Shown: piece by piece, positions 1 through 64,000 of the stretch
Position numbering within the stretch: position 1 is the first letter of the stretch
How the letters are laid out: each line of letters opens with the position of its first letter
NCBI GenBank assembly: GCA_944389945.1
Contig: CALXOF010000006.1
Location: 1 to 64,000 of the forward strand
Source of the DNA: an uncultured Kiritimatiellota bacterium
Lineage (GTDB): Bacteria; Verrucomicrobiota; Kiritimatiellia; RFP12; DVOR01
DNA: 64,000 nucleotides
Direction: 5' to 3'
Notes under the pieces: model-generated
Told to the model about the DNA's origin: nothing
Seen by the model: only the letters and a program-made list of their open reading frames with translations
Databases searched by the model: none
Translations under genes and position numbers: made by a program

Positions 1-2
1 CC

Positions 3-41
3 TCCGACAACTACGCCCAATTCCTGCCATTTCCAGCCTAA
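3..41 (+). CDS. possible 3' end of an upstream gene
   Basis: The first bases read in frame as SDNYAQFLPFPA followed by TAA, with codon choice (GAC, AAC, TAC, GCC, CTG) like that of the genes in this window. Only 12 codons are visible, so neither the family nor the reality of the gene can be settled here. Confidence 0.25.
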   Translation, partial: SDNYAQFLPFPA

Positions 42-114
42 CCCCAACACCTGCGCAAAAAAACTTGCATTCTTCAGGCTTCATGCGAGTGGACCGGGAT
101 CTTAGGCGAAGGGG

Positions 115-254
115 GTTGAAAACGAAACGCCCGATTCCGAACGGAACTGGGCGCAACACGTTGGCGGGGCGTCGGACTCGGGGTATTCCCAGCCTCAGAC
201 GTTGCTTCCCTCTGTTGGGAACAGAGGTACTACACGCGCCGACCCCGCCAAACG
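115..254 (-). ncRNA. candidate small RNA with its own promoter and terminator
   Basis: On the minus strand a promoter (261-290) is followed by a stretch that folds as a long outer stem, CGTT plus GGCGGGG plus TCGG near 254-240 pairing with CCGA, CCCCGCC and AACG near 176-158. Inside it is a perfect hairpin CCTCTGTT/AACAGAGG. Next comes an intrinsic-terminator-like hairpin (CGCCC/GGGCG around TTCCG/CGGAA, 128-153) and then TTTCGTTTT. No ORF of note lies in it. It lacks the SRP GGAA-loop motif, RNase P core motifs and tmRNA features, so I do not assign a known RNA family. Confidence 0.4.
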
Positions 255-260
255 CGGCCT

Positions 261-290
261 AGTATACACAATCCCATTATTGCCTGGCAA
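261..290 (-). promoter_or_regulatory. promoter of the candidate small RNA
   Basis: Reading the minus strand, TTGCCA (290-285) and TATACT (266-261) are separated by 18 bases. This places the start near 254, at the base of the long stem. The next gene on this strand (the Fic gene, ending at 295) lies upstream. Confidence 0.45.
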
Positions 291-294
291 GGCG

Positions 295-1428
295 TCAGAG
301 CGTGCCTTCCTCAAGAATATCGAGATAGGGCGCAAACGTGTAGACCACGTTTCGTTTTCCTTCGGAGCGCGTGAGAATCCCACGGCTGACAAATTTTTCC
401 AACGCCTCTCCGACGGCTGGCGAAGAAAGCGTGCCGCCGAGCGCTTTCGTAATCTTCGTGCGGGTGCTCGAGGGTTGGGCAAACAACGCCTCCAAAATCT
501 GCCTTCCATGGCGGCCGACCGGATTGGCGTCCAACTCCGCAAACAATTTCTGTTGCAACGCAAGGATGCGCCGTGCGGCATCAATGGCCTCCTTGGAGGA
601 TTCCGCGACGCACCGCAGAAAGAACTTCACCCACGCCTCCCACGCACCGTCGAGTCGGATGGCATTGAGCCGGTCATAATACTCCATGCGGTGACGTTTG
701 AACGAAAGGCTCAAATAGAGCAGGGGCCGGTCAAGAATCTTCTGTTGCATCAACCAGAACGTGATGAGCAAGCGCCCCACGCGGCCATTCCCGTCCCAAA
801 AAGGGTGGATGGTCTCGAATTGCGCGTGGATGAGGGCAATCTTGAGCAACGGCGCAAAAGGCGTCTCATCGTGAAAGAACGCTTCCAAATCGTTCAAGGC
901 TTCCTTCAACACCGGGACAGGCGGCGGTACATATGTGGCCTGTTCAATGGTGCAGTTGGCGGGTCCAATCCAATTCTGGCCATCGCGAAAGGCCCCCGGG
1001 TTGCGGGCACTTCCCCGGCCGGTTGCCAACAGTTTGCCATGAATCTCGCAAATAAGCCGAAGGCACAACGGCAATTCCTTGAGGCGTGAAAGCCCATGGC
1101 GCATGGCCTGGACATAATTCGAGACCTCGATTTGGTCTTCCGTCACAGGATCATCAGAAACCACGTCGGAAAACGATGCTTGCGTCCCCTCAATCTGTGA
1201 GCTGAGCAGAGACTCCTTTCGCACGAACATATCCACGAAAAGGTCCGGGTTGGGCAAAATCGTCGTGAGTCCATTCAGCGTGCCAAGCTGACGCTCGGCT
1301 TCGGCAAGCAACATCACCATCTCCCCGTCCAACTCCAAAGGCGGGTTCGTTGGCGGCAGAGGATTGGGGATAAACGCACTCACGCCACCACTTTGTATAC
1401 CTGGACGTCCTGCTCGTTGCGAAACCAT
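295..1428 (-). CDS. Fic family protein (AMP-transferase type)
   Basis: 377 residues. The Fic active-site motif HPFWDGNGRVGR (HPFx[D/E]GNGR) sits at residues 208-219. An inhibitory motif SSQIEG at 76-81 places it with the class II Fic proteins, in which an N-terminal helix blocks the active site. In the family these enzymes usually transfer AMP from ATP to a hydroxyl side chain of a target protein. The C-terminal third, after residue 280, is probably a winged-helix-like region. The ATG start has AAAAGGAG just upstream and TATACT at 1455-1450. No antitoxin-like partner is adjacent. The target is unknown. A second, divergent Fic gene lies at 17131-18477. Confidence 0.9.
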   Translation of the reverse strand: MVSQRAGRPGIQSGGVSAFIPNPLPPTNPPLELDGEMVMLLAEAERQLGTLNGLTTILPNPDLFVDMFVRKESLLSSQIEGTQASFSDVVSDDPVTEDQIEVSNYVQAMRHGLSRLKELPLCLRLICEIHGKLLATGRGSARNPGAFRDGQNWIGPANCTIEQATYVPPPVPVLKEALNDLEAFFHDETPFAPLLKIALIHAQFETIHPFWDGNGRVGRLLITFWLMQQKILDRPLLYLSLSFKRHRMEYYDRLNAIRLDGAWEAWVKFFLRCVAESSKEAIDAARRILALQQKLFAELDANPVGRHGRQILEALFAQPSSTRTKITKALGGTLSSPAVGEALEKFVSRGILTRSEGKRNVVYTFAPYLDILEEGTL

Positions 1429-1470
1429 GGCGTACTCCTTTTCCCTTAGTATAACATAGTTATCAACAAG

Positions 1471-1700
1471 CTAAGGAAAGAAAAAGGCACTTTTCTTTCC
1501 TTAGCACCCTGCTGGAGGCCTCATTAGGAAAGAAATCTTTCGTAAGGCCTCCTCTGGAGACCTCCTTAGGAAAGAAAATGGCACTTTTCTTTCCTTAGCG
1601 CCCTGTTTGAGGCCTCGTTAGGAAAGAAATCTTTCGTAAGGACCCTTTCGGAGACCTCCTTAGAAAAGAAAATGGCACTTTTCTTTCCTTAGCGCCCTAG
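1471..1700. repeat. 94-bp tandem repeat with 14-bp hairpins (2.4 copies)
   Basis: The units begin at 1472, 1566 and 1660, exactly 94 bp apart. Each starts with a near-perfect hairpin, CTAAGGAAAGAAAA pairing with TTTTCTTTCCTTAG around a short loop. A shorter related half hairpin (TTAGGAAAGAAATC / CTTTCGTAAGG) follows within the unit. The array lies between the Fic promoter and the ogt promoter. One degenerate unit recurs beyond ogt at 2490-2575. Confidence 0.85.
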
Positions 1701-1783
1701 ACAGAGAGTCGCTCCCCCTGATAAACGCGCCGCAGAGAGTGACCGATGGAGCCGAGACGGTTCGTTACTTTCCCCGGACAGAA

Positions 1784-1813
1784 TTGCAAATCAAGCGATG
1801 TTCTGTTTATGAT
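1784..1813 (+). promoter_or_regulatory. likely ogt promoter
   Basis: TTGCAA (1784-1789) and TATGAT (1808-1813) have an 18-base spacer and lie about 65 bases before the ogt start. An overlapping AT-rich TATAGT/TATAAT region means the -10 assignment is uncertain. Confidence 0.4.
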
Positions 1814-1879
1814 ATAGTCATAATATAGAGGAAAGGGAAGCGGCGCGCGATTCAAGGAAGGCAATCGGGAGGATTGACC

Positions 1880-2413
1880 ATGCAGTACACCAGCCATTAC
1901 AGTTCCCCGCTCGGCGAAATCTTGTTGGCCGCAGATGATGTCGGCTTGACCGGACTGTGGTTTGAGGGACAGAAATACTTCGCCCGCTATCTGGAGAAGG
2001 ACCACGAGGAAAGGGAAATCCCCCTCTTTGGCATGGTCAAGCAGTGGCTGGACCTCTACTTCTCGGGGAAAGACCCGGGCTTTGCGGTGCCGCTCCATTT
2101 CACCGGCACCGACTTCCAGAATGCGGTGTGGGAGATTCTCTGCACCATCCCCTATGGCCGGACGATGACCTACGGCGAAATCGCCAAGCAAATCGCCGCC
2201 AAACGAGGCGTGCCGCGTATGTCCGCCCAGGCCGTGGGCGGTGCGGTCGGGCACAACGAAATCTCCATCATCGTCCCCTGCCACCGCGTCGTCGGTACCA
2301 ATGGGAGCCTCACGGGCTATGCCGGCGGCATCGACAAGAAAGTCCAACTGCTGACCCTGGAACACGCCGACATGAGCAGCTTCTTCATCCCGAAGAAGGG
2401 CACCGCCTTGTGA
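1880..2413 (+). CDS. ogt: methylated-DNA--[protein]-cysteine S-methyltransferase
   Basis: 177 residues. It repairs O6-alkylguanine by irreversible transfer of the alkyl group to its own cysteine. The active-site motif PCHRV is at residues 133-137, so Cys134 is the acceptor. The flanking GGAVGHNEISIIVPCHRVVG and the following GSLTGYAGG are typical of the AGT DNA-binding domain; the N-terminal part is the short ribonuclease-like domain. I chose ATG 1880 because GGGAGGA lies six bases upstream; a TTG at 1874 in the same frame is less likely. The gene stands alone between two direct repeats (1418-1560 and 2440-2575), which suggests it sits in a duplicated or inserted segment. Confidence 0.95.
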   Translation: MQYTSHYSSPLGEILLAADDVGLTGLWFEGQKYFARYLEKDHEEREIPLFGMVKQWLDLYFSGKDPGFAVPLHFTGTDFQNAVWEILCTIPYGRTMTYGEIAKQIAAKRGVPRMSAQAVGGAVGHNEISIIVPCHRVVGTNGSLTGYAGGIDKKVQLLTLEHADMSSFFIPKKGTAL

Positions 2414-2439
2414 AATAATAGGCTTGGGGAAAATAAGCG

Positions 2440-2575
2440 GTGCGCGAAGCCATGGCGCACCTCTTTTCCTTAATATAAGACAGTTATCAACAAGCTAAGG
2501 AAAGAAAATGGCACTTTCTTTTCTTAGCGCCCTGTCGGAGACCCCGTTAGGAAAGAAATCTTAAGAAAGAAACCC
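2440..2575. repeat. second copy of the Fic leader plus hairpin repeat
   Basis: This stretch repeats, in the same orientation, the sequence around the Fic start at about 1418-1550. It includes the complement of the Fic start codon context (GCCATGGCG), the AT-rich promoter stretch with GTTATCAACAAGCTAAGG, and one degenerate 94-bp repeat unit. No Fic coding sequence follows it, so it is a leader duplicate or remnant. With the first copy it brackets ogt. Confidence 0.75.
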
Positions 2576-2585
2576 CTCTCCGCAG

Positions 2586-2666
2586 ACCCTTAAGGGTTTC
2601 GGGTCGGACCACTATAGGGTCTCGCCCCCGACCACTATAGTGGTTGACCTCCGACCACTATAGGGT
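2586..2666. repeat. PAL23 phased palindrome array, copy 1
   Basis: Four palindromic or near-palindromic 12-mers (ACCCTTAAGGGT, CCACTATAGGGT, CCACTATAGTGG, CCACTATAGGGT) have centres exactly 23 bp apart, with 11-bp spacers. It lies between ogt and the tRNA terminator. Confidence 0.85.
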
Positions 2667-2740
2667 CTCAGAAAAGGGCTTGCAGGGCTCTCTTATAAGG
2701 GGGGAAAGAGGCACGGGAATGGAGGGCTGGGCCACGCAGG

Positions 2741-2772
2741 AAACAAAAAAGACCGGGGCGGTGGCCCTGGTC
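2741..2772 (-). terminator. intrinsic terminator after tRNA-Ala
   Basis: On the minus strand GACCAGGG pairs with CCCCGGTC around GCCACCG, and TTTTTTGTTT follows. The plus strand side is also T-rich, so it may work in both directions. Confidence 0.7.
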
Positions 2773-2794
2773 TCTTTTCTTGTTTCCTTTTTTA

Positions 2795-2870
2795 TGGTGG
2801 AGGTAAGGAGAGTCGAACTCCTGACCTTTTGAATGCCATTCAAACGCTCTACCAACTGAGCTATACCCCC
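2795..2870 (-). tRNA. tRNA-Ala (anticodon GGC)
   Basis: The minus strand begins GGGGGTATAGCTCAG and ends TACCTCCA plus an encoded CCA. The acceptor stem pairs GGGGGTA with TACCTCC. The anticodon arm is TTTGA-ATGGCAT-TCAAA, giving anticodon GGC. The T arm is AGGAG-TTCGACT-CTCCT. It is 76 nt including CCA. A terminator follows at 2772-2741. Confidence 0.95.
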
Positions 2871-2957
2871 GAAAAAGGAATGACCATAAGATATCACATC
2901 CCGGAGATCTTGGCAAGCACTTTTTTTACAAAACCCTAAAAAAGTTGCTTTTGCCCC

Positions 2958-4055
2958 TCAGGCGCGGCGGAGGAGTCCGCCCGGGAGGGGGCGGAGACGG
3001 CGCTGCATTTGCAGGGCGATGACGGTGGCGGTGAGGGCGGGAAGGGGAAGGCCGGTGCGCTGGGCGAGCTGGTCGAGGGAGCATTCGTCGGTGCCGATGG
3101 CGTCCCAGACGCGCTTTTCGTCGGGCGAGAGGCCGATGGGGTCGGCGGAGGGTTCGCCGAGCGCGAGGGGGTCGCCGAGGTCGAGGGTGCCGAAGTCCTC
3201 GAGAATGTGCTCGGGGGAGGTGACGAGGCGGGCGTCGCCATCGCGGAGGAGTTTGTGGTTGCCGGCGAAGCCGGGCCAGTCAACGCGGCCGGGGAGGGCG
3301 TAGAGGGCGCGGCCGAAGTCTTTGGCGAAGTCGGCGGTGATGAGGGTGCCGCCGCGGGCCGCGGTCTCGACGATGAGCGTGGCGCGGGCGAGGGCCGCGA
3401 TGAGGCGGTTGCGCTGCGGGAAGGTCTTGGCGTCGCCGTGGCGGCCGAAGGGATACTCGCTGAGGACGAGTCCGCCGGAGCGGGCGATGTCGCGGGCGAG
3501 GGGTTTGCGGCTGGTAGGATAGAGGCAGTCGAGGGCGGTGCCGACGGCGGCGAGGGTGCGGCCGGGGCCTTCGGCGGCGGCGAGGAGGGCGCCTTCGTGG
3601 GCGGCGCTGTCGATGCCTTCGGCCAGTCCGCTGGTGACGTGGATGCCGGCCTGGGCGAGGCGGTGGGCAAAGCGGCGGGCTTGCTCGGCGCCGTAGACGG
3701 AGGCCGCGCGGGTGCCGACGATGGCGACTTGGGTCTGCCGCAGGAGGCTGACGTCGCCGGCGCAGTAGAGGCAGAGGGGCGCGGAGGAGAGGTCGCGCAG
3801 GGTGTCGGGATAGGCGGCGTCGAGCCAGGTGAGGATGCGGACGTTGGCGCGGGCGGCGCGGTCTTCCTCGCGTTCGGCGAAGTCGGAGCGCAGGGCGTCG
3901 GCGATTTCTTCGGCCAGTCGCGGGCCGATGTCTTTGCACAGTTCGGCGATCTGCGCGGGGGTGGCGCGGACGGCCTCTTCCAACGCCCCGAAGGCGCGTT
4001 CGAGTGAGCGGACCTTGGCCGCGCCCACGCGAGGGACGCGGTTCAGGGCAATCAA
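2958..4055 (-). CDS. dprA: DNA-processing protein DprA
   Basis: 365 residues, the usual length. In the family, DprA (Smf) binds incoming single-stranded DNA in the cytoplasm during natural transformation and loads RecA on it. The N-terminal part (to about 75) resembles a helix-hairpin-helix/SAM-like region. The Rossmann-like core carries VAIVGTR, SGLAEGID, FPQRNRLIA and the ETAARGGTLITA segment. The C-terminal 60 residues form a winged-helix DprA domain. The start is TTG 4055, with GGAAAG upstream and TACACT about 45 bases before it; no better ATG is in frame. A repeat-filled gap of 1.1 kb separates it from pta. recA is present at 19828. Confidence 0.93.
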   Translation of the reverse strand: MIALNRVPRVGAAKVRSLERAFGALEEAVRATPAQIAELCKDIGPRLAEEIADALRSDFAEREEDRAARANVRILTWLDAAYPDTLRDLSSAPLCLYCAGDVSLLRQTQVAIVGTRAASVYGAEQARRFAHRLAQAGIHVTSGLAEGIDSAAHEGALLAAAEGPGRTLAAVGTALDCLYPTSRKPLARDIARSGGLVLSEYPFGRHGDAKTFPQRNRLIAALARATLIVETAARGGTLITADFAKDFGRALYALPGRVDWPGFAGNHKLLRDGDARLVTSPEHILEDFGTLDLGDPLALGEPSADPIGLSPDEKRVWDAIGTDECSLDQLAQRTGLPLPALTATVIALQMQRRLRPLPGGLLRRA

Positions 4056-4099
4056 GGTTTGTCTTTCCGAGTTCGCGGCGAATCTCCTTTTCGTTTTAT

Positions 4100-5177
4100 G
4101 TTAGTGTAGCAAAAAAGGGACGCTGGCGCGCCCCGGAGAACAGAGAACGGAGCGTGCAGGCCCAAAGGGCCAAACCTTCCACGGCCACGGAGAACGGAGC
4201 GCCCCTGCGGGGCGACGGGTGAGGCGGTGGGGGAACTGTGGAAGGTTTTTTAGAAAACACGAAGAACACGAAGGACCACGAAGGGACACGAAGGGTGGAA
4301 CCGCAGATTTCGGAGAAACACAGAGGAGCACAGAGAGGACAGAGGGACACAGAGGCGGGCGGTGTGCTAGCGCACGCAGGACTGCCAGAGTGTCTTTACC
4401 ACAAAGTGCACAAAGAGGCACAAAGGACACAAAGGGGAGTTGACGGATTAGCTGATTGAGAGATTAGCTGATTGGATGATTGGAGGGTGTGGGGCGCTGC
4501 CCCACGCCCCGGCAGGGAGAAGTTCTCCCTGCACCCCCGGCACGTCCGATGGACGTGCCAACAAGCACGCGGGGGCGGGCCGTGCGTGTGCGCAAGGCAC
4601 ACGTCCGGCCCGTGGGCCTGTAGGGGCATGGCGGGCTTCGCACGCCATGCTTTGGGGAGTTGGGAATCTAGCGGCGGAGTCGCCGTCCTAGTTGTCCTAT
4701 ATGTCCTATGGGTCCTACCGCGAAGCTTGGTGATGTTCCGCGAAGACTTGAAAGAGGGCCCAAGCGCGAAGACGATGGGCGGGAGGGAGCGATCAGCGGG
4801 CGTTTAGCCCGCAAAGCGACCGGCGTTAGCCCATCTGGCTTCGCGCGCACCTTGCGTCTTTGCGGAAATGGAGGTGGAAAGCCAAGCTTCTAAGCCTCCA
4901 AACTTCCAAACTTCCACAGGAGGTACAGGAGATTCAGGAGATACAGGAGCGCCCGATAAACGGGCGACGGAGAAGAGCGCTGTGCATAAGCAACGTCAGC
5001 CGCCGTCTTAGAGGTCTTACCGTGCTGTGGAAATTTCCAGGAATGGCACAGAAACGCAAGGGATGGGCGCGGTAGTGAGGCGCAACGCGCCGAACGGTGA
5101 AGTGCCCAGGCCCTTGCGTTCCTTTGGTGTCTTCGTGGAGAACTTCCAGTCAGCCAATCAGCGAATCAGCCAATCAG
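4100..5177. repeat. repeat mosaic between dprA and pta
   Basis: No gene is supported in this 1.1-kb gap; short ORFs here run through repeats. In order: HP-C (4125-4220), DR9 tracts of CACGAAGGA then CACAGAGGA type (4253-4355), an HP-D fragment (4360-4400), CACAAAGGA repeats (4400-4435), DR8 (4444-4476), HP-B (4485-4562), a long block shared with 57.5 kb (4528-4866), DR9 GGAAGTTTG (4880-4915), DR9 AGGAGATTC with a GCGCCCG/CGGGCG hairpin (4915-4975), HP-A (5050-5135) and DR8 (5148-5178). Confidence 0.8.
4528..4866. repeat. long dispersed repeat, copy 1
   Basis: About 340 bp that is nearly the same as 57544-57883. It runs from the third HP-B hairpin through a GGGCCGTGCGTGTG block and a GTCCTATAT-type 9-bp repeat to an HP-E block ending CCTTGCGTCTTTGCGG. 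Differences between the copies often fall in pairs inside hairpins, for example GGAGTCGCC versus GGAGCCGCA. Confidence 0.8.
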
Positions 5178-5220
5178 CAAAAGAGACCGGGCGCTCCGGT
5201 GGAACGCCCGGTGTCTTTTG
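5178..5220 (-). terminator. terminator after pta
   Basis: On the minus strand ACCGGGCG pairs with CGCCCGGT, extended by GAC/GTC, and CTCTTTTGC follows. The same GCCGGGCGCTC...GAGCGCCC hairpin recurs at 56405-56435. Confidence 0.6.
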
Positions 5221-5237
5221 GCATTTCTGCCACGACG

Positions 5238-6248
5238 TTACAGCGTCTGGCCGACGGTGATGCAGATGTTGCCGAAGATGTCTTCGGCGGAGCAACCGCG
5301 GGAGAGGTCGTTGATGGGCTTGGCGACGCCCTGGACGATGGGGCCGAGGGCGGTGGCGCCGCCGAGGCGCTGGACCAGTTTGTAGCAGATGTTGCCGGCC
5401 TGGAGGTCGGGGAAGATGAGGACGTTGGCGTCGCCCTTGATGGTGCCGCCGGGGTTCTTCTGCAGGGCGACGGCGGGGACGATGGCGGCGTCGGCCTGGA
5501 TTTCGCCGTCGACCACGGCGTCGAACTTGAGTTCCTCGAAGCGGGCCTTGGTGAGGCGGGCGGCCTCGGCGACCTTGTCGACGAGTTCGTGCTTGGCGGA
5601 GCCCTTGGAGGAGAAGGAGAGGAAGGCGACCTTGGGCTGCTTGCCGACGAGGGAGCGGAAGGTGCGGGCGGTGGCCAGGGCGATGTCGACCATCTGCTCG
5701 GCGGTCGGGCAGGGGTTGACGGCGCAGTCGGCGAAGCAGAGGACGTCGTCGCCGGCGGCGGTGGGTTCGCGCAGGCCCATGAGGAAGGTGGAGGAGGCCA
5801 GCTTGATGCCCGGGGCCGTGCCGACGCACTGGAAGGCCGCGCGGAGCATGTCGCCGGTGGAGGCGATGGAGCCGGCCACGAGGCCGTCGGCTTTGCCGGT
5901 GGCGAGCATCATGGCGCCGAAGTAGATGCGCTTGTCGAGCAGGGCCTGGCGGGCGCCTTCGGGGGTCATGCCTTTGGCCTTGCGCTTCTCGTAGAAGGCC
6001 TCCGCGAGTTCGTCGAGCAACGCGCCTTGGGTGTAGTCAATCACCTGCGCGGTGGGCATCAGCTTCATGCCCGCGGCGTTTTCGGAGAAGGTGATCTCCT
6101 CGGGCGTGCCCAGGACGATGATGTTGGCGACGTTCTCCTGCAGCGCCAGGTTGGCGGCCTTGATGACGCGCGGGTCTTGGCCCTCGGGGAGGACGATGGT
6201 GCGGCCGGAGCCCTTGGCCTTCGCGCAAATCTGCTTCAACAGTTCCAT
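5238..6248 (-). CDS. pta: phosphate acetyltransferase
   Basis: 336 residues, the length of the short single-domain Pta enzymes. It interconverts acetyl-CoA plus phosphate and acetyl phosphate plus CoA, usually working with acetate kinase to make ATP or acetate. The N-terminal [14 protein letters not shown], the central [16 protein letters not shown] and the C-terminal [16 protein letters not shown] with [12 protein letters not shown] are hallmark segments. ATG 6248 has AGAAAGGA nine bases upstream and TATACT at 6290-6285. No ackA is seen in the window. The gene is single, with a terminator behind it. Confidence 0.95.
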
Positions 6249-6406
6249 GACGTAATCCTTTCTCTAGGAAACGGTGACTCCGTGAGTATACCATAAAAAA
6301 GGAGAACGGAGAACAGAAAACGGAGAACAGAACGCGCGGCAAGCGCGCGACAGGTGGGGTGCCAGTCCGAACTACCAAACATCCAAACAACCACTCAAGT
6401 CTTTGT

Positions 6407-6610
6407 TATACTAATAACACGCGATGGGAGAGCCATCGTAACTTTGCACTTTACGCAAATTGATTGCCTCAGTCGAAACTTCGGAACTTTCAATTGAGAA
6501 GGCAATTCAATTGGTGAAGTGTGCCATTCCTTGGCACACTTCCTTTTTGGATGCTTTCTCATGGGTTCCGAAGACCTCGACTGAAGCACGCAAAAAGGAA
6601 GTGTGCTTTT
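6407..6610 (+). promoter_or_regulatory. structured leader RNA, copy A (riboswitch-like), with promoter
   Basis: TATACT (6407-6412) is followed by CACG (6418) and hairpin P1, CGATGG-GAGAG-CCATCG (6422-6438). P2 is TTTGC/GCAAA (6443-6459). A stacked arm follows: Pa CAGTCGA/TCGACTG (6470-6476 with 6577-6583), Pb CTTCGGAAC/GTTCCGAAG (6479-6487 with 6565-6573), Pd TGAGAAGGC/GCTTTCTCA (6495-6503 with 6553-6561) and Pc GAAGTGTGCC/GGCACACTTC (6516-6525 with 6533-6542). The segment 6534-6549 is perfectly complementary for 16 bases to 6591-6606, which holds the AAGGAA ribosome site of the next gene. Copies B (18568) and C (40610, minus) share the fold. Confidence 0.75.
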
Positions 6611-7660
6611 ATGTCTACAAATGACTCCTCTGACAAACTCCACTTGGCCTATGCAACGGACAAGGGATATTTACTTTTGGCGACGGTCTCGGCCTTGAGC
6701 GCCATCTCACAGACAAGCGACCCCGCACAGCTTGTCTTCCATCTGCTTGATTGTGGATTGGACGAGGCTGACTGGAAACGCTTCCATGAAACTTTGACGC
6801 GGGGTGATACGAAACCAACGGTGTTGCGTCATCGTATTGGGATGGGGCAATTTGAGGGGTTCACAAAGTGGCGAGGTAGCATGGGGCCATATGCGCGACT
6901 CCTGTTACCGGAGATTCTGCCAGATGAATCGTGGTGCGTGTATGTCGATTGTGACACCCTCTTCGTTGACGATCCGCTGAGGTTGCGCGCGTGCGTGGAC
7001 CACAAAGCCGCGCTTCAGGGATACCCGATTTGGCAGGGGAACTTTAGCGAACAATGGGTGGTGGATGAGGTTTGCGCCTGGTTTCGCGAAAATCGAGGCA
7101 AAGATATCGAGAATGGCACACTCTATATCAATTCAGGCTTCATTGTGGTCAATCTGGATTGGTGGCGCAGACATGGGGTAAAAGACGCGTGCATGGATTT
7201 CTTGCAACAATGCCCCTCCGCTCATTGGCCTGATGAAATGGCCCTCAACGATGCTTGTTTTGGCCACACCAAAGCTCTTCCCGCTGGATGGGGCACCTTC
7301 GCCGGCTATGCTTTGCGTACGCCTACACTCCACTGTGTCCATTATATCGGCTGTGCGCCGCACAAGACGCGTTTCAACCAAATGTATGGGTTCAACGACA
7401 TCACGGCCGCCTGGATGGTCTGTGCGCAAACACTGCTTGGCCTGTCTGTGACGGAGGCATGTGGTGTGCCGCGTTGGAAATGGGAACTTGGGCGGCTTTA
7501 CAACCATCTGCTTCGTCCTATCGTTGCACTTGGAGTACATCTTCCGAGTCTAAAAGGGACAAAGCTTGTCTTCCTACTCCAAGGAACCTTCGTTACAAGG
7601 GCCAATCGATGGCTCCATTCCCCTCGGCTGTGGACGGAGCGCTGGCATGGACAAGCCTGA
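6611..7660 (+). CDS. glycosyltransferase family 8 protein
   Basis: 349 residues. GT8 enzymes are retaining, metal-dependent sugar transferases that use UDP-sugars, often for LPS or surface glycans. The DxD motif is DCD at residues 113-115 (CVYVDCDTLFVDDP). The N-terminal LHLAYATDKGYLLLATVSAL, the LYINSGFIVVNLDWW segment and the later WPDEMALNDACFG match the GT8 fold. The acceptor and sugar cannot be read from the sequence. I chose ATG 6611 because AAGGAA lies ten bases upstream; the in-frame ATG at 6521 lies inside the leader RNA. The gene is monocistronic. Translation is probably controlled by the leader at 6418-6610. Confidence 0.87.
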   Translation: MSTNDSSDKLHLAYATDKGYLLLATVSALSAISQTSDPAQLVFHLLDCGLDEADWKRFHETLTRGDTKPTVLRHRIGMGQFEGFTKWRGSMGPYARLLLPEILPDESWCVYVDCDTLFVDDPLRLRACVDHKAALQGYPIWQGNFSEQWVVDEVCAWFRENRGKDIENGTLYINSGFIVVNLDWWRRHGVKDACMDFLQQCPSAHWPDEMALNDACFGHTKALPAGWGTFAGYALRTPTLHCVHYIGCAPHKTRFNQMYGFNDITAAWMVCAQTLLGLSVTEACGVPRWKWELGRLYNHLLRPIVALGVHLPSLKGTKLVFLLQGTFVTRANRWLHSPRLWTERWHGQA

Positions 7661-7814
7661 CGACTTCCCTTATCTTCTCTCTTCAGACACCATTTTATTC
7701 AAGGATGTTAAGTGTGACGCGATACAAGGGAATCTGAGTTGTTCAGACCTTGCGTGTTTCGCTGACTATGCACTACGTACCCATTGATGGATGTGTAGAG
7801 GTATGAAAGATTGA

Positions 7815-7990
7815 ATGGAGCTTCGCCCGTCGCGCGCTTGCCGCGCGTTCTGTTCTCTGTTTTCTGTTCTCCGTTCTCTGGGGTGGCGTCAGCCACCCCT
7901 TCCGTTCTCTGTTCTCTGGGGTGGCGCTAGCCACCCCTTCTGTTCTCCGGGGTGGCGTCAGCCGCCCCTCCGCGCGCCCCTGCACAGTGC
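7815..7990. repeat. HP-C cluster before argJ
   Basis: GCGCGCTTGCCGCGCG and repeated TTCTGTTCTCCG tracts are followed by three copies of the hairpin GGGGTGGCG-TCA-GCCACCCC (near 7889, 7919 and 7949), one with the loop changed to CTA together with its flank. No gene is seen between 7661 and 8039. The stretch 7661-7810 holds no feature I recognise. TATGGTACACT at 8000-8010 could be the argJ -10 region. Confidence 0.7.
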
Positions 7991-8039
7991 GCGGGATTAT
8001 GGTACACTTTATGCGTTTATCGATTGAAGGATTGCGACA

Positions 8040-9260
8040 ATGAGTGGGATTGACCCAACGGGAGGCGTGACCTCCGCGAAAGGCTTTCGCGCCGCGGGCG
8101 TGAAGGCCGGGGTGAAATATGCCGACCGCCTGGACGTTGCTCTGGTGGCCTCGGACCGTCCCTGCGCGGCGGCCGGCGTCTTCACCACCAACCAAGTCTT
8201 TGCGGCGCCGGTGGGTTTTGACCGTGCGCGCTTGGCTAAGGCCCCTGCGGCCCAGTGCGTGGCCGTGAACACCGGTTGCGCCAACGCTTGCACCGGCGAG
8301 GCCGGCCAGGAGGCCGCGGCCGCCATGGCCCGCGCCGCCGAGGAGGCTTTGGGTCTGCCCGAAGGTTCCGCGTTGGTGGCGAGCACGGGCGTCATCGGCG
8401 CGCCGCTCCCTGTCGACCGCGTGACCGCGGGCATCGCCGCCGCCGCCCAGGCCCTTTCCGAGGGTCCGGAGGTGAACGAGACCGCCGCGCGCGCCATCAT
8501 GACCACCGACACGCGGCCCAAGCACGCCGCCATCACCTGCGAGATTGACGGCAAGACCGTCACGCTGGGCGGCATGTGCAAGGGCGCCGGCATGATCGAG
8601 CCCAAGATGGCCACCATGCTCGCCTTTATCACCACCGACGCCGCCGTCGACCCCGGCTGGCTGCAAGACGCCCTCAAGGCCGCCACCGACCAGAGTTTCA
8701 ACTGCGTGGTGGTGGACGGCGACGAATCGACCAACGACTCCCTCTTCTGTCTGGCCAACGGCGCCGCCGGCAACACGCCCCTCTGCGCCGCCCATCCGCA
8801 GGCCGCCACCTTCCAAGAGGCGCTTGACGCGCTCTGCCAGGCCCTGGCCAAGGAAATCGTCATGGACGGCGAGGGCGTGAGCAAGTTCGTCACCGTGCGC
8901 GTGACCGGCGCCGAGACGCCGCACGACGCGCACCTGGTGGCCCGCGCCATCGCCCGCTCGCCCCTCGTCAAGACCTCTTGGTTCGGCCGTGACCCCAACT
9001 GGGGCCGCGTGCTCTGCGCCGCGGGTTACTCCGGCGCCGAGGTCGACCCCACCAAGACCCGCATTCTCTATGCCGGCGTCTGCGCCTACGACTGCGGGAA
9101 GATCGCCGACGAGGCCACGCTCGCCGAGCTCTCCAAGCGCATGGAGGCCCGCGCCTTTGATGTCGACGTCGAGCTCGGGTTGGGCGACGGCGCCGAGACC
9201 GTCTTCACCTGCGACCTCACCTTCGAGTACGTGAAGATCAACGCGGAGTACACCACATGA
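8040..9260 (+). CDS. argJ: bifunctional glutamate N-acetyltransferase / ornithine acetyltransferase
   Basis: 406 residues, the usual length. ArgJ moves the acetyl group from N-acetylornithine to glutamate, and in bifunctional forms also uses acetyl-CoA, so it closes the acetyl cycle of arginine synthesis. The precursor cleaves itself before the Thr of the MATML motif: KGAGMIEPKMATML is present near residue 180-193, giving alpha and beta chains. GSALVASTGVIG and WGRVLCAAGYSG are further family segments. ATG 8040 has GAAGGA upstream. It is the first gene of argJ-argB-argD; the argB start overlaps its stop (ATGA). Confidence 0.95.
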   Translation: MSGIDPTGGVTSAKGFRAAGVKAGVKYADRLDVALVASDRPCAAAGVFTTNQVFAAPVGFDRARLAKAPAAQCVAVNTGCANACTGEAGQEAAAAMARAAEEALGLPEGSALVASTGVIGAPLPVDRVTAGIAAAAQALSEGPEVNETAARAIMTTDTRPKHAAITCEIDGKTVTLGGMCKGAGMIEPKMATMLAFITTDAAVDPGWLQDALKAATDQSFNCVVVDGDESTNDSLFCLANGAAGNTPLCAAHPQAATFQEALDALCQALAKEIVMDGEGVSKFVTVRVTGAETPHDAHLVARAIARSPLVKTSWFGRDPNWGRVLCAAGYSGAEVDPTKTRILYAGVCAYDCGKIADEATLAELSKRMEARAFDVDVELGLGDGAETVFTCDLTFEYVKINAEYTT

Positions 9261-10150
9261 CCACCGTCGAGCAATGCATCGAGAAGGCCAACGTCCTCAT
9301 CGAGGCCGTGCCTTATATCCAGGACTTCCGCGGGAGCCTCGTGGTCGTCAAGGTCGGCGGCAGCGTCATGGAGTCCCCGGACAACCTCTTCCGCCTCCTC
9401 AGCGACGTCGCCTTCATGCGGACTGTCGGCATCAAGGTCATCCTGGTGCACGGCGGCGGCAAGGCCATCAGCCGCGCCATGGCCGAGGCCGGCATCCCCC
9501 CCAACTTCGTCCGCGGCCTGCGCGTCACCGACGAGCAGACCATCGAGGTCGTCGAGTCCGTCATCAAGCGCGAGGTCAACGCCAACATCCTCCGCCTCCT
9601 CAACGACAACTTCCACGTCATCGCCCGCCCCCTCCACGGCGACTGGATCCTCACCGTCCGCAAGGAGACCGGCATCGACCCCGAAACCGGCGCCACCCTC
9701 GACTGGGGTTATGTGGGCCAGCCCACCAAGGTCAAGATCAACTCCATCACCGACATGACCGACGCCGGCGTCATCCCCGTGATCACGCCTCTCGGCCTCG
9801 GCGAGGAGGACGGCAAGCTTTACAATGTCAACGCGGACGTCGCGGCCGTGGCCATCGCCAAGGCCCTGCGCGTGCGCAAACTCGTTTTCATCTCTGACGT
9901 CCCCGGACTCCTGCGCGACGTCGGAGACCCCACGTCCCTCATCTCCACCCTCCGCGTCGGCAACGTCGCGCGGCTCAAGGAGGAGGGCGTTATCAGCGGC
10001 GGGATGATCCCCAAGATCGACAGCTGCGTCGAGGCTATCGAGGCCGGCGTGCAGCGCGTCCACTTGGTGGATGGCAGAATGCCCCACTCCCTGCTGCTCG
10101 AAATCTTCACGAAACAAGGCGTAGGAACGGAGATCAAAGCCGATGAGTGA
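9257..10150 (+). CDS. argB: acetylglutamate kinase
   Basis: 297 residues. It phosphorylates N-acetylglutamate with ATP, the second step of the acetylated arginine route. VVVKVGGSVM near residue 29-38 is the phosphate-binding Lys-Gly-Gly region of the amino acid kinase family. LVHGGGKAIS follows, and NVNADVAAVAIAKAL and SGGMIPKIDSCVEAI lie in the C-terminal half. The start ATG overlaps the argJ stop by four bases. The stop overlaps argD by eight bases, which points to translational coupling. The N-terminal helix (VEQCIEKANVLIEAVPYIQ) is like that of arginine-sensitive, hexameric forms, so feedback inhibition by arginine is plausible. Confidence 0.96.
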   Translation: MTTVEQCIEKANVLIEAVPYIQDFRGSLVVVKVGGSVMESPDNLFRLLSDVAFMRTVGIKVILVHGGGKAISRAMAEAGIPPNFVRGLRVTDEQTIEVVESVIKREVNANILRLLNDNFHVIARPLHGDWILTVRKETGIDPETGATLDWGYVGQPTKVKINSITDMTDAGVIPVITPLGLGEEDGKLYNVNADVAAVAIAKALRVRKLVFISDVPGLLRDVGDPTSLISTLRVGNVARLKEEGVISGGMIPKIDSCVEAIEAGVQRVHLVDGRMPHSLLLEIFTKQGVGTEIKADE

Positions 10151-11345
10151 GAAAACCAAAGACATCGCCAACCTGTACGATTTGTGCCTCATGCACACCT
10201 ATACCCCTGCCATCGCCATCCTCGAAGGCCACGGCAGCAAGGTGACCGGCATGGACAACATGCAGTACATCGACCTCACCGCCGGCATCGCCACCCTCGC
10301 CTGCGGCCACTGCCACCCCAAAGTCACCGAGGCCATCGTCAACCAGGCCAAGCTCCTCCCCCACTGCTCCAACCTCTACTACAACCCCAACATGGCCCTC
10401 CTCGGCCAGCGCCTCTCCAAGCTCTCCGGCGGCTACAAGGCCTTCTTCGCCAACTCCGGCGCCGAAGCCAACGAGAACATGGTCAAGATCGCCCGCCTCT
10501 GGGGCAAGGACCACGGCGGCCGCTACGAAGTCATCACCTTCAACAAGGGCTTCCACGGCCGCACCCTCGCCATGTGCGCCGCCACCGCCCAGACCAAGAT
10601 CCAGGACGGCTTCGACCCCCTCCCCACCGGCTTCGCCTACGCGGATTACAACGACCTCGACTCCGTCAAGGCCGCCCTCACCGACCGCACCGTCGCCATC
10701 ATGCTTGAGCCCGTCCAGGGCGAAGGCGGCGTCATCCCCGCAGACCCCGCCTTCCTCCAAGGCATCGCCGACCTCTGCAAGGAGCATGACCTCCTCCTCC
10801 TCTTCGATGAGATCCAGACCGGCATGGGCCGCACCGGCACCCTCTTCGCCTGGGAAGACACCCCCGTCAAGCCCGACCTCTTCACCCTCGCCAAGGCCCT
10901 CGGCGGCGGCCTCCCCCTCTCCGCCGTCCTCGCCCGCCCCGACATCGCCGACCTCGTCAAGCCCGGCATGCTCGGCACCACCTTCGGCGGCAACCCCTGC
11001 GCCTGCGCCGCAGCCCTCGCCGTCCTCGACGTCATCGAAGAGGAAAAGCTCCTCGACCACGCCAAGACCGCCGGCGCCCAGCTCCGCGAAGGCCTCGAAG
11101 CCCTCGCCGCCGTCCATCCCCAGATCCTCGACGTCCGCGGCAAAGGCCTCCTCCTCGGCATGGTCGTCGAAGGCGCCGCCAAGGACGTCGTCGAAGCCTG
11201 CCGCAACCTCGGCGCCCTCTGCTGCACCGCCGGCGAGCACGTCGTCCGCTTCATCCCCCCGCTGAACATCCCCGAAAAGGACATCGCCGAAGCCCTCGAC
11301 ATGATTTCCGACGCCCTCGACCAGCTCTGGGGCGACGCCGAATAA
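10143..11345 (+). CDS. argD: acetylornithine aminotransferase
   Basis: 400 residues. A class III PLP-dependent aminotransferase that makes N-acetylornithine from N-acetylglutamate semialdehyde with glutamate as amino donor. FFANSGAEANE, FNKGFHGRT, EPVQGEGGVIPA, LLLFDEIQTGMGRTG and TLAKALGGGLP are visible; the Lys of TLAKALGGG is the expected PLP lysine. It begins inside the end of argB, so it is the third gene of the operon. No argC, argF, argG or argH lies nearby. The coding strand is extremely C-rich at third positions. Ornithine or succinyl-diaminopimelate activity is possible but the context favours argD. Confidence 0.95.
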   Translation: MSEKTKDIANLYDLCLMHTYTPAIAILEGHGSKVTGMDNMQYIDLTAGIATLACGHCHPKVTEAIVNQAKLLPHCSNLYYNPNMALLGQRLSKLSGGYKAFFANSGAEANENMVKIARLWGKDHGGRYEVITFNKGFHGRTLAMCAATAQTKIQDGFDPLPTGFAYADYNDLDSVKAALTDRTVAIMLEPVQGEGGVIPADPAFLQGIADLCKEHDLLLLFDEIQTGMGRTGTLFAWEDTPVKPDLFTLAKALGGGLPLSAVLARPDIADLVKPGMLGTTFGGNPCACAAALAVLDVIEEEKLLDHAKTAGAQLREGLEALAAVHPQILDVRGKGLLLGMVVEGAAKDVVEACRNLGALCCTAGEHVVRFIPPLNIPEKDIAEALDMISDALDQLWGDAE

Positions 11346-11378
11346 ACCCCTTCACCCAACACGAAAGGACCCATCCCC

Positions 11379-12062
11379 ATGTCTCTCCGCAACCTCATCG
11401 CCGCCGGCGTCGTCTCCGCCGCCGCCATCGTCGCCACCGCCGCCACCGCCGCCGAAGTCGCCGAAAAGGGCGCCGAACTCGGCAAGTGGACCAGCGACGC
11501 CCCCGCCGCCCAGGAACTCGCCAAGAAGACCGGCAAGCCCCTCTTCATCCAGTTCACCGGCTCCGACTGGTGCGGCTGGTGCAAGCTCATGGATGGCAAA
11601 GTCTTCTCCACCACCGAGTGGGCCGACTACGCCAAGGACAACCTCGTCCTCCTCTACATCGACTTCCCCCGCGGCAAGCAGCAGAGCAAGGAACTCGAGG
11701 ACCAGAACGAGAAGCTCTCCGAGCAATACGGCATCGGCGGCTTCCCCACCTACATCATCCTCGATGCCCAGGGCAAGCAGCTCGGCCAGCTCGGCGCCAG
11801 CCAGGACGCCACCCCCCAGGGCTTCATTGACCAGGTGAAGGACGTCCTCATCATCCAGAGCATCGATAAGCTCCTCTCCGCCGAAGACCTCGCCGCCTAC
11901 AAGGCCGCCGAGGCCGAATTCGCCAAGCTCGAGAAGGAAGCCGAGGCCCTTCAGGCCAAGATCATGAAGGAAGCCCAAGCCCTCCAGACCCGCTTCGATG
12001 CCAACCGCGCCAAGACTGACGCCCTCAAGGCCAAAGCCCGCGAAGCCGCCAAGGCCAAGTGA
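11379..12062 (+). CDS. secreted thioredoxin-like protein with coiled-coil tail
   Basis: 227 residues. A signal peptide covers about residues 1-25 (cleavage near ATA-AE). A thioredoxin fold follows, with CGWC at 65-68 in the context FTGSDWCGWCKLM, and GGFPTYIILDAQGK further on; this type resembles the DUF255/thioredoxin_7 group. Residues 165-227 are an Ala/Glu/Lys-rich helix, probably a coiled coil. The protein likely works in the periplasm as a disulfide reductase or oxidase, but its partner is unknown. AAAGGA sits eight bases before ATG. It follows argD by 33 bases and may be cotranscribed. A terminator follows at 12082. Confidence 0.8.
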   Translation: MSLRNLIAAGVVSAAAIVATAATAAEVAEKGAELGKWTSDAPAAQELAKKTGKPLFIQFTGSDWCGWCKLMDGKVFSTTEWADYAKDNLVLLYIDFPRGKQQSKELEDQNEKLSEQYGIGGFPTYIILDAQGKQLGQLGASQDATPQGFIDQVKDVLIIQSIDKLLSAEDLAAYKAAEAEFAKLEKEAEALQAKIMKEAQALQTRFDANRAKTDALKAKAREAAKAK

Positions 12063-12081
12063 GCCCCCACGGCTCCCCCTC

Positions 12082-12109
12082 AAAAAGGCCCCCACCCGGG
12101 GCCTTTTTG
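12082..12109 (+). terminator. terminator after the thioredoxin-like gene
   Basis: GGCCCC (12087-12092) pairs with GGGGCC (12098-12103) and is followed by TTTTTG. An A-run precedes the stem. Confidence 0.85.
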
Positions 12110-12112
12110 TTT

Positions 12113-12335
12113 CACGCTGGAGGCTTGGAAGCTTGGCTACCCCTCTCAAGACCGCCTGTCTAAGAAACCGCAGATTCCGCAGATTGGGGCGTGCTGACGC
12201 ACGCAGGACGCACGAATTGAAAGTTTAGAAGGTTAGAGACTTGGCTTTTTATCCACGGCCTATCCGTCGCCCCGCAGGGGCGCTCCGTTCTCCGTTTTCC
12301 GTTTTCCGTTCTCCGGGGCGCGTCAGCGCCCCTTA
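12113..12335. repeat. repeat mosaic before the AAA-ATPase gene
   Basis: DR9 GGAGGCTTGGAAG (12117-12140), a shortened HP-D (12165-12207) whose hairpin is GCGTGCTGACGCACGC, a DR9 remnant (12215-12245) and HP-C with GCCCCGCAGGGGC and GGGGCGCGTCAGCGCCCC hairpins (12264-12335). TATACT at 12341 precedes the gene. Confidence 0.7.
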
Positions 12336-12363
12336 TGCTATACTATAAACAAGGAGCAACGCC

Positions 12364-13941
12364 ATGGAAGAAGAGAAGATTGCGCAAGGGACCTATGACT
12401 TCCGCGTCATGCGGGAGGATGGATTCCGTTATGTGGACAAGACGGCATTGCTCTATCCGCTCGTCACGCGCGGGAGAGATTCCTTCTTCTTCATCTCGCG
12501 TCCTCGGCGCTTCGGCAAATCGCTGATGCTCTCCACGTTGGAATGTCTCTTCCGTGGCGAGCGCGAGCTCTTCAAGGGTCTAGCCATCGACAAGATGGAT
12601 TACGACTGGAAATCCTATCCCATCCTCCACTTCAACTTCGCGGGCCTCAATGTGGAGACGCTCGAGACCTTCAAGATTGACTTTCGCAGCTATGTCAGGG
12701 AGACGTTGACCAAGGCCGGGTGTGAATGGAACAACGCGGATTTTCCCGGCGCCAACTTCAGCCGGGCCATCAAAACCTTGGCGGCTGCCTCGGAACAGAA
12801 GTCCGTGGTTATCCTCATCGATGAGTACGACGCACCCGTTGGTCATGCGCTGAATGACATCCAAAAAGCCTCAGCCATCCGCCAAGAATTGTCGAACTTC
12901 TACATTCAAATCAAGAACAACGTCGGCGCCATCCGTTTCATGATGATGACCGGCGTGACGCGCTTCACCCAGCTTTCCGTCTTCTCGGCGCTGAACAACC
13001 TCACCGACCTGACGATGGACGACCAATATGCCACGCTCCTTGGCTACACCGATGAGGAGCTGGAGGCCAACTTCAGCAAGACGTTGCATCGCCATGCCGA
13101 GGTCATGGGCCTTTCCTATGAAGATTACCGCGAGAAACTTCGCTGGTGGTACAACGGTTACCGTTTCGCCCGCTGGAACACGATCAAGGTCTACAATCCC
13201 TTCGCCATCGGACAAACCCTCAGAGCCTGTACCCCCGAGTTCATCGGCACATGGATCTCCACCGGGTGGACTTCCGCCGTCTTCCACTATTTTGCGAACA
13301 ACCAACTCGCTGAACAGGACTACGAAAACGTTGAAGATGTCTTCGAGGAAGATCTGAACGTCTGCGGGCTAGAGAGCATCAATCCCATCGCCATGCTTTA
13401 CCAGGGCGGTTACCTCACCATCAAAGACTACCGAAACGGAGCCTTCACCCTCGGCATCCCTGACGAAGAGGTTCGCCGCGCGTTCAATGCTCAGCTCGTC
13501 AAGAAGTTTGTCGGACAGGAAGACAACCATTACCTCAGCGTTGTCAGTCGGGCCCTGATGCGTGCCGACTTCGCCACCTTCTTCGGCAAACTCTCCGACC
13601 TCTACGCACATCTTACTTATGGCCCCAAAGAGGACAGCGTGCAGGAGTTCTCCTTCCAACGCATTCTCTACGTGTTACTGACCTCCAGTGGATTCTTCCG
13701 CGTCACCGCCGAGGACCGCCAGTCTCACGGTCGCGCAGATTTGGTCGCCGAGACGCCCGAGCGTGTCTTTGTCTTTGAGCTCAAGGTCGACGGCACGCCC
13801 CAAGAGGCCCTGGCCCAAATCAAAGAAAAAGGCTACGCCGAGCCCTATCGCCACAGCGGCAAGGAAATTCACCTCATCGGCCTCTCCTTCAACGGCGAAA
13901 CCCGCCGCCTCACCGGCACCGCAACCGAGCCCCTCGTGTAG
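12364..13941 (+). CDS. AAA-ATPase-like / PD-(D/E)XK nuclease domain protein
   Basis: 525 residues. The N-terminal AAA-ATPase-like domain has a P-loop in the form SRPRRFGKSLMLST near residue 44-57 and a Walker B-like VVILIDEYDAPV near 143-154. A nuclease-like domain lies at the C-terminus: HGRADLVAETPERVFVFELK is a G-x-x-D...ExK core of the PD-(D/E)XK fold. The family (AAA-ATPase_like with DUF1703) is common in gut Bacteroidetes and PVC bacteria. Its role is unproven; defence or mobile-element functions have been proposed from the fold. A related gene lies at 45643-47226. Start: GGAGC ahead of ATG and TATACT upstream. PAL23 copy 2 follows directly. Confidence 0.85.
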   Translation: MEEEKIAQGTYDFRVMREDGFRYVDKTALLYPLVTRGRDSFFFISRPRRFGKSLMLSTLECLFRGERELFKGLAIDKMDYDWKSYPILHFNFAGLNVETLETFKIDFRSYVRETLTKAGCEWNNADFPGANFSRAIKTLAAASEQKSVVILIDEYDAPVGHALNDIQKASAIRQELSNFYIQIKNNVGAIRFMMMTGVTRFTQLSVFSALNNLTDLTMDDQYATLLGYTDEELEANFSKTLHRHAEVMGLSYEDYREKLRWWYNGYRFARWNTIKVYNPFAIGQTLRACTPEFIGTWISTGWTSAVFHYFANNQLAEQDYENVEDVFEEDLNVCGLESINPIAMLYQGGYLTIKDYRNGAFTLGIPDEEVRRAFNAQLVKKFVGQEDNHYLSVVSRALMRADFATFFGKLSDLYAHLTYGPKEDSVQEFSFQRILYVLLTSSGFFRVTAEDRQSHGRADLVAETPERVFVFELKVDGTPQEALAQIKEKGYAEPYRHSGKEIHLIGLSFNGETRRLTGTATEPLV

Positions 13942-13964
13942 GCCTCCAAAAGCCCCCTTCCGAG

Positions 13965-14045
13965 ACCCTATAGTGGTCCGAGGTCAACCACTATAGTGGT
14001 CGGGGTCGAGACCCTATAGTGGTCCACCCCGAAACCCTTAAGGGT
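13965..14045. repeat. PAL23 phased palindrome array, copy 2
   Basis: Four 12-mers with centres exactly 23 bp apart, in the opposite orientation to copy 1 (the TTAA member is last). It starts 23 bases after the stop of the AAA-ATPase gene. HP-C tracts (GTTTTCCGTTTTCCG) follow at 14108-14165. The rest of the gap to 14256 holds nothing else I can name. Confidence 0.85.
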
Positions 14046-14256
14046 CCGGAAAGCCCCCTTTAGGGCCCCCCTTTCCGCCCCCCTCCATCACTCTGTCCAC
14101 CGCTTTATCCGTCGCCCCGCAGAGGCGTCCCGTTCTCCGTTTTCCGTTTTCCGTTTTCCGTTCTCCCGGCTTTCTTACGGACTCCTCATAGTTCCCCCCT
14201 TGAATTCACATAGAAATAAGCGTAAACTATTGAGCATTCTTATTCAAGGAGCGACT

Positions 14257-15738
14257 ATGGCCTGGTTCATCGGCGGTATTCTCTTTCTCATCCTGGGTTA
14301 CTTCACCTACGGGCGCTTCATTGAGCGACTGTTGCGCCCCGACGACCGGCCCACGCCCTGTTACACCCAGGCCGACGGCGTGGATTACGTCCCCCTGCCG
14401 ATGTGGAAGAACATGCTCATTCAGCTGCTCAACATCGCCGGCGTGGGCCCCGTCATCGGCGTCATCATCGGCATCAAGTTCGGCTGGCAATGCTTCTGGA
14501 TCATCCCCATCGGGTGCGTCTTTGGCGGCGCGGTGCACGACTGCGTCTCCGGCTTCATGAGCGTGCGCGCCAAGGGTGCCAACCTCCCCGCCCTCACCCA
14601 GGGCTCCCTCGGCCGGTGGTACACCCAGGCCTACTCCATCTTCCTCATGGCCCTCCTCCTGCTGGTGGTCGCCGTCTTCATCAACGTCCCGGCCAACCTC
14701 GCCGCCGGCCTCACCGCCCCTGCCGTGCCAGACCTCCCCTGGTTCTGGATCTTCGTCGGCATCATCTTCCTTTACTATATTGTCGCCACCCTCTTCCCCG
14801 TGGACAAAATCATCGGCGCCATCTATCCCTTCTTCGGGGCCATCCTCCTCATCGGGTCGCTTGCCATGCTCGGCTCGTTGGTCTGGCACGGCCTCTCCGA
14901 GCCCTGGCTCTTCACCGAGACCGAGAAGTTCAAGGCCGGCATGTTCCACGATCAGCCCATCATCCCCTGCCTCTTCGTCACCATCGCCTGCGGTATCCTC
15001 TCCGGCTTCCACGCCACCCAGTCGCCCATCGTCGCGCGCACCATGAAGAGCGAACGCCAAGCCCGCGCCACCTACTACGGCATGATGATCGCTGAAGGCG
15101 TCATTGCCATGGTCTGGGCCGGCGCCGGCATGGCCATCTACAACCTCTTCCCCGAGCTCATGGCCAAACCCGCCACCGATGCCCTCATGGAGAGCACCCG
15201 CACCTTTCTCGGCTCCTGGATGGGCACCGTCACCGTCCTCTCCGTCATCGTCCTGGCCATCACCAGCGGCGACACCGCCCTCCGCTCCCTGCGCCTCACC
15301 CTCGCCGAAATCACCCGCGTGCCCCAACGCCGCTTTGTCGCGCGCCTCGGCCTCTGCCTGCCCCTCATCGCCATCGTCGCCGCCCTCCTCTGGTGGAGCA
15401 ACCTCAGCGCCGAGAGCTTCGAGTGGCTCTGGAAATACTTCGCCTGGGGCAACCAGATTCTCGCCGCCAGCACCCTCATGGTCTGCACCGTCTGGCTCAT
15501 GCGCCGCGGCGTCGCCCCCTGGTTTACCCTCATTCCCGGTATGTTCATGACCTTCGTCGTCACCTCCTTCATCATGTGGTCCGACCCCTCCCACGCCGGC
15601 TGCCCCTACGGCCTCAACCTCCCCATCCGCACCGCCTACGCCATCGCCGGCGTCTTCACCTTCTTCGCCGCCGTCTCCGTCATCCGCCTCGGCTCCATGG
15701 GCGGCGAAGCCGCCGCCCCGGAGAACGGAGAACGGTAA
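14257..15738 (+). CDS. cstA: CstA-family (carbon starvation protein A) membrane transporter
   Basis: 493 residues with about 13 hydrophobic segments. The N-terminal FIGGILFLILGYFTYGRF, the PVIGVIIGIKFGW segment, GGAVHDCVSGFMSVRAKG and FHATQSPIVARTMKSE match the CstA domain. E. coli CstA is about 700 residues and takes up peptides or pyruvate; this is the short form without the C-terminal extension, so the substrate is unsure. ATG 14257 follows AAGGAG; the longer in-frame start at 14200 has no support. The last residues (PENGER) and the stop codon are supplied by an HP-C element (15715-15800), so the original C-terminus has been replaced or extended. Confidence 0.85.
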   Translation: MAWFIGGILFLILGYFTYGRFIERLLRPDDRPTPCYTQADGVDYVPLPMWKNMLIQLLNIAGVGPVIGVIIGIKFGWQCFWIIPIGCVFGGAVHDCVSGFMSVRAKGANLPALTQGSLGRWYTQAYSIFLMALLLLVVAVFINVPANLAAGLTAPAVPDLPWFWIFVGIIFLYYIVATLFPVDKIIGAIYPFFGAILLIGSLAMLGSLVWHGLSEPWLFTETEKFKAGMFHDQPIIPCLFVTIACGILSGFHATQSPIVARTMKSERQARATYYGMMIAEGVIAMVWAGAGMAIYNLFPELMAKPATDALMESTRTFLGSWMGTVTVLSVIVLAITSGDTALRSLRLTLAEITRVPQRRFVARLGLCLPLIAIVAALLWWSNLSAESFEWLWKYFAWGNQILAASTLMVCTVWLMRRGVAPWFTLIPGMFMTFVVTSFIMWSDPSHAGCPYGLNLPIRTAYAIAGVFTFFAAVSVIRLGSMGGEAAAPENGER

Positions 15739-15905
15739 ACGGAGCGTGCAGGCCCGAAGGGCCAAACCTTCCACGGCTACGGAACGCCCCTCCGGGGCGA
15801 CCGATAAATCTCCGCCCAAGGATTTATCAGTATTTCCATTGTTACGCCGGATCTTGCGCCGAACGCCTAAAAAGGCCTTCGGCGCAATTTTTAGCGTAAA
15901 CGCAT
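15715..15905. repeat. HP-C element and large hairpin 1 around the cstA end
   Basis: HP-C covers about 15715-15800 with GGCCCGAAGGGCC and GCCCCTCCGGGGC hairpins. At 15852-15885 TTGCGCCGA pairs with TCGGCGCAA, with an inner GCCT/AGGC helix, and TTTTTAG follows, so it may end cstA transcription. A near copy of this hairpin stands at 16770-16808 behind the PEP-CTERM gene. Confidence 0.75.
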
Positions 15906-15930
15906 CATCCCACAAAATAAGTCTTTATGG

Positions 15931-15959
15931 TTGACGGGGGGGGGGAAAGTTGCTATTGT
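15931..15959 (+). promoter_or_regulatory. promoter with poly-G spacer (PEP-CTERM gene)
   Basis: TTGACG (15931-15936) and TATTGT (15954-15959) have a 17-base spacer. A run of ten Gs starts with the last base of the -35 box and fills the first nine spacer positions. Gain or loss of a G would change the -35/-10 distance. The gene starts 49 bases after the -10 box. The same design occurs at 24710 and, on the other strand, at 27591. Confidence 0.65.
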
Positions 15960-16007
15960 ATAGGCAGTCAAGGGTGCCAGGAGGCGCCCCGGGAAAGGAA
16001 TTCAGAA

Positions 16008-16670
16008 ATGAAGAAACTTGTGATTGCGGCCTTGATGGCCTGTGCTTTTGGCATCGGGACGGCCTCTGCCGTGACGATGAACTGGACGGACTCTAATGGC
16101 AATCTGACCACGACGGAACGGAATTATGGGGACTCCTTCACCGTCAGCCCCACCACCTCCTTCTCGATGTTGGTGACGCTCAACGTCAGTGGATACGCGG
16201 CGAACCAAAAGTGGGATGTCCTCACGGCCTACAACACTGCTAACAAGAGCGACGATGGCTTCCGCCTTCGCATAGAAAATAGGTGGATGTTGCTGAAGTA
16301 CAAGGACGAGGGCACAGAGAAGGATATCAAAAGCGGTACCAACGGCAACCTTTCCGACTCGTTGGACTCCACCAATGGGACGCTTCGCTTAGCCATCGCC
16401 GTGACCGCGGAAGGCATTCGCGTCGCTGTCATGGGCCAGGACGCTCTTTTCACAACTGATGCTATCGGGCTTGATGAGCTGACGAACTGGAGCATCGGCA
16501 CGCACGTTGATGGCGTCGACCTCACGCAGGTGGACGTCTATGAAGGCGTGGCTTGGACGGACGACCAACTTCATGCTGCGGCCGACGGTCAACCCATCCC
16601 CGAGCCGACCGCCCTGGCACTCTTGGCCTTGGGCGTGGCCGGTGTGGCCCTCCGCCGCCGCGTGGCTTGA
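16008..16670 (+). CDS. PEP-CTERM sorting domain protein
   Basis: 220 residues: an N-terminal signal peptide (MKKLVIAALMACAFGIGTAS-A), a beta-rich middle part that could fold as a concanavalin-like (LamG-type) domain, and a C-terminal PEP-CTERM signal of Pro-Glu-Pro, a hydrophobic stretch and an Arg cluster. In the family, exosortase (EpsH/XrtA) cleaves this signal and the protein reaches the surface or matrix. No exosortase is in this window. The last 24 residues are the same as those of the protein at 39592-40287, though the codons differ. GGAAAGGAA precedes ATG. Expression probably depends on the poly-G promoter at 15931. Confidence 0.87.
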   Translation: MKKLVIAALMACAFGIGTASAVTMNWTDSNGNLTTTERNYGDSFTVSPTTSFSMLVTLNVSGYAANQKWDVLTAYNTANKSDDGFRLRIENRWMLLKYKDEGTEKDIKSGTNGNLSDSLDSTNGTLRLAIAVTAEGIRVAVMGQDALFTTDAIGLDELTNWSIGTHVDGVDLTQVDVYEGVAWTDDQLHAAADGQPIPEPTALALLALGVAGVALRRRVA

Positions 16671-16690
16671 TTACCCCGCCAATCTCTTGC

Positions 16691-16722
16691 AAAGGCTCTC
16701 CGGTTTCCCGGAGGGCCTTTTT
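16691..16722 (+). terminator. terminator after the PEP-CTERM gene
   Basis: GGCTCTCCGG (16694-16703) pairs with CCGGAGGGCC (16708-16717) around TTTC, and TTTTTC follows. Confidence 0.85.
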
Positions 16723-16761
16723 CATGCCCCGTGCAGTCTTTCCCCGAGAGAAAGGGATTGC

Positions 16762-17100
16762 GCCAAATCTTGCGCCGAGAGCCTAAAAAGGCCTTCGGCG
16801 CAATTTTTAGTGCAAGTACATCTCATTAATAGAATGGAGGAAATGCGCCTTTTTCAGATTTCAGCGCAATTTCTAAAGAATTGCGTTGAATGTTTCGCAA
16901 CGATGTCGCTTCCCCTGGAAGTGCCCTTATCCGTCAGAAGCCTAAAAGGATTGCAACGAGAATTGCAATTTCGGCATAAAATGCCGCTTTTTGCAATTCT
17001 TCATTGCAGTTACAACAGGCTGTAGAACATAGAGATAGTAACGGATTTTCGTGTTTCATTGCAATTTCCAAAGAATTGCATTGAAACCTTTTGGACAATC
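16762..17100. repeat. hairpin cluster between PEP-CTERM and Fic genes
   Basis: Large hairpin 2 (16770-16808) repeats hairpin 1 of 15852-15885 with a changed GA/AG inner pair. Next are TTCAGCGCAATT...AATTGCGTTGAA (16860-16892), nested TTGCAATTTCGGCAT pairs (16960-17005) and TTTCATTGCAATT...AATTGCATTGAAA (17050-17084). The last and the one at 16860 share the loop core TTTC(T/C)AAAGAA. No gene fits here. The AT content is higher than in other gaps. Confidence 0.7.
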
Positions 17101-17130
17101 CTTTATACTAAGGGGCGAAAGGAGCGCGCC

Positions 17131-18477
17131 ATGCGGATACAATCGGCACCCGAAATCAATAATCCCACCTTCCAAGCCTGGTTTGCCAGGTCTGGAGTTA
17201 TGGCGTTCTCAGAGCTTCTGCGCACGGCCCAGGCTCAACGTGAGTATCAACCTTGGCGTAAGGCCCGCTACACCGCACCCGATGGCATCTCTCCTGAGGT
17301 CTGGTGGCCCACCCTTTGCCTGGCCCGCCAGCTGTCTGTCATCGATCCCACCCTTACTGGCGTGAGCGGTCAACCCTTTCTCCTCACAATGACCGATGAA
17401 ATCCGCCATTTACTTCACGAAATCGACCGCAAAGCCCCCATAGCCGTCACCCTCGGTGGCGCAAACGGTCGCGATGACCTCTCGAACCTTCGGCGGACTT
17501 ACCTTCAACGTGAGCAAATCGCCGAGGCCATCTCCTCCAGCCAAATGGAGGGCGCCGCCACCACTCGCCAAGTCGCCCAAGAGATGCTCCTGCACGAGCG
17601 CCCCCCGCGCGACGACGGCGAGCGCATGATCGCCAACAACTACGCTACTATCCGCAACCTTGACGTTTGGTGCCGCGAACCGCTCACAGAAGACCTCCTC
17701 GCCCGCATCCACCGCACCCTCACCGACGGCCTTCTCCCTGAGTCCGCCCAGGGCCGCTATCGCACCTCCGACGATATTGTCGTCCGCGATCGCTATGATA
17801 GGGTCGTTCACCAGCCGCCTCCTGCCGCCGACTTGCCTGCCCGCATGGCCGCCCTCATCACCTTTGCCAACCAAGACGCCGAGGCACGCGCCACCTTCCT
17901 TCATCCCGTCCTCAAGGCCATCCTTCTCCATACGTTCCTCGCTTACGAACACCCCTTCCGGGACGGCAATGGCCGTACTGCCCGCGCCCTCTTCTACTGG
18001 AGCCTCCTCCGCGACGGCTACTGGGTCGCCCCCTACGTCTCCATTTCCCGCATGTTCCGCCAGGAACGCGCCGCCTACGACGAGGCCTACCTCGATATGG
18101 AGACCTGCCACCTCGACACCACCTACTGTGTGCTCATCAACCTTCGCGTCTTTGTCCGCGGCCTGCACGACCTCTACGCCTTCATAGAAGATAAAAACAC
18201 CCAGACGAAACGCTGGCGCGAGACTTTTCAAGATAAATTTAACGCCCGCCAACTCGACCTTCTCGATCATACCCTTCGCCATCCCGAGTACCATTACACC
18301 TTCCAAGAACATCAAAACTGGCACGCCATCTCCCACAACACCGCCCGTGCCGACCTTGAGGAACTTGAGACCCGCGGGTTTCTCAAGCGCCACAAAGAGG
18401 GTCGTCTCCGCTACTACACCGTCACCGACCTCTTCAAGACCCTCGTCGATCATCTTCTCCACGAAGACGCGAAGTGA
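17131..18477 (+). CDS. Fic family protein with DUF4172-like or long N-terminal domain
   Basis: 448 residues. The Fic motif HPFRDGNGRTAR is at 274-285 and a class II inhibitory motif SSQMEG at 136-141. The middle (HRTLTDGLL, GRYRTSDDIVV) matches the Fic/DOC core. The C-terminal 90 residues contain a winged-helix-like part (HAISHNTARADLEELETRGFLKRH), typical of Fic proteins that may bind DNA or self-regulate. Fic enzymes usually AMPylate proteins; the target is unknown. GAAAGGAG is seven bases before ATG 17131 and TATACT is at 17104; an in-frame ATG at 17059 is inside a hairpin and unlikely. It shares little sequence with the Fic protein at 295-1428. Confidence 0.9.
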   Translation: MRIQSAPEINNPTFQAWFARSGVMAFSELLRTAQAQREYQPWRKARYTAPDGISPEVWWPTLCLARQLSVIDPTLTGVSGQPFLLTMTDEIRHLLHEIDRKAPIAVTLGGANGRDDLSNLRRTYLQREQIAEAISSSQMEGAATTRQVAQEMLLHERPPRDDGERMIANNYATIRNLDVWCREPLTEDLLARIHRTLTDGLLPESAQGRYRTSDDIVVRDRYDRVVHQPPPAADLPARMAALITFANQDAEARATFLHPVLKAILLHTFLAYEHPFRDGNGRTARALFYWSLLRDGYWVAPYVSISRMFRQERAAYDEAYLDMETCHLDTTYCVLINLRVFVRGLHDLYAFIEDKNTQTKRWRETFQDKFNARQLDLLDHTLRHPEYHYTFQEHQNWHAISHNTARADLEELETRGFLKRHKEGRLRYYTVTDLFKTLVDHLLHEDAK

Positions 18478-18555
18478 CGCAAGGGTCTGGCCACTTCACC
18501 GTTCGGCGCGTTGGGATTTCTATTTATATATCTTTCAGCCGATGCCATAATGTAG

Positions 18556-18745
18556 TATAATAAGCGGCACGTGGAGGGAGAGCCTTCATCAATTGATTGC
18601 GACCTCGCAACCAGCACGTCAGAGAAAACTTAGGAACTTTTCGAAAAGGCGTCATGGATGCGGCGTGCGCGTATGCGCATCGCCTCCCTTGTCTTCTTTT
18701 CGGGTATCCTAAGACCTTCTCTGGAGACACAGGGAGGTTTTTTGG
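18556..18745 (+). promoter_or_regulatory. structured leader RNA, copy B (riboswitch-like), with promoter
   Basis: TATAAT (18556-18561), CACG (18568), then P1 GTGGAGG-GAGAG-CCTTCAT (18571-18589), P2 TTGCG/CGCAA (18597-18610), Pa CAGAGAA/TTCTCTG (18620-18626 with 18717-18723), Pb CTTAGGA/TCCTAAG (18629-18635 with 18707-18713), Pd CGAAAAG/CTTTTCG (18642-18648 with 18696-18702) and Pc GGCG...CGCC (18662-18684). CCTCCCT plus TGTC (18683-18693) can pair with the site GACA-C-AGGGAGG (18726-18737), which is a strong ribosome site for GTG 18746. A partial HP-A lies just upstream at 18475-18515. Confidence 0.7.
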
Positions 18746-18793
18746 GTGGCCCCAGGGAACCGACCTCACAACCACGACCAGGGAGAACCACCC

Positions 18794-19237
18794 ATGCCAC
18801 AATTCCAAACTGTAACCATTCAAGGGAAAGGTCTGTTTAGCAAAAACATGACCCTGACCTTGACCGACAAATGGCTCATCGTCAAAGACAGCTTTGGCGG
18901 CGAGGTGATGCGCCTATCTCCCAGTCAGGCCAATATGCGCGTGGAGGCCTGGGGGAGCGGAATCCTTCTTGTGTCCTTTATTTGTTTCCTGCTTGGCCTC
19001 TTCATGGTGAGTTCTACCCTCTTTATGACCATGGAGAGCGGAGCACTTAGCCCACTGTCGCTCTTGGGTGCTATTCTGATTGTCGCAGGTTTTTGGCGTT
19101 TGGCAAAGAGCAAATACCGCAAACTCTACTTGGTGGTGGGCTGCGGGCAATTTTTCCTTGTCAAACCAGAAGAGGTACCCAAACTCTACCAGTTAATGGA
19201 AATGGTAGAGAATTGGACCGCCAACAAGGAACGCTGA
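18794..19237 (+). CDS. small membrane protein, unknown function
   Basis: 147 residues from ATG 18794. It begins with a soluble beta-rich stretch (VTIQGKGLFSKNMTLTLTDKWLIVKDSFGGEVMRL, split by turns), then has two transmembrane helices (about 57-77 and 85-103) and a short cytosolic end. I do not recognise a family; the N-terminal part recalls a PH-like domain. AGGGAG is eight bases before ATG 18794. A GTG at 18746 in the same frame has an even stronger AGGGAGG nine bases ahead and adds 16 residues; that is the start expected from the leader architecture. A terminator follows at 19255. Confidence 0.65.
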   Translation: MPQFQTVTIQGKGLFSKNMTLTLTDKWLIVKDSFGGEVMRLSPSQANMRVEAWGSGILLVSFICFLLGLFMVSSTLFMTMESGALSPLSLLGAILIVAGFWRLAKSKYRKLYLVVGCGQFFLVKPEEVPKLYQLMEMVENWTANKER

Positions 19238-19254
19238 GGCATTCCTTTGCACGC

Positions 19255-19288
19255 AAAAGGCCCCGGTTCCGGGGTCTTTTGTGTTTTT
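19255..19288 (+). terminator. terminator after the small membrane protein gene
   Basis: CCCCGG and CCGGGG (19261-19274) form the stem with AAAAGG before and TCTTTTGTGTTTTT after it. Confidence 0.75.
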
Positions 19289-19417
19289 ATGGGAAGGCGG
19301 GCCTTTCAGCCGCCAAAATGTATATTGGAGACATAAGGCGCGCGCCCATGGATCCATGCGCGAGGCCCCGTCCTGTTTTCTTCTCGCTTTGCGGGCCTGA
19401 TTTTGGGTACGCTTGCC

Positions 19418-19760
19418 GTAAGTGTTTTTTCAAGGAAAGTGCCCTACGTAAGTCTTTTCGCCAAAATGTAAGTCTTTTTGCTTCCCGCCTTTTCTCCCTT
19501 CCTTGCGGAATTGCTCCCGCTGTGATAGCGGGTTACTTGTTTTAAGGGATCTGGTTTATGTAAGTGTTTTTTATGAAAAAAGGTTTGGCCCTTTGGGCCT
19601 ACACAGTGATTTCCAAAACACACTGGCAGTCCTGCGTGCGGTAGCACGCCCTTAATCTGCTCAAAATCTGCGAAATCTGCGGTTCCTCTTGCGTCGCTCA
19701 GCCCCCTGAGTCCCCATTTTTCCGGACAGTATTGCTCCGTTCTCTGTTTTCTGTTCTCTT
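19418..19760. repeat. GTAAGT motif repeats plus HP-C/HP-D before recA
   Basis: GTAAGTSTTTT occurs four times (19418, 19448, 19468, 19560), three within 55 bases. A CCCGCT/AGCGGG hairpin lies at 19515-19532. HP-C and HP-D fragments in reverse fill 19580-19690, with GCGTGCGGTAGCACGC, and a short HP-C tract lies at 19737-19760. No gene is supported between 19289 and 19827. TACAAT at 19769 may be the recA -10 box. Confidence 0.6.
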
Positions 19761-19827
19761 ATTTGGTACAATACCCATTACAGTTTTCCCTTTGATTGAC
19801 CTTTTGTAGATAGGAAAGGACCCCGAC

Positions 19828-20904
<1,077 letters not shown>

Positions 20905-21265
20905 GGTGGGGCGGCTCCGCCGCCCCGGAGAACGGAGAACAGAGAACGGAGAACAGAACGCGCGGCAAGCGCGCGACGGATAAGCCAATGCCTTCATAGC
21001 ACGGCATGCCAATCCGTCGTTCGTGAACGTGCTTTTGTATCTCCTGTGTCGTCTGTCGGGCACGTCGCAGACGTGCCTGCGGGTGCAGGGGGTGTTTCCC
21101 CCTGCCGGGGCGTGGGGCAGCGCCCCACCACTATCCAATCAGCCAATCAGCTAGAACCCTTTATGTACTTTGTAATGAACCCTAACGCTTTCACCTCCTC
21201 CCAGCGCTCCGTCTGTCGCCCGTGAGGGCGTTCCGTTTTCCGTTCTCCGTTTTCCGTTCTCCCCG
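20905..21265. repeat. repeat mosaic between recA and the MATE gene
   Basis: A GGGGCGGCTCCGCCGCCCC hairpin directly behind the recA stop, HP-C (20925-20985) with GCGCGGCAAGCGCGC, HP-B in reverse (21058-21130) with GGGGGTGTTTCCCCC in the middle hairpin, DR8 (21133-21156) and HP-C tracts (21215-21265) that run to within a few bases of the MATE start. Confidence 0.75.
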
Positions 21266-21272
21266 CTCCCGT

Positions 21273-22631
21273 ATGCAAACCTCCACCTCTTCCTTTCTCT
21301 ATTGCTTAAAAATCGCCTGGCCGCTGGTGCTGGCGATGACCGGCAACGCGTTGATGATGTTCGTGGACCGCCTCTTCTTGGCCCACTACAGCGCCGTCAG
21401 CATCCAGGCCGCGTTGCCCGCCGGGTTGGTCGCCTTCATGGTCATCGCGTTGTTGCAAAACGTCGTCTCCTACTCCGGCACCTTTGTGGCGCAATACGCC
21501 GGGGCCGGGAACCGCGCCGCCTGCGCCCGCGCCATGGGCCAAGGCCTCTGGCTCTCCCTCGCCTGCGTGCCCGTCCTCCTCGCCACCATGCCGCTGGGCC
21601 TCTGGCTCTTCGACCTCGTGGGCCACGCACCCGACGTCCTTGCCGCCGAGAAGAGCTACTACCTCACCTTGGTGGTCGCCAACCTCGCCCTCCCCTTCGG
21701 CGCGGCGCTCAGCGGCTTTTTCGCCGGCCGCGGCCACACCCGCCTGGTCATGGTCGCCAACCTCATCGGCAACGTCGCCAACATCGTCCTCGATCCCCTC
21801 TTCATCTGGGGGTGGGGCCCCATTCCTGAGCTCGGCATCGTCGGCGCCGGCGTCGCCACCGCCATCGGCCAATTCCTCATCGTCCTCATCCTCGCCGCCG
21901 CGCTCTGCTTCGAGCCCCACTTCTCCACCGGCCGCCGCCGCCGCGTCGTCCTCGCCTGGAAACGGCCCCTCGCCATGCGCATCGTGCGCTTCGGCATCCC
22001 CAACGGCGGCCACGTCCTCCTCGACGTCGGCACCTTCACCGTCTTCACCTTCGTCACCGGCTGGCTCGACCCCATCGAGTTTGCCGCCAGCAACATCGCC
22101 TTCGCCATCAACCAGCTCGTCTTCGCCCCCCTCATGGGCATCGGCATGGCCGCCAGCATCGTCGTCGGCCAACGCATGGGCGACCGCGACCCCCAGGGCG
22201 CCGCCCGCGGCGGCCGCAACGTCGTTCTCCTCGGCTGGCTCTACGTCCTCCTCTGCCTCCTCATCATCGGCGGCCTCAACGGCCCCATCCTCCGCCTCTT
22301 CTACCCCGCCGATGCCCCCTTCGACTACGCCCCCTACGTCACCCTCGGCCGCCACCTCATCGCCATCTTCCTCGCCTGGGCCTTCTTCGACGTCCTCAAC
22401 ATCATCCTCGGCGGCGCCCTCAAAGGTGCCGGCGACACCCGCTTCGTCGTCCTCTGGGTTGGCGGCACCGCCCTAATCCTCTGGATGCCCGCCCTCTTCG
22501 GCGCCTACGCCCTCGGTGCCTCCATCGAAGTCCTCTGGATCACCATGCTTGGCTACGTCATGATTGCCGGCGGCGGCCTCCTCGTCCGCTTCCTCCGCGG
22601 CCGCTGGAAAGAGATTCGGCTGATTAGCTGA
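21273..22631 (+). CDS. MATE family efflux transporter
   Basis: 452 residues with twelve predicted membrane helices. MATE proteins export drugs or metabolites in exchange for Na+ or H+. The N-terminal AWPLVLAMTGNALMMFVDRLF, the GAALSGFFAGRGHTRLVM segment, NVANIVLDPLFIWGW and PNGGHVLLDVGTFTVFTFV match the NorM/DinF-like group. The substrate cannot be read. ATG 21273 is used; it lacks a clear Shine-Dalgarno because an HP-C tract ends just before it, and the longer start at 21222 would lie in that repeat. The last residues (RLIS) and the stop codon come from a DR8 element at 22617-22645. Confidence 0.88.
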   Translation: MQTSTSSFLYCLKIAWPLVLAMTGNALMMFVDRLFLAHYSAVSIQAALPAGLVAFMVIALLQNVVSYSGTFVAQYAGAGNRAACARAMGQGLWLSLACVPVLLATMPLGLWLFDLVGHAPDVLAAEKSYYLTLVVANLALPFGAALSGFFAGRGHTRLVMVANLIGNVANIVLDPLFIWGWGPIPELGIVGAGVATAIGQFLIVLILAAALCFEPHFSTGRRRRVVLAWKRPLAMRIVRFGIPNGGHVLLDVGTFTVFTFVTGWLDPIEFAASNIAFAINQLVFAPLMGIGMAASIVVGQRMGDRDPQGAARGGRNVVLLGWLYVLLCLLIIGGLNGPILRLFYPADAPFDYAPYVTLGRHLIAIFLAWAFFDVLNIILGGALKGAGDTRFVVLWVGGTALILWMPALFGAYALGASIEVLWITMLGYVMIAGGGLLVRFLRGRWKEIRLIS

Positions 22632-23063
22632 TTCGCTGATTGGAAGGGTGTGGGGCGCTGCCCCACGCCCCGGCAGGGAGAAGTTCTCCCTGCACCCCCG
22701 GCACGTCCGATGGACGTGCCTAAAGGACGTCGCGGTAGGACGCATAGGACATATAGGACGACTAGGACGGGGCGGCGACGCCGCCCAAGAGAACGGAACG
22801 CACCCCGGTGGGGCGACAGGTGAAGCCACTGTCCAATAATTATTCTGGCAGTCCTGCGTGCGCTAGCACACCCTCAATCTGCAACAAATCTGTGAAATCT
22901 GCGGTTTCACATTCTGGCAGTCCTTTTCCCCTTGGTGTACCTTCGTGGTTCTTCGTGTGCTTCGTGTTTCCCAAAACATCCCACGCACTCCCAGCGCTCG
23001 CGCCTGTCGCCCCGCAGGGGCGGTTTCCAATCAGCCAATCAGCTAATCAGCTAATCAGCCGAT
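22617..23063. repeat. repeat mosaic between the MATE and RRM genes
   Basis: DR8 (22617-22645) overlapping the MATE stop, HP-B (22648-22722), the GTCCTATAT-type 9-bp repeat (22728-22772), HP-C (22773-22830), HP-D in reverse (22840-22915) with GCGTGCGCTAGCACACC, DR9 CTTCGTGGT type (22925-22975), a GCCCCGCAGGGGC hairpin (23010) and DR8 (23028-23063). Confidence 0.75.
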
Positions 23064-23083
23064 GATTTTCCTTGCCTTTCGGC

Positions 23084-23110
23084 ATTGAATTGGGGTATCT
23101 TATTGTTAAT
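23084..23110 (+). promoter_or_regulatory. promoter of the RRM gene (motif shared with rpmI)
   Basis: TTGGGGTATCTTATTG at 23091-23106 closely matches TTGTGGTATCTTATTG at 23934-23949 upstream of rpmI. Both start a GC-rich leader of 70-110 bases before a translation-related gene. TTGAAT at 23085 is a possible -35 box only if a downstream TATTGTTAAT serves as -10. Confidence 0.4.
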
Positions 23111-23218
23111 GTATTTGAGAGGGGGCGTCCCCTCTGGGTCAACCTGCGGGCCTCCTCCCTTGCCGAGGCGGGGTGCGCGCCAAAGACAGCACTCCGCGGC
23201 AAACAGGAACGTATCCAG

Positions 23219-23656
23219 ATGGATATCTATGTCGGCAATCTTGCCTACGCGACGGACGACGAAGCCCTCCGCGCCGCCTTTGCGGCCTATGGCGAAGTGA
23301 CCTCGGCGCGCGTCGTGACCGACCGCATGACGAACCGCTCCAAGGGCTTCGGCTTTGTGGAAATGCCCAACGAAGACGAGGCCAACGCGGCCATCGCGGC
23401 CCTCAACGGCGCCGAGCTCGACGGGCGCCCCCTGCGCGTGAACGAATCCCAGCCCAAGCCGCGCGAGGATCGCCCGCGCCGTCCTTACGGCGGTGGCGGC
23501 TATGGCGACCGTCCCCGCCGCCCTTACGGTGACCGCCCCTATGGCGACCGCCCCCGCGGTGGCCGTGGCCCCCGTGGCGGTTATGGCGACCGCGGCCCCC
23601 GCCGTGGCGGCTATGGCCGCCGCGACTACGACGGCCCGCCCGAATCCCAGTGGTAA
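23219..23656 (+). CDS. RNA-binding protein (single RRM, Gly/Arg-rich tail)
   Basis: 145 residues. One RNA recognition motif with RNP2 IYVGNL at residues 3-8 and RNP1 KGFGFVEM at about 42-49. A tail of about 65 residues is rich in Gly, Arg, Pro and Tyr (RGGRGPRGGYGDRGPRR). Such proteins occur in cyanobacteria and PVC bacteria, where they bind RNA and are often cold-induced; the role here is inferred. AGGAA lies ten bases before ATG 23219; the longer frame start at 23072 has no support. The 110-base leader from the promoter near 23091 may be structured. Confidence 0.9.
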   Translation: MDIYVGNLAYATDDEALRAAFAAYGEVTSARVVTDRMTNRSKGFGFVEMPNEDEANAAIAALNGAELDGRPLRVNESQPKPREDRPRRPYGGGGYGDRPRRPYGDRPYGDRPRGGRGPRGGYGDRGPRRGGYGRRDYDGPPESQW

Positions 23657-23925
23657 GCCAGGCCGCCCCGCGGCCTCTCGTTAAACTCCAAAGGCGACGC
23701 CGCGCGCCGCCTTTGGGGTGTTTGCCTATTGAAGCTTGAGGCCCTTTTTCCGCAAAGACGCAAGGGGAGGCGCGAACCGCTTCGGGCTCCATCGGTCGTT
23801 CTGCGGCTTCGCCGCTGACCGCGACCACCGCCCTCCGTTTCGCGCCTTGCCGAGTTCTCGGGAACATCATCCGTCGCCCCGCAGGGGCGTTCCAATCAGC
23901 TAATCAGCTCCAGAGTTGCAAAGGG
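23657..23925. repeat. terminator-like hairpin and repeats behind the RRM gene
   Basis: AGGCCGCCCCGCGGCCT (23660-23676) and CCAAAGGCG...CGCCTTTGG (23688-23717, then GGTGTTTG) may end the RRM transcript. Then an HP-E block in reverse (23752-23862), a GCCCCGCAGGGGC hairpin (23876) and DR8 (23896-23909). Confidence 0.65.
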
Positions 23926-24021
23926 GGCGCACATTGTGGTATCTTATTGCGACTTATTCCGCGGAGGACGGCTTTCAGGCCGATGGCCGCCAAAGCGGAC
24001 AACCCACAAAGGAACACGATC

Positions 24022-24216
24022 ATGCCTAAGATGAAGACCAAAAAGGCAGCGACCAAGAAGTTCAAACTGTCGGCCACGGGCAAGGCTATGCGCACCCAGG
24101 CCGGGAAACGCCACCTCAATGGCTACAAGACCCGCGCCCGCAAGCGCAACCTCCGTGGCGCCACCGCCGTCTACGAAGGCAACCAGAAGATGGTCGCCCG
24201 TATGCTTCAGGCCTAA
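24022..24216 (+). CDS. rpmI: 50S ribosomal protein L35
   Basis: 64 residues, the standard length. MPKMKTKKAATKKFK, then TGKAMRTQAGKRH and the Arg/Lys-rich RARKRNLRGA, is the bL35 signature. AAAGGAA is eight bases before ATG 24022. rplT follows after 18 bases, the usual pair; infC, which precedes rpmI in many bacteria, is not here. The leader from about 23950 contains GGCTTTCAGGCCGATGGCC, which can fold and could serve L20 autoregulation, though this is only inferred. Confidence 0.97.
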   Translation: MPKMKTKKAATKKFKLSATGKAMRTQAGKRHLNGYKTRARKRNLRGATAVYEGNQKMVARMLQA

Positions 24217-24234
24217 CCCAGGAGGACACACACC

Positions 24235-24597
24235 ATGAGAGCCACCAACGCCCCCGCTTCCCGCGAACGTCGTCGCCGCCGCCTGAAACTGGCCCGCGGC
24301 TTCTACGGCGCCCGCTCCAAGCAATTCCGCCTCGCCACCGAGGCCGTCGACCGCGCCCAGCGCCTCTCCACCTGGCACCGCAAGCTCCGCAAACGCGACT
24401 TCCGCCAGCTCTGGATTGCCCGTATCAACGCGGCCGTCCGCAACCTCGCCGACGCGAAGGTCCCCAACTACTCCCGCTTCATCGAGGGTCTCACCAAGGC
24501 GGGCATCACCGTCAACCGCAAGATGCTCTCCGAGATCGCGATTGCCGACGCCGAAGGCTTCAAGGCCCTCGTCGCCAAGGCCGCCGCCGCCCTCTAA
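24235..24597 (+). CDS. rplT: 50S ribosomal protein L20
   Basis: 120 residues. ERRRRRLKLARGFYGARSK, RDFRQLWIARINAAVR and NYSRFIEGLTKAGI are typical of bL20. L20 binds 23S rRNA early in assembly and in several bacteria represses the rpmI-rplT messenger. AGGAGG lies nine bases before ATG. A strong terminator follows at 24619. Confidence 0.97.
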   Translation: MRATNAPASRERRRRRLKLARGFYGARSKQFRLATEAVDRAQRLSTWHRKLRKRDFRQLWIARINAAVRNLADAKVPNYSRFIEGLTKAGITVNRKMLSEIAIADAEGFKALVAKAAAAL

Positions 24598-24618
24598 GGC
24601 TGAAGCTGGTCGCTTCCG

Positions 24619-24648
24619 AAAGGCGCCGCCCCGCGGCGCCTTTTTTGT
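24619..24648 (+). terminator. terminator after rplT
   Basis: GGCGCCGC and GCGGCGCC pair around CCC (24622-24640) and TTTTTTG follows. Confidence 0.9.
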
Positions 24649-24709
24649 TGTTTGTCTGGGCCTCCCATCTCCACGAAGACACGAAGGGGCGCTTGCGCGC
24701 CCTCACCAC

Positions 24710-24740
24710 TTGACGTAATGGGGGGGGGGAGTGGTATTAT
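24710..24740 (+). promoter_or_regulatory. promoter with poly-G spacer (CD225 operon)
   Basis: TTGACG (24710-24715) and TATTAT (24735-24740) are 19 bases apart, and the spacer holds a ten-G run (24720-24729). Loss of two Gs would give the optimal 17. It stands 60 bases before the first zinc-ribbon/CD225 gene. Confidence 0.65.
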
Positions 24741-24800
24741 ATCTGTGCAATGGGTATGAGGCTGATTTGTCTTGGCCCGATTTGAACAGAAAGGGAAGTG

Positions 24801-25430
24801 ATGTTTTGCTCGAATTGCGGATTTAAGCTGGCGGAGACGTCGAAATTTTGTCCCCAGTGCGGGACAAAAGTTGAACCCATCTCCATCGCCCCGGCAGTGC
24901 CGGAGGCGCCTGCTTCGGTATCGTCCCAGGCCCCCGCTGATCCAATGATGGAAGCACCGGTGATGGAGGAACCTGCTCCTACTCCTACTCCGGCACCGGC
25001 GGTAACGAGGCCGGCCATCCCATCGACGGTGCCACTGCGCAAAGGCTCTTATGCGTCGCAGACGATTGGGCAGGGCCCCAGGAAAACGGTGCGCCGTGTG
25101 GTACGAACCTCTGCCCAGCCGTCGACATCGCAGATGCGGGTCCCCACTCGACCGTTGACGCCGCAGGAGCAACTAGCGCAGTATCGTCGGCTTCGCCCCT
25201 CGCCGCTGGTGTGGTCCATCTTGGCGACAATCTTGTGTTGCATGCCGCTGGGCGTGGTCTCAATCGTGATGGCGTGCAAGGAGAATTCGTGCCTGGCGGT
25301 GTATGACTTCACGGGTGCCGCAGAGGCGAACCAGTCGGCGCGGACCTGGGCATTCTGGGCCCTGATAACAAGCATCATCGGTAACGGCATCTCGTTCTTT
25401 ATCTTGTTTGCGCTCCCCGATACCTTCTGA
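24801..25430 (+). CDS. zinc-ribbon and CD225/dispanin-like membrane protein
   Basis: 209 residues. An N-terminal zinc ribbon MFCSNCGFKL...FCPQCG at about 1-22, a long Pro/Ala/Glu linker to about 135, then two membrane helices: LVWSILATILCCMPLGVVSIVMA followed by a loop and the last helix near 185-205. The CCxPLG-x-x-S segment is typical of CD225 (dispanin, interferon-induced transmembrane-like) domains. Bacterial members have no known role. AGGGAAG is close before ATG 24801. It is the first of four genes in line, all membrane proteins; the poly-G promoter at 24710 likely drives them. Confidence 0.75.
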   Translation: MFCSNCGFKLAETSKFCPQCGTKVEPISIAPAVPEAPASVSSQAPADPMMEAPVMEEPAPTPTPAPAVTRPAIPSTVPLRKGSYASQTIGQGPRKTVRRVVRTSAQPSTSQMRVPTRPLTPQEQLAQYRRLRPSPLVWSILATILCCMPLGVVSIVMACKENSCLAVYDFTGAAEANQSARTWAFWALITSIIGNGISFFILFALPDTF

Positions 25431-25477
25431 GGCATCGGCGCGTGGATTGAGTGATAACCGTAAACGGAGAAAAACTT

Positions 25478-25867
25478 ATGTTCTGTCCTAACTGTGGTGT
25501 GCAACAACCCGACAATGCATTTGCCTGTTCCCAGTGCGGGGCGCCGCTTTCCGGCCGGCCGCAGAACCCACAGTCTGTGGCCCCACACCCCATGCAAGGG
25601 GGAGCGCAGGGAGGCCAACTACTTCCGCCGCCCTCTTACTTGGCCGGCGCGATTCTGGTGACGCTCTTTTGCTGTCTGCCCTTCGGCATCGTGAGCATTG
25701 TCTTTGCCTCGCAGGTCTCGGGCCACATTGCCTCCGGGAATCTGGCTGCGGCACAAGAGGCCTCAAGAAAGGCGGCCACCTGGATGTGGTGGGGCTTTGG
25801 CATCGGCCTGGGCATCAACCTGCTTTGGGTCCTCTTCTACGGCTTTGCTTTCCTGGCCGCCCTTTGA
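25478..25867 (+). CDS. zinc-ribbon and CD225-like membrane protein
   Basis: 129 residues. The N-terminal zinc ribbon MFCPNCGVQQPDNAFACSQCG is followed by a short Gly/Pro/Gln linker and a CD225-like pair of helices (ILVTLFCCLPFGIVSIVFA, then SRKAATWMWWGFGIGLGIN). ACGGAG is eight bases before ATG 25478; an upstream GTG at 25451 in frame is less likely. The stop overlaps the next start (TGATG), so the two are coupled. It looks like a shorter paralogue of the gene before it. Confidence 0.75.
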   Translation: MFCPNCGVQQPDNAFACSQCGAPLSGRPQNPQSVAPHPMQGGAQGGQLLPPPSYLAGAILVTLFCCLPFGIVSIVFASQVSGHIASGNLAAAQEASRKAATWMWWGFGIGLGINLLWVLFYGFAFLAAL

Positions 25868-26211
25868 TGGGTGTTACGGATCGCCAACAGGGTGTGGAGA
25901 CCTCCTCCAAGGCGTTGCCCATGGAGGTGGTCCCGACGCATCTGTTCGGTGCAACGGTCGTATCCATCCTGTTGTGCACGCCGCTGGGCATTGTCAGTTT
26001 GGCCTATGCCGAGAAAGTCTCCCAACGCCTGGCCGTGGGCGATGTGGCCGGGGCGCGGGTCGCTTCGCGCAAGGCGGGGCTCTGGATGTGGTGGGGGGTG
26101 TGGCTGGGACTTTTGGGCTATGGCGCACTCGTGTGGGGGTGCGTGCTCGCGTGGCGACTGTTGCAGTCGCCGGAGTTGTTGATGGAATGGCTTGCGTATG
26201 CGGTTGCCTGA
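25867..26211 (+). CDS. CD225-like membrane protein without zinc ribbon
   Basis: 114 residues. It lacks the zinc ribbon but keeps the two-helix CD225 part: LFGATVVSILLCTPLGIVSLAYA, the VGDVAGARVASRKAGLWMWWG connector and a final helix. SRKA-x-x-WMWWG is shared with the previous protein, so this is a duplicated module. The start overlaps the stop of the previous gene and its end overlaps the DUF2752 gene by 14 bases; all four genes form one unit. Confidence 0.7.
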   Translation: MGVTDRQQGVETSSKALPMEVVPTHLFGATVVSILLCTPLGIVSLAYAEKVSQRLAVGDVAGARVASRKAGLWMWWGVWLGLLGYGALVWGCVLAWRLLQSPELLMEWLAYAVA

Positions 26212-26590
26212 GTGGTGCAAGTCAAGATGGGTGACGATACCGGTGGCGCTGGTGGCGCTTGCGGGGATGTGCGGGCTGGCCTATGTGGGGAATCCGGGTG
26301 AAAGCGCGTGGTTGCCGGAGTGTTTCTTCCATCGCGTAACGGGATGCCATTGCCCCGGTTGCGGGAATACGCGAGCGTTGCATGCGCTGGTGCATGGGGA
26401 TGTGGCGGCGTCGCTTTCCAACAACATCCTGCTGATTCCGGCGCTCGTGCTGTTGGCCGTTTTGGTGATTTGGCCCCGCTTGGCGACCAACCGCTGGGTG
26501 TGTCTGACCATCGTTGTGGTGGTCATTGCCTTCTTTGTCCTTCGCAACGTGCCTTTCTATCCTTTCACGTTACTGGCACCGATTGCGTGA
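26198..26590 (+). CDS. DUF2752 family membrane protein
   Basis: 130 residues from ATG 26198 (a TTG at 26192 is also possible). CFFHRVTGCHCPGCGNTRALHALVHGD contains the DUF2752 signature CPGCGxTRA. Three or four membrane helices are likely. The family has no known role; it often sits beside CD225 and zinc-ribbon genes in Bacteroidetes and PVC genomes, as here. It is the last gene of the run. Confidence 0.8.
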   Translation: MRLPEWCKSRWVTIPVALVALAGMCGLAYVGNPGESAWLPECFFHRVTGCHCPGCGNTRALHALVHGDVAASLSNNILLIPALVLLAVLVIWPRLATNRWVCLTIVVVVIAFFVLRNVPFYPFTLLAPIA

Positions 26591-26673
26591 AGCCTGCCCG
26601 GGATCGTTCCCCACGAAAACACAAGGGGCGGCATAAACCGCCCCTGTGTCTTTGCTGGGAACTTCCCAGAACA

Positions 26674-27510
26674 TTAGTGCTTCTGTAGCAAAAGCTGTTT
26701 CTGAATGTCTTGGGCGGCACGCCGTACTCGCCGTATAGTTTCCTGCTCTTCGGTTGTGTTAGAGCGACTCTGCAAGAGCTCCCATCTCAAAGAAAGAGAC
26801 AAATCCTTAACCTGGCAGGAGACTGCGACAACGACCTCGTTGGAGTACAGCTTATGGGCTTTTCTGTAGGCGAGCAGCCTCGTCCAAGACCACGGATTCA
26901 GGTCTTCGACTTCAAACGTGCCACTCTCCACTTCCCCACTCGGGACCTTGATGGAGTATTTGGCGGTATAGAAGTCTTCCTTCCCCTCCTGCTCAATGAG
27001 CTCAAAGTCAACAATCTCGTAGCGATCCATGTTGACACCCTCTATATCGAGGGTGGTGATAAACTCTTTCCGGGCCGCTTCGATAAGCCGGTCATGGTGC
27101 GTGATGCCGTAGTAACATTGAATGCCTGCGTTAATAAGGATAGCGATAAAGATGATACACGCCACAATGACGCCAATCTTATTCACCTTACGCTTCCAAG
27201 CCTCCATCTTCTTGGCTACGGCCTCTTTCTTTGCCGTTTCCGGGTCGGGGGTGCCTCCCATCTCCTCCGCCTTCGGCGCCTCCGGCTCAGGGGCACCTTG
27301 AGGGTGAGCCGTTGCGTCACTTGCAGACCCCTTCGGCGCTTCCTGCTCGGGGGCACCTTGAGGGTGAGCCGTTGCGTCACTTGCAGACCCCTTCGGCGCC
27401 TCCGGTTCGGGAGCTTGTTGGGGTTGGGGCGTGCCGTTGACCGCCGCGCCACACCGCGTGCAGAACTGATTGCCATCGATGAGTCGATTACCGCATTTTG
27501 TGCAGAACAT
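26674..27510 (-). CDS. zinc-ribbon single-pass membrane protein with repeat linker
   Basis: 278 residues. A zinc ribbon MFCTKCGNRLIDGNQFCTRCG at 1-21 is followed by a Pro/Glu/Ala linker with a 22-residue repeat (GAPEQEAPKGSASDATAHPQ-type, two full copies plus a partial) at about 32-80. A basic helix and one membrane segment (IGVIVACIIFIAILINAGIQ, about 112-131) come next, then a soluble region of 145 residues I do not recognise. The ribbon suggests kinship with the CD225 genes opposite. AAGGAAGG is close before ATG. The gene is convergent with the DUF2752 gene; its promoter has a G-run (27563-27591). Confidence 0.75.
   Translation of the reverse strand: MFCTKCGNRLIDGNQFCTRCGAAVNGTPQPQQAPEPEAPKGSASDATAHPQGAPEQEAPKGSASDATAHPQGAPEPEAPKAEEMGGTPDPETAKKEAVAKKMEAWKRKVNKIGVIVACIIFIAILINAGIQCYYGITHHDRLIEAARKEFITTLDIEGVNMDRYEIVDFELIEQEGKEDFYTAKYSIKVPSGEVESGTFEVEDLNPWSWTRLLAYRKAHKLYSNEVVVAVSCQVKDLSLSLRWELLQSRSNTTEEQETIRRVRRAAQDIQKQLLLQKH
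27283..27420. repeat. 66-bp in-frame tandem repeat
   Basis: Two nearly perfect 66-bp units and a partial third lie in the linker of the zinc-ribbon gene (minus strand). They differ at few bases, so copy number could change by slippage while the frame is kept. Confidence 0.85.
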
Positions 27511-27562
27511 AACGAATCCTTCCTTAAGCTATTCCTATCTGGCACCACTGCCAAACAACAAT

Positions 27563-27591
27563 AGGATAATACCGCCCCCCCCCATTGTCAA
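27563..27591 (-). promoter_or_regulatory. promoter with poly-G spacer (zinc-ribbon gene)
   Basis: On the minus strand TTGACA (27591-27586) is followed by AT, nine Gs (27583-27575) and CGG, then TATTATCCT. TATCCT (27568-27563) gives a 17-base spacer; TATTAT (27571-27566) would give 14. ATG is about 50 bases further on. Confidence 0.65.
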
Positions 27592-27717
27592 GCAGTATGT
27601 GCAAAAGGATATTGCTTCGCCCCACTACGAAGCCTTTTGAGGCGCCGGCCCGCGCCCCTTGCGAAGACGCCTGAATGCCCGGTGTCTTCTGTGGACGCCG
27701 GGAGAGGCCTTGGAGAG

Positions 27718-27796
27718 ACCCTTAAGGGTTCGAGGTGAGACCCTATAAGGGTCGGAGGTCAACCCTTAAGGGTTTCGGGTCGGACCCTTATAGGGT
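27718..27796. repeat. PAL23 phased palindrome array, copy 3
   Basis: Four units (ACCCTTAAGGGT, CCCTATAAGGGT, ACCCTTAAGGGT, CCCTTATAGGGT) about 23 bp apart. Here the half-sites are nearly all CCCT/AGGG rather than CCACT/AGTGG. The stretch 27600-27717 holds nothing I can name. Confidence 0.8.
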
Positions 27797-27859
27797 CTGA
27801 AAAGGGACCCTTAGGAGAGGGTCTCTTCGACGGCATCGATGAGGGCATTGGCGGCGGGG

Positions 27860-28025
27860 CGCAACGGCGCCCCTGTATCTCCTGTATCTCTTGAATCTCC
27901 TGTGGAGTCTTGAGCGCTTTCCCGAGAAACCGACAGAAACGCAAGGGATGGGCACGGTAGAGAGGCCCGCAGGGCCGAACGGTGAAGTGCCCAGGCCCTT
28001 GCGTTCCTTCGTGTCTTCGTGGGAA
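27860..28025. repeat. HP-C end, DR9 and HP-A before ribBA
   Basis: A GGGGCGCAACGGCGCCCC hairpin, DR9 CTCCTGTAT units (27872-27905) and HP-A (27935-28022) whose inner stem is GGCCCGCAGGGCC. The ORFs here are repeat read-through. HP-A lies 17 bases from the ribBA stop and could act as its terminator. Confidence 0.7.
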
Positions 28026-28038
28026 AGGGTCAGCGCCC

Positions 28039-29259
28039 TCACAACAGGTGGCCCATCTTCTCGCGCTTGGTCTCGAGGTAGTGGGCGTTGAAGGGGCCGG
28101 CGTGGGCAACGATGGGGACGCGCTCGGTGATTTCGAGGCCGTGACCGGCGAGGCCGACGACCTTCTGGGGATTGTTGGTCATCAGGCGCAGACGCGTGAT
28201 GCCGAGCTCGGCGAGAATCTGGGCGCCGATGCCGTAGTCGCGCAGGTCGGGGGCGAAGCCGAGGCGGACGTTGGCCTCGACGGTGTCGCACCCCTGCTCT
28301 TGGAGTTTGTAGGCATGGAGCTTGTTGGCCAGGCCGATGCCGCGGCCCTCTTGGCGCATATAGAGGAGGCACCCGCGGCCTTCCTTGGCGATGGCCGTCA
28401 TGGCCTGATGGAGCTGCCAGCCGCAGTCGCAACGGGCGCTGCCGAAGACGTCGCCGGTGAGGCATTCGCTGTGGACGCGGACGAGCGGGGGCGGGTCGCC
28501 GGCCAGGTCGCCCATCGTGAGGGCGAGGTGTTCCAGGCCGTCCAGCTTGCCGCGGAACATGGTCAGGCGGAAGTGGCCGTAGGCCGTGGGGAGGTCAACG
28601 CTCTCGACGCGCTCGACCAGGGATTCGTGGGCGCGGCGGTAGGCGATGAGGCGCTCGACCGAGCAGATGCGCAGGCCGTGTTTGCGGGCGAAGGGGATGA
28701 GGTCGGGCAGGCGGGCCATGGTGCCATCCTCGCCGACGATTTCGCAGCAGATGCCGGCGGGCTTGAGGCCGGCCAGGCGGGCGAGGTCGACGGTCGCTTC
28801 GGTGTGGCCGGCGCGGCGGAGCACGCCGCCGGGCTGCGGCCGCAGGGGGAAGGTGTGCCCGGGCGAGACGAAGTCGGCCGCCGTCGCCGTGTCGTCCACC
28901 AGGAGCTGGACGGCCTTGGCGCGGTCGGCGGCGGAGATGCCGGTGGTGACGCCGGTGTGGGGGGCGCCGTCCACGCTCAACGTGAAGGCCGTGGCGAAAC
29001 GGTCGCCGCGGTTCACGCTCGGCGCCAACGCGATGCCCAGGCGGTCGAGGAGGGCGCCGTCGCAAGGGGCGCAGAGCAGCCCGCGGGCCTCGCGGATGCA
29101 GAAGTTGACGGCCTCGGGGGTGACCTTCTCGGCGGCCATGATGAGGTCGCCCTCATTCTCGCGCTGCGCGTCATCCACGATGACAACGAACTTCCCGGCC
29201 CGGATATCCTCCAGGCACGCTTCCACGGAGTCCAACGCAGCTTCCAGATTCTCTTCCAT
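28039..29259 (-). CDS. ribBA: bifunctional DHBP synthase / GTP cyclohydrolase II
   Basis: 406 residues. The N-terminal RibB half makes 3,4-dihydroxy-2-butanone 4-phosphate from ribulose 5-phosphate (RENEGDLIMAAE near 29-40, TGVTTGISAADRA near 122, the HTEAT segment near 172). The C-terminal RibA half opens GTP to the pyrimidine precursor of riboflavin (zinc cysteines in CLTGDVFGSARCDCG near 260-274, RQEGRGIGLANKL near 297). Both halves look intact. ATG 29259 has AGAAAGG upstream and TATACT at 29287-29282. It stands alone; no ribD, ribE or ribH is nearby and no FMN riboswitch is seen in the short leader. Confidence 0.95.
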   Translation of the reverse strand: MEENLEAALDSVEACLEDIRAGKFVVIVDDAQRENEGDLIMAAEKVTPEAVNFCIREARGLLCAPCDGALLDRLGIALAPSVNRGDRFATAFTLSVDGAPHTGVTTGISAADRAKAVQLLVDDTATAADFVSPGHTFPLRPQPGGVLRRAGHTEATVDLARLAGLKPAGICCEIVGEDGTMARLPDLIPFARKHGLRICSVERLIAYRRAHESLVERVESVDLPTAYGHFRLTMFRGKLDGLEHLALTMGDLAGDPPPLVRVHSECLTGDVFGSARCDCGWQLHQAMTAIAKEGRGCLLYMRQEGRGIGLANKLHAYKLQEQGCDTVEANVRLGFAPDLRDYGIGAQILAELGITRLRLMTNNPQKVVGLAGHGLEITERVPIVAHAGPFNAHYLETKREKMGHLL

Positions 29260-29397
29260 GCGACTAACCTTTCTGGCCCGTTAGTATACCATATTGGAAC
29301 GCTCCCGCGCCCTGACTGAACACTTGGGAGCGGGTCGCTTGCAAGTTTGGTTTTGTTGGTGGGGACTCCGCCCTCTCTGTGTTATACTAGAAGGACT

Positions 29398-31524
29398 ATG
29401 TTGAGAGGTTTGATGACGTTGGTGGCGGCGGTGGCCGCGGGTTGGCTTTGGGCGCAGGATTTGGAGGTGCGCATGGGGCCGGAACAGGTGTATCTGGGGG
29501 ATGCCTTTTCGGTGCAGGTGGAGACGGATGCGGGGCGGATCCGCTCTGTGGAGCCGGTCTTTTCGTTGCCGGCGGAGGTGGGCGGCAATATGTCGGGGAT
29601 GTCGCAGATCAATGGGTACACGCGTTTTTCGCGGGCGGTGACGGTGGTGCCGCAGGAGGCGGGCGTGTATCGGCTGGAGTCGCTGAAGGTGCGGCTGGCG
29701 GATGGGTCGGAGCGGACCTTCGAGGGTCACCCGGAGGTGACGGTACGGGAGCTGGAGGCGGACCCGGAGGTGTCGCTGGAGATGGCGGTGGAGCCGGCGG
29801 AGCCAATGCCGGGAGACGCGGTGACGCTGACGGTGACGTGTCGGACGCCGGCGCTGACGTTGCGGGGGCGGACGATGTCGCCATTCTTTGGGCAAGATTT
29901 CTTTCAGGGGACGGTGGCGCGGGCGCCGCAGATCCATGTGCCGTTGCCGGAGGAGGGGGATTCGCCGCTGGTGCAGACGGGGAGTGGGGAGCTGGCGGAG
30001 CCGGTGCCGGAGGGGGATGGTCTGGTGTGGCGGGTGACTTTCCCGTTCAAAGCGGAGCGGGCGGGCGAGGTGACCTTTTCGGCGCCGATGGTGAATGACA
30101 CGCGGGCGGAAGTGGTGGAGGGGGAGTTGCGTCCGCGGCGCAGTCTGGCAATGGGGCGGCCGCTGACGGTGCGGGTGACGGAGCCGCCGGTGGAGGGGCG
30201 CCCGGTGGGTTATGTGGGGGCGATTGGCCATGACTTCTGGGCGATGGCGGAGCTGGACGCGCATACGGTGCGGTTGGGGGAGCCCATCCGGCTGACCGTG
30301 ACGGTGCGGGCGGATTGCGACCCGACGTTGTTGCGGGCGCCGACGTTGCCGCCGTTGGAGGGCTTCCGGGCGGTGGGGGCGCCGGAGCGGACGGCGACGG
30401 AGGGGGCGGTGGCCTTCGCCTATACGCTGCGGCCGACGCGGGTGGATTTGTTGGAGGTGCCGGGGATTGCCTTGGCGTGGTTTGACCGCGGGGAGCGAGC
30501 CTATCGAGTCTTTGAGACGGGTGCGCTGCCGGTGCGGGTGCGGGCCTCGGAGCAACGTCCGCCGGAGGCGCCGCCGCCGGGATTGACGCGGGACTTTTCC
30601 GGGGAACAATGGCCGGCGTGGCCGTGGTGGGTGCTGGGCGTGGGCGCGGCGGCGCTCGCGGTGCGGCTGACGTGGCGTCCGCTCCAGGCGTTGGGTCGGC
30701 TGGCGAGGACGCTCTTTGCGGCACGGCGGCCGTTGTCGCGGGCGCGGGCCATCCTCTCGCAAACGCGTGACCCCGCGGAGGCGGCGGGCGCGGTGCGGTT
30801 GTGGGCGGGGCGGCCTTCGCTGACGCCGGAGGAACTGCGCGCGAAACTGGCCCCTTCCGCGGAGGCGGATGAGGCGGTGGAGGCCTATCGGCGCTTGGAG
30901 GCGGCGGCCTATTCGGGCGGCGGGGACGTGCCCGAGGCGCGGGCAACCCTGCGGCGTCTCCTCCCGAAGTTACGGTTCTTGGCGTTGGCGCTCCTCCTCT
31001 TGGCGCCGGCGTGGGCGGGGGCCGCGGATGACTTCGCCCAAGACCGTGCGTGGGCGGCTTCGTTGGAGGCGGGGCGGCCCGAGGAGGTGGCCGCGGCGGC
31101 GAACCTGTGGTTGGATTTGGCGCGGGCAGGGGACGACTCACGGGCGACGCTGACGAACGCGGCGACCCTAGCCCTGCTGGCGAAGCGCCCGGATGTGTCC
31201 TTTGCGTTGCTGACGCGGTGCGAACGTTTGCATGGGCGTTCGGCGGATGGAGACCAAGCGATGAACGCGACGTGCTCGGCGCTCTCTCGGCCGATGCCGG
31301 GGTGGTGGCGGCGGGTGGCCTGGCCACAGGTGGCCGGTTGGGCGGCGGGTGCGTTGGGACTTTGCCTGCTGTTGTGCGCGGTGCCGCGGCGGGGACTCTG
31401 GCCGTGGCGCGCGGCGGCCTTCGCGGCGGCCCTTATCTTGGCGGCTTGGGCGGCGGCGGAGTGGACCGCGGCCACGCAGACGGCCCTGCCGGAGCCCCTC
31501 ACGCCCCCCACGGAGGTGCAATGA
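29398..31524 (+). CDS. batD: BatD-like protein fused to a second membrane module
   Basis: 708 residues. A signal peptide (MLRGLMTLVAAVAAGWLWA) is followed by a BatD-type region of repeated beta domains (VRMGPEQVYLGDAFSVQVE; FFQG-like FGQDFFQG near 165; PFKAERAGEVTFSAPMVND) and a membrane helix near 409-430. A second hydrophobic, signal-like segment (LRFLALALLLLAPAWAGA, about 523-540) starts a helical part, and two more membrane helices end the protein. BatD acts with the VWA proteins BatA/BatB at the inner membrane in aerotolerance or envelope stress; the exact job is unknown. TATACT (29383-29388) ends nine bases before ATG, so the leader is at most a few bases. Confidence 0.75.
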   Translation: MLRGLMTLVAAVAAGWLWAQDLEVRMGPEQVYLGDAFSVQVETDAGRIRSVEPVFSLPAEVGGNMSGMSQINGYTRFSRAVTVVPQEAGVYRLESLKVRLADGSERTFEGHPEVTVRELEADPEVSLEMAVEPAEPMPGDAVTLTVTCRTPALTLRGRTMSPFFGQDFFQGTVARAPQIHVPLPEEGDSPLVQTGSGELAEPVPEGDGLVWRVTFPFKAERAGEVTFSAPMVNDTRAEVVEGELRPRRSLAMGRPLTVRVTEPPVEGRPVGYVGAIGHDFWAMAELDAHTVRLGEPIRLTVTVRADCDPTLLRAPTLPPLEGFRAVGAPERTATEGAVAFAYTLRPTRVDLLEVPGIALAWFDRGERAYRVFETGALPVRVRASEQRPPEAPPPGLTRDFSGEQWPAWPWWVLGVGAAALAVRLTWRPLQALGRLARTLFAARRPLSRARAILSQTRDPAEAAGAVRLWAGRPSLTPEELRAKLAPSAEADEAVEAYRRLEAAAYSGGGDVPEARATLRRLLPKLRFLALALLLLAPAWAGAADDFAQDRAWAASLEAGRPEEVAAAANLWLDLARAGDDSRATLTNAATLALLAKRPDVSFALLTRCERLHGRSADGDQAMNATCSALSRPMPGWWRRVAWPQVAGWAAGALGLCLLLCAVPRRGLWPWRAAAFAAALILAAWAAAEWTAATQTALPEPLTPPTEVQ

Positions 31525-32732
31525 TGATTTTCCACGAAAACACAAAGGGAACGCAAGGGCCTGGGCACTTCACCGTTCGGCGCGAAGCGCCTCACTACCG
31601 TGCCCATCCCTTGCGTTTCTGTGGCTTTCTTAGGAAAGTGCTCAAGACTCCACAGGAGATTCAGGAGATACAGGCGATGCAGGAGCGCCCCGATGGGGCG
31701 ACAGACAAACATTCCCAAGGCTTCATCCGCCGCGCGCTTGCCGCGCGTTCCGTGGCCGTGGAAGGTTTGGCGCTTCGCGTCTGTACGCTCCGTTCTCCAT
31801 TCTCCGCTCTCCGTTTCCCGCTGGCACTTGCTTTTAGTGTTATAGCGATGGCGGCGCAGGCGGCGTTGGAGTCGGTGACGTGGGGGGTGGACCCGGCGGC
31901 GCCGATTTACGTGGGGCAGGAGTATGACTTGACGCTGACCTTTGTGACGGGGCCAAACGAAGAGATTCCGTCCTTTCGCATCACGCAGGGGCCCTCGCGG
32001 AACCCCGATTCGCAGACCAAGATACTGCGCGACGGTAAGCGCCTGACCGTGTTCCGTTGGCGGCAACACGAGACGGCGCCGCGTCTGGTGGCCATCCCGG
32101 CGGGGGCCGCGGCAGCGGAGGTGATGCGTGTGCAGCAGTTCGGACTGGGGATGACCTTGGCGCAGCCGACCACGCAGGGGGCGCAGGTGCCCGCCTTTTC
32201 GTATGACGTCGTGCCGTTGCCGGGCGAGGCGGCGGGGGCGCCCATCGGCGACTTCGTGCTCTCCCTCTCGGCGGACGCGGCGGACTTCGTGCCCGGCGAC
32301 GTGCGGGTGCTGACGGCCACGCTCACCGCGCGTTCCGGGACCCTGCCGGAGTCGCCCGAGCTGGCCTTGGAGCCGGTGACAGGCGGACGCGTCTGGCCCT
32401 TCCGGGTGGTGGCGCGCGAACCGCACCGTGTGGTGGCGCGCGGCTATCTCGCGACCGAGGCCCCCGTGCCGCTCACGTTGCGGCTGAAGCCGTTGCGGGC
32501 CTTTGACCTAGGGAGCCGGACGTTGCGCGACGTGACGTGTCCGCCGCTGACCCTGACCCCGCGCGCCGAAACTGCCGAAGTCGGTCCCGTGCCCCTGCGC
32601 CTGGCGCCCTCCACACGGGCGGCGGTCTTGGGGACGCTCGGCGAGGAGACCCCGGAGCCCACGGGCGAAACGGCGCCGGGCTGGGTGCGTGTCCGCGCCG
32701 GCGGACGTGCCGGCTGGATTCCGGAGAAGTGA
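31521..32732 (+). CDS. second BatD-like protein with SH3-like end; 5' end invaded by repeats
   Basis: The frame runs from ATG 31521, which overlaps the previous stop (ATGA) and has GGAGG four bases ahead. Residues 3-99 are encoded by HP-A, DR9 and HP-C repeats. Residue 100 onward reads PLALAFSVIAMAAQA, a signal-peptide core. Removing the repeats leaves MMRFPLALAFSVIAMAAQA, a normal signal peptide. The mature part has two BatD-like beta domains and a C-terminal SH3-like segment (PSTRAAVLGTLGEE...GWVRVRAGGRAGWIPEK). Whether the long form still works, or a downstream ATG (31848) is used, cannot be told. It lies between batD and the batB-batC fusion. Confidence 0.6.
   Translation: MMIFHENTKGTQGPGHFTVRREAPHYRAHPLRFCGFLRKVLKTPQEIQEIQAMQERPDGATDKHSQGFIRRALAARSVAVEGLALRVCTLRSPFSALRFPLALAFSVIAMAAQAALESVTWGVDPAAPIYVGQEYDLTLTFVTGPNEEIPSFRITQGPSRNPDSQTKILRDGKRLTVFRWRQHETAPRLVAIPAGAAAAEVMRVQQFGLGMTLAQPTTQGAQVPAFSYDVVPLPGEAAGAPIGDFVLSLSADAADFVPGDVRVLTATLTARSGTLPESPELALEPVTGGRVWPFRVVAREPHRVVARGYLATEAPVPLTLRLKPLRAFDLGSRTLRDVTCPPLTLTPRAETAEVGPVPLRLAPSTRAAVLGTLGEETPEPTGETAPGWVRVRAGGRAGWIPEK
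31530..31830. repeat. repeat block inside the second BatD-like gene
   Basis: HP-A (31530-31625), DR9 AGGAGATTC (31645-31700) ending in a GCGCCCCGATGGGGCG hairpin, and HP-C (31725-31830). All three stay open in the frame of the gene. The block is about 300 bp. Confidence 0.8.
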
Positions 32733-32744
32733 GTACGCGTGTGA

Positions 32745-33018
32745 TGAAACCGCAGATTTCGCAGATTGTGAGCAGATTTAGGGCGTGCTACCGCACGCAG
32801 GACTGCCAGAATATTGAGAAGTTGGGTGTGGGGCGCTGCCCCACGCCCCGGCAGGGGGAAACTCCCCCTGCACCCGCAGGCACGTCTGCGACGTGCCGTG
32901 GTGTGCCACTTCTCGAAAAAACGACAGAAACGCAAGGGATGGGCACGGTAGTGAGGCCCGAAGGGACGAACGGTGAAGTGCCCAGACCCTTGTGTTCCTT
33001 TGGTGTCTTCGTGGAAAA
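32745..33018. repeat. repeats between the Bat-locus genes
   Basis: HP-D (32745-32815), HP-B (32825-32905) with the middle hairpin GGGGGAAACTCCCCC, and HP-A (32920-33018) with inner stem GGCCCGAAGGGACG. They separate two genes that should be in one operon by 300 bases. Confidence 0.75.
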
Positions 33019-33033
33019 TGAGGAAAACGAACC

Positions 33034-35439
33034 ATGAGATTTGCGGCGCCGCTTTGGCTTTTCCTGCTCTTTTTGGTGCCCCTGCTGGGGGCGTTGGCCG
33101 TATGGTATCGGCGGCGGATGGTCGTGCGGATGACCGCGCTGTCGCGCCGGGCGGTGGGCATGCCGCCGCGAGCGGGGTTACAGATTGGTCTGCTCTTGGG
33201 GGCGTTGGTGGCGCTGGCCGTGGCGTTGGCCGGGCCGCGCTGGGGACGGGGCGAGGAGCCTTTCCTGGCCTCGGGCCGCAATTTGGTCGTGGCAATGGAT
33301 GTCTCGAACTCCATGCTCGCGCAGGATGTCCGCCCCGACCGTCTGGGCCGCGCCAAGGCCGACCTGCTGGACCTGCTCGACGCCCTGCGCGGCGACCGCG
33401 TGGCGCTCTTGGCCTTCCGCGGCAAAGGCGCGATGCTCTGCCCCTTCACCGCCGACGTCGCCTTCCTGCGCGAGGCCATCAACGGCCTCTCCCCCGACAG
33501 CGCGCCCCCCGGCGAAACCGACCTGGCAGACGCCATCGAGAAGGCCCTCGCCGCCTTCGACAAGGCCCAGAGCGACCACAACGCCATCGTCCTGGTGAGC
33601 GACGGCGAGGACCTCACCGGCCGCGCCGAAACCCTCGCCAAGGAGGCCGGCGGACGCGGCATCCCCATCTTCACCGTCGGCGTCGGCTCCCCCCAGGGCG
33701 CGCAAGTCCCCGGCGTGACCTATCAGGGCAAGCCCGTCACCAGCAAACTGAACGACGCCACGCTCCGCGCGGTGGCCGAGGCCAGCGGCGGCGCCTACAT
33801 CCCCCTGGCCGGGACCGGCGCCCCGGAGACCACCCTCGGCGCGGTCTATGCCAACCACCTCGCCCGCATCGAGGCCGAGGAAAACCACCAGCGCGAGGAA
33901 ACCGCCTTCGCCGACCGCACGGGCCTCTTTGCCATCCTCGCCGCGCTCCTCGCCTTGGCCGCCGCCTGCCTCTCCATTGGCCGGCCCGCCGCGTTGGCCG
34001 TGCTCTTGATCCTGCCCGCGCTGAGCCTCCGCGCCGCGGACGACCCGGCCTACGAGGCACAGCGCGCTTTTCGCGAAGGCCGCTGGGCCGAGGCCGCCAA
34101 AGGGTACGCCAAGGCCCGCGCCGCCGACCCCACCCGCGCCGCACAACACGCCTTCAACGAGGCCGTCGCGCTCCATGCCGCGGGCGATGTGACCAACGCC
34201 CTCGACCGCGTCCGCCTGGTGGTGGGCGACCCCGCGCTCGCGCCCCGCGCCGCCGCCCTCGAGGGTGATTTGCTCTTCTCCCAGATCGGCGCCGCCACCA
34301 ACGATATGCAGCGTGTGGAACTCCGCGCGTCCGCCGCCGACGCCTTTGCCCGCGCGCTCCGTGGAGCCCCCGACGACCCCGCCCGCCGCAACCTCGCCCG
34401 CGCCTTGAGCAAACTCCCCGAACTCCGCGCTAAAATCCGGCAAGACGAGGCGCGCGAACGTCACAAAGGCACGCCCCCGGACGTCTTGGCCCGGGAATTG
34501 CTTGAAGAACAACGCGACTTGCCCGGTCGCTTGGAGGGGCTCAAGACGCTCCCACCCGCCGAGCGCATCGCCGCCGGGGAGGCCCTCGCCGAGGAACTCC
34601 GCGCGCAGGCCGACCGTTGGGTGCCGCTCGTGGACGCCCTGCCCGGGGCCATCCAGGACGAGGCCGCCCGCACGGAGGCACTGGCCCGCGCCCAGTCCGC
34701 CCAGGCCGCGCTCGATGCCGCCGCCGACGAGGCCGAGGCGCTCATCCTCACCCAAGAGCCGCTCGTCGCAGGCGAGCCGCTGGCCTATGACCTGTGGAAG
34801 ACCTTTGCCGACCCGCCCGCCCTCAACGCCGAATCCATCGCCCTAGCCACCAACGCCCTGGCCAACCTGCCGCCGCTCCAGCCCGCCCGCGAGGACCTCC
34901 CCGAAGTGCGCGCCCTCACGGAGCAGTTCCGCGCCCTCTTCCCCGAGTGGGCCGAGCAGAAAATCGCCGAGTCCGCCCAACAGCCGCGCAAGGAGGGTGA
35001 CCCGCCCCCCTTCACCGCCGCCGACCGCGACGCCATCCTCAAAGATACCGACGAGGTGCTCCGCCTGCTCGACGACGCCGACTCCCCGGAGGCCAAACGC
35101 AACGTCCTCGACACGCTCCAGGCCATCGCCAAGCGCCTCCCCAAGCCCCCGCCGCAGAACCAACCGCAGAACCAAGACCAGCAGCAGGACAAGCAGGAAC
35201 AGAACCAAGACCAGAACCAACAGCAGAATCAAGACCAGAACCAAGACTCCGGTCAAGACCAACAGCAAGCCCAGCAACAGCAGGAACAAGAGCAGCAATC
35301 CAAGGCCGAACGCGAGGCCCAAGCCAAGCAAGAGGACCTCGAGGCCCTCCTCCAAAAGGCCATCGACCGCACCAAAGAGCACGAGGACGACAAGCGCCGC
35401 GCCCGTCCCGCCCTACCCCCCTCCATCCGCGATTGGTGA
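33034..35439 (+). CDS. BatB-BatC fusion: VWA protein with TPR region and Gln/Asn-rich stretch
   Basis: 801 residues. Two N-terminal membrane helices (about 5-24 and 50-68) precede a von Willebrand factor A domain with an intact MIDAS motif DVSNS at 89-93, TDLADAI near 174 and SDGED near 200. Further helices near 300-340 follow, then a TPR-like region (AQRAFREGRWAEAAKGYAKA, about 345-460), a long helical part and a Gln/Asn-rich stretch (about 705-770). In other bacteria BatB and BatC are separate; here they are one protein. MIDAS domains bind partners through a metal. GAGGAAA is eight bases before ATG 33034. Confidence 0.8.
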   Translation: MRFAAPLWLFLLFLVPLLGALAVWYRRRMVVRMTALSRRAVGMPPRAGLQIGLLLGALVALAVALAGPRWGRGEEPFLASGRNLVVAMDVSNSMLAQDVRPDRLGRAKADLLDLLDALRGDRVALLAFRGKGAMLCPFTADVAFLREAINGLSPDSAPPGETDLADAIEKALAAFDKAQSDHNAIVLVSDGEDLTGRAETLAKEAGGRGIPIFTVGVGSPQGAQVPGVTYQGKPVTSKLNDATLRAVAEASGGAYIPLAGTGAPETTLGAVYANHLARIEAEENHQREETAFADRTGLFAILAALLALAAACLSIGRPAALAVLLILPALSLRAADDPAYEAQRAFREGRWAEAAKGYAKARAADPTRAAQHAFNEAVALHAAGDVTNALDRVRLVVGDPALAPRAAALEGDLLFSQIGAATNDMQRVELRASAADAFARALRGAPDDPARRNLARALSKLPELRAKIRQDEARERHKGTPPDVLARELLEEQRDLPGRLEGLKTLPPAERIAAGEALAEELRAQADRWVPLVDALPGAIQDEAARTEALARAQSAQAALDAAADEAEALILTQEPLVAGEPLAYDLWKTFADPPALNAESIALATNALANLPPLQPAREDLPEVRALTEQFRALFPEWAEQKIAESAQQPRKEGDPPPFTAADRDAILKDTDEVLRLLDDADSPEAKRNVLDTLQAIAKRLPKPPPQNQPQNQDQQQDKQEQNQDQNQQQNQDQNQDSGQDQQQAQQQQEQEQQSKAEREAQAKQEDLEALLQKAIDRTKEHEDDKRRARPALPPSIRDW

Positions 35440-35449
35440 CGTTTCTCCA

Positions 35450-35512
35450 CGAAGCCACAAAACGCAAGGGATGGGCACTTCATCGTTCCCATCCCTTGTT
35501 TTTCTGTGTTTT
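35450..35512. repeat. short HP-A behind the Bat locus
   Basis: Only the outer HP-A arms are present: ACGCAAGGGATGGGCACTT then CCATCCCTTGTTTTTCTG. The inner stem found in the other copies is missing. The T-rich end could make it a terminator for the Bat genes. Confidence 0.6.
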
Positions 35513-35575
35513 GCTGGATGGCCGAGCAGGAGGCCCTAGCGGGGCGATGGGCACTGGCGCACCCTCCTTTCTGAG

Positions 35576-35656
35576 ACCCTATAAGGGTCGAAGGCGGACC
35601 ACTATAGGGGTCGGGGTCGGACCACTATAGGGTCTCGACCCGAAACCCTTAGGGGT
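35576..35656. repeat. PAL23 phased palindrome array, copy 4
   Basis: Four units, CCCTATAAGGGT, CCACTATAGGGG, CCACTATAGGGT and CCCTTAGGGGT, with the 23-bp phase kept to within one base. The orientation matches copy 2. It lies between the convergent ends of the Bat locus and tlyA. Confidence 0.8.
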
Positions 35657-35747
35657 CCAGAAAGCATCCTTTAGGATCCCCCCATTGGCGCGCCTCCATT
35701 TCCCGGACACGAGTGCCCCTTTGCGTCTTCGCGAAAAGGGCTGTCGG

Positions 35748-36488
35748 TCAGGCTTGGACGGCGGGGGTGCGCCAGAGGGCGAGGAACTCCACGTTGCCTT
35801 CTGGGCCGAGGAGGGGCGAGGGCGCGCAGTTCACCCATTCCAGACCGAGCTCGCCGGTGCCGAAGGCGCGGATTTCCTCGACGACGCGCTCGCGGACGGC
35901 AGGGTCGCGGACGACGCCTTTGGGGGCGTCTTTGCGGCCGGCCTCGAATTGGGGCTTGATGAGGGAGACCAGGAGGCTCCCGGGGGCCAGGCAGGCGGCC
36001 ATCGGCGGGAGGATGAGCTTTAGGGAGATGAAGGAGACGTCGGTGCAGCCGAATTGGGGGACCTCGGGGAGGTCGGCGGGCGTGAGGTAGCGGCAGTTGA
36101 ACTGCTCTTTGCTCCACACGCGGGGGTCGGTGCGGAGGCGGTAGTGCAACTGGTTGGTGCCGACGTCGAGGGCCAGGACGCGCCGCGCGCCGTGTTGCAG
36201 AAGGCAGTCGGTGAAGCCGCCCGTGGAGGCGCCGACGTCCAGACAGCAGAGGTCGGTGACGTCGAGCCCGAAGGCGTCAAAGGCGCCCTGGAGCTTCTCG
36301 CCGCCGCGGGAGACGAAGCGGGGCTTGGCGAGGAGGGCAAGCTCGGCGCCTTCGGGCACGGCTTGGCTGGCCTTGAAGGCCTTTTGGCCGTTGAGGAGGA
36401 CTTCGCCGGCGAGGATGAGGCGTTGGGCCGTCTCGCGGGAATCGACGAGGCCGGCCTGGACAAGGGCTTGGTCGAGGCGTTGGCGCAT
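35748..36488 (-). CDS. tlyA: TlyA family rRNA 2'-O-methyltransferase
   Basis: 246 residues. An S4 RNA-binding domain (MRQRLDQALVQAGLVDSRE to about residue 60) is followed by a FtsJ/RrmJ-like methyltransferase fold: FVSRGGEKLQGAF, LDVGASTGGFTDCLLQ (SAM-binding motif I, about 83-98), then DVSFISLKLILPP and VSLIKPQFEAG. TlyA methylates ribose at sites in 16S and 23S rRNA in some bacteria, and is often named haemolysin A for historical reasons. The start shares a base with the sppA stop (TGATG), so it is the third gene of era-sppA-tlyA. Confidence 0.92.
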   Translation of the reverse strand: MRQRLDQALVQAGLVDSRETAQRLILAGEVLLNGQKAFKASQAVPEGAELALLAKPRFVSRGGEKLQGAFDAFGLDVTDLCCLDVGASTGGFTDCLLQHGARRVLALDVGTNQLHYRLRTDPRVWSKEQFNCRYLTPADLPEVPQFGCTDVSFISLKLILPPMAACLAPGSLLVSLIKPQFEAGRKDAPKGVVRDPAVRERVVEEIRAFGTGELGLEWVNCAPSPLLGPEGNVEFLALWRTPAVQA

Positions 36489-37549
36489 CAGCGGAGGAGA
36501 TATTGCGGGGTGGAGGGGGGCTGTTGGAGAAGGGTCTCGGCGGCGCCGCGGCCGACCTCTGCGGAGAAGCCGCCGAGGAGGGTGCCGAGGCCGCCGCGGC
36601 TCTTGGGCGGGGCGTAGCGGACGAGGTCTTTCTCGGGGCAGTTGAGCAGCTCGGCCAGCTTGGCGTCCAGGCCGTCCTCATAGCCGATGCCGTCGATGAG
36701 GCGGTGCTCCAGGGCGTCGCGGGCGGAGAGGATGCGGCCATCGGCCAGGGCGCGCACGTCGGATTCCGGCAGGTGGCGGCCGCCGGCGACGATGCCCACG
36801 AAGCGATCGTACAGCGCATCGACGACGGCTTGCTGGATGGCCGTGTGCGCGGGGTTGACGGGCTTGAGGGGATTGCCCAGGTCTTTGGAGGGACCGGAGG
36901 CGACGGAGGAATCGGAGAGGCCAATCTTCTGCGCGAGGCCGGCGGCGTTGATGCCGGGCATGATGACGCCGATGGAGCCGACAACGGTGGTGGGCGTGGC
37001 ATTGACCCAATTGGCCTGCATGGCGATGTAGTAGGCGCCGGAGGCGAGCAAATCGCCGGCCTGAACGACCACCACGCGCCCGGGGCGGGCCAACTTGAAG
37101 CGCTCGAGCGCATGATAGAGCGCGTCGCTGGGGCCCACGCCGCCGCCGGGACTGTCGATCACCAGCAGGATGGCCTGGATGTCGTCATCGTCGATGGCGT
37201 GCTCGATGGCGCGCAGGGCCGCGACGTCGTTGCCCGCCGCGGCGCTCCAGCCCCGCTCCGAGCCGGTGATGACGCCCGAAATCTCCACGCGCAACACGCC
37301 CCGCGCCCCATCCTCGGAGGGGTCGCCCTCCACCACATGATAGGGACGCTGGGTCGGGTCCATCTCGCCAAGCAACGCGTGCACGCCGCCCATCAGCAGA
37401 TAGAAGCCCAGAATCACGCCCCCGACAAGGAGCAAGAGCGCGCCCAGGCACCCACTGGCAACGCCAAAGAAATAGCCACGCCGCCACGGATTGCGCTTCC
37501 GGCCAACGGTCGGGTCTGGAGGAAAGACGGGGTTCTCAGGCGTCTCCAT
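36488..37549 (-). CDS. sppA: signal peptide peptidase SppA-type serine protease
   Basis: 353 residues. A basic N-terminus and one membrane helix (GYFFGVASGCLGALLLLVGG, about 24-46) anchor a ClpP-like domain facing the periplasm. VIDSPGGGVGPSDALY, the catalytic serine context DLLASGAYYIAM, VVGSIGVIMPGIN and the lysine context SGPSKDLGNPLKP match the short (Bacillus-type) SppA with a Ser/Lys dyad. It would degrade signal peptide remnants. The gene starts four bases after the era stop and is coupled to tlyA. Confidence 0.9.
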   Translation of the reverse strand: METPENPVFPPDPTVGRKRNPWRRGYFFGVASGCLGALLLLVGGVILGFYLLMGGVHALLGEMDPTQRPYHVVEGDPSEDGARGVLRVEISGVITGSERGWSAAAGNDVAALRAIEHAIDDDDIQAILLVIDSPGGGVGPSDALYHALERFKLARPGRVVVVQAGDLLASGAYYIAMQANWVNATPTTVVGSIGVIMPGINAAGLAQKIGLSDSSVASGPSKDLGNPLKPVNPAHTAIQQAVVDALYDRFVGIVAGGRHLPESDVRALADGRILSARDALEHRLIDGIGYEDGLDAKLAELLNCPEKDLVRYAPPKSRGGLGTLLGGFSAEVGRGAAETLLQQPPSTPQYLLR

Positions 37550-37552
37550 GGG

Positions 37553-38479
37553 TCACTCCTTGTAGCCGAGTTCCTTGAGGATAAAATGATTCTTGAACCA
37601 CTTGGGCTCCACGCGCACAAAGGGCACAATGGTGCACGCCGTCAGGCCATAGGCCTCGGCAATTTCCGGCTCGGCCGAACGGCGCATGGCGCGGAGGTTG
37701 CGGCCCTTGTTGCCGATGACCATGCCCTTCTGCGAGGCGCGGTTCACCAGGATGGTCGCCGCGATTTCCCAACTCCCGTCGGGGTGCTCATCGATGCGCT
37801 CCACGCGCACGCCCAGCTGGTGCGGCACCTCCTGGAAGAGACGCCGAATCAGCTTCTCACGGATAATATCAGCGATGGCGAGCTTGCGCGGGAAGTCGCT
37901 CACGATGTCCTCCGGGAAGGGCAACACCGGGCACTCCGGTGCTAACGCGAAGAGCCGCGTCAGCAGGTCCTCGCACCCCGCGCCCGTCTCCGCCGAGAGC
38001 TCCAGCCACGGGATCTCCCGCGACACGCCCTTCTCCGCGCAAATGCGCGCCCACGCCGCCTGAAACGGCGCAGGGTCGAAGCCCGGGGCATCGGCCTTGT
38101 TCAGCACAAAGAAGGTCGGCGGCTCCGAAAAGGCCGCGCGCGACATCCACCCCTCATCCTCCAGCCGCACCGGCGCCGCGCCATCGAAGACCACCAGTAG
38201 CACATCCGCGCCCTGGCCCGCCCCGCGCGACATCTTGTTCATCAGCGTCCCCAGCTCGTTCTCCGCCTTGTGCGCGCCCGGCGTGTCCAGGAAGACCAGC
38301 TGCCCACGCGCCTCGGTGAGAATCCCACGGATACGGTTCCGCGTCGTCTGCTCCATCCCCGAGACAATCGACACCTTCTCGCCGACCAGCCGGTTCACCA
38401 GCGTCGACTTGCCCGAGTTCGTCCGCCCCACCACGGCCACCATCGCCGCCCGGAGCCCCTGTTCTTGCTCTGATTCCAT
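37553..38479 (-). CDS. era: GTPase Era
   Basis: 308 residues. Era binds the 3' end of 16S rRNA and helps 30S assembly. G1 reads GRTNSGKS (most Era proteins have GRPNVGKS), G3 is DTPGAH and G4 is NKAD. The C-terminal KH domain has GNKGRNLRAMRR in its VIGNKG loop. The TAGAAT -10 hexamer (38491-38486) ends six bases before ATG, so transcription should begin at the start codon itself and the messenger may be leaderless; no Shine-Dalgarno is visible. It heads era-sppA-tlyA. Confidence 0.94.
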   Translation of the reverse strand: MESEQEQGLRAAMVAVVGRTNSGKSTLVNRLVGEKVSIVSGMEQTTRNRIRGILTEARGQLVFLDTPGAHKAENELGTLMNKMSRGAGQGADVLLVVFDGAAPVRLEDEGWMSRAAFSEPPTFFVLNKADAPGFDPAPFQAAWARICAEKGVSREIPWLELSAETGAGCEDLLTRLFALAPECPVLPFPEDIVSDFPRKLAIADIIREKLIRRLFQEVPHQLGVRVERIDEHPDGSWEIAATILVNRASQKGMVIGNKGRNLRAMRRSAEPEIAEAYGLTACTIVPFVRVEPKWFKNHFILKELGYKE

Positions 38480-38485
38480 AACAAT

Positions 38486-38506
38486 ATTCTACCAAAATGC
38501 TATAAT
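38486..38506. promoter_or_regulatory. back-to-back promoters for leaderless transcripts
   Basis: The gap between the two divergent genes is 33 bases. TATAAT (38501-38506, plus) and TAGAAT (38491-38486, minus) each end exactly six bases before an ATG. The -35 regions would lie in or near the opposite coding region and match poorly. Confidence 0.6.
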
Positions 38507-38512
38507 TCCTGC

Positions 38513-39373
38513 ATGATTACCCCGCTTACATCCCTGGCCAACCCCCGCGTCAAAGCCGCCGTCAAGCTCCGCCAGCGCGGCCACCGCGACGACGCCGGAC
38601 TCATGCTCATCGAAGGCTACCGCGAAATCCACCGCGCCCTTGAACACGACTACCGCCCCACCCAGCTCTTCTACTGCGAAGACCTCTGGCTCAAGCACGA
38701 AAACGAGCCCGCCCTCGTCGACCGCTGCCGTGCCCTCGGCGCCGACCTCTTCCCCTGCTCCAAGCCCGTCTTCGAAAAGCTCGCCTACCGCGAACGCCCC
38801 GACGGCCTCCTCGCCGTCGGCCCCCAAATCGCCAAGCGCCTCCAAGACCTCAAGCTCCCCCCCGACGCCCTCCTCCTCGTCTGCGAAGCCATCGAGAAAC
38901 CCGGCAACCTCGGCACCATGCTCCGCTCCGCCGACGCCTCCGGCGCCGCCGCCGTCATCGTCTGCGACCCCTGCACCGACATCCACAACCCCAACGTCGT
39001 CCGCGCCTCCACCGGCACCCTCTTCACCCTCCCCGTCGCCCAGACCACCGCCGAAGAACTCCTCCCCTGGCTCCGCGCCAACGGCTTCTCCATCCTCGCC
39101 GCCACCCCCCACGCCGAGAAACTCCACTTCCAGCAGCCCCTCACCGGCCGCGTCGCCCTCTGCCTCGGCAGCGAACAATACGGCCTCACCGACGCCTTCA
39201 TGCGCGACGCCGAGCTCCGCGTCCGCATCCCCATGCTCGGCGTCGCCGACAGCCTCAACGTCTCCGCCGCCGCCACCATCCTCCTCGCCGAAGCCGTCCG
39301 CCAGCGCATCCTCGCCGGCACCGTCACCCCCCCACCCCCCGAACCCTGGCACGGCCACACCCATGATCAGTAG
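38513..39373 (+). CDS. SpoU-family (TrmH-like) RNA methyltransferase
   Basis: 286 residues. An N-terminal substrate-binding domain (to about 110) precedes a SPOUT fold with its knot: EKPGNLGTMLRSADASGA (motif 1), NPNVVRASTGTLF (motif 2 region), CLGSEQYGL and IPMLGVADSLNVSAAATILLAE (motif 3). Such enzymes methylate a ribose 2'-OH in rRNA or tRNA; TrmH- and RlmB-like members cannot be told apart here. The TATAAT box ends six bases before ATG and there is no ribosome site, so the transcript is probably leaderless. Confidence 0.9.
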   Translation: MITPLTSLANPRVKAAVKLRQRGHRDDAGLMLIEGYREIHRALEHDYRPTQLFYCEDLWLKHENEPALVDRCRALGADLFPCSKPVFEKLAYRERPDGLLAVGPQIAKRLQDLKLPPDALLLVCEAIEKPGNLGTMLRSADASGAAAVIVCDPCTDIHNPNVVRASTGTLFTLPVAQTTAEELLPWLRANGFSILAATPHAEKLHFQQPLTGRVALCLGSEQYGLTDAFMRDAELRVRIPMLGVADSLNVSAAATILLAEAVRQRILAGTVTPPPPEPWHGHTHDQ

Positions 39374-39384
39374 GGCGCCACAGG

Positions 39385-39520
39385 CGCCCTAGAGAACAGA
39401 GAACGGAGAACAGAGCGTGTAGCCCGAAGGGCAAACCTTCCACGGCCACAGAACGCGCGACAAGCGCGCGACGGATAAGCCCCTTCCCAAACTTCCAAGC
39501 TCCTAAACTTCCATTTAGGG
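39385..39520. repeat. HP-C and DR9 behind the methyltransferase gene
   Basis: A GGCGCCACAGGCGCC hairpin at the stop, HP-C (39395-39480) with GCGCGACAAGCGCGC, and DR9 CAAACTTCCAAGC (39485-39515). Confidence 0.7.
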
Positions 39521-39540
39521 CGCGAGGGCGTGGAGGTACA

Positions 39541-39577
39541 AAAAAGGCCCGCGGCGGATGCCGGGGGCCTTTTTGAG
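39541..39577 (-). terminator. terminator after the second PEP-CTERM gene
   Basis: On the minus strand GGCCCCCGGC pairs with GCCGCGGGCC (one bulge) and TTTTTTG follows. Confidence 0.75.
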
Positions 39578-39591
39578 GTGCGAGGGACCGT

Positions 39592-40287
39592 TTAGGCCAC
39601 GCGGCGGCGGAGCGCCACGCCCGCCACGCCCAGCGCCAACAGCGCCAACGCCGTCGGCTCAGGAATAGAGTAAGTCTGGCGGAGGTCATCGATGGTGGCC
39701 TGCGCATAAGCCACCTCGAAATCCTCCCCGAACGCAATGCCGCTGGCTTCCTCGTCCATGCTGACCTTGTTGCCAAGGACATACTTATAGACCCACCAGT
39801 TGCCGCCGGCCACTGCTGCATTCGTGATGGTGTAGATTTCCACGCCATCAACGAAGAGGGAGGCATTCATCCTGCCATCGGTCGTGCGCTCGATGGCCAA
39901 GGCCAGCTCGTGCTTCTGCCCGTCCAAGAGTTGAGCGATGCTAGCATCCTTGCTCGTGTGCGAGTCCGTGTTGCCGATACCCAAATGAAGGATACCATCT
40001 CTCATCCACACGGTCGGAGAAGAGTCCTTGTGTCCATTTTCATCGTCGCCAAAGCTCAGCAACGAGCCGGAATAGGAATCACTGGACGAGGTGAAGGTGG
40101 CGATGACGCGCAGGACGCCGGCTTGAGACCCACCCGTCTGGAACCCAGGCGCGATGTGGGCCCCGTTCGGCAAAGTGCCGAGGGTGCCGGCGGTGTAGTT
40201 GTCGATGGCGTTCCACGCGATGTTCGCCGCTTGGGCAGCGCTAAGAGCCAGCGCGGCAAAGGCCGCGGTAAGCAGTGTTTTCTTCAT
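39592..40287 (-). CDS. PEP-CTERM sorting domain protein (LamG-like)
   Basis: 231 residues from ATG 40287. A signal peptide (MKKTLLTAAFAALALSAAQA) is followed by a beta-rich domain of LamG/concanavalin type (DGILHLGIGNTDSH, HELALAIERTTDGRMNASLFVDG) and a C-terminal Pro-Glu-Pro, hydrophobic stretch and Arg cluster identical to that of the protein at 16008-16670. The two proteins otherwise share the layout rather than close sequence. GAAAGGAG precedes ATG 40287. ATG 40425 in the same frame, directly behind the leader RNA and AAAAGG, would add 46 Gly/Ala/Pro/Arg-rich residues ahead of the signal peptide. Confidence 0.85.
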   Translation of the reverse strand: MKKTLLTAAFAALALSAAQAANIAWNAIDNYTAGTLGTLPNGAHIAPGFQTGGSQAGVLRVIATFTSSSDSYSGSLLSFGDDENGHKDSSPTVWMRDGILHLGIGNTDSHTSKDASIAQLLDGQKHELALAIERTTDGRMNASLFVDGVEIYTITNAAVAGGNWWVYKYVLGNKVSMDEEASGIAFGEDFEVAYAQATIDDLRQTYSIPEPTALALLALGVAGVALRRRVA

Positions 40288-40424
40288 GTGGTTTTGTTTC
40301 TCCTTTCCCGCCCATGGGGGAGACCGAAGGGGACCTGGGCAGGAAAGGGAGGCGGCTCCTTCGGCTGTTGCGCCGCAGACACACGCCCGCGAACGCGCGT
40401 TCCCGCTTCCCGGCCCAGCCGGCA

Positions 40425-40621
40425 TAAAAAGACGCACCGCCTTTTCACGTCCTCTTGAGGCCCTGAGAAAGCCCTGATAATGGCGTGCAAAGAGAGTGCG
40501 CCAAGGATGGCGCACTTCGCCGAACACATCGCATTATCATGAAAGTTCTCAGGTTTCAAGAGGCGACTGGTCCGCGCAAAGCGCAGGAGCTGTGGCTTAC
40601 CCACAGCGTGACAATAGAATA
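40425..40621 (-). promoter_or_regulatory. structured leader RNA, copy C (riboswitch-like), with promoter
   Basis: Minus strand: TATTCT (40621-40616), CACG (40610), P1 CTGTGG-GTAAG-CCACAG (40606-40590), P2 CTGCGC/GCGCGG (about 40586-40570), Pa CCTCTTGA/TCAAGAGG (40563-40556 with 40458-40451), Pb CCTGAGAA/TTCTCAGG (40553-40546 with 40469-40462), Pd TGATAATG/CATTATCA (40539-40532 with 40482-40475) and Pc AGTGCGCC-ATCCTT-GGCGCACT (40516-40495). CGCACTCTCTTT pairs with AAAGGCGGTGCG just before ATG 40425, with one mismatch and two G-U pairs. Internal loops A/RCC and CTTTC/GGG match copies A and B. Confidence 0.72.
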
Positions 40622-40740
40622 GCACCTTCCCCTCCCCCTTTGCAAGCGCGTAATCACGCACGATGATTTTCCCGCGAAAACGAAAGGGTGGCATGAACCG
40701 CTTCGGGCTCCATTGGGCCTCCCAAAAGGGTCTTTTGCGG

Positions 40741-40821
40741 ACCCTTAAGGGTTTCGACCCGGACCACTATAGGGTCTCACCCTCGACCACTATAGTGGTT
40801 GACCTCGGACCACTATAGGGT
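40741..40821. repeat. PAL23 phased palindrome array, copy 5
   Basis: Four units with centres exactly 23 bp apart, almost the same as copy 1 including the spacers (TTTCGACCCGG here, TTTCGGGTCGG there). The stretch 40625-40740 holds an HP-E remnant (40690-40715). Confidence 0.85.
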
Positions 40822-40839
40822 CTCAGGAAGGGGCGGCGA

Positions 40840-41238
40840 TGCCGCCCCGCTGATTGGCTGATTAGCTGATTGGAAACGCCCCTGCGGGGCGACGAACAAA
40901 TATCCGCCTTAATTGTCCTATATGTCCTACCGCGTTGCTTTTGGCACGTCGCAGACGTGCCGGGAGTGCAGGGAGAACTTCTCCCTGCCGGGGCGTGGGG
41001 CAGCGCCCCACAGCCAAGCCTCCAAACTTCTAAACTTCCAAGCTTCCAATAGTGCGTTCTGCGTGCGGTAGCACGCCCTTAATCTGCAACAAATCTGCGG
41101 AATCTGCGGTTTCTGATTCTGGCAGTCTTTGTGGGGGCCCGCGGAATGTCCGGTTTCATCGCCGCCAAGGGCGGCGGTCCGGGATTCAACCTCTGGGGCT
41201 CCTCCAAGCTTCCAAGCCTCCAAACTTCCAAGCTTCCA
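40840..41238. repeat. repeat mosaic between PAL23 copy 5 and fusA
   Basis: GGGGCGGCGATGCCGCCCC hairpin, DR8 (40848-40872), GCCCCTGCGGGGC (40877), GTCCTATAT-type repeat (40912-40935), HP-B in reverse (40938-41012), DR9 (41016-41048), HP-D in reverse (41053-41128), a stretch near 41130-41205 with no clear family, and DR9 (41205-41238). Confidence 0.75.
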
Positions 41239-41239
41239 C

Positions 41240-41275
41240 AAAAAGCGAGCCCCGGGGGACCGGGGCTCGCTTTTT
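41240..41275 (-). terminator. terminator after fusA
   Basis: On the minus strand GCGAGCCCCGG pairs with CCGGGGCTCGC, with A-rich sequence before and TTTTTGTGG after it. Confidence 0.9.
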
Positions 41276-41295
41276 GGCGCTTGGCGCGGGGCGGA

Positions 41296-43401
41296 TTACT
41301 CGTCGGAGTCGGAGTAGCCGTGGACCTTGCCGGCTTTGCGGCGCTTCTCGACGATCTCGTCCTGGAGGGATTTGGGGACGGGCTCGTAGTGGTCGAACAC
41401 CATGGTGAAGGAGCCGCGGCCCTGGGTGAGGGTGCGGATGGTGTTGGAGTAGCCGAACATTTCGCCCAGCGGGACGAAGGCGTGGACGAGGCGGGCACCG
41501 CCGCGCTCTTCCATGCCCTCAACGCGGCCGCGGCGCTGGGACAGCGAGCCGGTGGCGGCGCCCATGTAGTCTTCGGGGACGACGACCTCGACCTTCATGA
41601 TGGGCTCGAGGAGCTGCGGCTGGCTCTTGAGGAAGACTTCCTTGAAGCACTGGCGCGCGGCGGTCTGGAAGGCGAACTCGGAGGAGTCGACGTCGTGGTA
41701 GGAGCCGTAGTAGAGGGTGGCCTTGAGCGGGAGGACGGGGTAGCCGGCGAGGGGGCCGGACTCCATCGCGGCGCGGATGCCCTTTTCGACGGCGGGGATG
41801 TATTCGCCGGGGATGACGCCGCCCTTGATGTCGTTGATGAACTCGAAGTCCTTGCCGGGCTCCTGCGGGGCGAACTTCATGCAGACGTGGCCGTACTGGC
41901 CGCGGCCGCCGGACTGCTTTTTGTGCTTGTATTCGCCGTCGCCTTCGATGGCGATGGACTCGCGGTAGGCGACCTCGGGGCGGCCGACCTCGCAGTCGAC
42001 GTTGAACTCGCGCTTCAGGCGGTCGACGATGATTTCGAGGTGGAGCTCGCCCATGCCGGAGATGATGGTCTCGCTGGTCTCTTGGTCGAAGGCCACGGTG
42101 AAGGTGGGGTCTTCCTGGGCGAGGGTGTGCAGGGCGTTGCCGAGCTTCTCGTTGTCGCCGCGGGAGACGGGCTTCACGGCGATCGAGATGACCGGCGCGG
42201 GGAAGTCGATGGACTCCAGGTGGATGGGGTTCTCGGGGTCGCAGAGGGTGTCGCCGGTGCGGGTGTTGGGCAGGCCGATGACGGCGACGATGTCGCCCGC
42301 GTAGGCTTCCTCGAGCTTCTCTTGGTGGTTGGCGTGCATGCGGAAGAGGCGGGAGATGCGCGCCTTCTTGTTGATGGTGCTGTCGAGGATTTCCTCGCCG
42401 GCCTTGAGGGTGCCGGAGTAGACACGGGTGAAGATGATCTTGCCCATGTTCTTGTCGGCCATGATCTTGAAGGCGAGGGCGGAGAGGGGCTCCTTGTCGT
42501 CGGCGTGGCGGACGATGGAGGGGTCGGCCTCGTCGGTCACCGGGGGGATGTCCAGCGGGCTGGGCAGGTAGCTGACGACGGCGTCGAGGAGGATCTGGAT
42601 GCCCTTGTTCTTGAAGGCGGTGCCGCAGAAGGCCGGCATGATGGCGCGGCTGATGCAGCCCTTGCGGATGCCGCGGATAATCTCTTCCTTCGTGAGGGTG
42701 CCCTCTTCGAAGTACTTGTTCATGAGCTCTTCATCCTGCTCGGCGGCGGCCTCGATCATCTCGTGGCGCATCTCCTCGCACTTTTCCTTGAGCTCGGCGG
42801 GGATCTCGGAGTAGATCTGCTTCATGCCCTGGGAGGCCTTGTCATAGGTCACCAGGCGCTCCTCGAGCAGGTCGACGACGCCCTCGAAGGTGTCACCGGC
42901 ACCGAGGGGGCAGACCATCGGGACGGGGCGGGCGTTGAGCTGGTTCTTCACCTGCTCCATCACGGAGAAGAAGTTCGCGCCGATGCGGTCCATCTTGTTC
43001 ACGAAGATCAGCTTCGGCACTTTGTACTTTTCGGACTGACGCCAGACCTGCTCGGACTGGGGCTGCACGCCGCCCACCGCACAGAACACCGCCACCGCGC
43101 CGTCAAGCACGCGCAGCGAGCGCTCCACCTCGGCCGTGAAGTCCACGTGGCCGGGGGTGTCGATCAGGGAGATCATGTAGTCGCCCCACATGACCGCGGT
43201 GGCCGCGGACGTGATGGTGATGCCGCGCTCCTGCTCCTGAACCATCCAGTCCATCGTGGCGCCGCCATCGTGCACCTCGCCGATCTTGTGGTTCTTGCCG
43301 GAATAGAAAAGGATACGCTCCGACGTCGTCGTCTTGCCGGCGTCGATGTGGGCCATAATGCCGATGTTGCGCATGTGGTCCAAGGGGATTTTGCGTGCCA
43401 T
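41296..43401 (-). CDS. fusA: elongation factor G
   Basis: 701 residues. It moves the ribosome along the messenger after GTP hydrolysis. The G-domain has G1 AHIDAGKTT at 17-25, switch I with [11 protein letters not shown]3 DTPGHVDF and G4 NKMD. Domains II to V follow, with domain IV segments [10 protein letters not shown] and domain [23 protein letters not shown] near the end. It lacks neighbours of the str operon (rpsL, rpsG, tuf). ATG 43401 has AGGAGT upstream and TACAGT at 43447-43442. A strong terminator follows. Confidence 0.96.
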
Positions 43402-43474
43402 GTCGCGGACTCCTGATAAACCTAAAACGAAAAGTCCTCTTACTGTACCATAAACTTATGCCCTCGCGCAAGTG

Positions 43475-43740
43475 GGGCGCAACGCGCCCCACAGAGAACG
43501 GAGAACAGAGCGCCCTTTTCCACGAAGACACGAAAGGAACGCAAGGGCCTGGGCACTTCACCGTTCGGCCTACGGCCTCACTACCGTGCCCATCCCTTGC
43601 GTTGCTGTCATCTTGGAAGATTGAACGTTCTTGGGTGGCGCCTCGCCCGTCGCGCGCTTGCCGCGCGTTCCGTTCTCTGTGGCCGTGGAAGGTTTGGCCC
43701 TTTGGGCCTGCACGCTCCGTTCTCTGTTTTCCGTTGCGCA
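43475..43740. repeat. repeats between fusA and the lyase gene
   Basis: A GGGGCGCAACGCGCCCC hairpin, an HP-C tract (43493-43510), HP-A (43520-43605) with inner stem GGCCTACGGCC, and HP-C (43645-43740) with GGCCCTTTGGGCC and GCAAGCCGGCGACCCGGCTTGC hairpins, the last given here as two arms GCAAGCCGG and CCGGCTTGC. TATACC at 43780 is a weak -10 box for the next gene. Confidence 0.7.
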
Positions 43741-43820
43741 AGCCGGCGACCCGGCTTGCGCAGCACCAAGAATTGCGCTAATATACCGGAATATTCGCCA
43801 GTTTAACCAAAGGAACACCC

Positions 43821-45269
43821 ATGGCAAACGTCAAGTTCTACAGCGGCAAGCAGCTCCCGCTCGAGATGCACAAAGTCCGAATCGTCCAAAAGCTTTTCCT
43901 GCCCCCCGTGGAGGAGCGCCGCCGCCTGATGAACGAGGCCGGCAACAACACCTTCCTCCTGCAGAACAAAGACGTCTTCATGGACATGCTCACCGACTCC
44001 GGCGTCAACGCGATGAGCGACCTCCAGCAATCCGCCATGCTCCGCGCCGACGACGCCTACGCCGGCTCCGAGACCTACAACCGCCTGGCCGCCAAGGTCC
44101 GCGAACTCTTCCACATGGACTACTTCCTGCCCGCCCACCAGGGCCGCGCCGCGGAAAACGTCCTCGCCACCGCCTACGTCAAGCCCGGCGACGTGGTGCC
44201 CATGAACTTCCACTTCACCACCACCAAGGCCCACATCACCCGCCTCGGCGGCGCCGTCGAAGAGCTCATCGTCAAGGAAGGCCTCGAGCCCGCCAACAAC
44301 TGCCCCTTCAAGGGCAACTTCGACATCCCCCGCCTCGAGGCCCTCATCCAGAAGGTCGGCGTCGAGAAGGTCCCTTTCGTCCGCGTTGAGGCCGGCACCA
44401 ACCTCGTCGGCGGCCAGCCCCTCTCCCTCCAGAACATGCGCGACGTCGCCGCCGTCTGCAAGAAATACGGCATCAAGCTCGTCCTCGACGCCTCCCTCCT
44501 CCAGGACAACCTCTGGTTCATCAAGCAGCGCGAACCCGAGTGCAAAGACTGGACCATCCGCCAGATCCTCGACGAGATCGCCTCCCTCTACGACATCATC
44601 TACTTCTCCGCCCGCAAACTCGGCTTCGCCCGCGGCGGCGGCATCGCCATCCGCGACAAGGCCGACGAAGTCCGCATGAAAGAGCTCATCCCCCTCTACG
44701 AAGGCTTCCTCACCTACGGCGGCATGTCCGTCCGCGAGATGGAAGCCATCGTCGTCGGCCTCGACGAGACCCTCGATGAAGACGTCATCTCCCAGGGCCC
44801 CCAATTCATCGACTACATGGCCAACGAACTCCACCGCCGCGGCATCCCCGTCATCCTCCCCGCCGGCGGCCTCGGTTGCCACATCAACGCCACCCAGTTC
44901 CTCGACCACATCCCCCAGTCGCAATACCCCGCCGGAGCCCTCGCCGCCGCCCTCTACATCGCCGGCGGCGTCCGCGGCATGGAGCGCGGCACCCTCTCCG
45001 AGCAACGCAACGAAGACGGCTCCGAACGCTTCGCCGAGCTCGAACTCCTCCGCCTCGCCATGCCCCGCCGCGTCTTCACCCTCTCCCAGGTCGAATACGC
45101 CATCGATCGCGTCCAGTGGCTCTACGACAACCGCCGCCTTGTCGGCGGCCTCACCTTCATCGAAGAACCCTCCGTCCTCCGCTTCTTCTTCGGCCGCCTC
45201 GCCCCCGTCGGCGACTGGCAAGAAAAGCTCGTCGCCAAATTCCGCGCCGACTTCGGCGACTCCCTCTAA
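43821..45269 (+). CDS. tnaA: beta-eliminating lyase, tryptophanase family
   Basis: 482 residues. A fold-type I PLP enzyme. KFYSGKQLPLEMHKVRIVQK, ADDAYAGSETYNRLA, YFLPAHQGRAAENV and FHFTTTKAHITRLGG match tryptophanase / tyrosine phenol-lyase. The PLP lysine is expected in IIYFSARKLGFARGGG; in E. coli TnaA the context is SAKKDAMVPMGG, so this is a divergent subgroup and the substrate (Trp or Tyr) is not certain. A tryptophanase would give indole, pyruvate and ammonia. AAAGGA is ten bases before ATG. No tnaC-like leader peptide or tnaB permease is near. Confidence 0.82.
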   Translation: MANVKFYSGKQLPLEMHKVRIVQKLFLPPVEERRRLMNEAGNNTFLLQNKDVFMDMLTDSGVNAMSDLQQSAMLRADDAYAGSETYNRLAAKVRELFHMDYFLPAHQGRAAENVLATAYVKPGDVVPMNFHFTTTKAHITRLGGAVEELIVKEGLEPANNCPFKGNFDIPRLEALIQKVGVEKVPFVRVEAGTNLVGGQPLSLQNMRDVAAVCKKYGIKLVLDASLLQDNLWFIKQREPECKDWTIRQILDEIASLYDIIYFSARKLGFARGGGIAIRDKADEVRMKELIPLYEGFLTYGGMSVREMEAIVVGLDETLDEDVISQGPQFIDYMANELHRRGIPVILPAGGLGCHINATQFLDHIPQSQYPAGALAAALYIAGGVRGMERGTLSEQRNEDGSERFAELELLRLAMPRRVFTLSQVEYAIDRVQWLYDNRRLVGGLTFIEEPSVLRFFFGRLAPVGDWQEKLVAKFRADFGDSL

Positions 45270-45310
45270 GAAGGCTGATTAGCTGATTAGAAGCTCAGCA
45301 ATTCGCTGAT

Positions 45311-45344
45311 AAAAAGGGTGTGGGCCTCCCCACACCCTTTTTTC
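45311..45344 (+). terminator. terminator after the lyase gene
   Basis: GGGTGTGGG and CCCACACCC pair (45316-45337), A-run before, TTTTTTCTTC after. DR8-type sequence (45273-45310) lies between the stop codon and the stem. Confidence 0.85.
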
Positions 45345-45375
45345 TTCCCCCACCCCTCTCGCCACACAAGGGCAA

Positions 45376-45630
45376 GTAGAAGTTTGGAAGTTTAGAGGCT
45401 TGGAGGCTTGGCTTTCTTGCACCCCACTCTGCCCGTCGCCCCGCAGGGGCGCTCCGTTCTCCGTTCTCCGGGGCGGCACAGCCGCCCCCTGTCCTTCGTG
45501 CATCTTCGTGATTCTTCGTGCCCTTCGTGTCAGCCCCGCAGGGCAAACCCTCCACAGTTCCCCATCCCTCCATCCGTCGCGCGCTTGCCGCGCGTTCTGT
45601 TCTCTAGGGGCGCGCTAGCGCCCTCCTGCC
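45376..45630. repeat. repeats between the lyase and AAA-ATPase genes
   Basis: DR9 GGAAGTTTAGAGGCTTGG (45376-45412), HP-C with GCCCCGCAGGGGC (45430-45480), DR9 CTTCGTGAT type (45495-45530), HP-C with GCGCGCTTGCCGCGC (45570-45605) and a GGGGCGCGCTAGCGCCC hairpin (45608-45626). Confidence 0.7.
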
Positions 45631-45642
45631 CCAAGCGCCACG

Positions 45643-47226
45643 TCACGCGGGAAGCGTTTCCACGGCGACGTCTGCAAGCGTATGTTTGGCGGGATCAAAG
45701 GTAAGGCCGAAGAGGTGGATGGCTTTGGCCTTGGCGCGATAGGGCACGGCATAGTCACGGGCATGGATTTGCGCGAGCGCTTCCTGCGCGGTGCTACCAT
45801 CGGCCTTGAGTTCGAAGAGGTAAACATGGCCAAGACGAGAGGTGGCCACGACATCGACGCGGCCACCGGCCTGGGTGGCCTCTGGCACAACGCTGAGTCC
45901 ACAGGAGGAGAGAAGCGCGGCAAGCAGACGTTGGTAGTTGGCCTCGTGGATCTTGTCCTCACGTGAACCATAGGTGAACCCGGCGTAGTAGGCCTTGAGC
46001 GCGTCAAGAAAACGCGGGAAGTCGCCGGATACGAGCGCGGTGCGAATCGTGGCGACCAAGGCATCGGTGTCGGTGCGCCGGAGCGAATCAATAAGCAACG
46101 TGTTGAGGTCGCGGCGAACCTCTTCGTTGGGGATGCCGAGCGTATAGCCAAAATCGGGATCGTAGTCCTTGATGGTAAGGTAGCCGCCCTGAGTGAGCAG
46201 CGTGATGGGCTTGATGTCGCGGAGGCTGCAGGTGTTGAAGACGTCCTCGGACTGACCGGCAACACACTCGTAGTCCATCTCGTCCAACGGTGTCCGCTCC
46301 AGATAGCGCATGAGCACGCTGGCGTGGCCGGTCTGCGACCACGTGGCGCCAAACCACGGATTCTTCGCGGCGAGGGTCATCCCGACGGAGACCGGATTGT
46401 AGACCGTCTCACGGACATAGGGCGAGAAGCGATAACCGTTGTACCAATGCTTGAATTGCTCGCGATACGTCGCGTAATCAAGCCCCATGACTTCGGCGTG
46501 GGCGCGCATATGCTCCCCGAAATAAGCCTCCAGCTCTTCCTCAGTGTAACCCAAGAGCGAAGCGGTCTGCGCCGAGAGCGTGAAGTCTTTGAGATTGTTC
46601 AGCGCGGAGAAGACGGAAAGCTGGGTGAACTTCGTCACGCCGGTCATCATCAAGAAGCGGATTTTGGCAACGTTGAGTTTGAGCTGGCCGTAGAAAGCCG
46701 CCATGCGTTCGCGGATGGTCTCGGCCTTGTCTGGATCGGCAATAGCATGGCCTACAGGCGCGTCATACTCATCGATGAGCACCACAACGGGCTTGCCGTG
46801 CCGCTCGACGAGTTCGTTGATGGCCTTGCCAAAGTTGACATCAGGGTCGAGCGCATCGTCGTAATCATATCCGGCATCCTGGAGTCCATTCTTGACGCGC
46901 GCCACAAAGCGCCGTTGAAACCCCTCACGCGTCTCAACGTCCATCGTGCCGAAGTCGAAGTGGATCACAGGGTAGACATCCGACCAATCGTAATCCGTCT
47001 TGGCGATGGCCAACCCCTCGAAAAGTTCCCGACGCCCTTGAAAGATGGCCTTGAGCGTGGAGAGCATTAGGGATTTGCCAAAACGCCGGGGACGAGAGAT
47101 GAAACACAGCTTCGCGCCACGATTGGCAATCAACTGTTGCAACGCCGCGGTTTTATCCACATAGATGAACCCACCCTCGATCAATTCGGGGAAATCGTAG
47201 GTCGTCTCGTTGATCGGTTTAAGCAT
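45643..47226 (-). CDS. AAA-ATPase-like / PD-(D/E)XK nuclease domain protein
   Basis: 527 residues, paralogous to 12364-13941. P-loop in ISRPRRFGKSLMLSTL near residue 44-59, Walker B-like VVVLIDEYDAPVGHA near 148-162, a conserved MMTGVTKFTQLSVFSALNN segment, and a C-terminal nuclease-like core GGRVDVVATSRLGHVYLFELK. The role is unproven. GGAGG and GGGAG lie before ATG 47226 and TATACT is near 47255. The two paralogues are 33 kb apart, in opposite orientation, and each stands alone. Confidence 0.85.
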   Translation of the reverse strand: MLKPINETTYDFPELIEGGFIYVDKTAALQQLIANRGAKLCFISRPRRFGKSLMLSTLKAIFQGRRELFEGLAIAKTDYDWSDVYPVIHFDFGTMDVETREGFQRRFVARVKNGLQDAGYDYDDALDPDVNFGKAINELVERHGKPVVVLIDEYDAPVGHAIADPDKAETIRERMAAFYGQLKLNVAKIRFLMMTGVTKFTQLSVFSALNNLKDFTLSAQTASLLGYTEEELEAYFGEHMRAHAEVMGLDYATYREQFKHWYNGYRFSPYVRETVYNPVSVGMTLAAKNPWFGATWSQTGHASVLMRYLERTPLDEMDYECVAGQSEDVFNTCSLRDIKPITLLTQGGYLTIKDYDPDFGYTLGIPNEEVRRDLNTLLIDSLRRTDTDALVATIRTALVSGDFPRFLDALKAYYAGFTYGSREDKIHEANYQRLLAALLSSCGLSVVPEATQAGGRVDVVATSRLGHVYLFELKADGSTAQEALAQIHARDYAVPYRAKAKAIHLFGLTFDPAKHTLADVAVETLPA

Positions 47227-47394
47227 GTCTCACTCCCTTTTCCTCCAACAGTATAGCAAACAAATAAACGACACGCAGACGTTCACCGGGATGGCGTCAC
47301 CACTGGATAGTGCATACTGTTTTCGCACACCCTAAGAGAGGCGATAAAATCCGCAATGTTTCCACGCAACACCGTCTTCGCGTACTAATTACCC

Positions 47395-47850
47395 AATTCC
47401 CGCGTGCGCCAGCACGCCCTTAATCTGCTCAATCTGCGAAATACCGTAAGGTCTTCCTAGCGAAGCGACGGAACATCTGCGTTTTCCCTTTGTGTCCTTT
47501 GTGCTCTTTGTGATTTCTAAAAACACACTGGCAGTCCTGCCGGCGGTAGCCGGCCCCTAATCGGCTCCAATCTGCGAAATCGGCGGTTCCCCCCTGGTAG
47601 TCCTGCGTGCGCTAGCACGCCCTTAATCTGCCTAAAATCTGTGAAATTTGCGGTTCCCACCCTTCGTGCATCTTCGTGGTCCTTTGTGTCCTTCGTGTCA
47701 GCCCCGCAGGGCAAACCCTCCACAGTTCCCCCACCCCTCCATCCGTCGCGCGCCTGCCGCGCGTTCTGTTCTCCGTGGCCGTGGAAGGTTTGGCCCTTTG
47801 GGCCTGCACGCTCCGTTCTCTGTTCTCCGGGGCGCGCTAGCGCCCCAAAT
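47395..47850. repeat. HP-D, DR9 and HP-C cluster
   Basis: HP-D in reverse at 47400-47440, CTTTGTG 9-bp repeats (47480-47515), then two HP-D copies back to back (47525-47595 with GCCGGCGGTAGCCGGC and 47597-47655 with GCGTGCGCTAGCACGC), DR9 CTTCGTG type (47658-47700) and HP-C (47740-47850). The stretch 47227-47394 holds no feature I recognise. TATAGT near 47855 may serve the next operon. Confidence 0.75.
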
Positions 47851-47894
47851 ATGGTATAGTATTCTAGTAAGCAGTGAGCAACCAAGGAGCACCC

Positions 47895-48467
47895 ATGGCC
47901 ACTTACACCTATCTCGTTTCCGTCATCACGCCAGACCGCATCGGCCTGACGCGCGACATCGCCCAGACCGTCGTCGACCTCAACGGCTACATCTCCGACA
48001 TGCGCCAGACGATCGTCAGCGGCTTCTTCTCCCTCATCTTCGTCACCGAGCATCAGGAAGACGTTGGCGACCGCCTCCAGCAGGCCCTCTCCGGCCTCCT
48101 CCCCCCCGGCGCCGTCCTCGCCGTCATGCCCCACCCCGAGCAAGTCCGCAAAGACGTCCCCCGCGCCGGCCAACGCTACGTCGCCACCGCCTCCGGCGAA
48201 GACAAGCCCGGCATCATGCTCGCCATCGCCGACTTCATGGCCGGCCACGGCATCAACATCGAAGACTGGTCCACCATCTTCGACGGCAAGCACGTCACCC
48301 ATCTCGCCTACGTCACCTTCCGCACCCCCCTCCACGACCTCAAGGCCGTCCAGGCAGCCTTCCGCGAAGCCCTCGCCCAGCGCGGCTTCTCCGCCCAGCT
48401 CTGCCACGAAGCCATCTTCCGCGCCACCGGCGAGGTCGCCCCCATCAAATCCATCATCCAGGAGTGA
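47895..48467 (+). CDS. double ACT domain protein
   Basis: 190 residues. Two ACT domains (about 3-85 and 95-178): YLVSVITPDRIGLTRDIAQTV and ATASGEDKPGIMLAIADFMAG. Such small ACT proteins (UPF0237 or GcvR-like) bind amino acids as regulators. It is followed after three bases by a UPF0210 gene, a pair found in many bacteria, which suggests a joint but unknown metabolic role. AAGGAG is eight bases before ATG 47895. Confidence 0.82.
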   Translation: MATYTYLVSVITPDRIGLTRDIAQTVVDLNGYISDMRQTIVSGFFSLIFVTEHQEDVGDRLQQALSGLLPPGAVLAVMPHPEQVRKDVPRAGQRYVATASGEDKPGIMLAIADFMAGHGINIEDWSTIFDGKHVTHLAYVTFRTPLHDLKAVQAAFREALAQRGFSAQLCHEAIFRATGEVAPIKSIIQE

Positions 48468-48470
48468 GCC

Positions 48471-49844
48471 ATGATCAACAACCAGGCCGTCCTTGCCACC
48501 CTCCGCATGGTCAACGAGGAAAACCTCGACGTCCGCGCCTGCACCATGGGCATCAACCTCTGCCGCTGCGCGAACCCAGACCCCAAAAAGATGGTCACCG
48601 CCGTCTACGACCGCATCATGACCGTCGCCAAAGACCTCGTCAAAACCTGCGAAGAAGCCACCACCCTCTTCGGCGTCAACGTCGTCAACAAACGCGTCTC
48701 CATCTCCCCCGCCTCCATGCTCCTCGAAGGCCACGACCAAGACACCGCCGTCGAGCTCTGCAAAGCCCTCGACCGCGCCGCCGCCGAGCTCGGCGTCGAC
48801 CTCCTCGGCGGCTTCTCCGCCCTCGTCCACAAAGGCATCACCCCCGGCGAACGCACCCTCATCGAATCCCTCCCCCGCGCCCTCGCCGAAACCACCCACG
48901 TCTGCTCCTCCATCAACGTCGGCACCACCCGCGCCGGCATCAACGTCGACGCCGTCAACCTCGTCGCCGACACCATGCTCAAAGTCTCCAAAGCCACCGA
49001 ATCCATCCACGGCTTCGGCTGCGCCAAAATGGTCGTCTTCGCAAACATCACCGAAGACAACCCCTTCATGGCCGGCACCCTCCTCGGCGCAGGCGAGCCC
49101 GACGTCGTCATCAACGCCGGCGTCTCCGGCCCCGGCGTCGTCAAATGCGCCATCGAAAAACTCCTCGCCGCCGACCCCGACGCCACCCTCGACGAAATCG
49201 CCGAAGAAGTCAAACACACCACCTACCGCGTCACCCGCACCGGCGAACTCATCGGCCGCCACGTCGCCAAACGCCTCGGCGTCCCCTTCGGCGTCCTCGA
49301 CCTCTCCCTCGCCCCCACCCCCAAAGTCGGCGACTCCGTCGGCGAAATCTACCAAGCCATGGGCATCCAAAAGATCGGCTGCCCCGGCACCATCGCCGCC
49401 GTCATGATGCTCAACGACGCCGTCAAAAAAGGCGGCGCCTTCGCCTCCTCCTCCGTCGGCGGCCTCTCCGGCGCATTCATCCCCCCCATGGAAGACCACA
49501 CCCTCGAGCTCGCCCTCACCGACGGCACCCTCTGCCTCGAAAAACTCGAAGGCATGACCTCCGTCTGCTCCGTCGGCCTCGACATGATCATGCTCCCCGG
49601 AGACACCCCCGCCGCCACCCTCGCCGGCATCATCCTCGACGAATGCGCCATCGGCGTCTCCGCCCGCAAAACCACCGGCGTCCGCGTCATCCCCGTCCCC
49701 GGCGCCAAAGTCGGCGACTACTTCGACTTCGGCGGCCTCTTCGGCGGCGGCACCGTCGTCGCCCCCCGCTGCCCCACCGGCCAAGAAGCCTTCGTCCGCC
49801 ACGGCGGCCACATCCCCGCCCCCATCCACTCCCTCATGAATTGA
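48471..49844 (+). CDS. UPF0210 / DUF711 family protein
   Basis: 457 residues. DVRACTMGINLCRC, FGVNVVNKRVSISPASM, HVCSSINVGTTRAGINVDAV, GAGEPDVVINAGVSGPGVV and the Gly/Ser-rich FASSSVGGLSGAFIPPMED are typical of the family, which is related in structure to glycyl radical (PFL-like) folds but lacks a radical site. The reaction is unknown. It is coupled to the ACT protein. The codons are strongly biased to C at third position. A terminator follows at 49891. Confidence 0.88.
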   Translation: MINNQAVLATLRMVNEENLDVRACTMGINLCRCANPDPKKMVTAVYDRIMTVAKDLVKTCEEATTLFGVNVVNKRVSISPASMLLEGHDQDTAVELCKALDRAAAELGVDLLGGFSALVHKGITPGERTLIESLPRALAETTHVCSSINVGTTRAGINVDAVNLVADTMLKVSKATESIHGFGCAKMVVFANITEDNPFMAGTLLGAGEPDVVINAGVSGPGVVKCAIEKLLAADPDATLDEIAEEVKHTTYRVTRTGELIGRHVAKRLGVPFGVLDLSLAPTPKVGDSVGEIYQAMGIQKIGCPGTIAAVMMLNDAVKKGGAFASSSVGGLSGAFIPPMEDHTLELALTDGTLCLEKLEGMTSVCSVGLDMIMLPGDTPAATLAGIILDECAIGVSARKTTGVRVIPVPGAKVGDYFDFGGLFGGGTVVAPRCPTGQEAFVRHGGHIPAPIHSLMN

Positions 49845-50375
49845 GGAAGCTTGGAAGTTTGGAGGCTTGGAAGCTTAGCCTCCCCCACCCCAAAGCCGCC
49901 CCCGGGCGGCTTTCTTTTTATAGGGAAGTTTGGAAGCTTAGAAGCTTGGAAGTTTGGCTTTCTTGTACCCCACTCCACCCGCCGCCCGCCTGCCGGGCGC
50001 TCCTGCACCTCCTGAATCTCCTGCGTCTCCTGCTGGGTCGTGCTTCTGGCACGTCGCAGACGTGCCGGGGGTGCAGGGAGAACTTCTCCCTGCCGGGGTT
50101 CAAGGGGCGGCGCCCCTTGCCGGGGCGTGGGGCAGCGCCCCACACTCTCCAATCAGCCAATCAGCTAATTCCCTTTGTGTTCCTTTGTGGTTCTTCGTGT
50201 CCTTTGTGATAGCCCCGCAGGGCAAACCATCCACACCTTTCCAGTGACCCCATTCGTCGCCCCGCAGGGGCGCTCCGTTCTCTGTTTTCCGTTCTCCGTT
50301 CTCCGGGGCGTAAAGCGCCCCTTGCTAGCACGCCCTTAATCTGCTCAAATCTGCGAAATCTGCGGTTCCCTTTGC
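49845..50375. repeat. repeat mosaic between the UPF0210 and HxlR genes
   Basis: DR9 (49847-49880), the terminator, DR9 (49920-49960), CTCCTGAAT 9-bp repeats (50000-50035), HP-B in reverse with an extra copy of the GGGGCGGCGCCCC hairpin (50047-50145), DR8 (50148-50168), CTTTGTGT repeats (50170-50215), HP-C (50250-50320) with GGGGCGTAAAGCGCCCC, and HP-D (50325-50375). Confidence 0.75.
49891..49920 (+). terminator. terminator after the UPF0210 gene
   Basis: GCCGCCC and GGGCGGC pair around CC (49895-49910), and TTTCTTTTT follows. Confidence 0.85.
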
Positions 50376-50387
50376 GGCGCTTTTTTA

Positions 50388-50717
50388 TCAGCCAATTTTC
50401 CGGCGATAGGTTTCGCCCCAGGCGGCCATGGCATCGAAGAGCGGGAGAAGCGTCCTGCCCAGGGGAGAAAGGCCATAAGCCACGCGCGGTGGACGGCCAG
50501 GCTCCTCACGACGCGTCACCAAACCATCTGCCTCCAGTGCCCGCAGACTCTCCGTCAGCGACTTCTTGCTGATCCCCTCCACAGCCCGCAACAACTCACC
50601 GAAATGGCGCTCACTATTCAGCACAAACTCCCGCAACACATAGAGTTTCCACTTACTCCCAATCAACCCGATCGTCAGGGCGATGGGACACGGCGGAAGC
50701 TCACTCTTCTTCAACAT
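50388..50717 (-). CDS. HxlR family transcriptional regulator
   Basis: 109 residues, a single winged-helix domain. CPIALTIGLIGSKWKLYVLREF and the recognition part GISKKSLTESLRALEADGLVTRRE are typical. HxlR proteins often sense redox or reactive electrophiles through an N-terminal cysteine; here Cys10 is in that place. It is transcribed away from the MBL-like gene at 50823 and probably controls it and itself from the 105-base gap. Confidence 0.92.
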   Translation of the reverse strand: MLKKSELPPCPIALTIGLIGSKWKLYVLREFVLNSERHFGELLRAVEGISKKSLTESLRALEADGLVTRREEPGRPPRVAYGLSPLGRTLLPLFDAMAAWGETYRRKIG

Positions 50718-50822
50718 TTCATTACTCCATAAGTGGTTACAAAAAGGTGCCTACTTGTCCTCCGCGCCAGAGTGCGCTATTCTGGGCGCGTTTTCACACA
50801 TCATAGCAGAAAGGACCCAACA
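50718..50822. promoter_or_regulatory. shared control region of the HxlR and MBL-like genes
   Basis: AAGTGG (50731) and CCTACTT (50750) form an imperfect inverted repeat with a 13-base centre (TTACAAAAAGGTG), a fit for an HxlR dimer. AAAGGA lies before ATG 50823. I could not fix the -10 boxes with confidence. Confidence 0.35.
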
Positions 50823-51575
50823 ATGAAAACCACCATCCTCGACCTCCCCGGCTGCCGCCTCCATGTCTGTGACACCGGCGACGCCCTTGCCGACACCTGC
50901 TTCGCCTTCGAATCCCCCACCGCCATCGTCTGCCTAGAGGCCCCCGCCTTCCAGCCCGACGTCGACGCCTGGAAGGCCCACCTCGCCACCCTCGGCAAAC
51001 CCATCGCCGCCGTCCTCACCCCCTACCACGTCGGCGGCGCCGAACAACTCGGCGAGACCTGGGCCACCGCCCGCACCTGTGCCTCCCTCCAACCCGGCGG
51101 CCCCATCCACGGCATCGTCACCGGCTTCAAAGAGGCCTTCCACGGCACCTTCCTCCAGCCCGTCACCCCTGCCAAGACCATCCCCGAAGGTCCCCTCTCC
51201 ATCGGCGGACTCGACTTCATCGTCCGCAACGAAGGCTACGGCTTCGACCTCGACCTCCCCGCCGCCAAGCTCACCGCCACCCACCTCTTCGGCGCCGACT
51301 GCCACAGCCTCCTGGTCTCTCCCGAAGCCATCGACGCCGCCATCGCCCAATGTGACCGCCTGGCCGCCACCGACACCCAGATTATCCTCTCCACCCACCA
51401 CCTCCCCGAAGGCCCCGATGCCATCCCCGCCAAACGCGACTACCTCCTCCGAGTAAAGGAGATTGCCGCCACCGCCAAGGATGCTACCGCTTTCATCGCC
51501 GCCGTCAAAGCCACCTACCCCACCCTCGCCGCAGAAGGCTACCTCACCATGACCGCCCAAGCCCTCTTCAAATAA
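50823..51575 (+). CDS. metallo-beta-lactamase-fold-like protein lacking the metal motif
   Basis: 250 residues. The order of segments (an N-terminal beta region, LTPYHVGGAEQLG near 63 where active enzymes have THxHxDH, LFGADCHSLLV and ILSTHHLPEGPDAI further on) resembles the MBL fold, but the His/Asp zinc ligands are missing. It may be a non-catalytic relative. The role is unknown; the neighbouring HxlR regulator suggests a response to a small molecule or redox signal. Start ATG 50823; an in-frame ATG at 50733 lies across the control region and is unlikely. Confidence 0.55.
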   Translation: MKTTILDLPGCRLHVCDTGDALADTCFAFESPTAIVCLEAPAFQPDVDAWKAHLATLGKPIAAVLTPYHVGGAEQLGETWATARTCASLQPGGPIHGIVTGFKEAFHGTFLQPVTPAKTIPEGPLSIGGLDFIVRNEGYGFDLDLPAAKLTATHLFGADCHSLLVSPEAIDAAIAQCDRLAATDTQIILSTHHLPEGPDAIPAKRDYLLRVKEIAATAKDATAFIAAVKATYPTLAAEGYLTMTAQALFK

Positions 51576-51589
51576 GGGGCGTCAACGCC

Positions 51590-51955
51590 GCCCCGGAGAA
51601 CGGAGCGCGCGACAAACCAAGCGACAGGTCCAACACCTGCCGCTTTATTTATCCATCTATTGCGCCCACTTCCGGACACTTCTGCATCTCCCATCCGTCG
51701 TGCTAGTTGGCACGTCCATCGGACGTGCCGGGGGTGCAGGGAGAACTTCTCCCTGCCGGGGCGTGGGGCAGCGCCCCACAGCCAATCAGCCAATCTCCAA
51801 ATCAGCTAATCAGCCAATTCCCTTTGTGTCCTTCGTGTCCTTAGCCGTGGAAGGTTTGGCCCTTTGGGCCTGCACGGTGATTTCCAAGACACACTGGCAG
51901 TCCTGCGTGCGGTAGCACGCCCTTAATCTGCTCAAAATCTGCGCAATCTGCGGTT
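51590..51955. repeat. repeat mosaic between the MBL-like gene and mnmG
   Basis: HP-C (51585-51640), a stretch without repeats (51640-51700), HP-B in reverse (51705-51782), DR8 (51780-51822), CCTTCGTGT repeats, HP-C (51840-51880) and HP-D in reverse (51885-51955) with GCGTGCGGTAGCACGC. Confidence 0.75.
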
Positions 51956-51973
51956 CCGTTGCGCCGCTTTCAA

Positions 51974-53962
51974 TCAGCCGTTTTGTCGCTTGATGGCCAG
52001 GGAGAGGAGAGCGAGGTCGGCGGGGTTGACGCCGGGGATGGAGGCTGCGCGGCGGAGCGAATCCGGGCGGACACGCTCCAGCTTTTCCCGCGCCTCGAAG
52101 CGCAGCCCCCGCACCGCGGCATAGTCGAATCCCGGCGGGATGGCCAGCGCCTCATCCCTGCGCAGACGCTCCGCTTGCTGACGCTCATGAGCAATGTAGC
52201 CCTCATACTTCGCGCGCAAGGCAAGCTCCTCCGACCAATCCGGCGGAACCGACTCCCCTACCCCACCGTTCGCGGAGGCCGCCTCGGCAAACGACACCCG
52301 ATCACGCGCCAAGAGCTTCCAACGGTTCAGCCCCTCGCCGTTCAACCAATCCACGCGCCACGCCGCCTCCGTCCGCGACAGCCACTCAGACTCAGACTCC
52401 GAGAGCCGCAACAGTTCCGCGTCCACCAAGCCCAGACGCTTCGCGTGGGCGTGCAGACGCAGATGCGCATCTCCGGGACGTAACAGCAGACGCCGCTCCG
52501 CACGCGACGTGAACATCCGATAAGGCTCATCCGTGCCCTTCGTGATCAAATCATCCACCATCACCCCTATGTACGCCTCATCACGCGAGAGGGTCAAGGA
52601 CGGCTCGCCACGGGCGGCCAAGGCCGCGTTCACGCCGGCCAGAAAGCCCTGCGCCGCGGCCTCTTCATAGCCCGTCGTGCCGTTAATCTGGCCCGCCATC
52701 CACAGGTTCGGCAACGACTTCACAGCCAGCGTTGGACCCAACGCACGCGGGTCGATGCAGTCATACTCGATGGCATAACCCGGCGCGACAAGCTCCGCGC
52801 GGGAGAGTCCCGGCACCGACCGCACCATGCGCACCTGGACATCCGCCGGGAGCGAGTTCGAAAGCCCGTTCGGATAGCACCACGGACACCCCGCGCCCTC
52901 CGGCTCCAGCACCACATGGTGTCCGCCGCGGTCGCCAAACTTCACGATTTTGTCCTCAATGCTCGGACAATAGCGCACCCCCTCGCCGGAAATCTCGCCA
53001 CCATAGAGGGCGGAATCCTTGAGATGGTTGCGGATGATAGCATGCGTCTCCAACGTGGTGTGCGTGCGAAAACAAGGGGTCTGCCCTGAACGTGCGCGGC
53101 GGATAGCCGCCGCAGGGTCGTCGGCCTCCCCCACTCCACTGGCGACGCCGCGATAGGTGGCAAAACCCTCCACCACACCCCAGACGTGCGGGTCCGGGGG
53201 GGTGTTCCACGTGGAACACCCCCCTTGCGCGGAGGCGTCAGCGTCTTGCAAATCGTTCTGCAACAGACGCATACGACGCGAGAAGAAAGGAACGGGACTG
53301 TGTTCACCGGGTTGTTCCTCAAGGGCGGACCAATCGACGGATGTATTGAGGATACGCGGCGGCGTGCCGGTCTTGAGACGGCGCCAGCCGAGTTCCGGGC
53401 AGCGTTCGGCCAGGGCCTTTGGGAGGCGCGCGGCGGGTCGGGCGTCGCCGCCGCCATCACGTCCGGCATGGCCCACCCAGATGCGTCCGCCCAGCGCGGT
53501 ACCGACGGTAAGCACAAAGCGGTCGCCATGGAGCGTGCGGCCGTCTTCCAAAAGCACGGCCACAGGGAGGTCTCCGGAGAAGACGAGGTCGGCCATGGTG
53601 CCTTCGATGAGATCAAGATTGGGCATGGAAGCGGCGACTCGGGCCAAGCGTGCCGTGTAACGGGCTTTGTCGCACTGCACGCGGACGGCACGGACGGCGG
53701 GTCCGCGGCTGGCGTTGAGGGTCTTGTATTGCAGGCCGGTGAGGTCGGCGTTGTAGCCCATCTCGCCGCCGAGGGCGTCGAGTTCGGCCACTAGGTGGGA
53801 TTTGGCCAAGCCTCCGACGGCTGGATTGCAGGGCATCAGGCCCAGTGTGCCAATCTTGGAGGTGACCAGAGCGACTCGGCAGCCCATCCGCGCAGCGGCA
53901 AAGGCGGCTTCGCACCCGGCATGTCCGGCCCCAACAACAATAATCTCATATCTGGATTCCAT
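51974..53962 (-). CDS. mnmG: tRNA uridine-5-carboxymethylaminomethyl(34) synthesis enzyme MnmG
   Basis: 662 residues. With MnmE it modifies U34 of certain tRNAs. The FAD motif VVGAGHAGCEAAFAAARMG is at 9-27; PCNPAVGGLAKSHLV, LKTGTPPRI and RYCPSIEDKIVKF are typical. E. coli MnmG has a short loop between PVFSF and the QVPCYITHT segment; here about 65 residues (roughly 228-293) stand in that place, and parS copy 1 is encoded inside (residues 249-254). TAAAAT (53976-53971) ends eight bases before ATG and there is no ribosome site, so it may be leaderless. As in many bacteria it lies beside the origin; mnmE, rsmG and parA/parB are not in the window. Confidence 0.94.
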   Translation of the reverse strand: MESRYEIIVVGAGHAGCEAAFAAARMGCRVALVTSKIGTLGLMPCNPAVGGLAKSHLVAELDALGGEMGYNADLTGLQYKTLNASRGPAVRAVRVQCDKARYTARLARVAASMPNLDLIEGTMADLVFSGDLPVAVLLEDGRTLHGDRFVLTVGTALGGRIWVGHAGRDGGGDARPAARLPKALAERCPELGWRRLKTGTPPRILNTSVDWSALEEQPGEHSPVPFFSRRMRLLQNDLQDADASAQGGCSTWNTPPDPHVWGVVEGFATYRGVASGVGEADDPAAAIRRARSGQTPCFRTHTTLETHAIIRNHLKDSALYGGEISGEGVRYCPSIEDKIVKFGDRGGHHVVLEPEGAGCPWCYPNGLSNSLPADVQVRMVRSVPGLSRAELVAPGYAIEYDCIDPRALGPTLAVKSLPNLWMAGQINGTTGYEEAAAQGFLAGVNAALAARGEPSLTLSRDEAYIGVMVDDLITKGTDEPYRMFTSRAERRLLLRPGDAHLRLHAHAKRLGLVDAELLRLSESESEWLSRTEAAWRVDWLNGEGLNRWKLLARDRVSFAEAASANGGVGESVPPDWSEELALRAKYEGYIAHERQQAERLRRDEALAIPPGFDYAAVRGLRFEAREKLERVRPDSLRRAASIPGVNPADLALLSLAIKRQNG
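53203..53218. other. parS site 1 (inside mnmG)
   Basis: TGTTCCACGTGGAACA, a perfect 16-bp palindrome identical to the parS variant known from Pseudomonas and a close match to the ParB consensus TGTTTCACGTGAAACA. GG and CC flanks extend the palindrome to at least 22 bp. It lies within the coding sequence of mnmG. Confidence 0.85.
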
Positions 53963-53997
53963 GAGACACTATTTTACCAAATGGAGACGGCTAGGGT

Positions 53998-54215
53998 AGA
54001 AACCGCAGATTTCGCAGATTTTGGCAGATTTTTGGTCGGCTACCGCCGACAGGACTGCCAGTGTGTCTTTTACCACAAAGTGCACAAAGAAAGCACAAAG
54101 AACACAAAGAAAAAAATTGGCTGATTAGCTGATTGGGAGAGATGTGGGGCGCTGCCCCACGCCCCGGCAGGGGGAAACACCCCCTACACCCGCAGGCACG
54201 TCTGCGACGTGCCTA
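53998..54215. repeat. HP-D, DR8 and HP-B beside mnmG
   Basis: HP-D (53998-54070) with the variant hairpin GTCGGCTACCGCCGAC, CACAAAG repeats (54075-54110), DR8 (54118-54137) and HP-B (54140-54215) with GGGGGAAACACCCCC in the middle. Confidence 0.75.
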
Positions 54216-54262
54216 AAGGACGACCGAGAGGTTTACAGTAAAAGCAAAGCTTCCTTTGCAAG

Positions 54263-54364
54263 ACCCTTAAGGGTCCGGACAAGACCCTATAGTGGTCGGC
54301 AGGGAGACCCTATAAGGGTCGAAGGTCGACCCCTATAGTGGTCCGAGGAGAGAGCCTATAGGGT
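54263..54364. repeat. PAL23 array, copy 6 (five units)
   Basis: Five palindromic units (ACCCTTAAGGGT, CCCTATAGTGGT, CCCTATAAGGGT, CCCTATAGTGGT, GCCTATAGGGT) at 21-24 bp steps. This is the longest and least regular copy, between parS site 2 and mnmG. Confidence 0.75.
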
Positions 54365-54433
54365 CCGGAGAGGGGAGCTTTAGGGTGGGGTGGGGGAGGG
54401 GCTAAAGAGTGACATCAAGGCTTGTACAGGGGG

Positions 54434-54449
54434 TGTTCCACGTGGAACA
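54434..54449. other. parS site 2
   Basis: The same 16-bp palindrome as at 53203, with the same GGG/CCC flanks, here in the intergenic region 360 bp before dnaA. Confidence 0.88.
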
Positions 54450-54491
54450 CCCTGCGTAACACTACAAAAAGACTATGGCAAGACGAATGAA

Positions 54492-54590
54492 TAAATGGAA
54501 CGCAAGGGATGGGCACGGTAGTGAGGCCCGCAGGGCCGAACGGTGAAGTGCCCAGGCCCTTGCGTACCTTTTGTGTCTTCGTGAAAATCA
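54492..54590. repeat. HP-A copy before dnaA
   Basis: Outer arms ACGCAAGGGATGGGCAC and GTGCCCAGGCCCTTGCGT with inner stem GGCCCGCAGGGCC. Confidence 0.75.
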
Positions 54591-54591
54591 G

Positions 54592-54790
54592 TTTTCCACA
54601 GGGTTTTCAAGGGAGTTGTCGACAGGTTGTCGATAAGTGCGTGAAAAGTGGGTGGAGAAACGTATTTGCAAGGGTTTGACGGGGTGGGGGAGTGTCGATA
54701 AGTCTGTTCATCGAATGTGGAGAAAGAATACTTGAAAAGTGGTGGAAAGGGTGCCATAATGGGGGCGTTTTCGATAGGTTATCAACGAAT
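54592..54790. other. DnaA-box cluster 1 before dnaA (candidate oriC part)
   Basis: 9-mers close to TTATCCACA: TTTTCCACA (54592), TGTCGATAA (two copies, near 54629 and 54693; the complement is TTATCGACA), TGTGGAGAA (54716) and TTATCAACG (54779). GAAAAGTGGGTGGAGAAA and GAAAAGTGGTGGAAAGG are further direct repeats. AT-rich stretches alternate with G-rich ones. Confidence 0.5.
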
Positions 54791-54810
54791 TTTGAGTAAG
54801 GTTTTCGACG

Positions 54811-56217
54811 ATGGAACAGGACAGGACCGAGGCTGATGTTTTGTGGCAGCGGGCTTTGGATGAGCTGAAGGATGTGCTCTCTGAGGTGACGGTGTTGCGT
54901 TACTTCGGGGGGACGGCGGGGGTGTCTCTTGAGGGGGGGACGCTGGCGGTGTTGTTGCCGGAGGACAAGGAGGCGGGTCAGCTGGCGCCATTCGCGACGT
55001 TTGTGGAGAACGCGTTGGGGAAGGTGGGTGCGCCGGAGGGAACGAAGGTGACCTATCGCAAGGCGCCGAAGCCGGAGCCGGTGGCGGTGCCGCAGGCGGG
55101 TCGGGTGGGGGCCGGTGCAGGGCGTGTGCCGACGCAGACGGGTCTGCTGCCGACGTTGACCTTTGACAATTTCGTGGAGGGGCCGGGCAATCAGTTTCCG
55201 TTGGTGATGGCGCGGTATGTGGCGCAGCACCCGGGCGATGAGGACAGCCGGACGAATCCGCTCTTCATGCACGGGCCGACTGGGGTGGGGAAGACGCACC
55301 TGTTGCACGCGATCGGAAACCTAGCGGTGTCGTTGAACCCGGAGCTGAAGGTGCTCTACACGACGAGTGAGCAGCTGATGAATGAGTATATGCATCAGTG
55401 GTCGGTGGGGGGCCAGAACGACAACGCGAAGGAGGCGTTCCGGGAGAAGTATCGCACGCCGGACATCCTGCTGGTGGACGACATCCAGTATATGTCGGGC
55501 AAGGCGGGGTTGCAGAATGAGTTCTTCAACATCTTCAACGCGCTGAAGGATGCGCGCAGGCAGATCGTGATGACGAGTGACCGGGCGCCGACGGAAATCC
55601 CGGACCTGGTGGACCGTCTGGTGAGCCGTTTCCAGAGCGGCATCACGGCGGACGTGGACATCCCGGCGTATGAGACGCGGATGAATATCCTGCTGCTGAA
55701 GTTGCGGGGTTACCCGGACGTGACGTTGGGGCAGGAAATTCTGGAGTTCATCGCGAAGCGGGTGAGCAGCAGCGTGCGTGCGCTGGAGGGGGCTCTGGCG
55801 ACGACGGTCAACTATGCGCGGATGTTCCCGGGGAATCCGGGGGCGATCACGGTGGAGGTGCTCGAGAAGTCGATTCTGAAGGGCTACATCCATGACGAGG
55901 AGACGTTGGTGCGGCTGACCTGCGCGGACATCCAGCGAGCGGTGTGCGACTACTTCGGCGTTTCGATGGATGAGCTGACGGGGAAGAGCCGTGAGAAGAA
56001 GATTGCGACGCCGCGACAGATTGGGGTCTTCCTCTGCCGGAAGCTGACGTCGAGCTCGACGACGGACATCGGGCGGGCGTTCAACCGCAACCACGCGACG
56101 GTGCTCTATTCCTCCTCAACGGTCCAAGACCTCTATAAGAAGGGCGACTCGGAGACCTGTACGGCGTTGAAGGCCCTGGTCGAGAAACTCGGCAAAACGA
56201 CCGGCGACTTGAATTGA
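54811..56217 (+). CDS. dnaA: chromosomal replication initiator DnaA
   Basis: 468 residues. Domain I (about 1-85) has WQRALDELKDVLSE; a short linker follows. The AAA+ domain III has Walker A GPTGVGKTHLLHAIG near 151-165, Walker B ILLVDDIQYM near 219-228 and DRLVSRFQSG (sensor/box VII region). Domain IV has VSMDELTGKSREKKIATPRQIGVFLCRKLT and a variant signature FNRNHATVLYSS where most DnaA proteins have GRDHTTVLHA; it binds DnaA boxes. ATG 54811 has only a weak TTTTCGACG upstream. dnaN is 1.9 kb further on, with a box-rich region in between. Confidence 0.96.
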   Translation: MEQDRTEADVLWQRALDELKDVLSEVTVLRYFGGTAGVSLEGGTLAVLLPEDKEAGQLAPFATFVENALGKVGAPEGTKVTYRKAPKPEPVAVPQAGRVGAGAGRVPTQTGLLPTLTFDNFVEGPGNQFPLVMARYVAQHPGDEDSRTNPLFMHGPTGVGKTHLLHAIGNLAVSLNPELKVLYTTSEQLMNEYMHQWSVGGQNDNAKEAFREKYRTPDILLVDDIQYMSGKAGLQNEFFNIFNALKDARRQIVMTSDRAPTEIPDLVDRLVSRFQSGITADVDIPAYETRMNILLLKLRGYPDVTLGQEILEFIAKRVSSSVRALEGALATTVNYARMFPGNPGAITVEVLEKSILKGYIHDEETLVRLTCADIQRAVCDYFGVSMDELTGKSREKKIATPRQIGVFLCRKLTSSSTTDIGRAFNRNHATVLYSSSTVQDLYKKGDSETCTALKALVEKLGKTTGDLN

Positions 56218-56224
56218 GTCAAGG

Positions 56225-56558
56225 TCGGAACCGCAGATTTCGCAGATTTTGAGCAGATTTAGGGCGTGCTACCGCACGCAGGACTGCCAGTTTATTTTTA
56301 CCACAAAAGGCACACAGGGGAAGTGGCTGATTGGCTGATTGGAAGGGTGTGGGGCGGAGCTCCACCAAGAAGACCAATCAGCCAATCAGCGAATCTGCCA
56401 ATTAGCCGGGCGCTCAGATGGAGCGCCCAGTGTCTTTGCTGAAAACTTCCTTGGATAGTGTCAAGAGCGCCTTTACGGGCAACGGATGACAGTGGGGTGT
56501 GGGGCAAAGCCCCACCAAGAACACCAATCAGCTAATCAGCCAATCAGCTAATCAGCCA
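56225..56558. repeat. HP-D, DR8 and terminator-like hairpin behind dnaA
   Basis: HP-D (56225-56300) with GCGTGCTACCGCACGC, DR8 (56324-56342, 56378-56404, 56523-56558), two GGGTGTGGGGC...GCCCCACC hairpins (56345-56370 and 56495-56520), and GCCGGGCGCTC/GAGCGCCC (56405-56433), the stem also used at 5186-5212. Confidence 0.7.
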
Positions 56559-56564
56559 TTTTCA

Positions 56565-57050
56565 ACCTTTTGAGGGGGAATGTTGATAACCTTGTGGAAA
56601 AGGGCATGAAAAGGGATGAAAGGTGGGGTGGGGGAGGGGGACGTATCCAGCGAATATGAATGGCTTACGCGTTTTGCTTACCTCTAGCAATGAAAGTATA
56701 AGAAGTGTTTTATGAATGAGTTATTGACATATCAACAGCGCTTTCGACAGGGAGAACGTGGAAGCGCTAAAAGCAGTCAAACAGTTTTCCAACAGGGCAC
56801 TAACGCAGGCGGTGTTGTTGAAAACATTGTTGAAAGAGTCGGAGAATGTGTGGGAAAAAGGCGGTTTTTCAACAGTCCGTAGGGTGGGGGAGGGCTCGGC
56901 GACAAAGAATCGAGCATTTGCCCACAATTGGCCCACAGACCACTGACAGGGAAATTTTGCGATAAGGGTTTGAAAGCTGAAAGGGTGGGGGGACTTTTCC
57001 GCGTTTTCAACAGTTCTACATCATCATCTATTCTTTTATTCTGGTCTTTT
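56565..57050. other. DnaA-box cluster 2 between dnaA and dnaN (candidate oriC part)
   Basis: No convincing gene lies here. TTGATAACC (56584), TGTGGAAAA (near 56593), TTATTGACATATCAACA (56722-56738), and TTTTCCAACA, GTTGTTGAAAA, TTTTTCAACA, TTTTCAACA further on are loosely DnaA-box-like. An AT-rich part spans 56660-56760. The region is purine-rich on the plus strand, with repeated GGGTGGGGGAGGG (56624, 56881). Confidence 0.45.
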
Positions 57051-57064
57051 GTTGAAGAAAGAGT

Positions 57065-57965
57065 GTGTTTCCACGAAGACACGAAGGAACGCAAGGGCAT
57101 GGGCACTTCACCGTTCGGCGCGTTGCGCCTCACTACCGTGCCCAGCCCTTGCGTTTCTGTGACTTTCCTGGGAAACCGCACGCAGGACTGCCAGAATGGA
57201 GGAACCGCCGATTACGCCGATTGGAGCCGATTAGGGGCCGGCTACCGCCGGCAGGACTGCCAGAATGGATTACGCTGCGCGGGCACCCACAAAGGCGCAA
57301 AGATTCGCAAAGGACACAAAGGGAGTTGGCTGATTAGCTGATTGGGAGATTGGCTGATTAGGGGATTGGAGGATTAGGAAATTGGTTATTGGGGATGTGG
57401 GGCGCTGCCCCACGCCCCGGCAGGGAGAAGTTCTCCCTGCACCCCCGGCACGTCCGATGGACGTGCCAACAAGCACGACCCAGAGACTTGTAGAGAGAAA
57501 GCCAAGCTTCTAAGCCTCCAAGCTTCCAAACTTCCAATCGCCCCTGCACCCCCGGCACGTCCGATGGACGTGCCAACAAGTACGCAGGGGCGGGCCGTGC
57601 GTGTGCGTAAGGCACACGTCCGGCCCGGGGGCCTGTAGGGGCATGGCGGGCTTCGCACGCCATGCTTTGGGGAGTTGGGAATCTAGCGGCGGAGCCGCAG
57701 TCCTAGTGGTCCTATAGGTCCTATGGGTCCTACCGCGAAGCTTGGTGATGTGCCGCAGAGAGTTGAAAGAGTTCCCAAGCGCGAAGACGATGGGCGGGAG
57801 GGAGCGATCAGCGGGCGTTTCGCCCGCAAAGCGACCGGCGTTAGCCCATCTGGCTTCGCGCGCACCTTGCGTCTTTGCGGGAAAGCCCCCGCGTCGCCTT
57901 TCCTTCGTGTCCTTTGTGTTCTTAGCCGTGGAAGGTTTGGCCCTTTGGGCCTGCACGGTAATTTC
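57065..57965. repeat. repeat mosaic before dnaN
   Basis: HP-A (57065-57170) with inner stem GGCGCGTTGCGCC, a double HP-D (57172-57262) with GGCCGGCTACCGCCGGC, CACAAAGG repeats (57285-57320), DR8 (57328-57395), HP-B (57397-57470), DR9 (57500-57537), the long dispersed repeat (57544-57883), and HP-C (57910-57965). CTCTGTGTT 9-bp repeats follow at 57985-58025. TATAAT (58072-58077) is the likely dnaN -10 box. Confidence 0.8.
57544..57883. repeat. long dispersed repeat, copy 2
   Basis: Nearly identical to 4528-4866 over about 340 bp. Shares the same order of blocks: third HP-B hairpin, GGGCCGTGCGTGTG block, 9-bp GTCCTATGG repeats, HP-E. Confidence 0.8.
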
Positions 57966-58106
57966 CAAAACACACTGGCAGTCCTTCTCTGTGTTCCTCT
58001 GTTTTTCTCTGTGTCCCTCTGTGTCTATAAAACCGGACACTTGGTGGAAAACTTCCACGCGTTCATTTTGGTATAATACGAGTCAACTTGATTTTCAGGA
58101 GATGCC

Positions 58107-59219
58107 ATGAAGTTCACTGTCATCCGCAGCCGTTTTTTGGATTTGCTCTCGAACGTGCAGAGCGTGGTGCCCGCGCGCCCCGCGTTGCAGATCATCACGA
58201 ACGCCTTGGTTGAGGCGAATGAGGACGGCACGCTGACGTTGACCGCCACGGACCTCGATGTGTCGGTGCGGACGACGCTTTCTGCGGACGTGAAGGTGGA
58301 CGAGCCCGGCCGCACGACGTTGCCGGTGCGCCGCGTGGTGGAGATTCTGCGCATGGCGCCTGAGGGCGAGATTCAGTTTGACATCGACGCGGATGACGTG
58401 GCGCGTATCGTGACGCCCGCCGCGAAGTATCGCATCATCGGCATCGGCGCGCGCGATTTCCCCGCCATCAAGGAGCCCGCGGAGGACGCCAAGCGCTTCA
58501 CCGTGGACCGCGCCATCTTCCGCGAGATGCTGCGCAAGACCTCCTATGCGGCCGGCACGGACGAGACGCGCCGTATCCTGACGGGTGTGCTGCTGCAGTT
58601 CGCCGACGGCAAGCTGACGATGGTGGCCACCGACGGCAAGCGCCTGGCGCTGGTGGAGCAGGAGGTCGACTTCCCCGCCGACAGCGCGTGCGACATGATT
58701 CTGCCCCCCAAGGCCGTGGCCGAGCTGATGCGTCTGCTCAACGGCGAGGGCCCGATGACCATCTACGGCCAGATTGGCCAGATTGTCTTCGACTGCGGCT
58801 TTTTCCGCTTCCATAGCAAGCTGATTGAGGGCGTCTACGCGAAGTATCAGGCGGTGATCCCCACGGCGTGCGATGAGCGCGTTTCCGTGAACCGCGAGGA
58901 GCTGATCGCCTCGGTCCAGCGCGTCGCCATCATGTCCAACGAAAAGGCCCACGCCGTGCGCCTCTCCTTCTCCGAGGGCACCCTCTCGCTGAGCGCTAGC
59001 AGCGTCGAGACCGGCGAGGCCACCGACGTCCTCCCCATCAAGTACGCCGGGCGCCCCATCGCCGCGGCCTACAACCCCTCCTTCATCATGGACTGCCTGC
59101 GCAACCTGGACACCGACGAGGTCACCTTCGAGCTCACCGAAGGCCACTCCCCCGCGGTCCTCAAGTGCCCCGGCGTCCCCTTCCTCTACGTGATCATGCC
59201 CCTGCGCCTGACCGCCTAA
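58107..59219 (+). CDS. dnaN: DNA polymerase III beta subunit (sliding clamp)
   Basis: 370 residues, three repeated clamp domains. MKFTVIRSRFLDLLSNVQSVVPARPALQIITNALVEA, LPVRRVVEILRM, GARDFPAIKEPAE, the TRRILTGVLLQFADGKLTMVATDGKRLALVE segment and the C-terminal PALL-like end LYVIMPLRLTA are typical. The clamp ring tethers the replicase and other factors. AGGAG is nine bases before ATG; TATAAT lies 30 bases further up, so dnaN has its own promoter and is not read only from dnaA. A terminator follows, and recF/gyrB do not. Confidence 0.97.
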   Translation: MKFTVIRSRFLDLLSNVQSVVPARPALQIITNALVEANEDGTLTLTATDLDVSVRTTLSADVKVDEPGRTTLPVRRVVEILRMAPEGEIQFDIDADDVARIVTPAAKYRIIGIGARDFPAIKEPAEDAKRFTVDRAIFREMLRKTSYAAGTDETRRILTGVLLQFADGKLTMVATDGKRLALVEQEVDFPADSACDMILPPKAVAELMRLLNGEGPMTIYGQIGQIVFDCGFFRFHSKLIEGVYAKYQAVIPTACDERVSVNREELIASVQRVAIMSNEKAHAVRLSFSEGTLSLSASSVETGEATDVLPIKYAGRPIAAAYNPSFIMDCLRNLDTDEVTFELTEGHSPAVLKCPGVPFLYVIMPLRLTA

Positions 59220-59242
59220 AGGTTTTCGACAACCTTTCCGAC

Positions 59243-59270
59243 AAGGGCCGCCCACAGGCGGCCCTTTTGT
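59243..59270 (+). terminator. terminator after dnaN
   Basis: GGGCCGCC and GGCGGCCC pair around CACA (59245-59264) and TTTTGTG follows. Confidence 0.88.
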
Positions 59271-59284
59271 GTTAAATAGGGCAG

Positions 59285-59935
59285 ATTTGGAGAACACAGA
59301 GGACCACAGAGAAGACAGAGGAACACAGAGTAGGACTGCCAGTGTGTCTTTACCACAAAGTGCACAAAGAGGCACAAAGGACACAAAGGGGAAACGCAGA
59401 TTTCGGAGAACACAGAGGAGCACAGAGAGGACAGAGGGACACAGAGGCGGGCGGCGTGCTGGCGCACGCCGATTGAGTAGGATAGAAAGGGAGTTGGCTG
59501 ATTAGCTGATTAGGAGATTGGAGGATTAGGAAATTGGTGATTGAATGTGTGGGGCGCTGCCCCACGCCCCGGCAGGGAGAAGTTCTCCCTGCACCCCCGG
59601 CACGTCCGATGGACGTGCCAATAGGCGACCCGGATGTTTGCAGCGAGAAAGCCAAGCCTCCAAGCCTCTAAACTTCCAAGCTTCCAACTGCCCTTGCACC
59701 CCCGGCACGTCTGCGACGTGCCAACAAGCACGACGGAATGACAAGCACGCCCCAGCAGGAGATGCAGGAGCGCCCGGCAAGCGGGCGGTGGATGAAGACT
59801 TTAGAAGACCGACAAGGCGCGAAACGGAGGGCGGCGGGCGCGGTCAGCGGCGGAGCCGCAGAGCGACCGACGGAGCCCGAAGCGGTTCGCGCCCCCTCTT
59901 GCGTCTTTGCGGTAAAGCCCCTCCGTTCTCTGGGC
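59285..59935. repeat. repeat mosaic after dnaN
   Basis: DR9 CACAGAGGA (59288-59330), an HP-D fragment and CACAAAGG repeats (59333-59392), CACAGAGGA again (59405-59450), a GCGTGCTGGCGCACGC hairpin (59453), DR8 (59491-59545), HP-B (59545-59622), DR9 (59645-59685), an isolated third HP-B hairpin (59694-59722), AGGAGATGC (59755-59790) and HP-E (59808-59912). Confidence 0.75.
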
Positions 59936-59955
59936 GGCTATGCCGCCCCACCCAC

Positions 59956-60070
59956 TTATCCACAATTTCAACAGAGTTATAAACAGTGGTTGATAAAGTT
60001 GTCAGCAATCGATACTGTTATAAACGCTTTTTACAGGATTATCGACAAAGTTATAAACAGTGGTTAATAA
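59956..60070. other. DnaA-box cluster 3 after dnaN (candidate oriC part)
   Basis: An exact DnaA box TTATCCACA (59956-59964), TTATCGACA (60039-60047), TTATAAACA (59977 and 60051) and TTATAAACG (60018). Each TTATAAACA is followed by GTGGTTRATAA, giving two 20-bp direct repeats 74 bp apart. The segment is much more AT-rich than the repeats before it. This is the best box cluster in the window. Confidence 0.6.
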
Positions 60071-60128
60071 CTCTGTTGAGACTTTATCGCTTGCTTTTGG
60101 GGCTGGAATCCGCTATTCTATTGCGCGT

Positions 60129-60635
60129 ATGAAGACCTTGGGAAGCCAGATTCGCGAAGCGCGTCTGCGCCGCCACCTAAGCCAAAGCGCGTTGGCGCGG
60201 CAGGTGGGGTGCAAGCAATCCGCCCTCTCGATGTACGAGGGGGGCCGGGCCGCCGCGTTGAGCGCCGAGACCGTGGGCAAGCTGTGTGCGGCCCTCGGCC
60301 TTCTGCCGCCCACCGAGGCTGAGTTGGCCGAGGAGGCCGCGCGTCCCCAGGGCACGCGTGTCTATTGCCCGAATCCGGATTGTCCGAGTAACCTGCCTGT
60401 GCGTGTGGGCGAGAGCGTGGTGCTGGTGCCGCATGGTCACCTGGCGCAGGAGGGCGAGGTCCACTGTGCGTGGTGCGGCGAGGTGCTGGAGCGTGCTTGC
60501 CCCGAATGCGGCGCTCCGCTGAATGCCGGTGCCCATTGCGTCCGCTGCGGCACGGCCTATCTGGCCGGTGTCCCCGAGCACTTCGACGCCGAACGTGCCG
60601 CCACTTCTGAGCGCGTCCTCGCGTGGTCCCGCTGA
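60129..60635 (+). CDS. XRE-type helix-turn-helix protein with zinc ribbons
   Basis: 168 residues. An N-terminal HTH_3 domain (LGSQIREARLRRHLSQSALARQ... to about 60) is followed by a Cys-rich half: CPNPDCP near 79, CAWCGEVLERACPECG near 117-132 and CVRCG near 141 form two or three zinc ribbons. It probably binds DNA; the target is unknown. The start follows cluster 3 by 60 bases, so it could act near the origin, but that is only a position-based guess. The ATG has weak CGCGT before it. Repeats follow. Confidence 0.75.
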   Translation: MKTLGSQIREARLRRHLSQSALARQVGCKQSALSMYEGGRAAALSAETVGKLCAALGLLPPTEAELAEEAARPQGTRVYCPNPDCPSNLPVRVGESVVLVPHGHLAQEGEVHCAWCGEVLERACPECGAPLNAGAHCVRCGTAYLAGVPEHFDAERAATSERVLAWSR

Positions 60636-60649
60636 GCGGCGCCCCTTTT

Positions 60650-60830
60650 CCACGAAAACACAAAGCAAACGCAATTGCCTGGGCACTTCACCGTTCGGCC
60701 CTGTGGGCCTCGCTACCGTGCCCATCCCTTGCGTTTCTGTGACTTTCCTGGGAAATCGAGATTTCGCAGATTAGTGCAGATTGTTGGGCCGGCTACCGCT
60801 GGCAGGACTACCAGTGTGTCTGAAAAGTCA
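60650..60830. repeat. HP-A and HP-D behind the XRE gene
   Basis: HP-A (60650-60748) with inner stem GGCCCTGTGGGCC, then HP-D (60758-60830) with GCCGGCTACCGCTGGC. Confidence 0.7.
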
Positions 60831-60853
60831 CAAAGGACAAGGGTCCGCCACCG

Positions 60854-60934
60854 ACCCTTAAGGGTTTCGGGTCGGACCACTATAGGGTCTCGACCCAGAC
60901 CCCTATAGTGGTCGACCTTGGACCCTTATAGGGT
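60854..60934. repeat. PAL23 phased palindrome array, copy 7
   Basis: Four units (ACCCTTAAGGGT, CCACTATAGGGT, CCCTATAGTGGT, CCCTTATAGGGT) at 23-bp steps, in the same orientation as copies 1 and 5. Confidence 0.85.
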
Positions 60935-60981
60935 CTCAGAAAGGAGGTTCTGGGGGAGTGCTTTTTTGAATGGCGACCGGA

Positions 60982-61155
60982 TGGCGCACAGGAGATGTAG
61001 GAGATTCAAGAGATGCAGGAGCGCCTGGCAAGTGAGCGACGGATAAAACTGGCTTCTATGAAAACAAAAGAGCCGCAAGGGATGGGCACGGTATGAGGCG
61101 CAACGCGCCAAACGGTGAAGTGCCCAGGCTCTTGCGGCCCTTTGTGTCTTCGTGG
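60982..61155. repeat. DR9 and HP-A copy that could end glyS
   Basis: DR9 AGGAGATTC (60982-61020) and HP-A (61060-61150). On the minus strand the HP-A arms are GCCGCAAGAGCC and CCCTTGCGGC, then TCTTTTGTTTTC follows, so this copy has the form of an intrinsic terminator for glyS, which ends at 61162. Confidence 0.65.
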
Positions 61156-61161
61156 AGATTA

Positions 61162-62922
61162 TCAGTCCAACGCGGCGTCGACTTTGGCGATGAGGTCTTC
61201 GACGGAGATGCGTTCTTGGGCCATGGTGTCGCGGTCGCGGAGGGTGACGGTGCCGTCTTTCTCCAGGGTGTCGAAGTCGACGGTGACGCAGAAGGGGGTG
61301 CCGATCTCGTCTTGACGGCGGTAGCGGCGGCCGATGGCGCCGGTCTCGTCCCAGAAGCAGTTCCAGCGCTTTTGGAGGCGCTTGAAGATGGAGCGGGCGA
61401 GGTCGCGGAGCTCGGGGCGGTTTTTGACGAGGGGGAAGACGGCGACCTTGATGGGGGCGATGGCGGGGGCGAGGTGGAGGACGGTGCGGATGTCTTCCTT
61501 GCCCTTGTCGTCGACGAGTTTCTGCTCTTCGTAGGCATTGCAGAGGAGGGCCAGGGCCATGCGGTCGACGCCGGCGGAGGGCTCGATGACGTGGGGGATG
61601 TACTTGCCTTCGAAGAGTTTGTCAACGAAGGCATTGGCGGCCTCGGCGGTCTTGCCGCGGCCCTGCCACTCGGCCACGACCTTGGCGCGGAAGGCGGCCT
61701 TTTCGTCATCGGAGAGTTTCTTGACGGCGAGCTTGAGGGGCTCGTCAAAGACCTCCATGCTCTTGCCGGAGTGTTCCTGGTGGCGGGAGAGGTCGAAGTC
61801 GGAGCGGGCGGCGATGCCTTCGAGCTCCTGCGTGCCGAAGGGGAAACGGTATTCGATGTCGACGCAGGCGCGGGCGTAGTGGGCGAGTTCGTCGGGCTTC
61901 TGCCAGTATTCCACGAAGGAGTCCTTGGGCAGGCCGTTGGCGACGAGCCAGAGCTTGCGCTGTTCCACCCAGTACTTGTGCCAGCAGGCCCAGCCCCACT
62001 CGGGCTTGGGCTCGGAGAGGTCGGTGGTGTCGGTGAGGGGCTCGACGCGGCCGCAGAGGAGCTCCACCGCTTCGTCGGGCTTGATGAAGAACTCGAGCTC
62101 CATCTGCTCGAACTCGCGAGAACGGAAGATGTAGTTGCGGGGGGTGACCTCGTTGCGGAAGGACTTGCCGATCTGGCCGATGCCGAAGGGCGGGGCCTGG
62201 CGGCTGGAGACCATCACGTTGGGGAACTCCGCGAAGATGGCCTGGGCCGTCTCGGGGCGGAGATAGGCCACGTTGGAGGGGTCGTCGATGGGGCCGACGA
62301 CGGTCTTGAACATGAGGTTGAAGGGACGGGGCTCGGTCATCACGCCGCCGCAGGTGGGGCAGGGGAGGACCTCGGGTTCGCCCGCGGGGGTGGCCAGGAG
62401 GATGAAGAGGGCGCGGACGTCCGGGACAGTCTTGAGCGTCTCGAAGATGGCCTCGAGGTGCTCGGGATGCTGCACGGTGTAGAGGCCGGGGGCGATGCCT
62501 TTGCCCTTGCCCTTGCACCAATTCGCCACCGCACCCGCGTCGCCGACCAGGGGCTCGAGGGCGGCCTTGATGGGCGAATCGTCGAAGATCTCCCAGATTT
62601 GGTCGGCGCGCACTAGCTTGCGGCAATTGCCCTTGCACATGCTCATGGGGTCGGAGAAGGTGTCCAGGTGGCCGGAGGCCTTCCAGATGGCCGGGTGCAT
62701 GATGATGGAGGCGTCTAGGCCCTCCACGTCCTCACGGTCACGCACCATGAAGCGCCACCAACGTTCCTTGATGTTGCGCTTCAGCTCGCACCCCAGCGGG
62801 CCGTAGTCCCAGAAGCCCGCGAAGCCGCCGTAGACCTCGGAACTCTGGAAAATGAACCCGCGCCGCTTGCACAGCGACACCAATGCATCCAACGAACTCT
62901 TCGGGGCTTCTTTCTTGTCCAT
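61162..62922 (-). CDS. glyS: glycine--tRNA ligase (alpha2 type)
   Basis: 586 residues. A class II synthetase of the single-chain homodimer type, as in Thermus, archaea and eukaryotes rather than the alpha2beta2 E. coli form. SLCKRRGFIFQSSEVYGGFAGFWDYGPLG near 9-37 is the N-terminal signature. Motif 2 contains FRNEVTPRNYIFRSREFEQMELEFF, motif 3 contains PSAGVDRMALALL, and the anticodon-binding domain is the last 110 residues. A cysteine pair set (CKGNC..., CPTCGG) suggests a zinc site in the insertion. ATG 62922 has AAAGGAATT upstream and TATAAT at about 62954; the longer start at 63075 lies in repeats. Confidence 0.95.
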   Translation of the reverse strand: MDKKEAPKSSLDALVSLCKRRGFIFQSSEVYGGFAGFWDYGPLGCELKRNIKERWWRFMVRDREDVEGLDASIIMHPAIWKASGHLDTFSDPMSMCKGNCRKLVRADQIWEIFDDSPIKAALEPLVGDAGAVANWCKGKGKGIAPGLYTVQHPEHLEAIFETLKTVPDVRALFILLATPAGEPEVLPCPTCGGVMTEPRPFNLMFKTVVGPIDDPSNVAYLRPETAQAIFAEFPNVMVSSRQAPPFGIGQIGKSFRNEVTPRNYIFRSREFEQMELEFFIKPDEAVELLCGRVEPLTDTTDLSEPKPEWGWACWHKYWVEQRKLWLVANGLPKDSFVEYWQKPDELAHYARACVDIEYRFPFGTQELEGIAARSDFDLSRHQEHSGKSMEVFDEPLKLAVKKLSDDEKAAFRAKVVAEWQGRGKTAEAANAFVDKLFEGKYIPHVIEPSAGVDRMALALLCNAYEEQKLVDDKGKEDIRTVLHLAPAIAPIKVAVFPLVKNRPELRDLARSIFKRLQKRWNCFWDETGAIGRRYRRQDEIGTPFCVTVDFDTLEKDGTVTLRDRDTMAQERISVEDLIAKVDAALD

Positions 62923-62979
62923 GGCTAAATTCCTTTGTGAAGCGCTTATTATACCATTTGTGGGCGGCTCGTGCCGCCC

Positions 62980-63452
62980 ACGCTGATTGGCTGATTCGCT
63001 GATTGGAGCGTGCGACGGGTGGGGTCGTGGGAGAACTGTGGAGGGTTTACGCTGCGCGGCTATCACGAAGAACACAAAGGACCACGAAGAGACACAAAGA
63101 ACTGCCAGTGTGTTTTTAGATCACAGAGAACCACAGAGGATTGCACAGAGAGACACAGAGAAAGGCCGACCAGCACTGCCCGAATGATTGGAAATCACGA
63201 AGGAGACAAAGGACACAAAGGGATTTTGGATGATTAGGGGATTGGCTGATTGGGAGATGTGGGGCGCTGCCCCACGCCCTGGCAGGGAGAAGTTCTCCCT
63301 GCACCCCCGGCACGTCCAAGCACGCCCCAGCAGGAGATGCAGGAGATTCAGGAGATACAGGAACGCCCGGTAAACGGGCGACGGAGAGAGTGGGGGCGTG
63401 GGGCGGAGCCCCACCAAGAATACCAATCAGCCAATCAGCCAATCAGCTATTC
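62980..63452. repeat. repeat mosaic between glyS and the lipoprotein gene
   Basis: DR8 (62984-63007), an HP-C remnant (63015-63060), CACGAAGAA repeats (63065-63105), CACAGAGAA repeats (63120-63170), DR8 (63229-63257), HP-B (63256-63318), DR9 AGGAGATTC with a GCGCCCGGTAAACGGGCG-like hairpin (63330-63385) and DR8 (63424-63452). The last DR8 reaches the stop codon of the lipoprotein gene and supplies its final bases. Confidence 0.75.
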
Positions 63453-63959
63453 CTGGGGGAGGTCGAGGGAGTGGAGCTCGGTGAGGATGGATTGGGCGAG
63501 GCGGCGGGCGACGCGGGGGAGGGCGTCTTGGATGCCGGTCTGGTAGTCTTCGCGGGTGAGGGCGGAGTCGACGGCGGTGATGGGTTTGCCGTTGACGTAG
63601 GTCTTGCCGGTCTTGGCGTCGAAGACGTAGAGGCGGGCGGTGAGGGCGACGTGGTATTCGTCGGGGACGAGGTTGTCGTTGCGGCTGTAGCGGACGGCGT
63701 CGGTGTCGAGGGGCTGGATGACGGCCTGGACGCGGAGGCGGGCGTTGTCGTAGGCGGTGGGGGTGAAGGTGCCGTCTTCAATGAGGGCGTCGAGGAGTTG
63801 CTGGGAGGCGAGGGTACCGACCATGGGATAGTCGGTCTCGTTTTCGAAGGCGGCGACGTGGATGGGGCGGCAGGCTTCGGGGACGGGGGAGCCGAGGCGG
63901 TAGCCGGCGCAACCGGTGAGGAGGGCGAGGAGGGGGAGGGCGAGGAGGGCGCGTTTCAT
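63447..63959 (-). CDS. lptE: LptE-like outer-membrane lipoprotein
   Basis: 170 residues. A lipoprotein signal with lipobox LTGC (lipidated Cys17). CAGYRLGSPVPEACRPIHVAAFENETDYPMVGTLASQQLLDALIEDGTF and then RLRVQAVIQPLDTDAVRY follow the LptE pattern (GYR, a beta strand with a conserved Phe-x-Asn, paired helices). LptE plugs LptD for LPS export; the match is by pattern only. AGGA sits before ATG 63959. It lies four bases after the end of a further gene. Confidence 0.6.
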   Translation of the reverse strand: MKRALLALPLLALLTGCAGYRLGSPVPEACRPIHVAAFENETDYPMVGTLASQQLLDALIEDGTFTPTAYDNARLRVQAVIQPLDTDAVRYSRNDNLVPDEYHVALTARLYVFDAKTGKTYVNGKPITAVDSALTREDYQTGIQDALPRVARRLAQSILTELHSLDLPQE

Positions 63960-63963
63960 GGGG

Positions 63964-64000
63964 TCATTCCTGAGGTTGGGCGGCGGAGCGGCTCTGGACG
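63964..64000 (-). CDS. 3' end of a gene cut by the window edge
   Basis: On the minus strand the edge reads in frame VQSRSAAQPQE and TGA, four bases before the lipoprotein start. Too short to name; the close spacing suggests an operon with the lipoprotein gene. Confidence 0.35.
   Translation of the reverse strand, partial: VQSRSAAQPQE

Follow-up and report, generated by a model that had tools for sequence, protein, structure and literature searches.

Short repeats in the spacers of prokaryotic genomes have been described under several names. REP sequences and REPINs, which occur with RAYTs, are short palindromic intergenic repeats that are present in many copies and are non-autonomous, and the short repeats of cyanobacteria are intergenic, arranged in tandem and scattered over lineages, with mobility suspected. 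MITEs have inverted ends and small gene-less copies whose movement in trans is presumed. In the available portion of one account, TAACTGA heptamers of Beggiatoaceae and others form intergenic tandem repeats that are scattered over lineages and suspected of mobility (PMC4679880). For the intervening sequences (IVS) of 23S rRNA, the part of the literature available to us describes, in one well-studied case, heptamer tandem repeats beside the gene, excision by RNase III, and suspected mobility (PMC4990558). The Avd protein of diversity-generating retroelements, as far as the accessible text of its source goes, resembles the four-helix family and is needed for retrohoming (PMC10053308); separately, a GxxExxY-domain gene next to a reverse transcriptase has been mentioned in published work.

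Here we analyzed a 64,000-nucleotide stretch (the window) from an uncultured Kiritimatiellota bacterium whose assembly, G000, comprises 2.33 Mb. The initial annotation had described almost every spacer over 200 bases between 4 and 63 kb as composed of nine or so families of repeats, with coding regions nearly free of them. The window and 20 further stretches of the same genome gave 178 gaps (104,289 bp) and 333,243 bp called coding by a home-made caller, which missed some genes (e.g., at 6521-7660). In this sample, 694 12-mers were each present in 10 or more gaps, compared with 50 in 10 or more genes; the corresponding counts of 16-mers were 420 and none. An all-against-all comparison yielded 10,683 gap-gap matches versus 63 among 178 coding pieces, some of the latter being overlapping pieces of a single gene. 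The contrast between gaps and coding DNA was thus real and far above chance, and the number of families exceeded nine. Longer modules (GGACTGCCAG, the GAGAACRGAGAAC array, and the GGCACGTC..GACGTGCC hairpin) occurred 34 to 102 times per 100 kb of gap, 0 to 1.8 times per 100 kb of coding DNA, and not at all in shuffled gaps. Short words separated gap from coding DNA less cleanly, at 304 versus 35 per 100 kb for CACRAAG, 220 versus 27 for GCMGATT, and 198 versus 17 for CTGATT. Half (50%) of all gap bases were common to other gaps; some gaps shared little, as at 24598-25639 (3%). The window also contains tandem repeats of 94 bp (1474-1698) and 60 bp (27270-27411), both 92% matching and unlike the short arrays.

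The gap at 4056-5237, flanked according to Pfam by PTA_PTB and DprA genes, is mapped in Table 1 together with gene-bearing copies of the families that make it up.

Table 1. Features of the gap at 4056-5237, a miniature F element elsewhere in the window, and gene-bearing copies of array families in this and other genomes
Feature	Position or locus	Strand	Basis or remark
Repeat mosaic, DprA-family gene to phosphate acetyltransferase gene	4056..5237		94% common to other gaps
M family: hairpin 4117-4134, GAGAAC array 4135-4152, nested N, array, hairpin 4200-4214	4117..4214	+	Read in sequence
N element, ~33 bp, inside M array	4153..4184	+	Sequence context
D-family array CACGAAGG	4256..4294	+	Gene-bearing copy with GxxExxY: G005, L309
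Single A unit belonging with B hairpin and C motif	4300-4309
E-family array CACAGAG	4319..4355	+	CACAGAG arms flank GxxExxY in G427 (L276)
B hairpin and C motif, inner part of A element's left end	4361..4388	+	Order matches GxxExxY side in L273, L274
Second D-family array CACAAAGG	4400..4436	+	Tandem array
F-family array CTGATTRG	4450..4483	+	Gene-bearing copy with four-helix gene: L347
Three consecutive hairpins, families G, H, I	4487..4559		Without known gene-bearing copy
P-family array TCCTATA	4685..4719	-	Inverted pairs seen; gene not found
R-family unit CCGCAAAGACGCAA	4850..4865	-	Inverted around GxxExxY in L132
J-family array, right-end orientation	4882..4916	-	Four-helix genes in L337, L348-L350
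K-family array CAGGAGAT	4916..4949	+	Inverted K arrays enclose four-helix-suffix gene in L036
O-family hairpin element with short arrays	5046..5139	+	O ends around GxxExxY in L279, L304
F-family array, right-end orientation	5146..5178	-	Tandem array
Miniature F element without gene: F array, hairpin, inverted F array	56325..56407		Read in sequence
A-B-C with GxxExxY	G000:C2:179322, G006:C53
R with GxxExxY	G000:C4:97022
D with GxxExxY	G005:C31
O with GxxExxY	G005:C3, G006:C64
M with four-helix gene	G000:C5:118787 and 115376; also G005, G008, G004
F with four-helix gene	G000:C17:4607
J with four-helix gene	G005, G008, G004, G006
K with four-helix-suffix gene	L036

Orthologues of this gap differ greatly in length. 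The same two genes lie 1182 bp apart here and only 35 bp apart in G004 and G001, 61 bp in G007, and 84 bp in G006, so tightly coupled genes are not always spared, contrary to the initial annotation. In the sister genome, G005, about 745 bp (window ~4480-5237 versus L074) are almost letter-identical to the gap, after which the sequences diverge and the G005 contig ends within the gap. Because of this near identity, part of the mosaic must be older than the G000/G005 split or have been exchanged. The presence of the same repeats in the same places in relatives, named in the initial annotation as the mark of old, fixed sequence, was therefore seen partly in G005; the rest differs, and at this gap other members of the genus have short spacers. 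Recurrent words show a similar distribution. The number of 12-mers common to at least three gaps was 601 in G000 (the window), 1468 in G005, 4 in G004, and 8 in G006, with none in the samples of G001, G007, and G008 (samples of 17 to 160 kb; 17 to 73 kb for G001, G004, G006, G007, and G008). The word CACAAAGGACACAAAGG, with at most one mismatch, occurred 54 times in G000, 160 in G005, 81 in G004, 8 in G001, 4 in G006, and 0 in G007, G011, G013, and G049; the reversed word had no match in any of these nine genomes. In a sample of the phylum, CACAAAGGACACAAAGG was present in 41 of 288 genomes. If the repeats were old regulatory or structural sequence (terminators, chromosome organization, or protein sites) maintained by selection, their avoidance of coding DNA, the pairing retained in their hairpins, and the near identity with G005 would be expected, but the four relatives with 35 to 84 bp at this gap, the scarcity of shared 12-mers in the genus outside G000 and G005, and the differences between the sister genomes inside many gaps would not. 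The short orthologous gaps largely rule out this account of their origin, which we consider very unlikely; later use of single copies is possible.

Between G000 and G005, 104 orthologous gaps were compared, of which 45 rows (one gap appearing twice) measured at least 60 bp in either genome, and many were unequal in length. The alignment of orthologous gaps that the initial annotation had proposed revealed short sites in relatives and, between these two genomes, only 10 clean indels on whole-gap alignment. They include differences of 14 and 16 bp in array copies, the gain or loss of an entire N element (33 bp), a 95-bp difference between 11-bp repeats, and an insertion of 716 bp. These 10 indels had no constant target-site duplication and are too few for target-site statistics. 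The array-copy changes and the 95-bp difference would also fit a spread of the arms by host slippage, template switching at hairpins, and recombination at microhomologies, with the genes being passengers or using the arms as RNA processing signals. The 716-bp insertion lies in the G005 orthologue (L075) of window positions 62923-63446. It is flanked by a direct repeat of 16 bp, its ends appear by eye to be imperfectly inverted, and it may be an ordinary transposable element.

The inverted pairing of arrays and the gene-bearing copies are absent from the initial annotation. Three tandem units of CACRRAGRN were found in at least 120 stretches from many phyla, archaea included by record title, against a roughly estimated chance expectation of ~2 in that much random sequence. 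Among the matches listed, which span many phyla, 56 of 110 testable loci with CACRRAG arrays had an inverted partner within 250 bp downstream, and 3 had one upstream; two CACRRAGRN array loci held a gene with the GxxExxY motif. At G150:C15 ~26686-27077, pairs of CACAAAG arrays that face each other are repeated with a spacing of 170 bp, which gives the impression of a tandemly repeated miniature element. Profile searches found PF13366 (GxxExxY) in 23 of 26 genomes and 3 of 14 controls and, as a test of specificity, PF05635 (four-helix/23S-rRNA-IVP) in 21 of 26 and 0 of 14, the 26 genomes having been picked for arrays or kinship rather than at random. By eye, most of the first 20 GxxExxY loci had flanks with inverted arrays. 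The flanks of four-helix genes had inverted arrays as well, built of other words, so that the layout is not confined to a single gene family. NCBIfam and Pfam confirmed the identity of two GxxExxY and two four-helix proteins from G000; family profile searches placed the genes of both kinds in this assembly outside the window. One GxxExxY gene of a Herpetosiphon genome (L272 in G424) is probably dead because of an internal TAG stop, and its inverted flanks persist.

We then called inverted arms from the inverted similarity of 300-bp flanks, with no motif supplied, at a score of at least 14. This score was reached by 46 of 62 GxxExxY loci (10/11 inside the genus and 36/51 outside) and 34 of 41 four-helix loci (11/11 and 23/30), and 16/62 and 7/41, respectively, had no inverted flank by this measure. 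Control loci (dnaN and racemase-like) reached it in 1 of 23 cases and far flanks in 1 of 40, and when flanks were exchanged between genomes, 2.9% (GxxExxY) and 3.7% (four-helix) of comparisons did so. The GxxExxY set derives from 70 rows of the PF13366 search, from which 63 genes or fragments were examined (two rows were second pieces, and five fragment rows were omitted) and one gene at a contig end was left out; the four-helix set derives from the 42 of 72 PF05635 rows over the cut-off that were examined, again less one at a contig end. The best arm period was 8 to 10 in 33 of 46 GxxExxY loci and 7 or 8 in 30 of 34 four-helix loci. A strict tandem test (identity, 0.6) was passed by 2/46 GxxExxY and 9/34 four-helix arms. 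Two other scorings were weaker: cheap-gap flank scoring put 14 of 62 GxxExxY loci above the permuted 99% level, and 8-mer count scoring gave 35 of 62, with 6 of 40 far flanks above 95%. In the four-helix permutation, 8-mer count scoring put 17 of 24 loci above 95% and 2 of 24 above 99%, the score-14 method giving 0 of 41; the weaker separation of this set in 8-mer scoring is probably due to related loci sharing arms.

Eight array families were found inverted around a small gene in G000 or sister genomes (A-B-C, D, O, R, F, J, M, and K). A-B-C, D, O, and R enclose GxxExxY/PDDEXK_3 genes, and F, J, and M enclose four-helix-bundle (S23/rRNA-IVP) genes; the F and M genes of G000 belong to the S23p/IVP family by Pfam and NCBIfam, and the J genes do so by PF05635. 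The K gene, of the four-helix-suffix type, combines a weak TIGR02436 match with TIGR04258, and one protein gave a weak bAvd match below the cut-off. The GxxExxY elements carry no S23p/IVP-family gene. Gene-bearing copies were not found for families P (whose gene was specifically sought), Q, N, G, H, and I, nor, within the genus, for E.

Order and orientation, described in the initial annotation as changing, proved to be constrained, in that same-family arrays face each other and families tend toward a common order. Over 825 kb of G000, array pairs in gaps matched the orientation predicted from gene-bearing copies at a ratio of 51:4 (A, 6:0; C, 5:0; D, 13:0; F, 7:1; M, 13:1; J, 7:1; R, 0:1). 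The A and C counts are not independent, since both are part of one element, a few of the pairs may be gene-bearing copies, and R ran contrary to the rule. Among families without a prediction or left out, the +- to -+ counts were 9:2 for N, 0:2 for P, and 0:1 for K, with no pairs for E; the ratio for all families together was 54:15.

Two junctions allowed filled and short spacers to be compared among relatives; we take their neighbor genes to be AtpD-like and racemase-like. Upstream of the AtpD-like gene, the spacer measures 29 to 34 bp in G007, G002, G013, G011, G229, and G003, 105 bp in G001, and 457 to 462 bp in six genomes, with a J-type four-helix element in G005, G008, G006, and G004 and an F-type element in G049 and G000. 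The J-type proteins are 92 to 98% identical (three copies) and the F-type proteins 82%, compared to 64 to 67% between types, so that at this junction the gene switches along with its arms. In both the F-type gene of G000 and the J-type gene of G005, the stop codon falls within the right arm. In G004, the J-type gene (L383/L350) looks frameshifted, with the arms kept. Upstream of the racemase-like gene, spacers are 5 bp (G004), 13 bp (G007), 43 bp (G003), 54 bp (G002), 85 bp (G013), and 104 bp (G011) in length, and 53 bp in G001, where the upstream gene may be different. At this junction, an A-type GxxExxY element is present in G000 and G006 (proteins 78% identical). The spacer of G005 is 161 bp long and contains an M element without a gene. 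That of G049 (L370), a genome lacking the CACAAAGGACACAAAGG word and the N element, is 146 bp long and contains what looks like the right end of an A element, alone and decayed. No target-site duplication was seen by eye at filled versus short spacers of the two junctions. The presence of two element types at one junction, which may reflect site preference or replacement, counts against the mobile-element reading given below.

These junctions bear on the proposal that host processes alone spread the arms. Searches of nine genomes that found neither a Y1 transposase nor a reverse transcriptase, and a layout common to two unrelated gene families, are compatible with it. It fits poorly with the joint switch of arms and gene at the AtpD-like junction, with the occurrence of units with both arms and a gene across many phyla, and with G007, G011, and G013, which have no four-helix gene and at most one GxxExxY gene and lack both the CACAAAGGACACAAAGG word and the N element. 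On balance, we consider an origin by host processes unlikely.

The N element was found in contexts of GAGAAC, CACAAAG, CCAATCAG, and CAGATT; in the first three, it sits, by our reading, at AA with one A lost. It occurs in 6 of 161 genomes of the order, every one of them of this genus. In viral contigs, where N was the sole element sought, its pattern had no exact match. Among 17 distinct forms, 3 of 5 pairs of the inner stem were changed on both sides. The number of stem cells changed on both sides, 11, was equaled in 0 of 500 shuffles, but 46 of the 500 had as many two-sided pairs. Paired changes of this kind could also arise if template switching rewrites hairpins.

We regard it as very probable that the tandem arrays represent inverted arms at the two ends of small mobile hairpin elements and that the mosaics are multiplied, nested, and decayed copies of them. 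To this extent, the single process that the initial annotation had suspected behind the 8- to 9-bp tracts is supported, the otherwise unrelated tracts being inverted ends of one kind of element. A full copy would consist of a left tandem array (period, ~7 to 10), often a perfect hairpin, a gene of ~100 to 200 codons, and the array inverted, with the gene encoding a GxxExxY (PD-(D/E)XK nuclease-like) protein, a four-helix-bundle (S23/23S-rRNA-IVP) protein, or a four-helix protein extended by a suffix domain. The miniature copies have arms and hairpins but no gene. In the G000/G005 lineage, copies would have multiplied in spacers, inserted into one another, been altered by slippage, and recombined at short repeats, producing the mosaics; such nesting would account for the common order of families. 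We infer the following route of movement: the encoded protein would bind its own arms, as DNA or as an RNA hairpin, and together with host repair would copy the element into new spacers, with gene-less copies being moved in trans.

Inverted ends, miniature copies, and hairpins would also fit a known transposon, a REP/RAYT system, or ordinary MITEs that depend on a standard transposase. PF01797 (Y1 transposase) was found in 0 of 9 genomes of the genus, whose assemblies are incomplete, compared with 5 of 14 control genomes, and the genes between the arms belong to the GxxExxY and four-helix families rather than to named transposases; we therefore consider such an origin very unlikely and reject a REP/RAYT origin in particular. 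A reverse-transcriptase origin was rejected as well: PF00078 (RVT_1) had no match in the nine genomes, which also sets the elements apart from the Avd retroelements.

Our best reading is that the mosaics consist of decayed copies, nested in one another and for the most part lacking a gene, of inverted-array elements that are in part related to 23S rRNA intervening sequences. IVS with an S23p/23S_rRNA_IVP gene resemble them, in the portions of the sources available, in protein family and in having an inverted-repeat stem around the gene (PMC4990558, PMC11270868), an arrangement found here at 34 of 41 four-helix loci. The copies read here lie between protein genes, and for the F and J elements the site is a spacer between two protein genes and not the inside of an rRNA gene. 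Their arms consist of tandem arrays, inverted and made up of many different words, copies without a gene abound in one lineage, and a nuclease-like gene replaces S23p in many. They share shortness, palindromic structure, high copy number, and lack of autonomy with REP/REPIN sequences and differ in having arms made of tandem arrays and in the absence of Y1 transposase from the nine genomes. Like MITEs, they have terminal inverted repeats on gene-less copies (56 of the 110 array loci listed, the F element at 56325-56407, and the G005 M element), but their ends are arrays, and their parents carry GxxExxY or four-helix genes in place of a known transposase. The Beggiatoaceae heptamers, by comparison, are direct repeats before genes, with one inverted case and no gene-bearing element named in the available part of that account (PMC4679880). 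Because the defining features of each were not all found, we do not class these elements as IVS, REP, or MITE. In the open-access literature, covered in part and without preprints, no description was found in which GxxExxY genes, or four-helix genes standing free, form elements flanked by arrays.

More tentatively, and at slightly less than an even chance in our estimation, the elements may represent a class of mobile hairpins that spans the prokaryotes and does without a classical transposase, the inverted arrays being binding sites of a dedicated small protein (a GxxExxY nuclease or an S23/Avd-like four-helix protein) that copies the element into spacers. If so, this class would include, as members or debris, much unexplained intergenic short-repeat DNA as well as the 23S rRNA intervening sequences. 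The GxxExxY and four-helix-bundle families are named yet unexplained, and one shared element layout gives them a testable role. The intergenic 7- to 10-bp repeats of many phyla gain a likely source, and the spread of rRNA intervening sequences, a long-standing question, can be tested in free-standing relatives. The elements also explain why, in one lineage, more than 1 kb of arrays and hairpins separates two genes whose spacer in relatives measures 35 bp.

Follow-up and report, generated by a model that had tools for sequence, protein, structure and literature searches.

Leader RNAs in the 64-kb window

The 64-kb window—the whole stretch of DNA analysed here, from a Kiritimatiellota bacterium, very probably of the gut—contains three copies, designated A, B and C, of a structured leader RNA, each located behind a promoter and ahead of a gene. 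Copy A (6418..6610, plus strand) is complete, being matched at positions 6417-6614 with an E-value of 1.4e-46 by R1, a covariance model made from eight copies in the host genome (A, B and C with five others obtained by BLAST with copy A). Its promoter, with an extended -10 element (TG..TATACT), lies at 6404..6412, the tetranucleotide CACG follows 5 nt further on, and the hairpin P1 (6421..6439) has the loop GAGAG closed by GG/CC. The remaining parts, all on the same strand, are segment 1, i.e. the hairpin P2 with a linker (6445..6470); the 5' side of the core (6468..6485), which covers the 5' strand of helix Pa, the loop AA and the 5' strand of helix Pb (CTTCGGA); the 5' side of the second conserved loop, ACTTTC (6486..6491); segment 2 (Pd5'/Pc5', 6494..6527), complementary to segment 1 and, in a long hairpin, to segment 3; segment 3 (Pc3'/Pd3', 6531..6562), with segments 2 and 4 as its alternative partners; the 3' side of the core (6563..6583) with GGG of loop 2, the 3' strand of Pb (TCCGAAG), ACC of loop 1 and the 3' strand of Pa (TCGACTG); and the tail, segment 4 (6584..6608), the partner of segment 3. 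A Shine-Dalgarno sequence, AAGGAAG, can be read inside segment 4 at 6595-6601 (plus strand), and the U-run (6607..6610) ends the terminator-like 3:4 stem immediately before the ATG at 6611, with which the open frame of a family 8 glycosyltransferase begins (6611..7660, plus strand; PF01501, 1.7e-15).

Copy B (18567..18746, plus strand; R1 E-value 9.8e-24) is a complete, divergent member with the -10 box TATAAT at 18556..18561; its U-run (18738..18743) is followed by a GTG at 18746 in the frame of the gene and by a later ATG at 18794, from which a small protein is encoded (18794..19237, plus strand). Copy C (40422..40611, minus strand; R1 E-value 5.6e-39), also complete and with the -10 box TATTCT at 40616..40621 on the same strand, precedes the gene of a PEP-CTERM protein (39592..40425, minus strand; PF07589, 3e-6), in which the ATG behind the U-run shares the frame with a likelier start at MKKTLL. 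The four-segment layout of copies B and C is the same as that of copy A.

A preliminary description of this DNA, prepared from the letters alone, had already placed the three copies and their helices here, and re-reading and folding agreed with it: the -10 box, the 5-6 nt to CACG, the P1 loop G(A/T)RAG with its GG/CC closing, P2 and the Pa-Pb-Pd-Pc arm were all found. P2, taken for a small hairpin, does form one, but it is part of a segment of about 25 nt complementary to the 5' arm, and the layout, right for the arm, omitted the 3' tail, in which the 25-nt segment 4 and the U-run belong to the fold. Concerning the genes, the glycosyltransferase behind copy A and the PEP-CTERM protein behind copy C had been named correctly, whereas for the "small membrane protein" behind copy B the size and a membrane segment seen by eye hold, but Pfam gives no match.

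Compared with dinucleotide shuffles, the fold has a z-score of -9.1 in copy A, -3.0 in copy B and -6.7 in copy C. In copy A, the duplexes 1:2 (6445-6470 with 6499-6523, -25.0 kcal/mol) and 3:4 (6532-6557 with 6584-6608, -34.4 kcal/mol) were each equalled in 0 of 300 shuffles, the duplex 2:3 having -40.4 kcal/mol. The corresponding values for copy B are -24.4 kcal/mol for 1:2 (18597-18621 with 18647-18672) and -28.6 kcal/mol for 3:4 (18674-18697 with 18723-18751; p=0.03), and for copy C, on the minus strand, -29.9 kcal/mol for 1:2 (40562-40586 with 40510-40533) and -26.9 kcal/mol for 3:4 (40481-40503 with 40430-40452), the last being weak by simple shuffling (p=0.12).

Covariation and the conserved core

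The three copies are members of one cis-regulatory leader RNA family with a length of about 190 nt. That its stems change while the pairing is kept, as had been proposed, is evident already from eight copies, in which 36 of the 62 pairs vary on both sides; the number rises to 58 of 62 in 50 aligned rows and to 60 of 62 in 104 rows, with 91.7% of the cells paired. It should be noted that alignment to the model, as used for the 104 rows, is biased towards the structure, whereas the eight copies giving 36 pairs were aligned by sequence alone. The covariation score of the 104 rows is 0.535, compared with 0.144 in shuffles, none of 500 of which reached the observed value; when the partner is slid by 1-3 columns, the score drops to 0.05-0.07 and the pairing to about 40%. 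Among the cells that are not Watson-Crick pairs, G-U (297) clearly exceeds A-C (63), which assigns the RNA to this strand.

The family exhibits a fixed core, GRAA-[Pb]-AMUUUC...GGG-[Pb']-NCC-UC, i.e. an aptamer-like arrangement in which Pb, a freely covarying 7-bp helix, lies between two conserved internal loops; the conservation of the core was in part preset by the search pattern, the other rows having come from R1 instead. The loops AA/NCC and AMUUUC/GGG, described earlier as alike in the three copies, are the best conserved positions of the alignment. In the host genus, 61 copies give the promoter consensus TTGC-N~17-TGCTATNNTA..GGCACG, with the 5' end of the RNA 5-6 nt further on, and P1 with a GNRAG-type loop near that end is a feature of the members from Kiritimatiellota.

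With Rfam release 15, a tRNA alone exceeded the gathering cut-off in the 64-kb window and an unrelated FMN riboswitch alone was found at 16 loci from Bacteroidota and the PVC group, while a permissive search with copy A and one copy from Bacteroidales returned no credible match; a known Rfam family was thus rejected in both strict and permissive searches. The preliminary description had suggested both this comparison and a covariance-model search, and with many homologues, massive covariation and no Rfam match, its candidate class of structured leader RNA is well supported. Its remark that plain similarity would not show the family is right for copies B and C, both missed by BLAST with copy A, but not for five more copies in the same genome, which that search did find.

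Distribution of the family

The 2.3-Mb host genome contains 21 full-length copies (R1, E-value below 1e-5). Of 59 relatives, 47 have R1 matches, and the count reaches 33 copies in a single genome of 1.9 Mb; across the phylum, matches occur in 91 out of 388 genomes, both within the host's own class and beyond it. Scanning 84,980 species genomes with the core pattern yielded at least 113 stretches; among the matches listed, every named one comes from Bacteroidota or from the Kiritimatiellota/Lentisphaerota/Verrucomicrobiota group, the others being titled just "uncultured bacterium". A second covariance model, R2, weighted to Bacteroidota, has matches in at least 35 of 296 Bacteroidota genomes versus 10 of 296 with R1, so that R1 undercounts there, and it still recovers 14 copies in the host genome. 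The genome counts are lower bounds because the filters were strict. The core pattern was unmatched in viral contigs and the RNA had no blastn match in plasmids and phages, on which grounds spread by phages or plasmids was rejected. Members occur in the culturable Segatella copri, Prevotella ruminicola, Pedobacter and Niabella, which makes direct testing possible.

Several arrangements of individual copies deserve mention. The host-genome copies L022-L027 (R1 scores of 33-48 bits) form a divergent subgroup, several having Pb CTACCAC/GTGGTAG and a GGAGGCACGCC tail; since this subgroup precedes different genes, the host genome seems to contain at least two subtypes. In a contig from Rikenellaceae (L178:734-1447), two or three copies are arranged in tandem with a spacing of about 300 nt. 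Two near-identical units of the RNA with a GtrA-like gene are located 3.6 kb from each other (G005:C8 9463 and 13030; L158), and because the coding region of the first is rearranged, duplication or recombination of the cassette seems to take place. In a MAG titled Lentisphaeraceae, an FMN riboswitch adjoins a copy of the RNA (L131:6671-6803, minus strand).

Downstream genes

The downstream open reading frames were classed by profile search and clustering. Within the lineage groups, which are approximate, being drawn from record titles, DNA methyltransferases and other restriction-modification genes are the commonest class in the Bacteroidota found by the pattern (40 of 76 frames; mostly Bacteroidales among the matches listed), and they account for 18 of 80 frames from the host genus and for 7 of 49 from the remaining Verrucomicrobiota/Kiritimatiellota. 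The methyltransferases cover the EcoRI-type, type I HsdM, IIG/MmeI, type III Mod, CcrM-like, D12 and C5 types, a variety that rules out co-transfer with one gene family as the explanation. In the reverse direction, the RNA precedes, on the same strand, 19 of about 24 genes of EcoRI-type methyltransferases with a readable upstream region in the taxonomic order, the denominator having been judged by hand. Further targets in the host genus are PEP-CTERM proteins, glycosyltransferases GT8, GT2 and GT4, GtrA, acyltransferases and polysaccharide genes.

The out-of-sample Bacteroidota differ, with 0/19 methyltransferases and, as the main targets, TonB transporters of the SusC/RagA type that lie 200-700 nt behind the RNA (the identity held for 10 of 10 genes checked), so that the regulon is lineage-dependent. 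A general "methyltransferase riboswitch" was rejected on the basis of this set. The envelope roles that the preliminary description had seen in common do apply to the PEP-CTERM proteins and glycosyltransferases, but are too narrow for a range of targets that includes restriction-modification and SusC, and "envelope genes only" was likewise discarded.

At PEP-CTERM targets (40284-40425 of the window, minus strand, and L204, L209, L219 and L233), the ATG behind the U-run often shares its reading frame with a later MKKTLL start, which gives an unusual N-terminal extension of about 40-45 codons across a conserved spacer.

Four alternately complementary segments and a proposed switch

The RNA is built in the order 1-[Pa5'Pb5']-2-3-[Pb3'Pa3']-4-U-run, segment 4 (after Pa3') resembling segment 2, and segment 1 (P2 and the linker) resembling segment 3. 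For 102 distinct copies, the duplex energy of the true partners was compared with that of partners swapped among copies. The values were -22.0 versus -13.6 kcal/mol for 1:2, -30.3 versus -18.3 kcal/mol for 2:3 and -27.0 versus -18.2 kcal/mol for 3:4, the true partner being better in 102, 102 and 101 of the 102 copies, respectively; the pairs 1:3 (50/102), 2:4 (52/102) and 1:4 (46/102) were without effect in the same test. The outcome is the same inside each phylum group, and 25 R2-found loci outside the test set-up gave 25/25 for each of 1:2, 2:3 and 3:4. The sequences of the segments drift, while their complementarity and the core stay fixed.

In most copies a U-run comes directly after the 3:4 stem, at least five T being present in the next 8 nt in 54%. 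In the host genus, a start codon with an open frame is found within 4 nt of the U-run in 39 of 63 copies, all 39 of which have a Shine-Dalgarno-like motif upstream, in segment 4. Some copies have a short hairpin within segment 4 itself, ahead of the U-run. In the Bacteroidales loci L105, L080, L087 and L156, a conserved GATAAG-type element, similar to segment 2, lies between the U-run and the ATG and is possibly a third pairing partner.

Judged by their sequences, the pairings are the mutually exclusive ones of an expression platform, and the leader with its own promoter is probably, at a rough probability of 0.7, a two-state terminator/antiterminator switch of expression. In state A, segment 2 would pair with segment 3, the helices Pa and Pb closing the core; segment 4 would stay free, transcription would proceed and the Shine-Dalgarno sequence of host-genus copies could be read. 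In state B, 1 would pair with 2 and 3 with 4, the latter giving a stem of about 17-20 bp followed by the U-run—the shape of an intrinsic terminator—that would also mask the Shine-Dalgarno sequence. Both states are presumably in use, with B as the OFF state. Since the equilibrium favours state A by an average of 14.7 kcal/mol, state B would depend on kinetic trapping or on the binding of a factor. Drifting segments around a fixed core indicate a factor reading the core, and a protein or a small molecule recognising the Pb core would hold state A. Two qualifications concern particular groups: where segment 4 has its own hairpin before the U-run, termination may be possible in state A, too, and the Shine-Dalgarno arm is inapplicable to the SusC group, given the distance to the gene start.

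What may read the core, and other explanations

Within the switch reading, an antitermination or other RNA-binding regulator acting on the Pb core, and in Kiritimatiellota also on the P1 loop, has a reasonable chance of being the reader, if somewhat short of even. A diverse accessory regulon of surface, uptake and DNA-modification genes is typical of protein-mediated antitermination, and the position of the GNRAG-type loop near the 5' end fits such a regulator, although the form of that loop is lineage-specific. The other sub-case, a true riboswitch in which the Pb core would be the aptamer for a small molecule, with the four segments serving as its expression platform, seems rather unlikely. 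Its compact core with conserved internal loops on either side of a freely covarying helix, its terminator/antiterminator architecture, and its many copies per genome and wide taxonomic range, as seen with signalling riboswitches, would all suit it, but the same core could be read by a protein and the downstream genes belong to no single metabolic pathway. The word "riboswitch-like" of the preliminary description is therefore apt for the architecture, i.e. the core and the exclusive pairings, but there is no metabolic regulon that would indicate a ligand.

That the element is an independent small RNA, ending at the U-run and just located in front of variable genes, is improbable. The RNA does have its own promoter and a strong terminator shape, and in the SusC group it is well separated from the gene; however, most host-genus copies pass directly to a start codon, the Shine-Dalgarno sequence being inside the RNA, 19 of about 24 assessable EcoRI-type methyltransferase genes have it immediately upstream, and segments 1-4 drift freely, unlike the seeds of small RNAs. 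A structure of the DNA strand, such as a recombination site or a mobile-element hairpin, could be suspected from a long imperfect palindrome present in many copies and associated with horizontally moving genes, but is very hard to reconcile with the wobble asymmetry, with a promoter fixed at the 5' end and a U-run, a Shine-Dalgarno sequence and a start codon at the 3' end, and with most positions differing between copies. Least credible of all is a ribosome-controlled attenuator of the trp type. The logic of four segments, 1:2 and 3:4 with a terminator at 3:4 versus 2:3, is identical, but the RNA has a conserved Pa/Pb core between the segments and targets other than amino-acid genes. A leader peptide was rejected here because leader ORFs that start with ATG and extend into segment 1 are depleted (27 of 102 copies versus 51-62 when the upstream part is shuffled), which speaks against ribosome-driven attenuation.

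Relation to known systems and implications

With terminator/antiterminator riboswitches, the family shares its leader position, a conserved core and exclusive pairings that end in a stem with a U-run or in a masked Shine-Dalgarno sequence; it differs in a regulon that, instead of a metabolic pathway, comprises DNA methyltransferases together with SusC and surface proteins, and its core, a 7-bp helix flanked by the AA/NCC loop and the AMUUUC/GGG loop, matches no riboswitch class known to us. Protein-bound antiterminators (LicT/BglG RAT, EAR, put, JUMPstart/ops) are likewise leader RNAs near the promoter of surface or accessory genes, and RAT has two asymmetric internal loops like the core described here, but the family has no Rfam match to any of them, and we know of none with this length, four-segment design or sequence. 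The FopS RNAs of Bacteroides, also multi-copy in Bacteroidota and linked to SusC control, are trans-acting sRNAs of about 65-70 nt with a conserved R1' base-pairing seed (PMC11697453); the present family consists of elements of about 190 nt upstream of a gene and is unrelated in sequence, and identity with FopS was rejected on length and seed after the copies had been compared by eye with the published description (PMC11697453). The genome-wide RNA discovery papers, as far as searchable, contain no fitting mention of these gene contexts or lineages, and no description was found in the literature within a search of partial coverage. The family is rated new as a class, its kind being that of attenuator-type leader RNAs; an earlier description may exist.

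DNA-modification, SusC-type transporter and surface-glycan genes are classes of phage receptors or defences, and as a guess, the regulon may be linked through phage susceptibility. More broadly, and tentatively, the family could be an unrecorded class of bistable leader RNA, common to Bacteroidota and the Kiritimatiellota/Verrucomicrobiota group and conserving just a small core and a pattern of complementarity, by which one RNA-based signal would govern DNA modification, nutrient transporters and surface glycans, i.e. gene classes affecting phage susceptibility. A large RNA class in two major lineages of gut and soil bacteria is apparently without an Rfam family, and if the RNA senses one signal, that signal would coordinate restriction-modification, SusC-type uptake and surface glycosylation.

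Follow-up and report, generated by a model that had tools for sequence, protein, structure and literature searches.

Homopolymer tracts in PEP-CTERM gene promoters as candidate phase-variation elements in a genus of uncultured gut bacteria

The focal locus and the tract promoters of the window

The 64-kb window, by which we mean the whole stretch of DNA analysed, contains a PEP-CTERM gene preceded by a sigma-70-like promoter with a run of ten G between its −35 and −10 elements, as in promoters of the porA type (Table 1). Nine of the ten G belong to the spacer; the first closes the −35 hexamer. The first-pass annotation had reported TTGACG and TATTGT 17 bases apart, a ten-G run and a PEP-CTERM gene downstream; the coordinates proved exact, and the protein scored above the curated cut-offs of both PF07589 (E 3.4e-06, 27.4 bits; cut-off 20.7) and NCBIfam TIGR02595 (20.5; cut-off 16). 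Its signal peptide, judged by eye, covers approximately residues 1–21, and the PEP-CTERM motif lies at residues 196–218.

Table 1. Positions of the promoter elements and genes considered in the window
Feature	Position	Strand	Remark
Upstream element AAATAAGTCTT	15915–15925	+	By eye; recurs before C-tract promoters; putative function
−35 hexamer TTGACG	15931–15936	+	Read from the sequence
G10 tract	15936–15945	+	Proposed slippage site setting the −35/−10 distance
Extended −10, TGC (15951–15953) and TATTGT (15954–15959)	15951–15959	+	Spacer exactly 17
AAGGA ribosome-binding site	15995–15999	+	
Focal PEP-CTERM protein, 220 aa	16008–16670	+	ATG at 16008
Second G-tract promoter, TTGACGTAAT-G10-AGTGG-TATTAT	24710–24740	+	Spacer 19
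Zinc-ribbon and CD225 membrane protein behind the second G-tract promoter	24801–25430	+	PF04505 E 1.2e-14; PF13240 E 6.6e-08
Third G-tract promoter, TTGACAAT-G9-CGG-TATTAT	27566–27591	−	Spacer 14
Zinc-ribbon protein behind the third G-tract promoter	26674–27510	−	PF13240 E 1.5e-07
Second PEP-CTERM gene, without tract promoter (comparison)	39592–40287	−	L152

G octamers as such are not above chance in the window, with eight matches against a shuffle mean of 10. It is their placement that stands out: the window has only three runs of eight or more G (at 15936, 24720 and 27575), all of which lie between TTGAC and TAT..T, as does none of the seven runs of exactly seven G. The pattern with fixed spacing was matched twice, against a shuffle mean of 0.02, and none of 100 shuffles reached two matches. 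Two further promoters of the same design had been claimed for this window; the layout held for both, but the spacing did not, being 19 and 14 rather than 17, with the third promoter returning to 17 if the alternative −10 TATCCT (27563–27568) is used. According to Pfam, both head zinc-ribbon genes, not PEP-CTERM genes, and the one with a CD225 domain had too few orthologues for a promoter comparison. The other zinc-ribbon gene contains a 60-bp tandem repeat of 2.4 copies (27270–27411).

Recurrence of the design and its link to exported proteins

Pattern searches were controlled by reading the same pattern backwards. In the source genome (G000; 2.325 Mb, 34 contigs), TTGAC-N0-12-G6-N0-14-TATNNT gave 16 matches at 14 sites, against one in the reversed control. 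A G7 version with shorter gaps gave 81 matches across 17 genomes of the genus, of which 13 were positive, compared to one control match (summed rows). A G8 version was searched over 288 genomes of the class, and its totals, again summed from rows, were 66 matches in 11 of 15 genomes for the genus (control 0), 48 in 26 of 89 for the rest of the order (control 0) and 28 in 19 of 184 for the rest of the class (control 7). The G-tract design is concentrated in the genus, present in the order and fades towards background beyond. Outside the genus, 21 G-tract sites in six genomes mostly precede long, exported-looking proteins. Related proteins found among named genomes carry conflicting organism names, an uncultured Kiritimatiellaeota bacterium and Candidatus Spyradenecus faecavium, since NCBI taxonomy places Spyradenecus in Lentisphaerota; G013 and G001 look identical to these two assemblies and were counted once.

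Other PEP-CTERM genes are preceded by a run of C, in the form AAATAAGnCTTG-C8-10-...TTATGCTAnnnT, giving the layout TTG-C8-10-TATGCTAnnnT. The pattern TTGC7-N4-16-TATNNT yielded 47 matches, some of them nested, in the 17 genus genomes (12 positive), against one in the control (summed). Among 30 loci listed, 20 distinct C-class sites were found; 19 of these had a called ORF, and every one of the 19 was a PEP-CTERM gene. If TTGCCC is taken as the −35 hexamer, nine C correspond, by our own count, to a spacer of 17.

PEP-CTERM proteins form a secretion class with few known functions. A strict DNA pattern for PEPTA-LA identified 17 such C-termini in the source genome (control 0), and in 10 of the 17 genes a run of at least eight identical bases lies within 130 nt of the start, the base being G in five and C in five. 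The remaining seven comprise one with an interrupted C-run and six with none, among them the other PEP-CTERM gene of the window (39592–40287). One stretch of the source genome (C1:35880-38606) holds three PEP-CTERM genes in tandem, with a separate tract promoter for each (C8, C9 or G9). The genome also encodes an exosortase (PF09721, E 2e-38, at G000:C8:4329-5087), as do 14 of the 17 genus genomes when it is included, and the combination of a C-terminal PEP-TM-basic motif with an exosortase in the genome is that of known PEP-CTERM/exosortase sorting. The pattern searches gave 64 G-class sites followed by an ORF, which is a PEP-CTERM gene in 24 of them, a count that misses ORFs cut by the end of a locus; in a larger G-class set 63 of 76 ORFs begin like signal peptides under a crude rule.

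These counts bear on whether the tracts could be a mutational by-product, that is, functionless G or C runs in GC-rich intergenic DNA. The octamer count of the window, being no higher than in shuffles, fits such an origin. However, the reversed-pattern controls were almost empty, the tracts persist across species as their flanks diverge, and 7 of the 33 runs of nine or more in the source genome fall within the 17 × 130 nt upstream of PEP-CTERM genes, where 0.03 would be expected. We regard a chance origin as scarcely credible. Separately, five source-genome loci (L013, L015, L019, L040 and L041) carry G9–G12 runs inside long open frames and are possible translational contingency loci.

Tract length, spacing and the case for phase variation

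Orthologous promoters were recognized among 110 sites by their flanks and signal peptides, and 12 pairs were compared, each with the 100 nt that precede the tract and the 60 nt that follow it. The tract differed in length in nine of the 12 pairs, with eight flank indels in all. In the six pairs with three or fewer upstream substitutions, tract length differed in five and the 160 flanking bases held no indels, although these six comparisons are not independent, three of them coming from one trio (G8/G9/G7). Among individual pairs, a C9/C8 pair had one substitution upstream, a C8/C10 pair was identical over the downstream 60 nt and a G10/G12 pair had near-identical flanks. Run length thus varies between conserved flanks, as in porA-type promoters, the comparison being between species only. 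Two unambiguous orthologous pairs with unchanged tracts (G11/G11 and C9/C9) count against slippage. L087 and L129, which differ at 46 of the 109 columns upstream, are doubtful orthologues. The 12-pair comparison supersedes an earlier per-base Fisher test on hand-entered counts (7 of 10 pairs, 5 gaps in ~640 bp).

Orthologues of the focal promoter have G9 with a spacer of 14 (G013), G5 with a spacer of 11 (G010), an interrupted tract, GGGAGTGGG, with a spacer of 18 (G016) and G11 (G009); with the source genome included, four species have spacers of 17, 14, 11 and 18. The G010 orthologue has ATA in the position of the ATG, although a GTG is present in frame, two codons upstream.

Metagenome assemblies are least reliable at homopolymers, and wrong homopolymer lengths in draft genomes could in principle create unreal differences of this kind; two of the relatives are metagenome assemblies and the others look like similar drafts. 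Against this, the tracts are consistent in place and class, their differences reach 2–5 bases, and those at the focal locus accompany interruptions and flank changes, which are not homopolymer errors. An assembly artefact is, on this evidence, very unlikely.

Spacing was analysed for 78 G-class sites of the genus, one G257 site being left out as belonging to another family. The −10 was called with our own weight scheme, as TATNNT alone misplaced short-spacer sites that have a better −10, TGnTAnnnT, five bases on. The spacer was 16–18 in 49 sites and ranged from 11 to 28 in the others, the two longest (27 and 28) probably being mis-called, and a TG extension was called in 70 % of sites. Tract length and the length of the non-G spacer showed a weak anti-correlation (rho −0.30, p 0.007), which suggests that some selection may favour a total spacer near 17, although the same would be expected of a fixed promoter. 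The spread of spacers was rejected as proof of slippage, as 35 ordinary TTGACA promoters, unfiltered for false hits, scatter alike (SD 2.8 vs 2.7).

The main rival to slippage holds that the tract is a constant component of a single class of promoter, with a structural or regulatory role, such as a stiff spacer, a G-quadruplex or a regulator site, and with no switching. Such a class would account for the strong recurrent consensus of G009 (TTGACnnnnnG9-10TGGTATnnT, spacers mostly 16–17) for the weak compensation toward 17 and for loci that hold a spacer of 17 in several species; one of these (L050, L102 and L061) does so in three species via different sequences, which counts against slippage, as do the presence of MutS and the seven of 17 PEP-CTERM genes that have no tract of eight or more. 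It would likewise suit the order relative G257, whose ten promoters (L141 and L193–L201; TTGAC-N-G9(10)-TAT(A/G).T), mostly before exported-looking proteins, have a near-uniform tract, G9 in nine of the ten sites read, and are not reconciled with free slippage. A sequence-specific site, however, would not be expected to take both a G and a C form in the service of one gene family. Orthologous tracts differ by 1–2 with unchanged flanks, and a single orthologous locus, the focal one, ranges in spacer from 11 to 18. We consider a fixed promoter class unlikely.

The first-pass proposal of phase variation gains support from the genus-wide recurrence of the design, from its concentration at PEP-CTERM genes and from the tract being the site of length change between close relatives. 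With a probability of roughly 80 %, and as judged from sequence comparison, the focal G10 is a simple-sequence contingency element in a sigma-70-type promoter, acting by porA-type, spacing-dependent phase variation. Slipped-strand mispairing would add or remove a G within populations, and each gain or loss would take the −35/−10 spacing towards or away from the optimal 17 and, by precedent, change promoter strength and PEP-CTERM transcription. Expression of the genes behind tract promoters could probably rise or fall at random, and the extended TGn form of the −10 suggests graded control more than a strict on/off switch. The focal promoter would be one of a genus-wide set, of porA-like G-tract and opc-like C-tract promoters, that drives exosortase-sorted proteins, presumably surface-exposed, and other exported proteins.

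The familiar examples of promoters with mononucleotide runs come from a few human pathogens. In the excerpts of the source papers available to us, poly-G length alters the −35/−10 distance and promoter strength at porA (PMC3899988, PMC7864442) and at tp0126 (PMC7864442), the optimum spacing is 17 for both porA and tp0126, and the poly-C of opc encompasses the −35 box (both PMC7864442). The first-pass annotation had likened the focal promoter to porA and opc together; the likeness to porA stands for the G class, and opc, on those excerpts, does not describe the focal promoter and instead fits the C class. Neisseria meningitidis porA, as excerpted, shares with the G class a poly-G in the sigma-70 spacer of a surface-protein promoter and an optimum near 17, but it is one gene for a classical porin in an unrelated pathogen, whereas the present promoters are genus-wide, serve PEP-CTERM proteins and have an extended −10. 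Neisseria opc, on the same partial text, resembles the C class here, whose run starts right after TTG and so covers the −35 region; the C class differs in its recurrent AAATAAG upstream element and, at 19 of 20 sites, in its dedication to PEP-CTERM genes. Several poly-G promoters in one genome also occur in Treponema pallidum (tp0126 and tpr), where tp0126 has its tract between −35 and −10 with an optimum of 17 (PMC7864442, excerpt); these are outer-membrane proteins of a spirochaete, and the excerpt makes no mention of PEP-CTERM sorting.

Exchange of mature domains behind conserved promoters

At two loci common to G000 and G008 (L005/L075 and L056/L085), the sequence from the upstream flank across the promoter to where the signal peptide ends is 96 % (1,659 columns) and 97 % (1,655 columns) identical. 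Over the next ~450–570 bp identity is lost, and it recovers in the part that encodes the PEP-CTERM end. By BLASTP, the mature parts of L005 and L075 had no significant match to each other and those of L056 and L085 were 26 % identical. Judged from these alignments, the whole mature domain is replaced at both loci, with promoter, signal peptide and PEP-CTERM anchor kept. The first of the two was traced through four species by the sequence downstream of it, and three different mature domains occur there: one common to G000 and G010 (61 %), a second in G008 and a third in G013. Exchange is not universal, as four other orthologous pairs retain their mature domain at 66–99 % identity. Sharp exchange boundaries were seen at L005/L075 and L056/L085, whereas L014/L098 kept its domain (74 %). 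More broadly, the mature domain appeared replaced or strongly diverged, with the ends kept, in comparisons of the source-genome loci L005, L056, L014 and L016 with L075, L085, L098/L099 and L178. Relatives of the G008 domain were found in G011, G016 and G012 behind G-rich, G8 and G10 promoters.

The predicted model of the focal protein (mean pLDDT 67.9) is a jelly-roll beta-sandwich of the galectin/LamG type, with a best Z of 12.9 (rmsd 2.8, 134 residues aligned) and 8–16 % identity to the structure chains listed. The exchanged G008 domain, unrelated-looking in sequence, models as the same type of fold (pLDDT 71.6; best Z 12.0, rmsd 2.9, 144 residues). That these PEP-CTERM proteins are glycan-binding surface proteins is a fair guess, model confidence being moderate and a fold showing no function. 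Individual cells might then differ in the combination of lectin-like proteins on their surface.

Combined phase and antigenic variation in these uncultured gut bacteria of the Kiritimatiellae type, to which we would give even odds, would involve at least a dozen G- or C-tract promoters in a genome that slip independently of one another; many would drive a protein in which a lectin-like domain can be exchanged between constant ends, so that the displayed proteins and their binding could both change quickly. By title and abstract, we found no literature linking PEP-CTERM to homopolymer promoters, and searches combining Kiritimatiellae or PEP-CTERM with phase variation, and PEP-CTERM or exosortase with Kiritimatiell, returned no comparable system. 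Closest among gut relatives is Akkermansia muciniphila, for which the partial texts available propose mononucleotide slippage in genes (PMC3048395) and demonstrate a capsule switch by DNA inversion (PMC13343947). It is similar in its proposed slippage and its switching surface structure, and differs, as far as those texts describe, in that its tracts lie within genes and its capsule promoter switches by inversion.

Slippage in promoter runs is a known mechanism; what is new here is the lineage, the scale and the coupling to domain exchange. The same device, in two tract classes, occurs genus-wide in a little-known commensal lineage of the animal gut, without genetics in the papers found, and tract promoters occur together with replacement of the exposed domain on PEP-CTERM proteins. 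If switching takes place, random single-cell diversity of surface lectins is predicted, which could be read from metagenomic reads, and the tract promoters would offer a sequence signature for finding further systems of this kind. At one G010 locus (L119), an L056-type G7 promoter remains and the PEP-CTERM gene is cleanly missing, its flanks lying adjacent.

Follow-up and report, generated by a model that had tools for sequence, protein, structure and literature searches.

A candidate slipped-strand promoter with a poly-G spacer ahead of a CD225/zinc-ribbon operon in an uncultured gut Kiritimatiellota bacterium

Introduction

Promoters that vary by slippage in the spacer are familiar chiefly from a handful of pathogens (Neisseria, Treponema). 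The porA promoter of Neisseria meningitidis and the tp0126 promoter of Treponema pallidum carry a poly-G run between the -35 and -10 elements, and the run acts as a length ruler with an optimum of 17 nt (PMC7864442). In the opc promoter of N. meningitidis, a poly-C run spans the -35 (PMC7864442). Long homopolymer tracts have been proposed for phase variation in Akkermansia muciniphila, which belongs to the gut Verrucomicrobia; the 17 genes that contain them include two for capsule synthesis (PMC3048395). A PEP-CTERM gene of Aquincola tertiaricarbonis is RpoN-dependent and has a sigma-54 promoter (-24/-12) (PMC9850573). In an account of invertons of gut bacteria, heterogeneous expression near cell-surface genes is described (PMC11892184).

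In this study, we analysed a 64,000-nt stretch of DNA from an uncultured Kiritimatiellota bacterium, which is called the window throughout. The L20 protein encoded in the window shares 98% identity with its counterparts in Candidatus Spyradenecus faecavium and other Kiritimatiellae MAGs, placing the window within Kiritimatiellae. The window contains a promoter-like sequence at 24710 with a run of ten Gs. This is probably best read as a slipped-strand promoter of the porA type that belongs to a large set in gut Kiritimatiellae.

Results

The sequence at 24710-24740 is sigma-70-like and reads TTGACG TAAT GGGGGGGGGG AGTGG TATTAT. The original prediction of TTGACG-19-TATTAT with ten Gs was exact, as the spacer is exactly 19 nt and the G10 run lies at 24720-24729. 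As in porA-type promoters, the homopolymer is placed between the -35 and -10 hexamers, and changes in the run would carry the spacing through the 17-nt optimum, which would be reached at G8. A poly-C run overlapping the -35, the feature of the opc type, is absent from this promoter. The promoter is located past the rplT terminator and 60 nt ahead of ATG 24801, which is the likeliest start of gene 1 and has an RBS-like AAAGGGA at 24790-24796. Since a strong terminator follows the rplT stop, the genes downstream need their own promoter. A consensus scan with spacers of 16-18 nt found no second plus-strand promoter between this terminator and gene 1. An invertible promoter (inverton) was considered for this promoter and for that of the convergent gene, and it was rejected because neither has flanking inverted repeats. 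The region 24560-24900 has only the stem of the rplT terminator and one coding hairpin, and none were found in 27480-27720. A search for known RNA families found none. The features are listed in Table 1.

Table 1. Positions of the candidate promoter, its operon and related features in the window
Feature	Position	Strand	Evidence
rho-independent terminator of rpmI-rplT, separating the operon from the ribosomal genes	24618..24650	+	12-bp stem, T tail; inverted repeat 24619-24643
-35 element TTGACG	24710..24715	+	sequence
promoter spacer, 19 nt, TAAT-G10-AGTGG	24716..24734	+	sequence
G10 tract, predicted slippage site	24720..24729	+	sequence; recurrent architecture
TGG, extended -10 element	24732..24734	+	sequence; TGG also precedes -10 in many sister promoters
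-10 element TATTAT	24735..24740	+	sequence
gene 1, N-terminal zinc ribbon + CD225 membrane protein, 209 aa	24801..25430	+	Pfam CD225 1.2e-14, Zn_Ribbon_1 6.7e-8
gene 2, zinc ribbon + CD225, 129 aa	25478..25867	+	Pfam CD225 1.1e-21, Zn_Ribbon_1 2.9e-6
gene 3, CD225, 114 aa	25867..26211	+	Pfam CD225 5e-17
gene 4, DUF2752 membrane protein, 130 aa	26198..26590	+	Pfam DUF2752 1.6e-17
hairpin between convergent units, terminator-like on both strands, 3' of operon	26624..26645	.	
convergent zinc-ribbon protein gene, 278 aa	26674..27510	-	Pfam Zn_Ribbon_1 1.5e-7
convergent gene's promoter, TTGACA-14-TATTAT, G9 at 27575-27583	27566..27591	-	
promoter TTGACG-17-TATTGT, G10 at 15936-15945, first G within -35	15931..15959	+	
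PEP-CTERM surface protein gene, 220 aa, behind 15931 promoter	16008..16670	+	Pfam PEP-CTERM 3.4e-6

The four genes behind the promoter had been described as overlapping. This stands for genes 2 and 3 (1 nt) and genes 3 and 4 (14 nt), but not for genes 1 and 2, which are 47 nt apart. The gene content of the operon is plausible, and so is the presumed co-transcription of the four genes. With PADLOC, the four operon proteins did not match defence families, and the convergent neighbour has one weak partial match, PD-T4-6 (E 3.8e-4). The zinc-ribbon/CD225/DUF2752 operon is accessory; in a conserved-synteny search, the named relatives carry other genes downstream of rplT. No ortholog of the operon's own promoter was found, and the CD225 homologs in three relatives (G007, G011, and G005) have no homopolymer promoter. 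A CD225/zinc-ribbon paralog in the window's genome (G000, at C6:76607) has a plain TTGACG-18-TATAAT promoter.

The window has only two G runs of 10 (15936 and 24720) and a single C run of 9 at 27575, read as G9 on the minus strand. Each of the three sits between hexamers resembling -35 and -10 elements, ahead of a gene start; the original prediction had overlooked the promoters of the PEP-CTERM gene and of the convergent gene. The promoter of the convergent gene, with 14 nt to TATTAT, would need G12 for a spacing of 17 nt, unless its alternative -10, TATCCT at spacing 17, is used.

The window also contains two exact copies of the palindrome TGTTCCACGTGGAACA (53203-53218 and 54434-54449; chance 0.04), which resemble parS/Noc sites. 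One copy is within a mnmG/gidA-like gene (51974-53962, minus), and the other is shortly before a possibly dnaA-like ORF (54811-56217). This may therefore be the replication-origin region. Dispersed short palindromes, GACCCTTAAGGGTC / GACCCTATAGGGTC, form tandem groups at 27720-27830 and 54262-54370 and in intergenic DNA near 14083 and 35683. Palindromes of this type also adjoin a locus in G005 (L214).

The G10 run at 24720, in the spacer of a sigma-70-type promoter, would be a contingency tract subject to slipped-strand mispairing. Slippage during replication would add or remove Gs one base at a time, shifting the distance between -35 and -10 and, with it, transcription of the operon. G10 gives 19 nt and a predicted low output, G9 would give 18 nt, and G8 would give 17 nt and the predicted maximum. 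The expectation of a weak promoter now and a strong one at G8 is based on the usual optimum and on the mode of 17 nt in the family. We infer both the slippage of run length within a population at 24720 and the effect of length on transcription.

Pattern searches yielded 76 poly-G promoters, in which the mean spacer was 16.8 nt, the mode was 17, and 57% were 16-18 nt. The G run started anywhere from within the -35 to 9 nt past it. A compensation test, asking if the remaining spacer is shorter where the run is longer, was suggestive only (p = 0.06). The G count in all collected copies was 8-14, with the frequent context TTGACNNNA/T-G9-10-TGG-TATNNT. An extended -10 lessens the dependence of a promoter on the -35 and on spacing. 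Given the TGG at 24732-24734, run length is expected to tune output gradually rather than to switch it fully on or off, and the 24710 promoter may be graded in its response and tolerant of spacer length.

The 24720 tract would be one of a genome-wide set, composed of poly-G spacer promoters and poly-C promoters with the run starting in the -35. PEP-CTERM genes are the main predicted targets, alongside genes for lipoprotein-like proteins and for zinc-ribbon membrane proteins. Within 220 nt ahead of the start, a run of seven or more Gs or Cs was found for 11 of the 18 PEP-CTERM genes in G000 and 18 of the 32 in a relative, G015. In comparison, 3 of 47 window genes had such a run, two of them at loci described above (Fisher p about 9e-6 for G000 and 1e-6 for G015). 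Exosortase was found in all six genomes tested. The poly-C class has the form CTTG-C8-10-N-TATGCTANNNT, written TTGCCCCCCCCC for the genome of the window; its spacers are near 16-18 nt and its targets are PEP-CTERM genes. Within the genus, 11 of 17 genomes carry it, at 22 sites in total (control 0); no site was found in the 42 genomes from the rest of the order. We rejected the idea that the poly-C runs are a separate, constant element, as they lie ahead of PEP-CTERM genes and their length changes (C8/C9/C10) from one matched locus to another.

Zinc-ribbon genes mostly have no homopolymer promoter in this genus. In another species (G010), two gene clusters encoding zinc-ribbon membrane proteins do have one: TTGACA-15-TATACT with C9 precedes a zinc-ribbon gene, and TTGACT-16-TAGTAT with G10 precedes a YccF gene and a zinc-ribbon/TM2 gene. 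The orthologous zinc-ribbon genes L304 (G000:C12:37326) and L305 (G005:C20:10567) have TTGACA-17-TAGGGT promoters in which the G stretches are short and interrupted and the spacer is constant. These two promoters are possibly a non-switching counterpart.

Tracts of G000 were matched by their flanks to those of a second species, G005. The 12 matched tracts include several promoters of PEP-CTERM genes, and others are in coding DNA. The length differed in 8 of the 12 and was equal in 4. The differing pairs, given as G000/G005, were 9/10, 10/11, 9/12, 10/11, 13/10, 9/8, 8/10, and 8/9. The flanks of nine aligned pairs were 83-98% identical, and their alignments, about 4,600 columns long in total, contained 13 gap openings. 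This comparison, made between species, shows at the level of aligned sequence that homopolymer tracts of this type change length fast from one species to another. Several G9-G12 runs (L076, L077, L082, L022, L025, and L192) are apparently in coding DNA, some of them beside glycosyltransferase-like genes. Two matched tracts of this group differ in length between G000 and G005 (10/11 and 9/12). Translational phase variation by coding-DNA G runs, alongside the promoter set, is possible.

A promoter tuned by slippage, as proposed in the original prediction, is the best explanation for the locus, given the many tracts of the same architecture, the spacers centred on 17 nt, and the length differences of matched tracts between species. 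Most genomes of the genus encode MutS and MutL domains. Loss of mismatch repair was therefore rejected as the cause of the runs, and slippage would occur without help from a known repair defect. The presence of mutS and mutL, and of TGG ahead of TATTAT here and in many sister promoters, would also suit a real promoter whose tract is merely a tolerated, unstable spacer, with an extended -10 that makes output insensitive to the number of Gs and leaves no functional switching. However, neutral drift does not explain why long runs are concentrated at PEP-CTERM promoters, why they are kept up across the order, or why spacers centre on 17 nt, and we consider this explanation unlikely.

It is still less probable, indeed very improbable, that the run is a binding site or structural element (for a regulator, a G-quadruplex, or an R-loop) and not a length ruler. 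Such a role would agree with the 8-14 Gs kept in all collected copies, often in the recurrent context given above. However, the run can start at any point between the -35 itself and 9 nt past it, and in the second class the same strand carries poly-C, which begins in the -35. The occurrence of G and C runs at differing promoter positions argues against a fixed protein-binding site or a strand-specific G-quadruplex.

The genome of the window (2.33 Mb) contains 33 distinct runs of at least 9 Gs. Such runs were placed between TTGAC and TANNNT in 8 of 33 cases in G000, 18 of 54 in G015, and 9 of 34 in G005, or 35 of 121 in these genomes of one genus. With shuffled flanks, 0.04-0.05 such runs are expected per genome. 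The same placement was found 0 times on the opposite strand and for 0 of 788 G runs of 5-6 nt. Among relatives across the order, which are mostly fragmented draft genomes, apparently MAGs, with single-base errors possible in long G runs, the poly-G promoter pattern was present in 23 of 59 genomes at about 50 sites, and a reversed-pattern control gave 1 match. In 387 genomes of the phylum, matches outside the order were few and near the control level. These results exclude a chance origin of the poly-G promoter class. Chance resemblance or an assembly artefact at 24710, for which draft assemblies and error-prone homopolymers might speak, is extremely improbable, as almost no matches arise with shuffled flanks or reversed patterns and the same architecture recurs in independent genomes, which already refutes it for the class.

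Discussion

In this study, we favour the reading of 24710 as a slipped-strand promoter that belongs to a wider set. The set is probably a lineage-wide promoter phasome, in which the poly-G and poly-C classes would independently set the output of many PEP-CTERM proteins sorted by exosortase and of membrane operons of the zinc-ribbon/CD225 type, giving a random combination in each cell. If true, uncultured gut bacteria would have a way of diversifying their surface that has gone unrecognised. With a slippage design across surface-protein genes, many surface states would be able to coexist in one clonal population. The homopolymer promoters also suggest a regulatory logic for PEP-CTERM proteins. 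Since the tract fits inside ordinary metagenomic reads, run-length distributions in hosts could be counted directly without culturing.

The mechanism is known, and the lineage, the breadth, and the PEP-CTERM targets appear to be new. In the open-licence literature, we found no paper joining Kiritimatiellae with phase variation or Kiritimatiellota with PEP-CTERM, which is weak evidence because only open-licence papers were covered.

The promoters of the 24710 type share the poly-G spacer with porA and tp0126, and their 17-nt mode equals the optimum spacing of those two. These two known promoters control envelope genes; here, the operon encodes CD225 and DUF2752 proteins, and the sister promoters serve PEP-CTERM proteins in a genome with exosortase. 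Unlike porA and tp0126, the Kiritimatiellae design, known here from sequence, is repeated at many promoters per genome, often with an extended -10, and its hosts are a distant lineage of uncultured gut bacteria. The second class resembles opc in that its poly-C starts in the -35, but, at the pattern searched, it was found in only one genus of the order, and it has PEP-CTERM targets, and the 24710 promoter itself is unlike opc. The tracts described for Akkermansia muciniphila sit in genes and not in promoter spacers. Invertons change orientation, whereas the change proposed here is one of length, with no flanking inverted repeats. Finally, the PEP-CTERM promoter of Aquincola tertiaricarbonis is of the sigma-54 type, whereas those described here are sigma-70-like homopolymer promoters.
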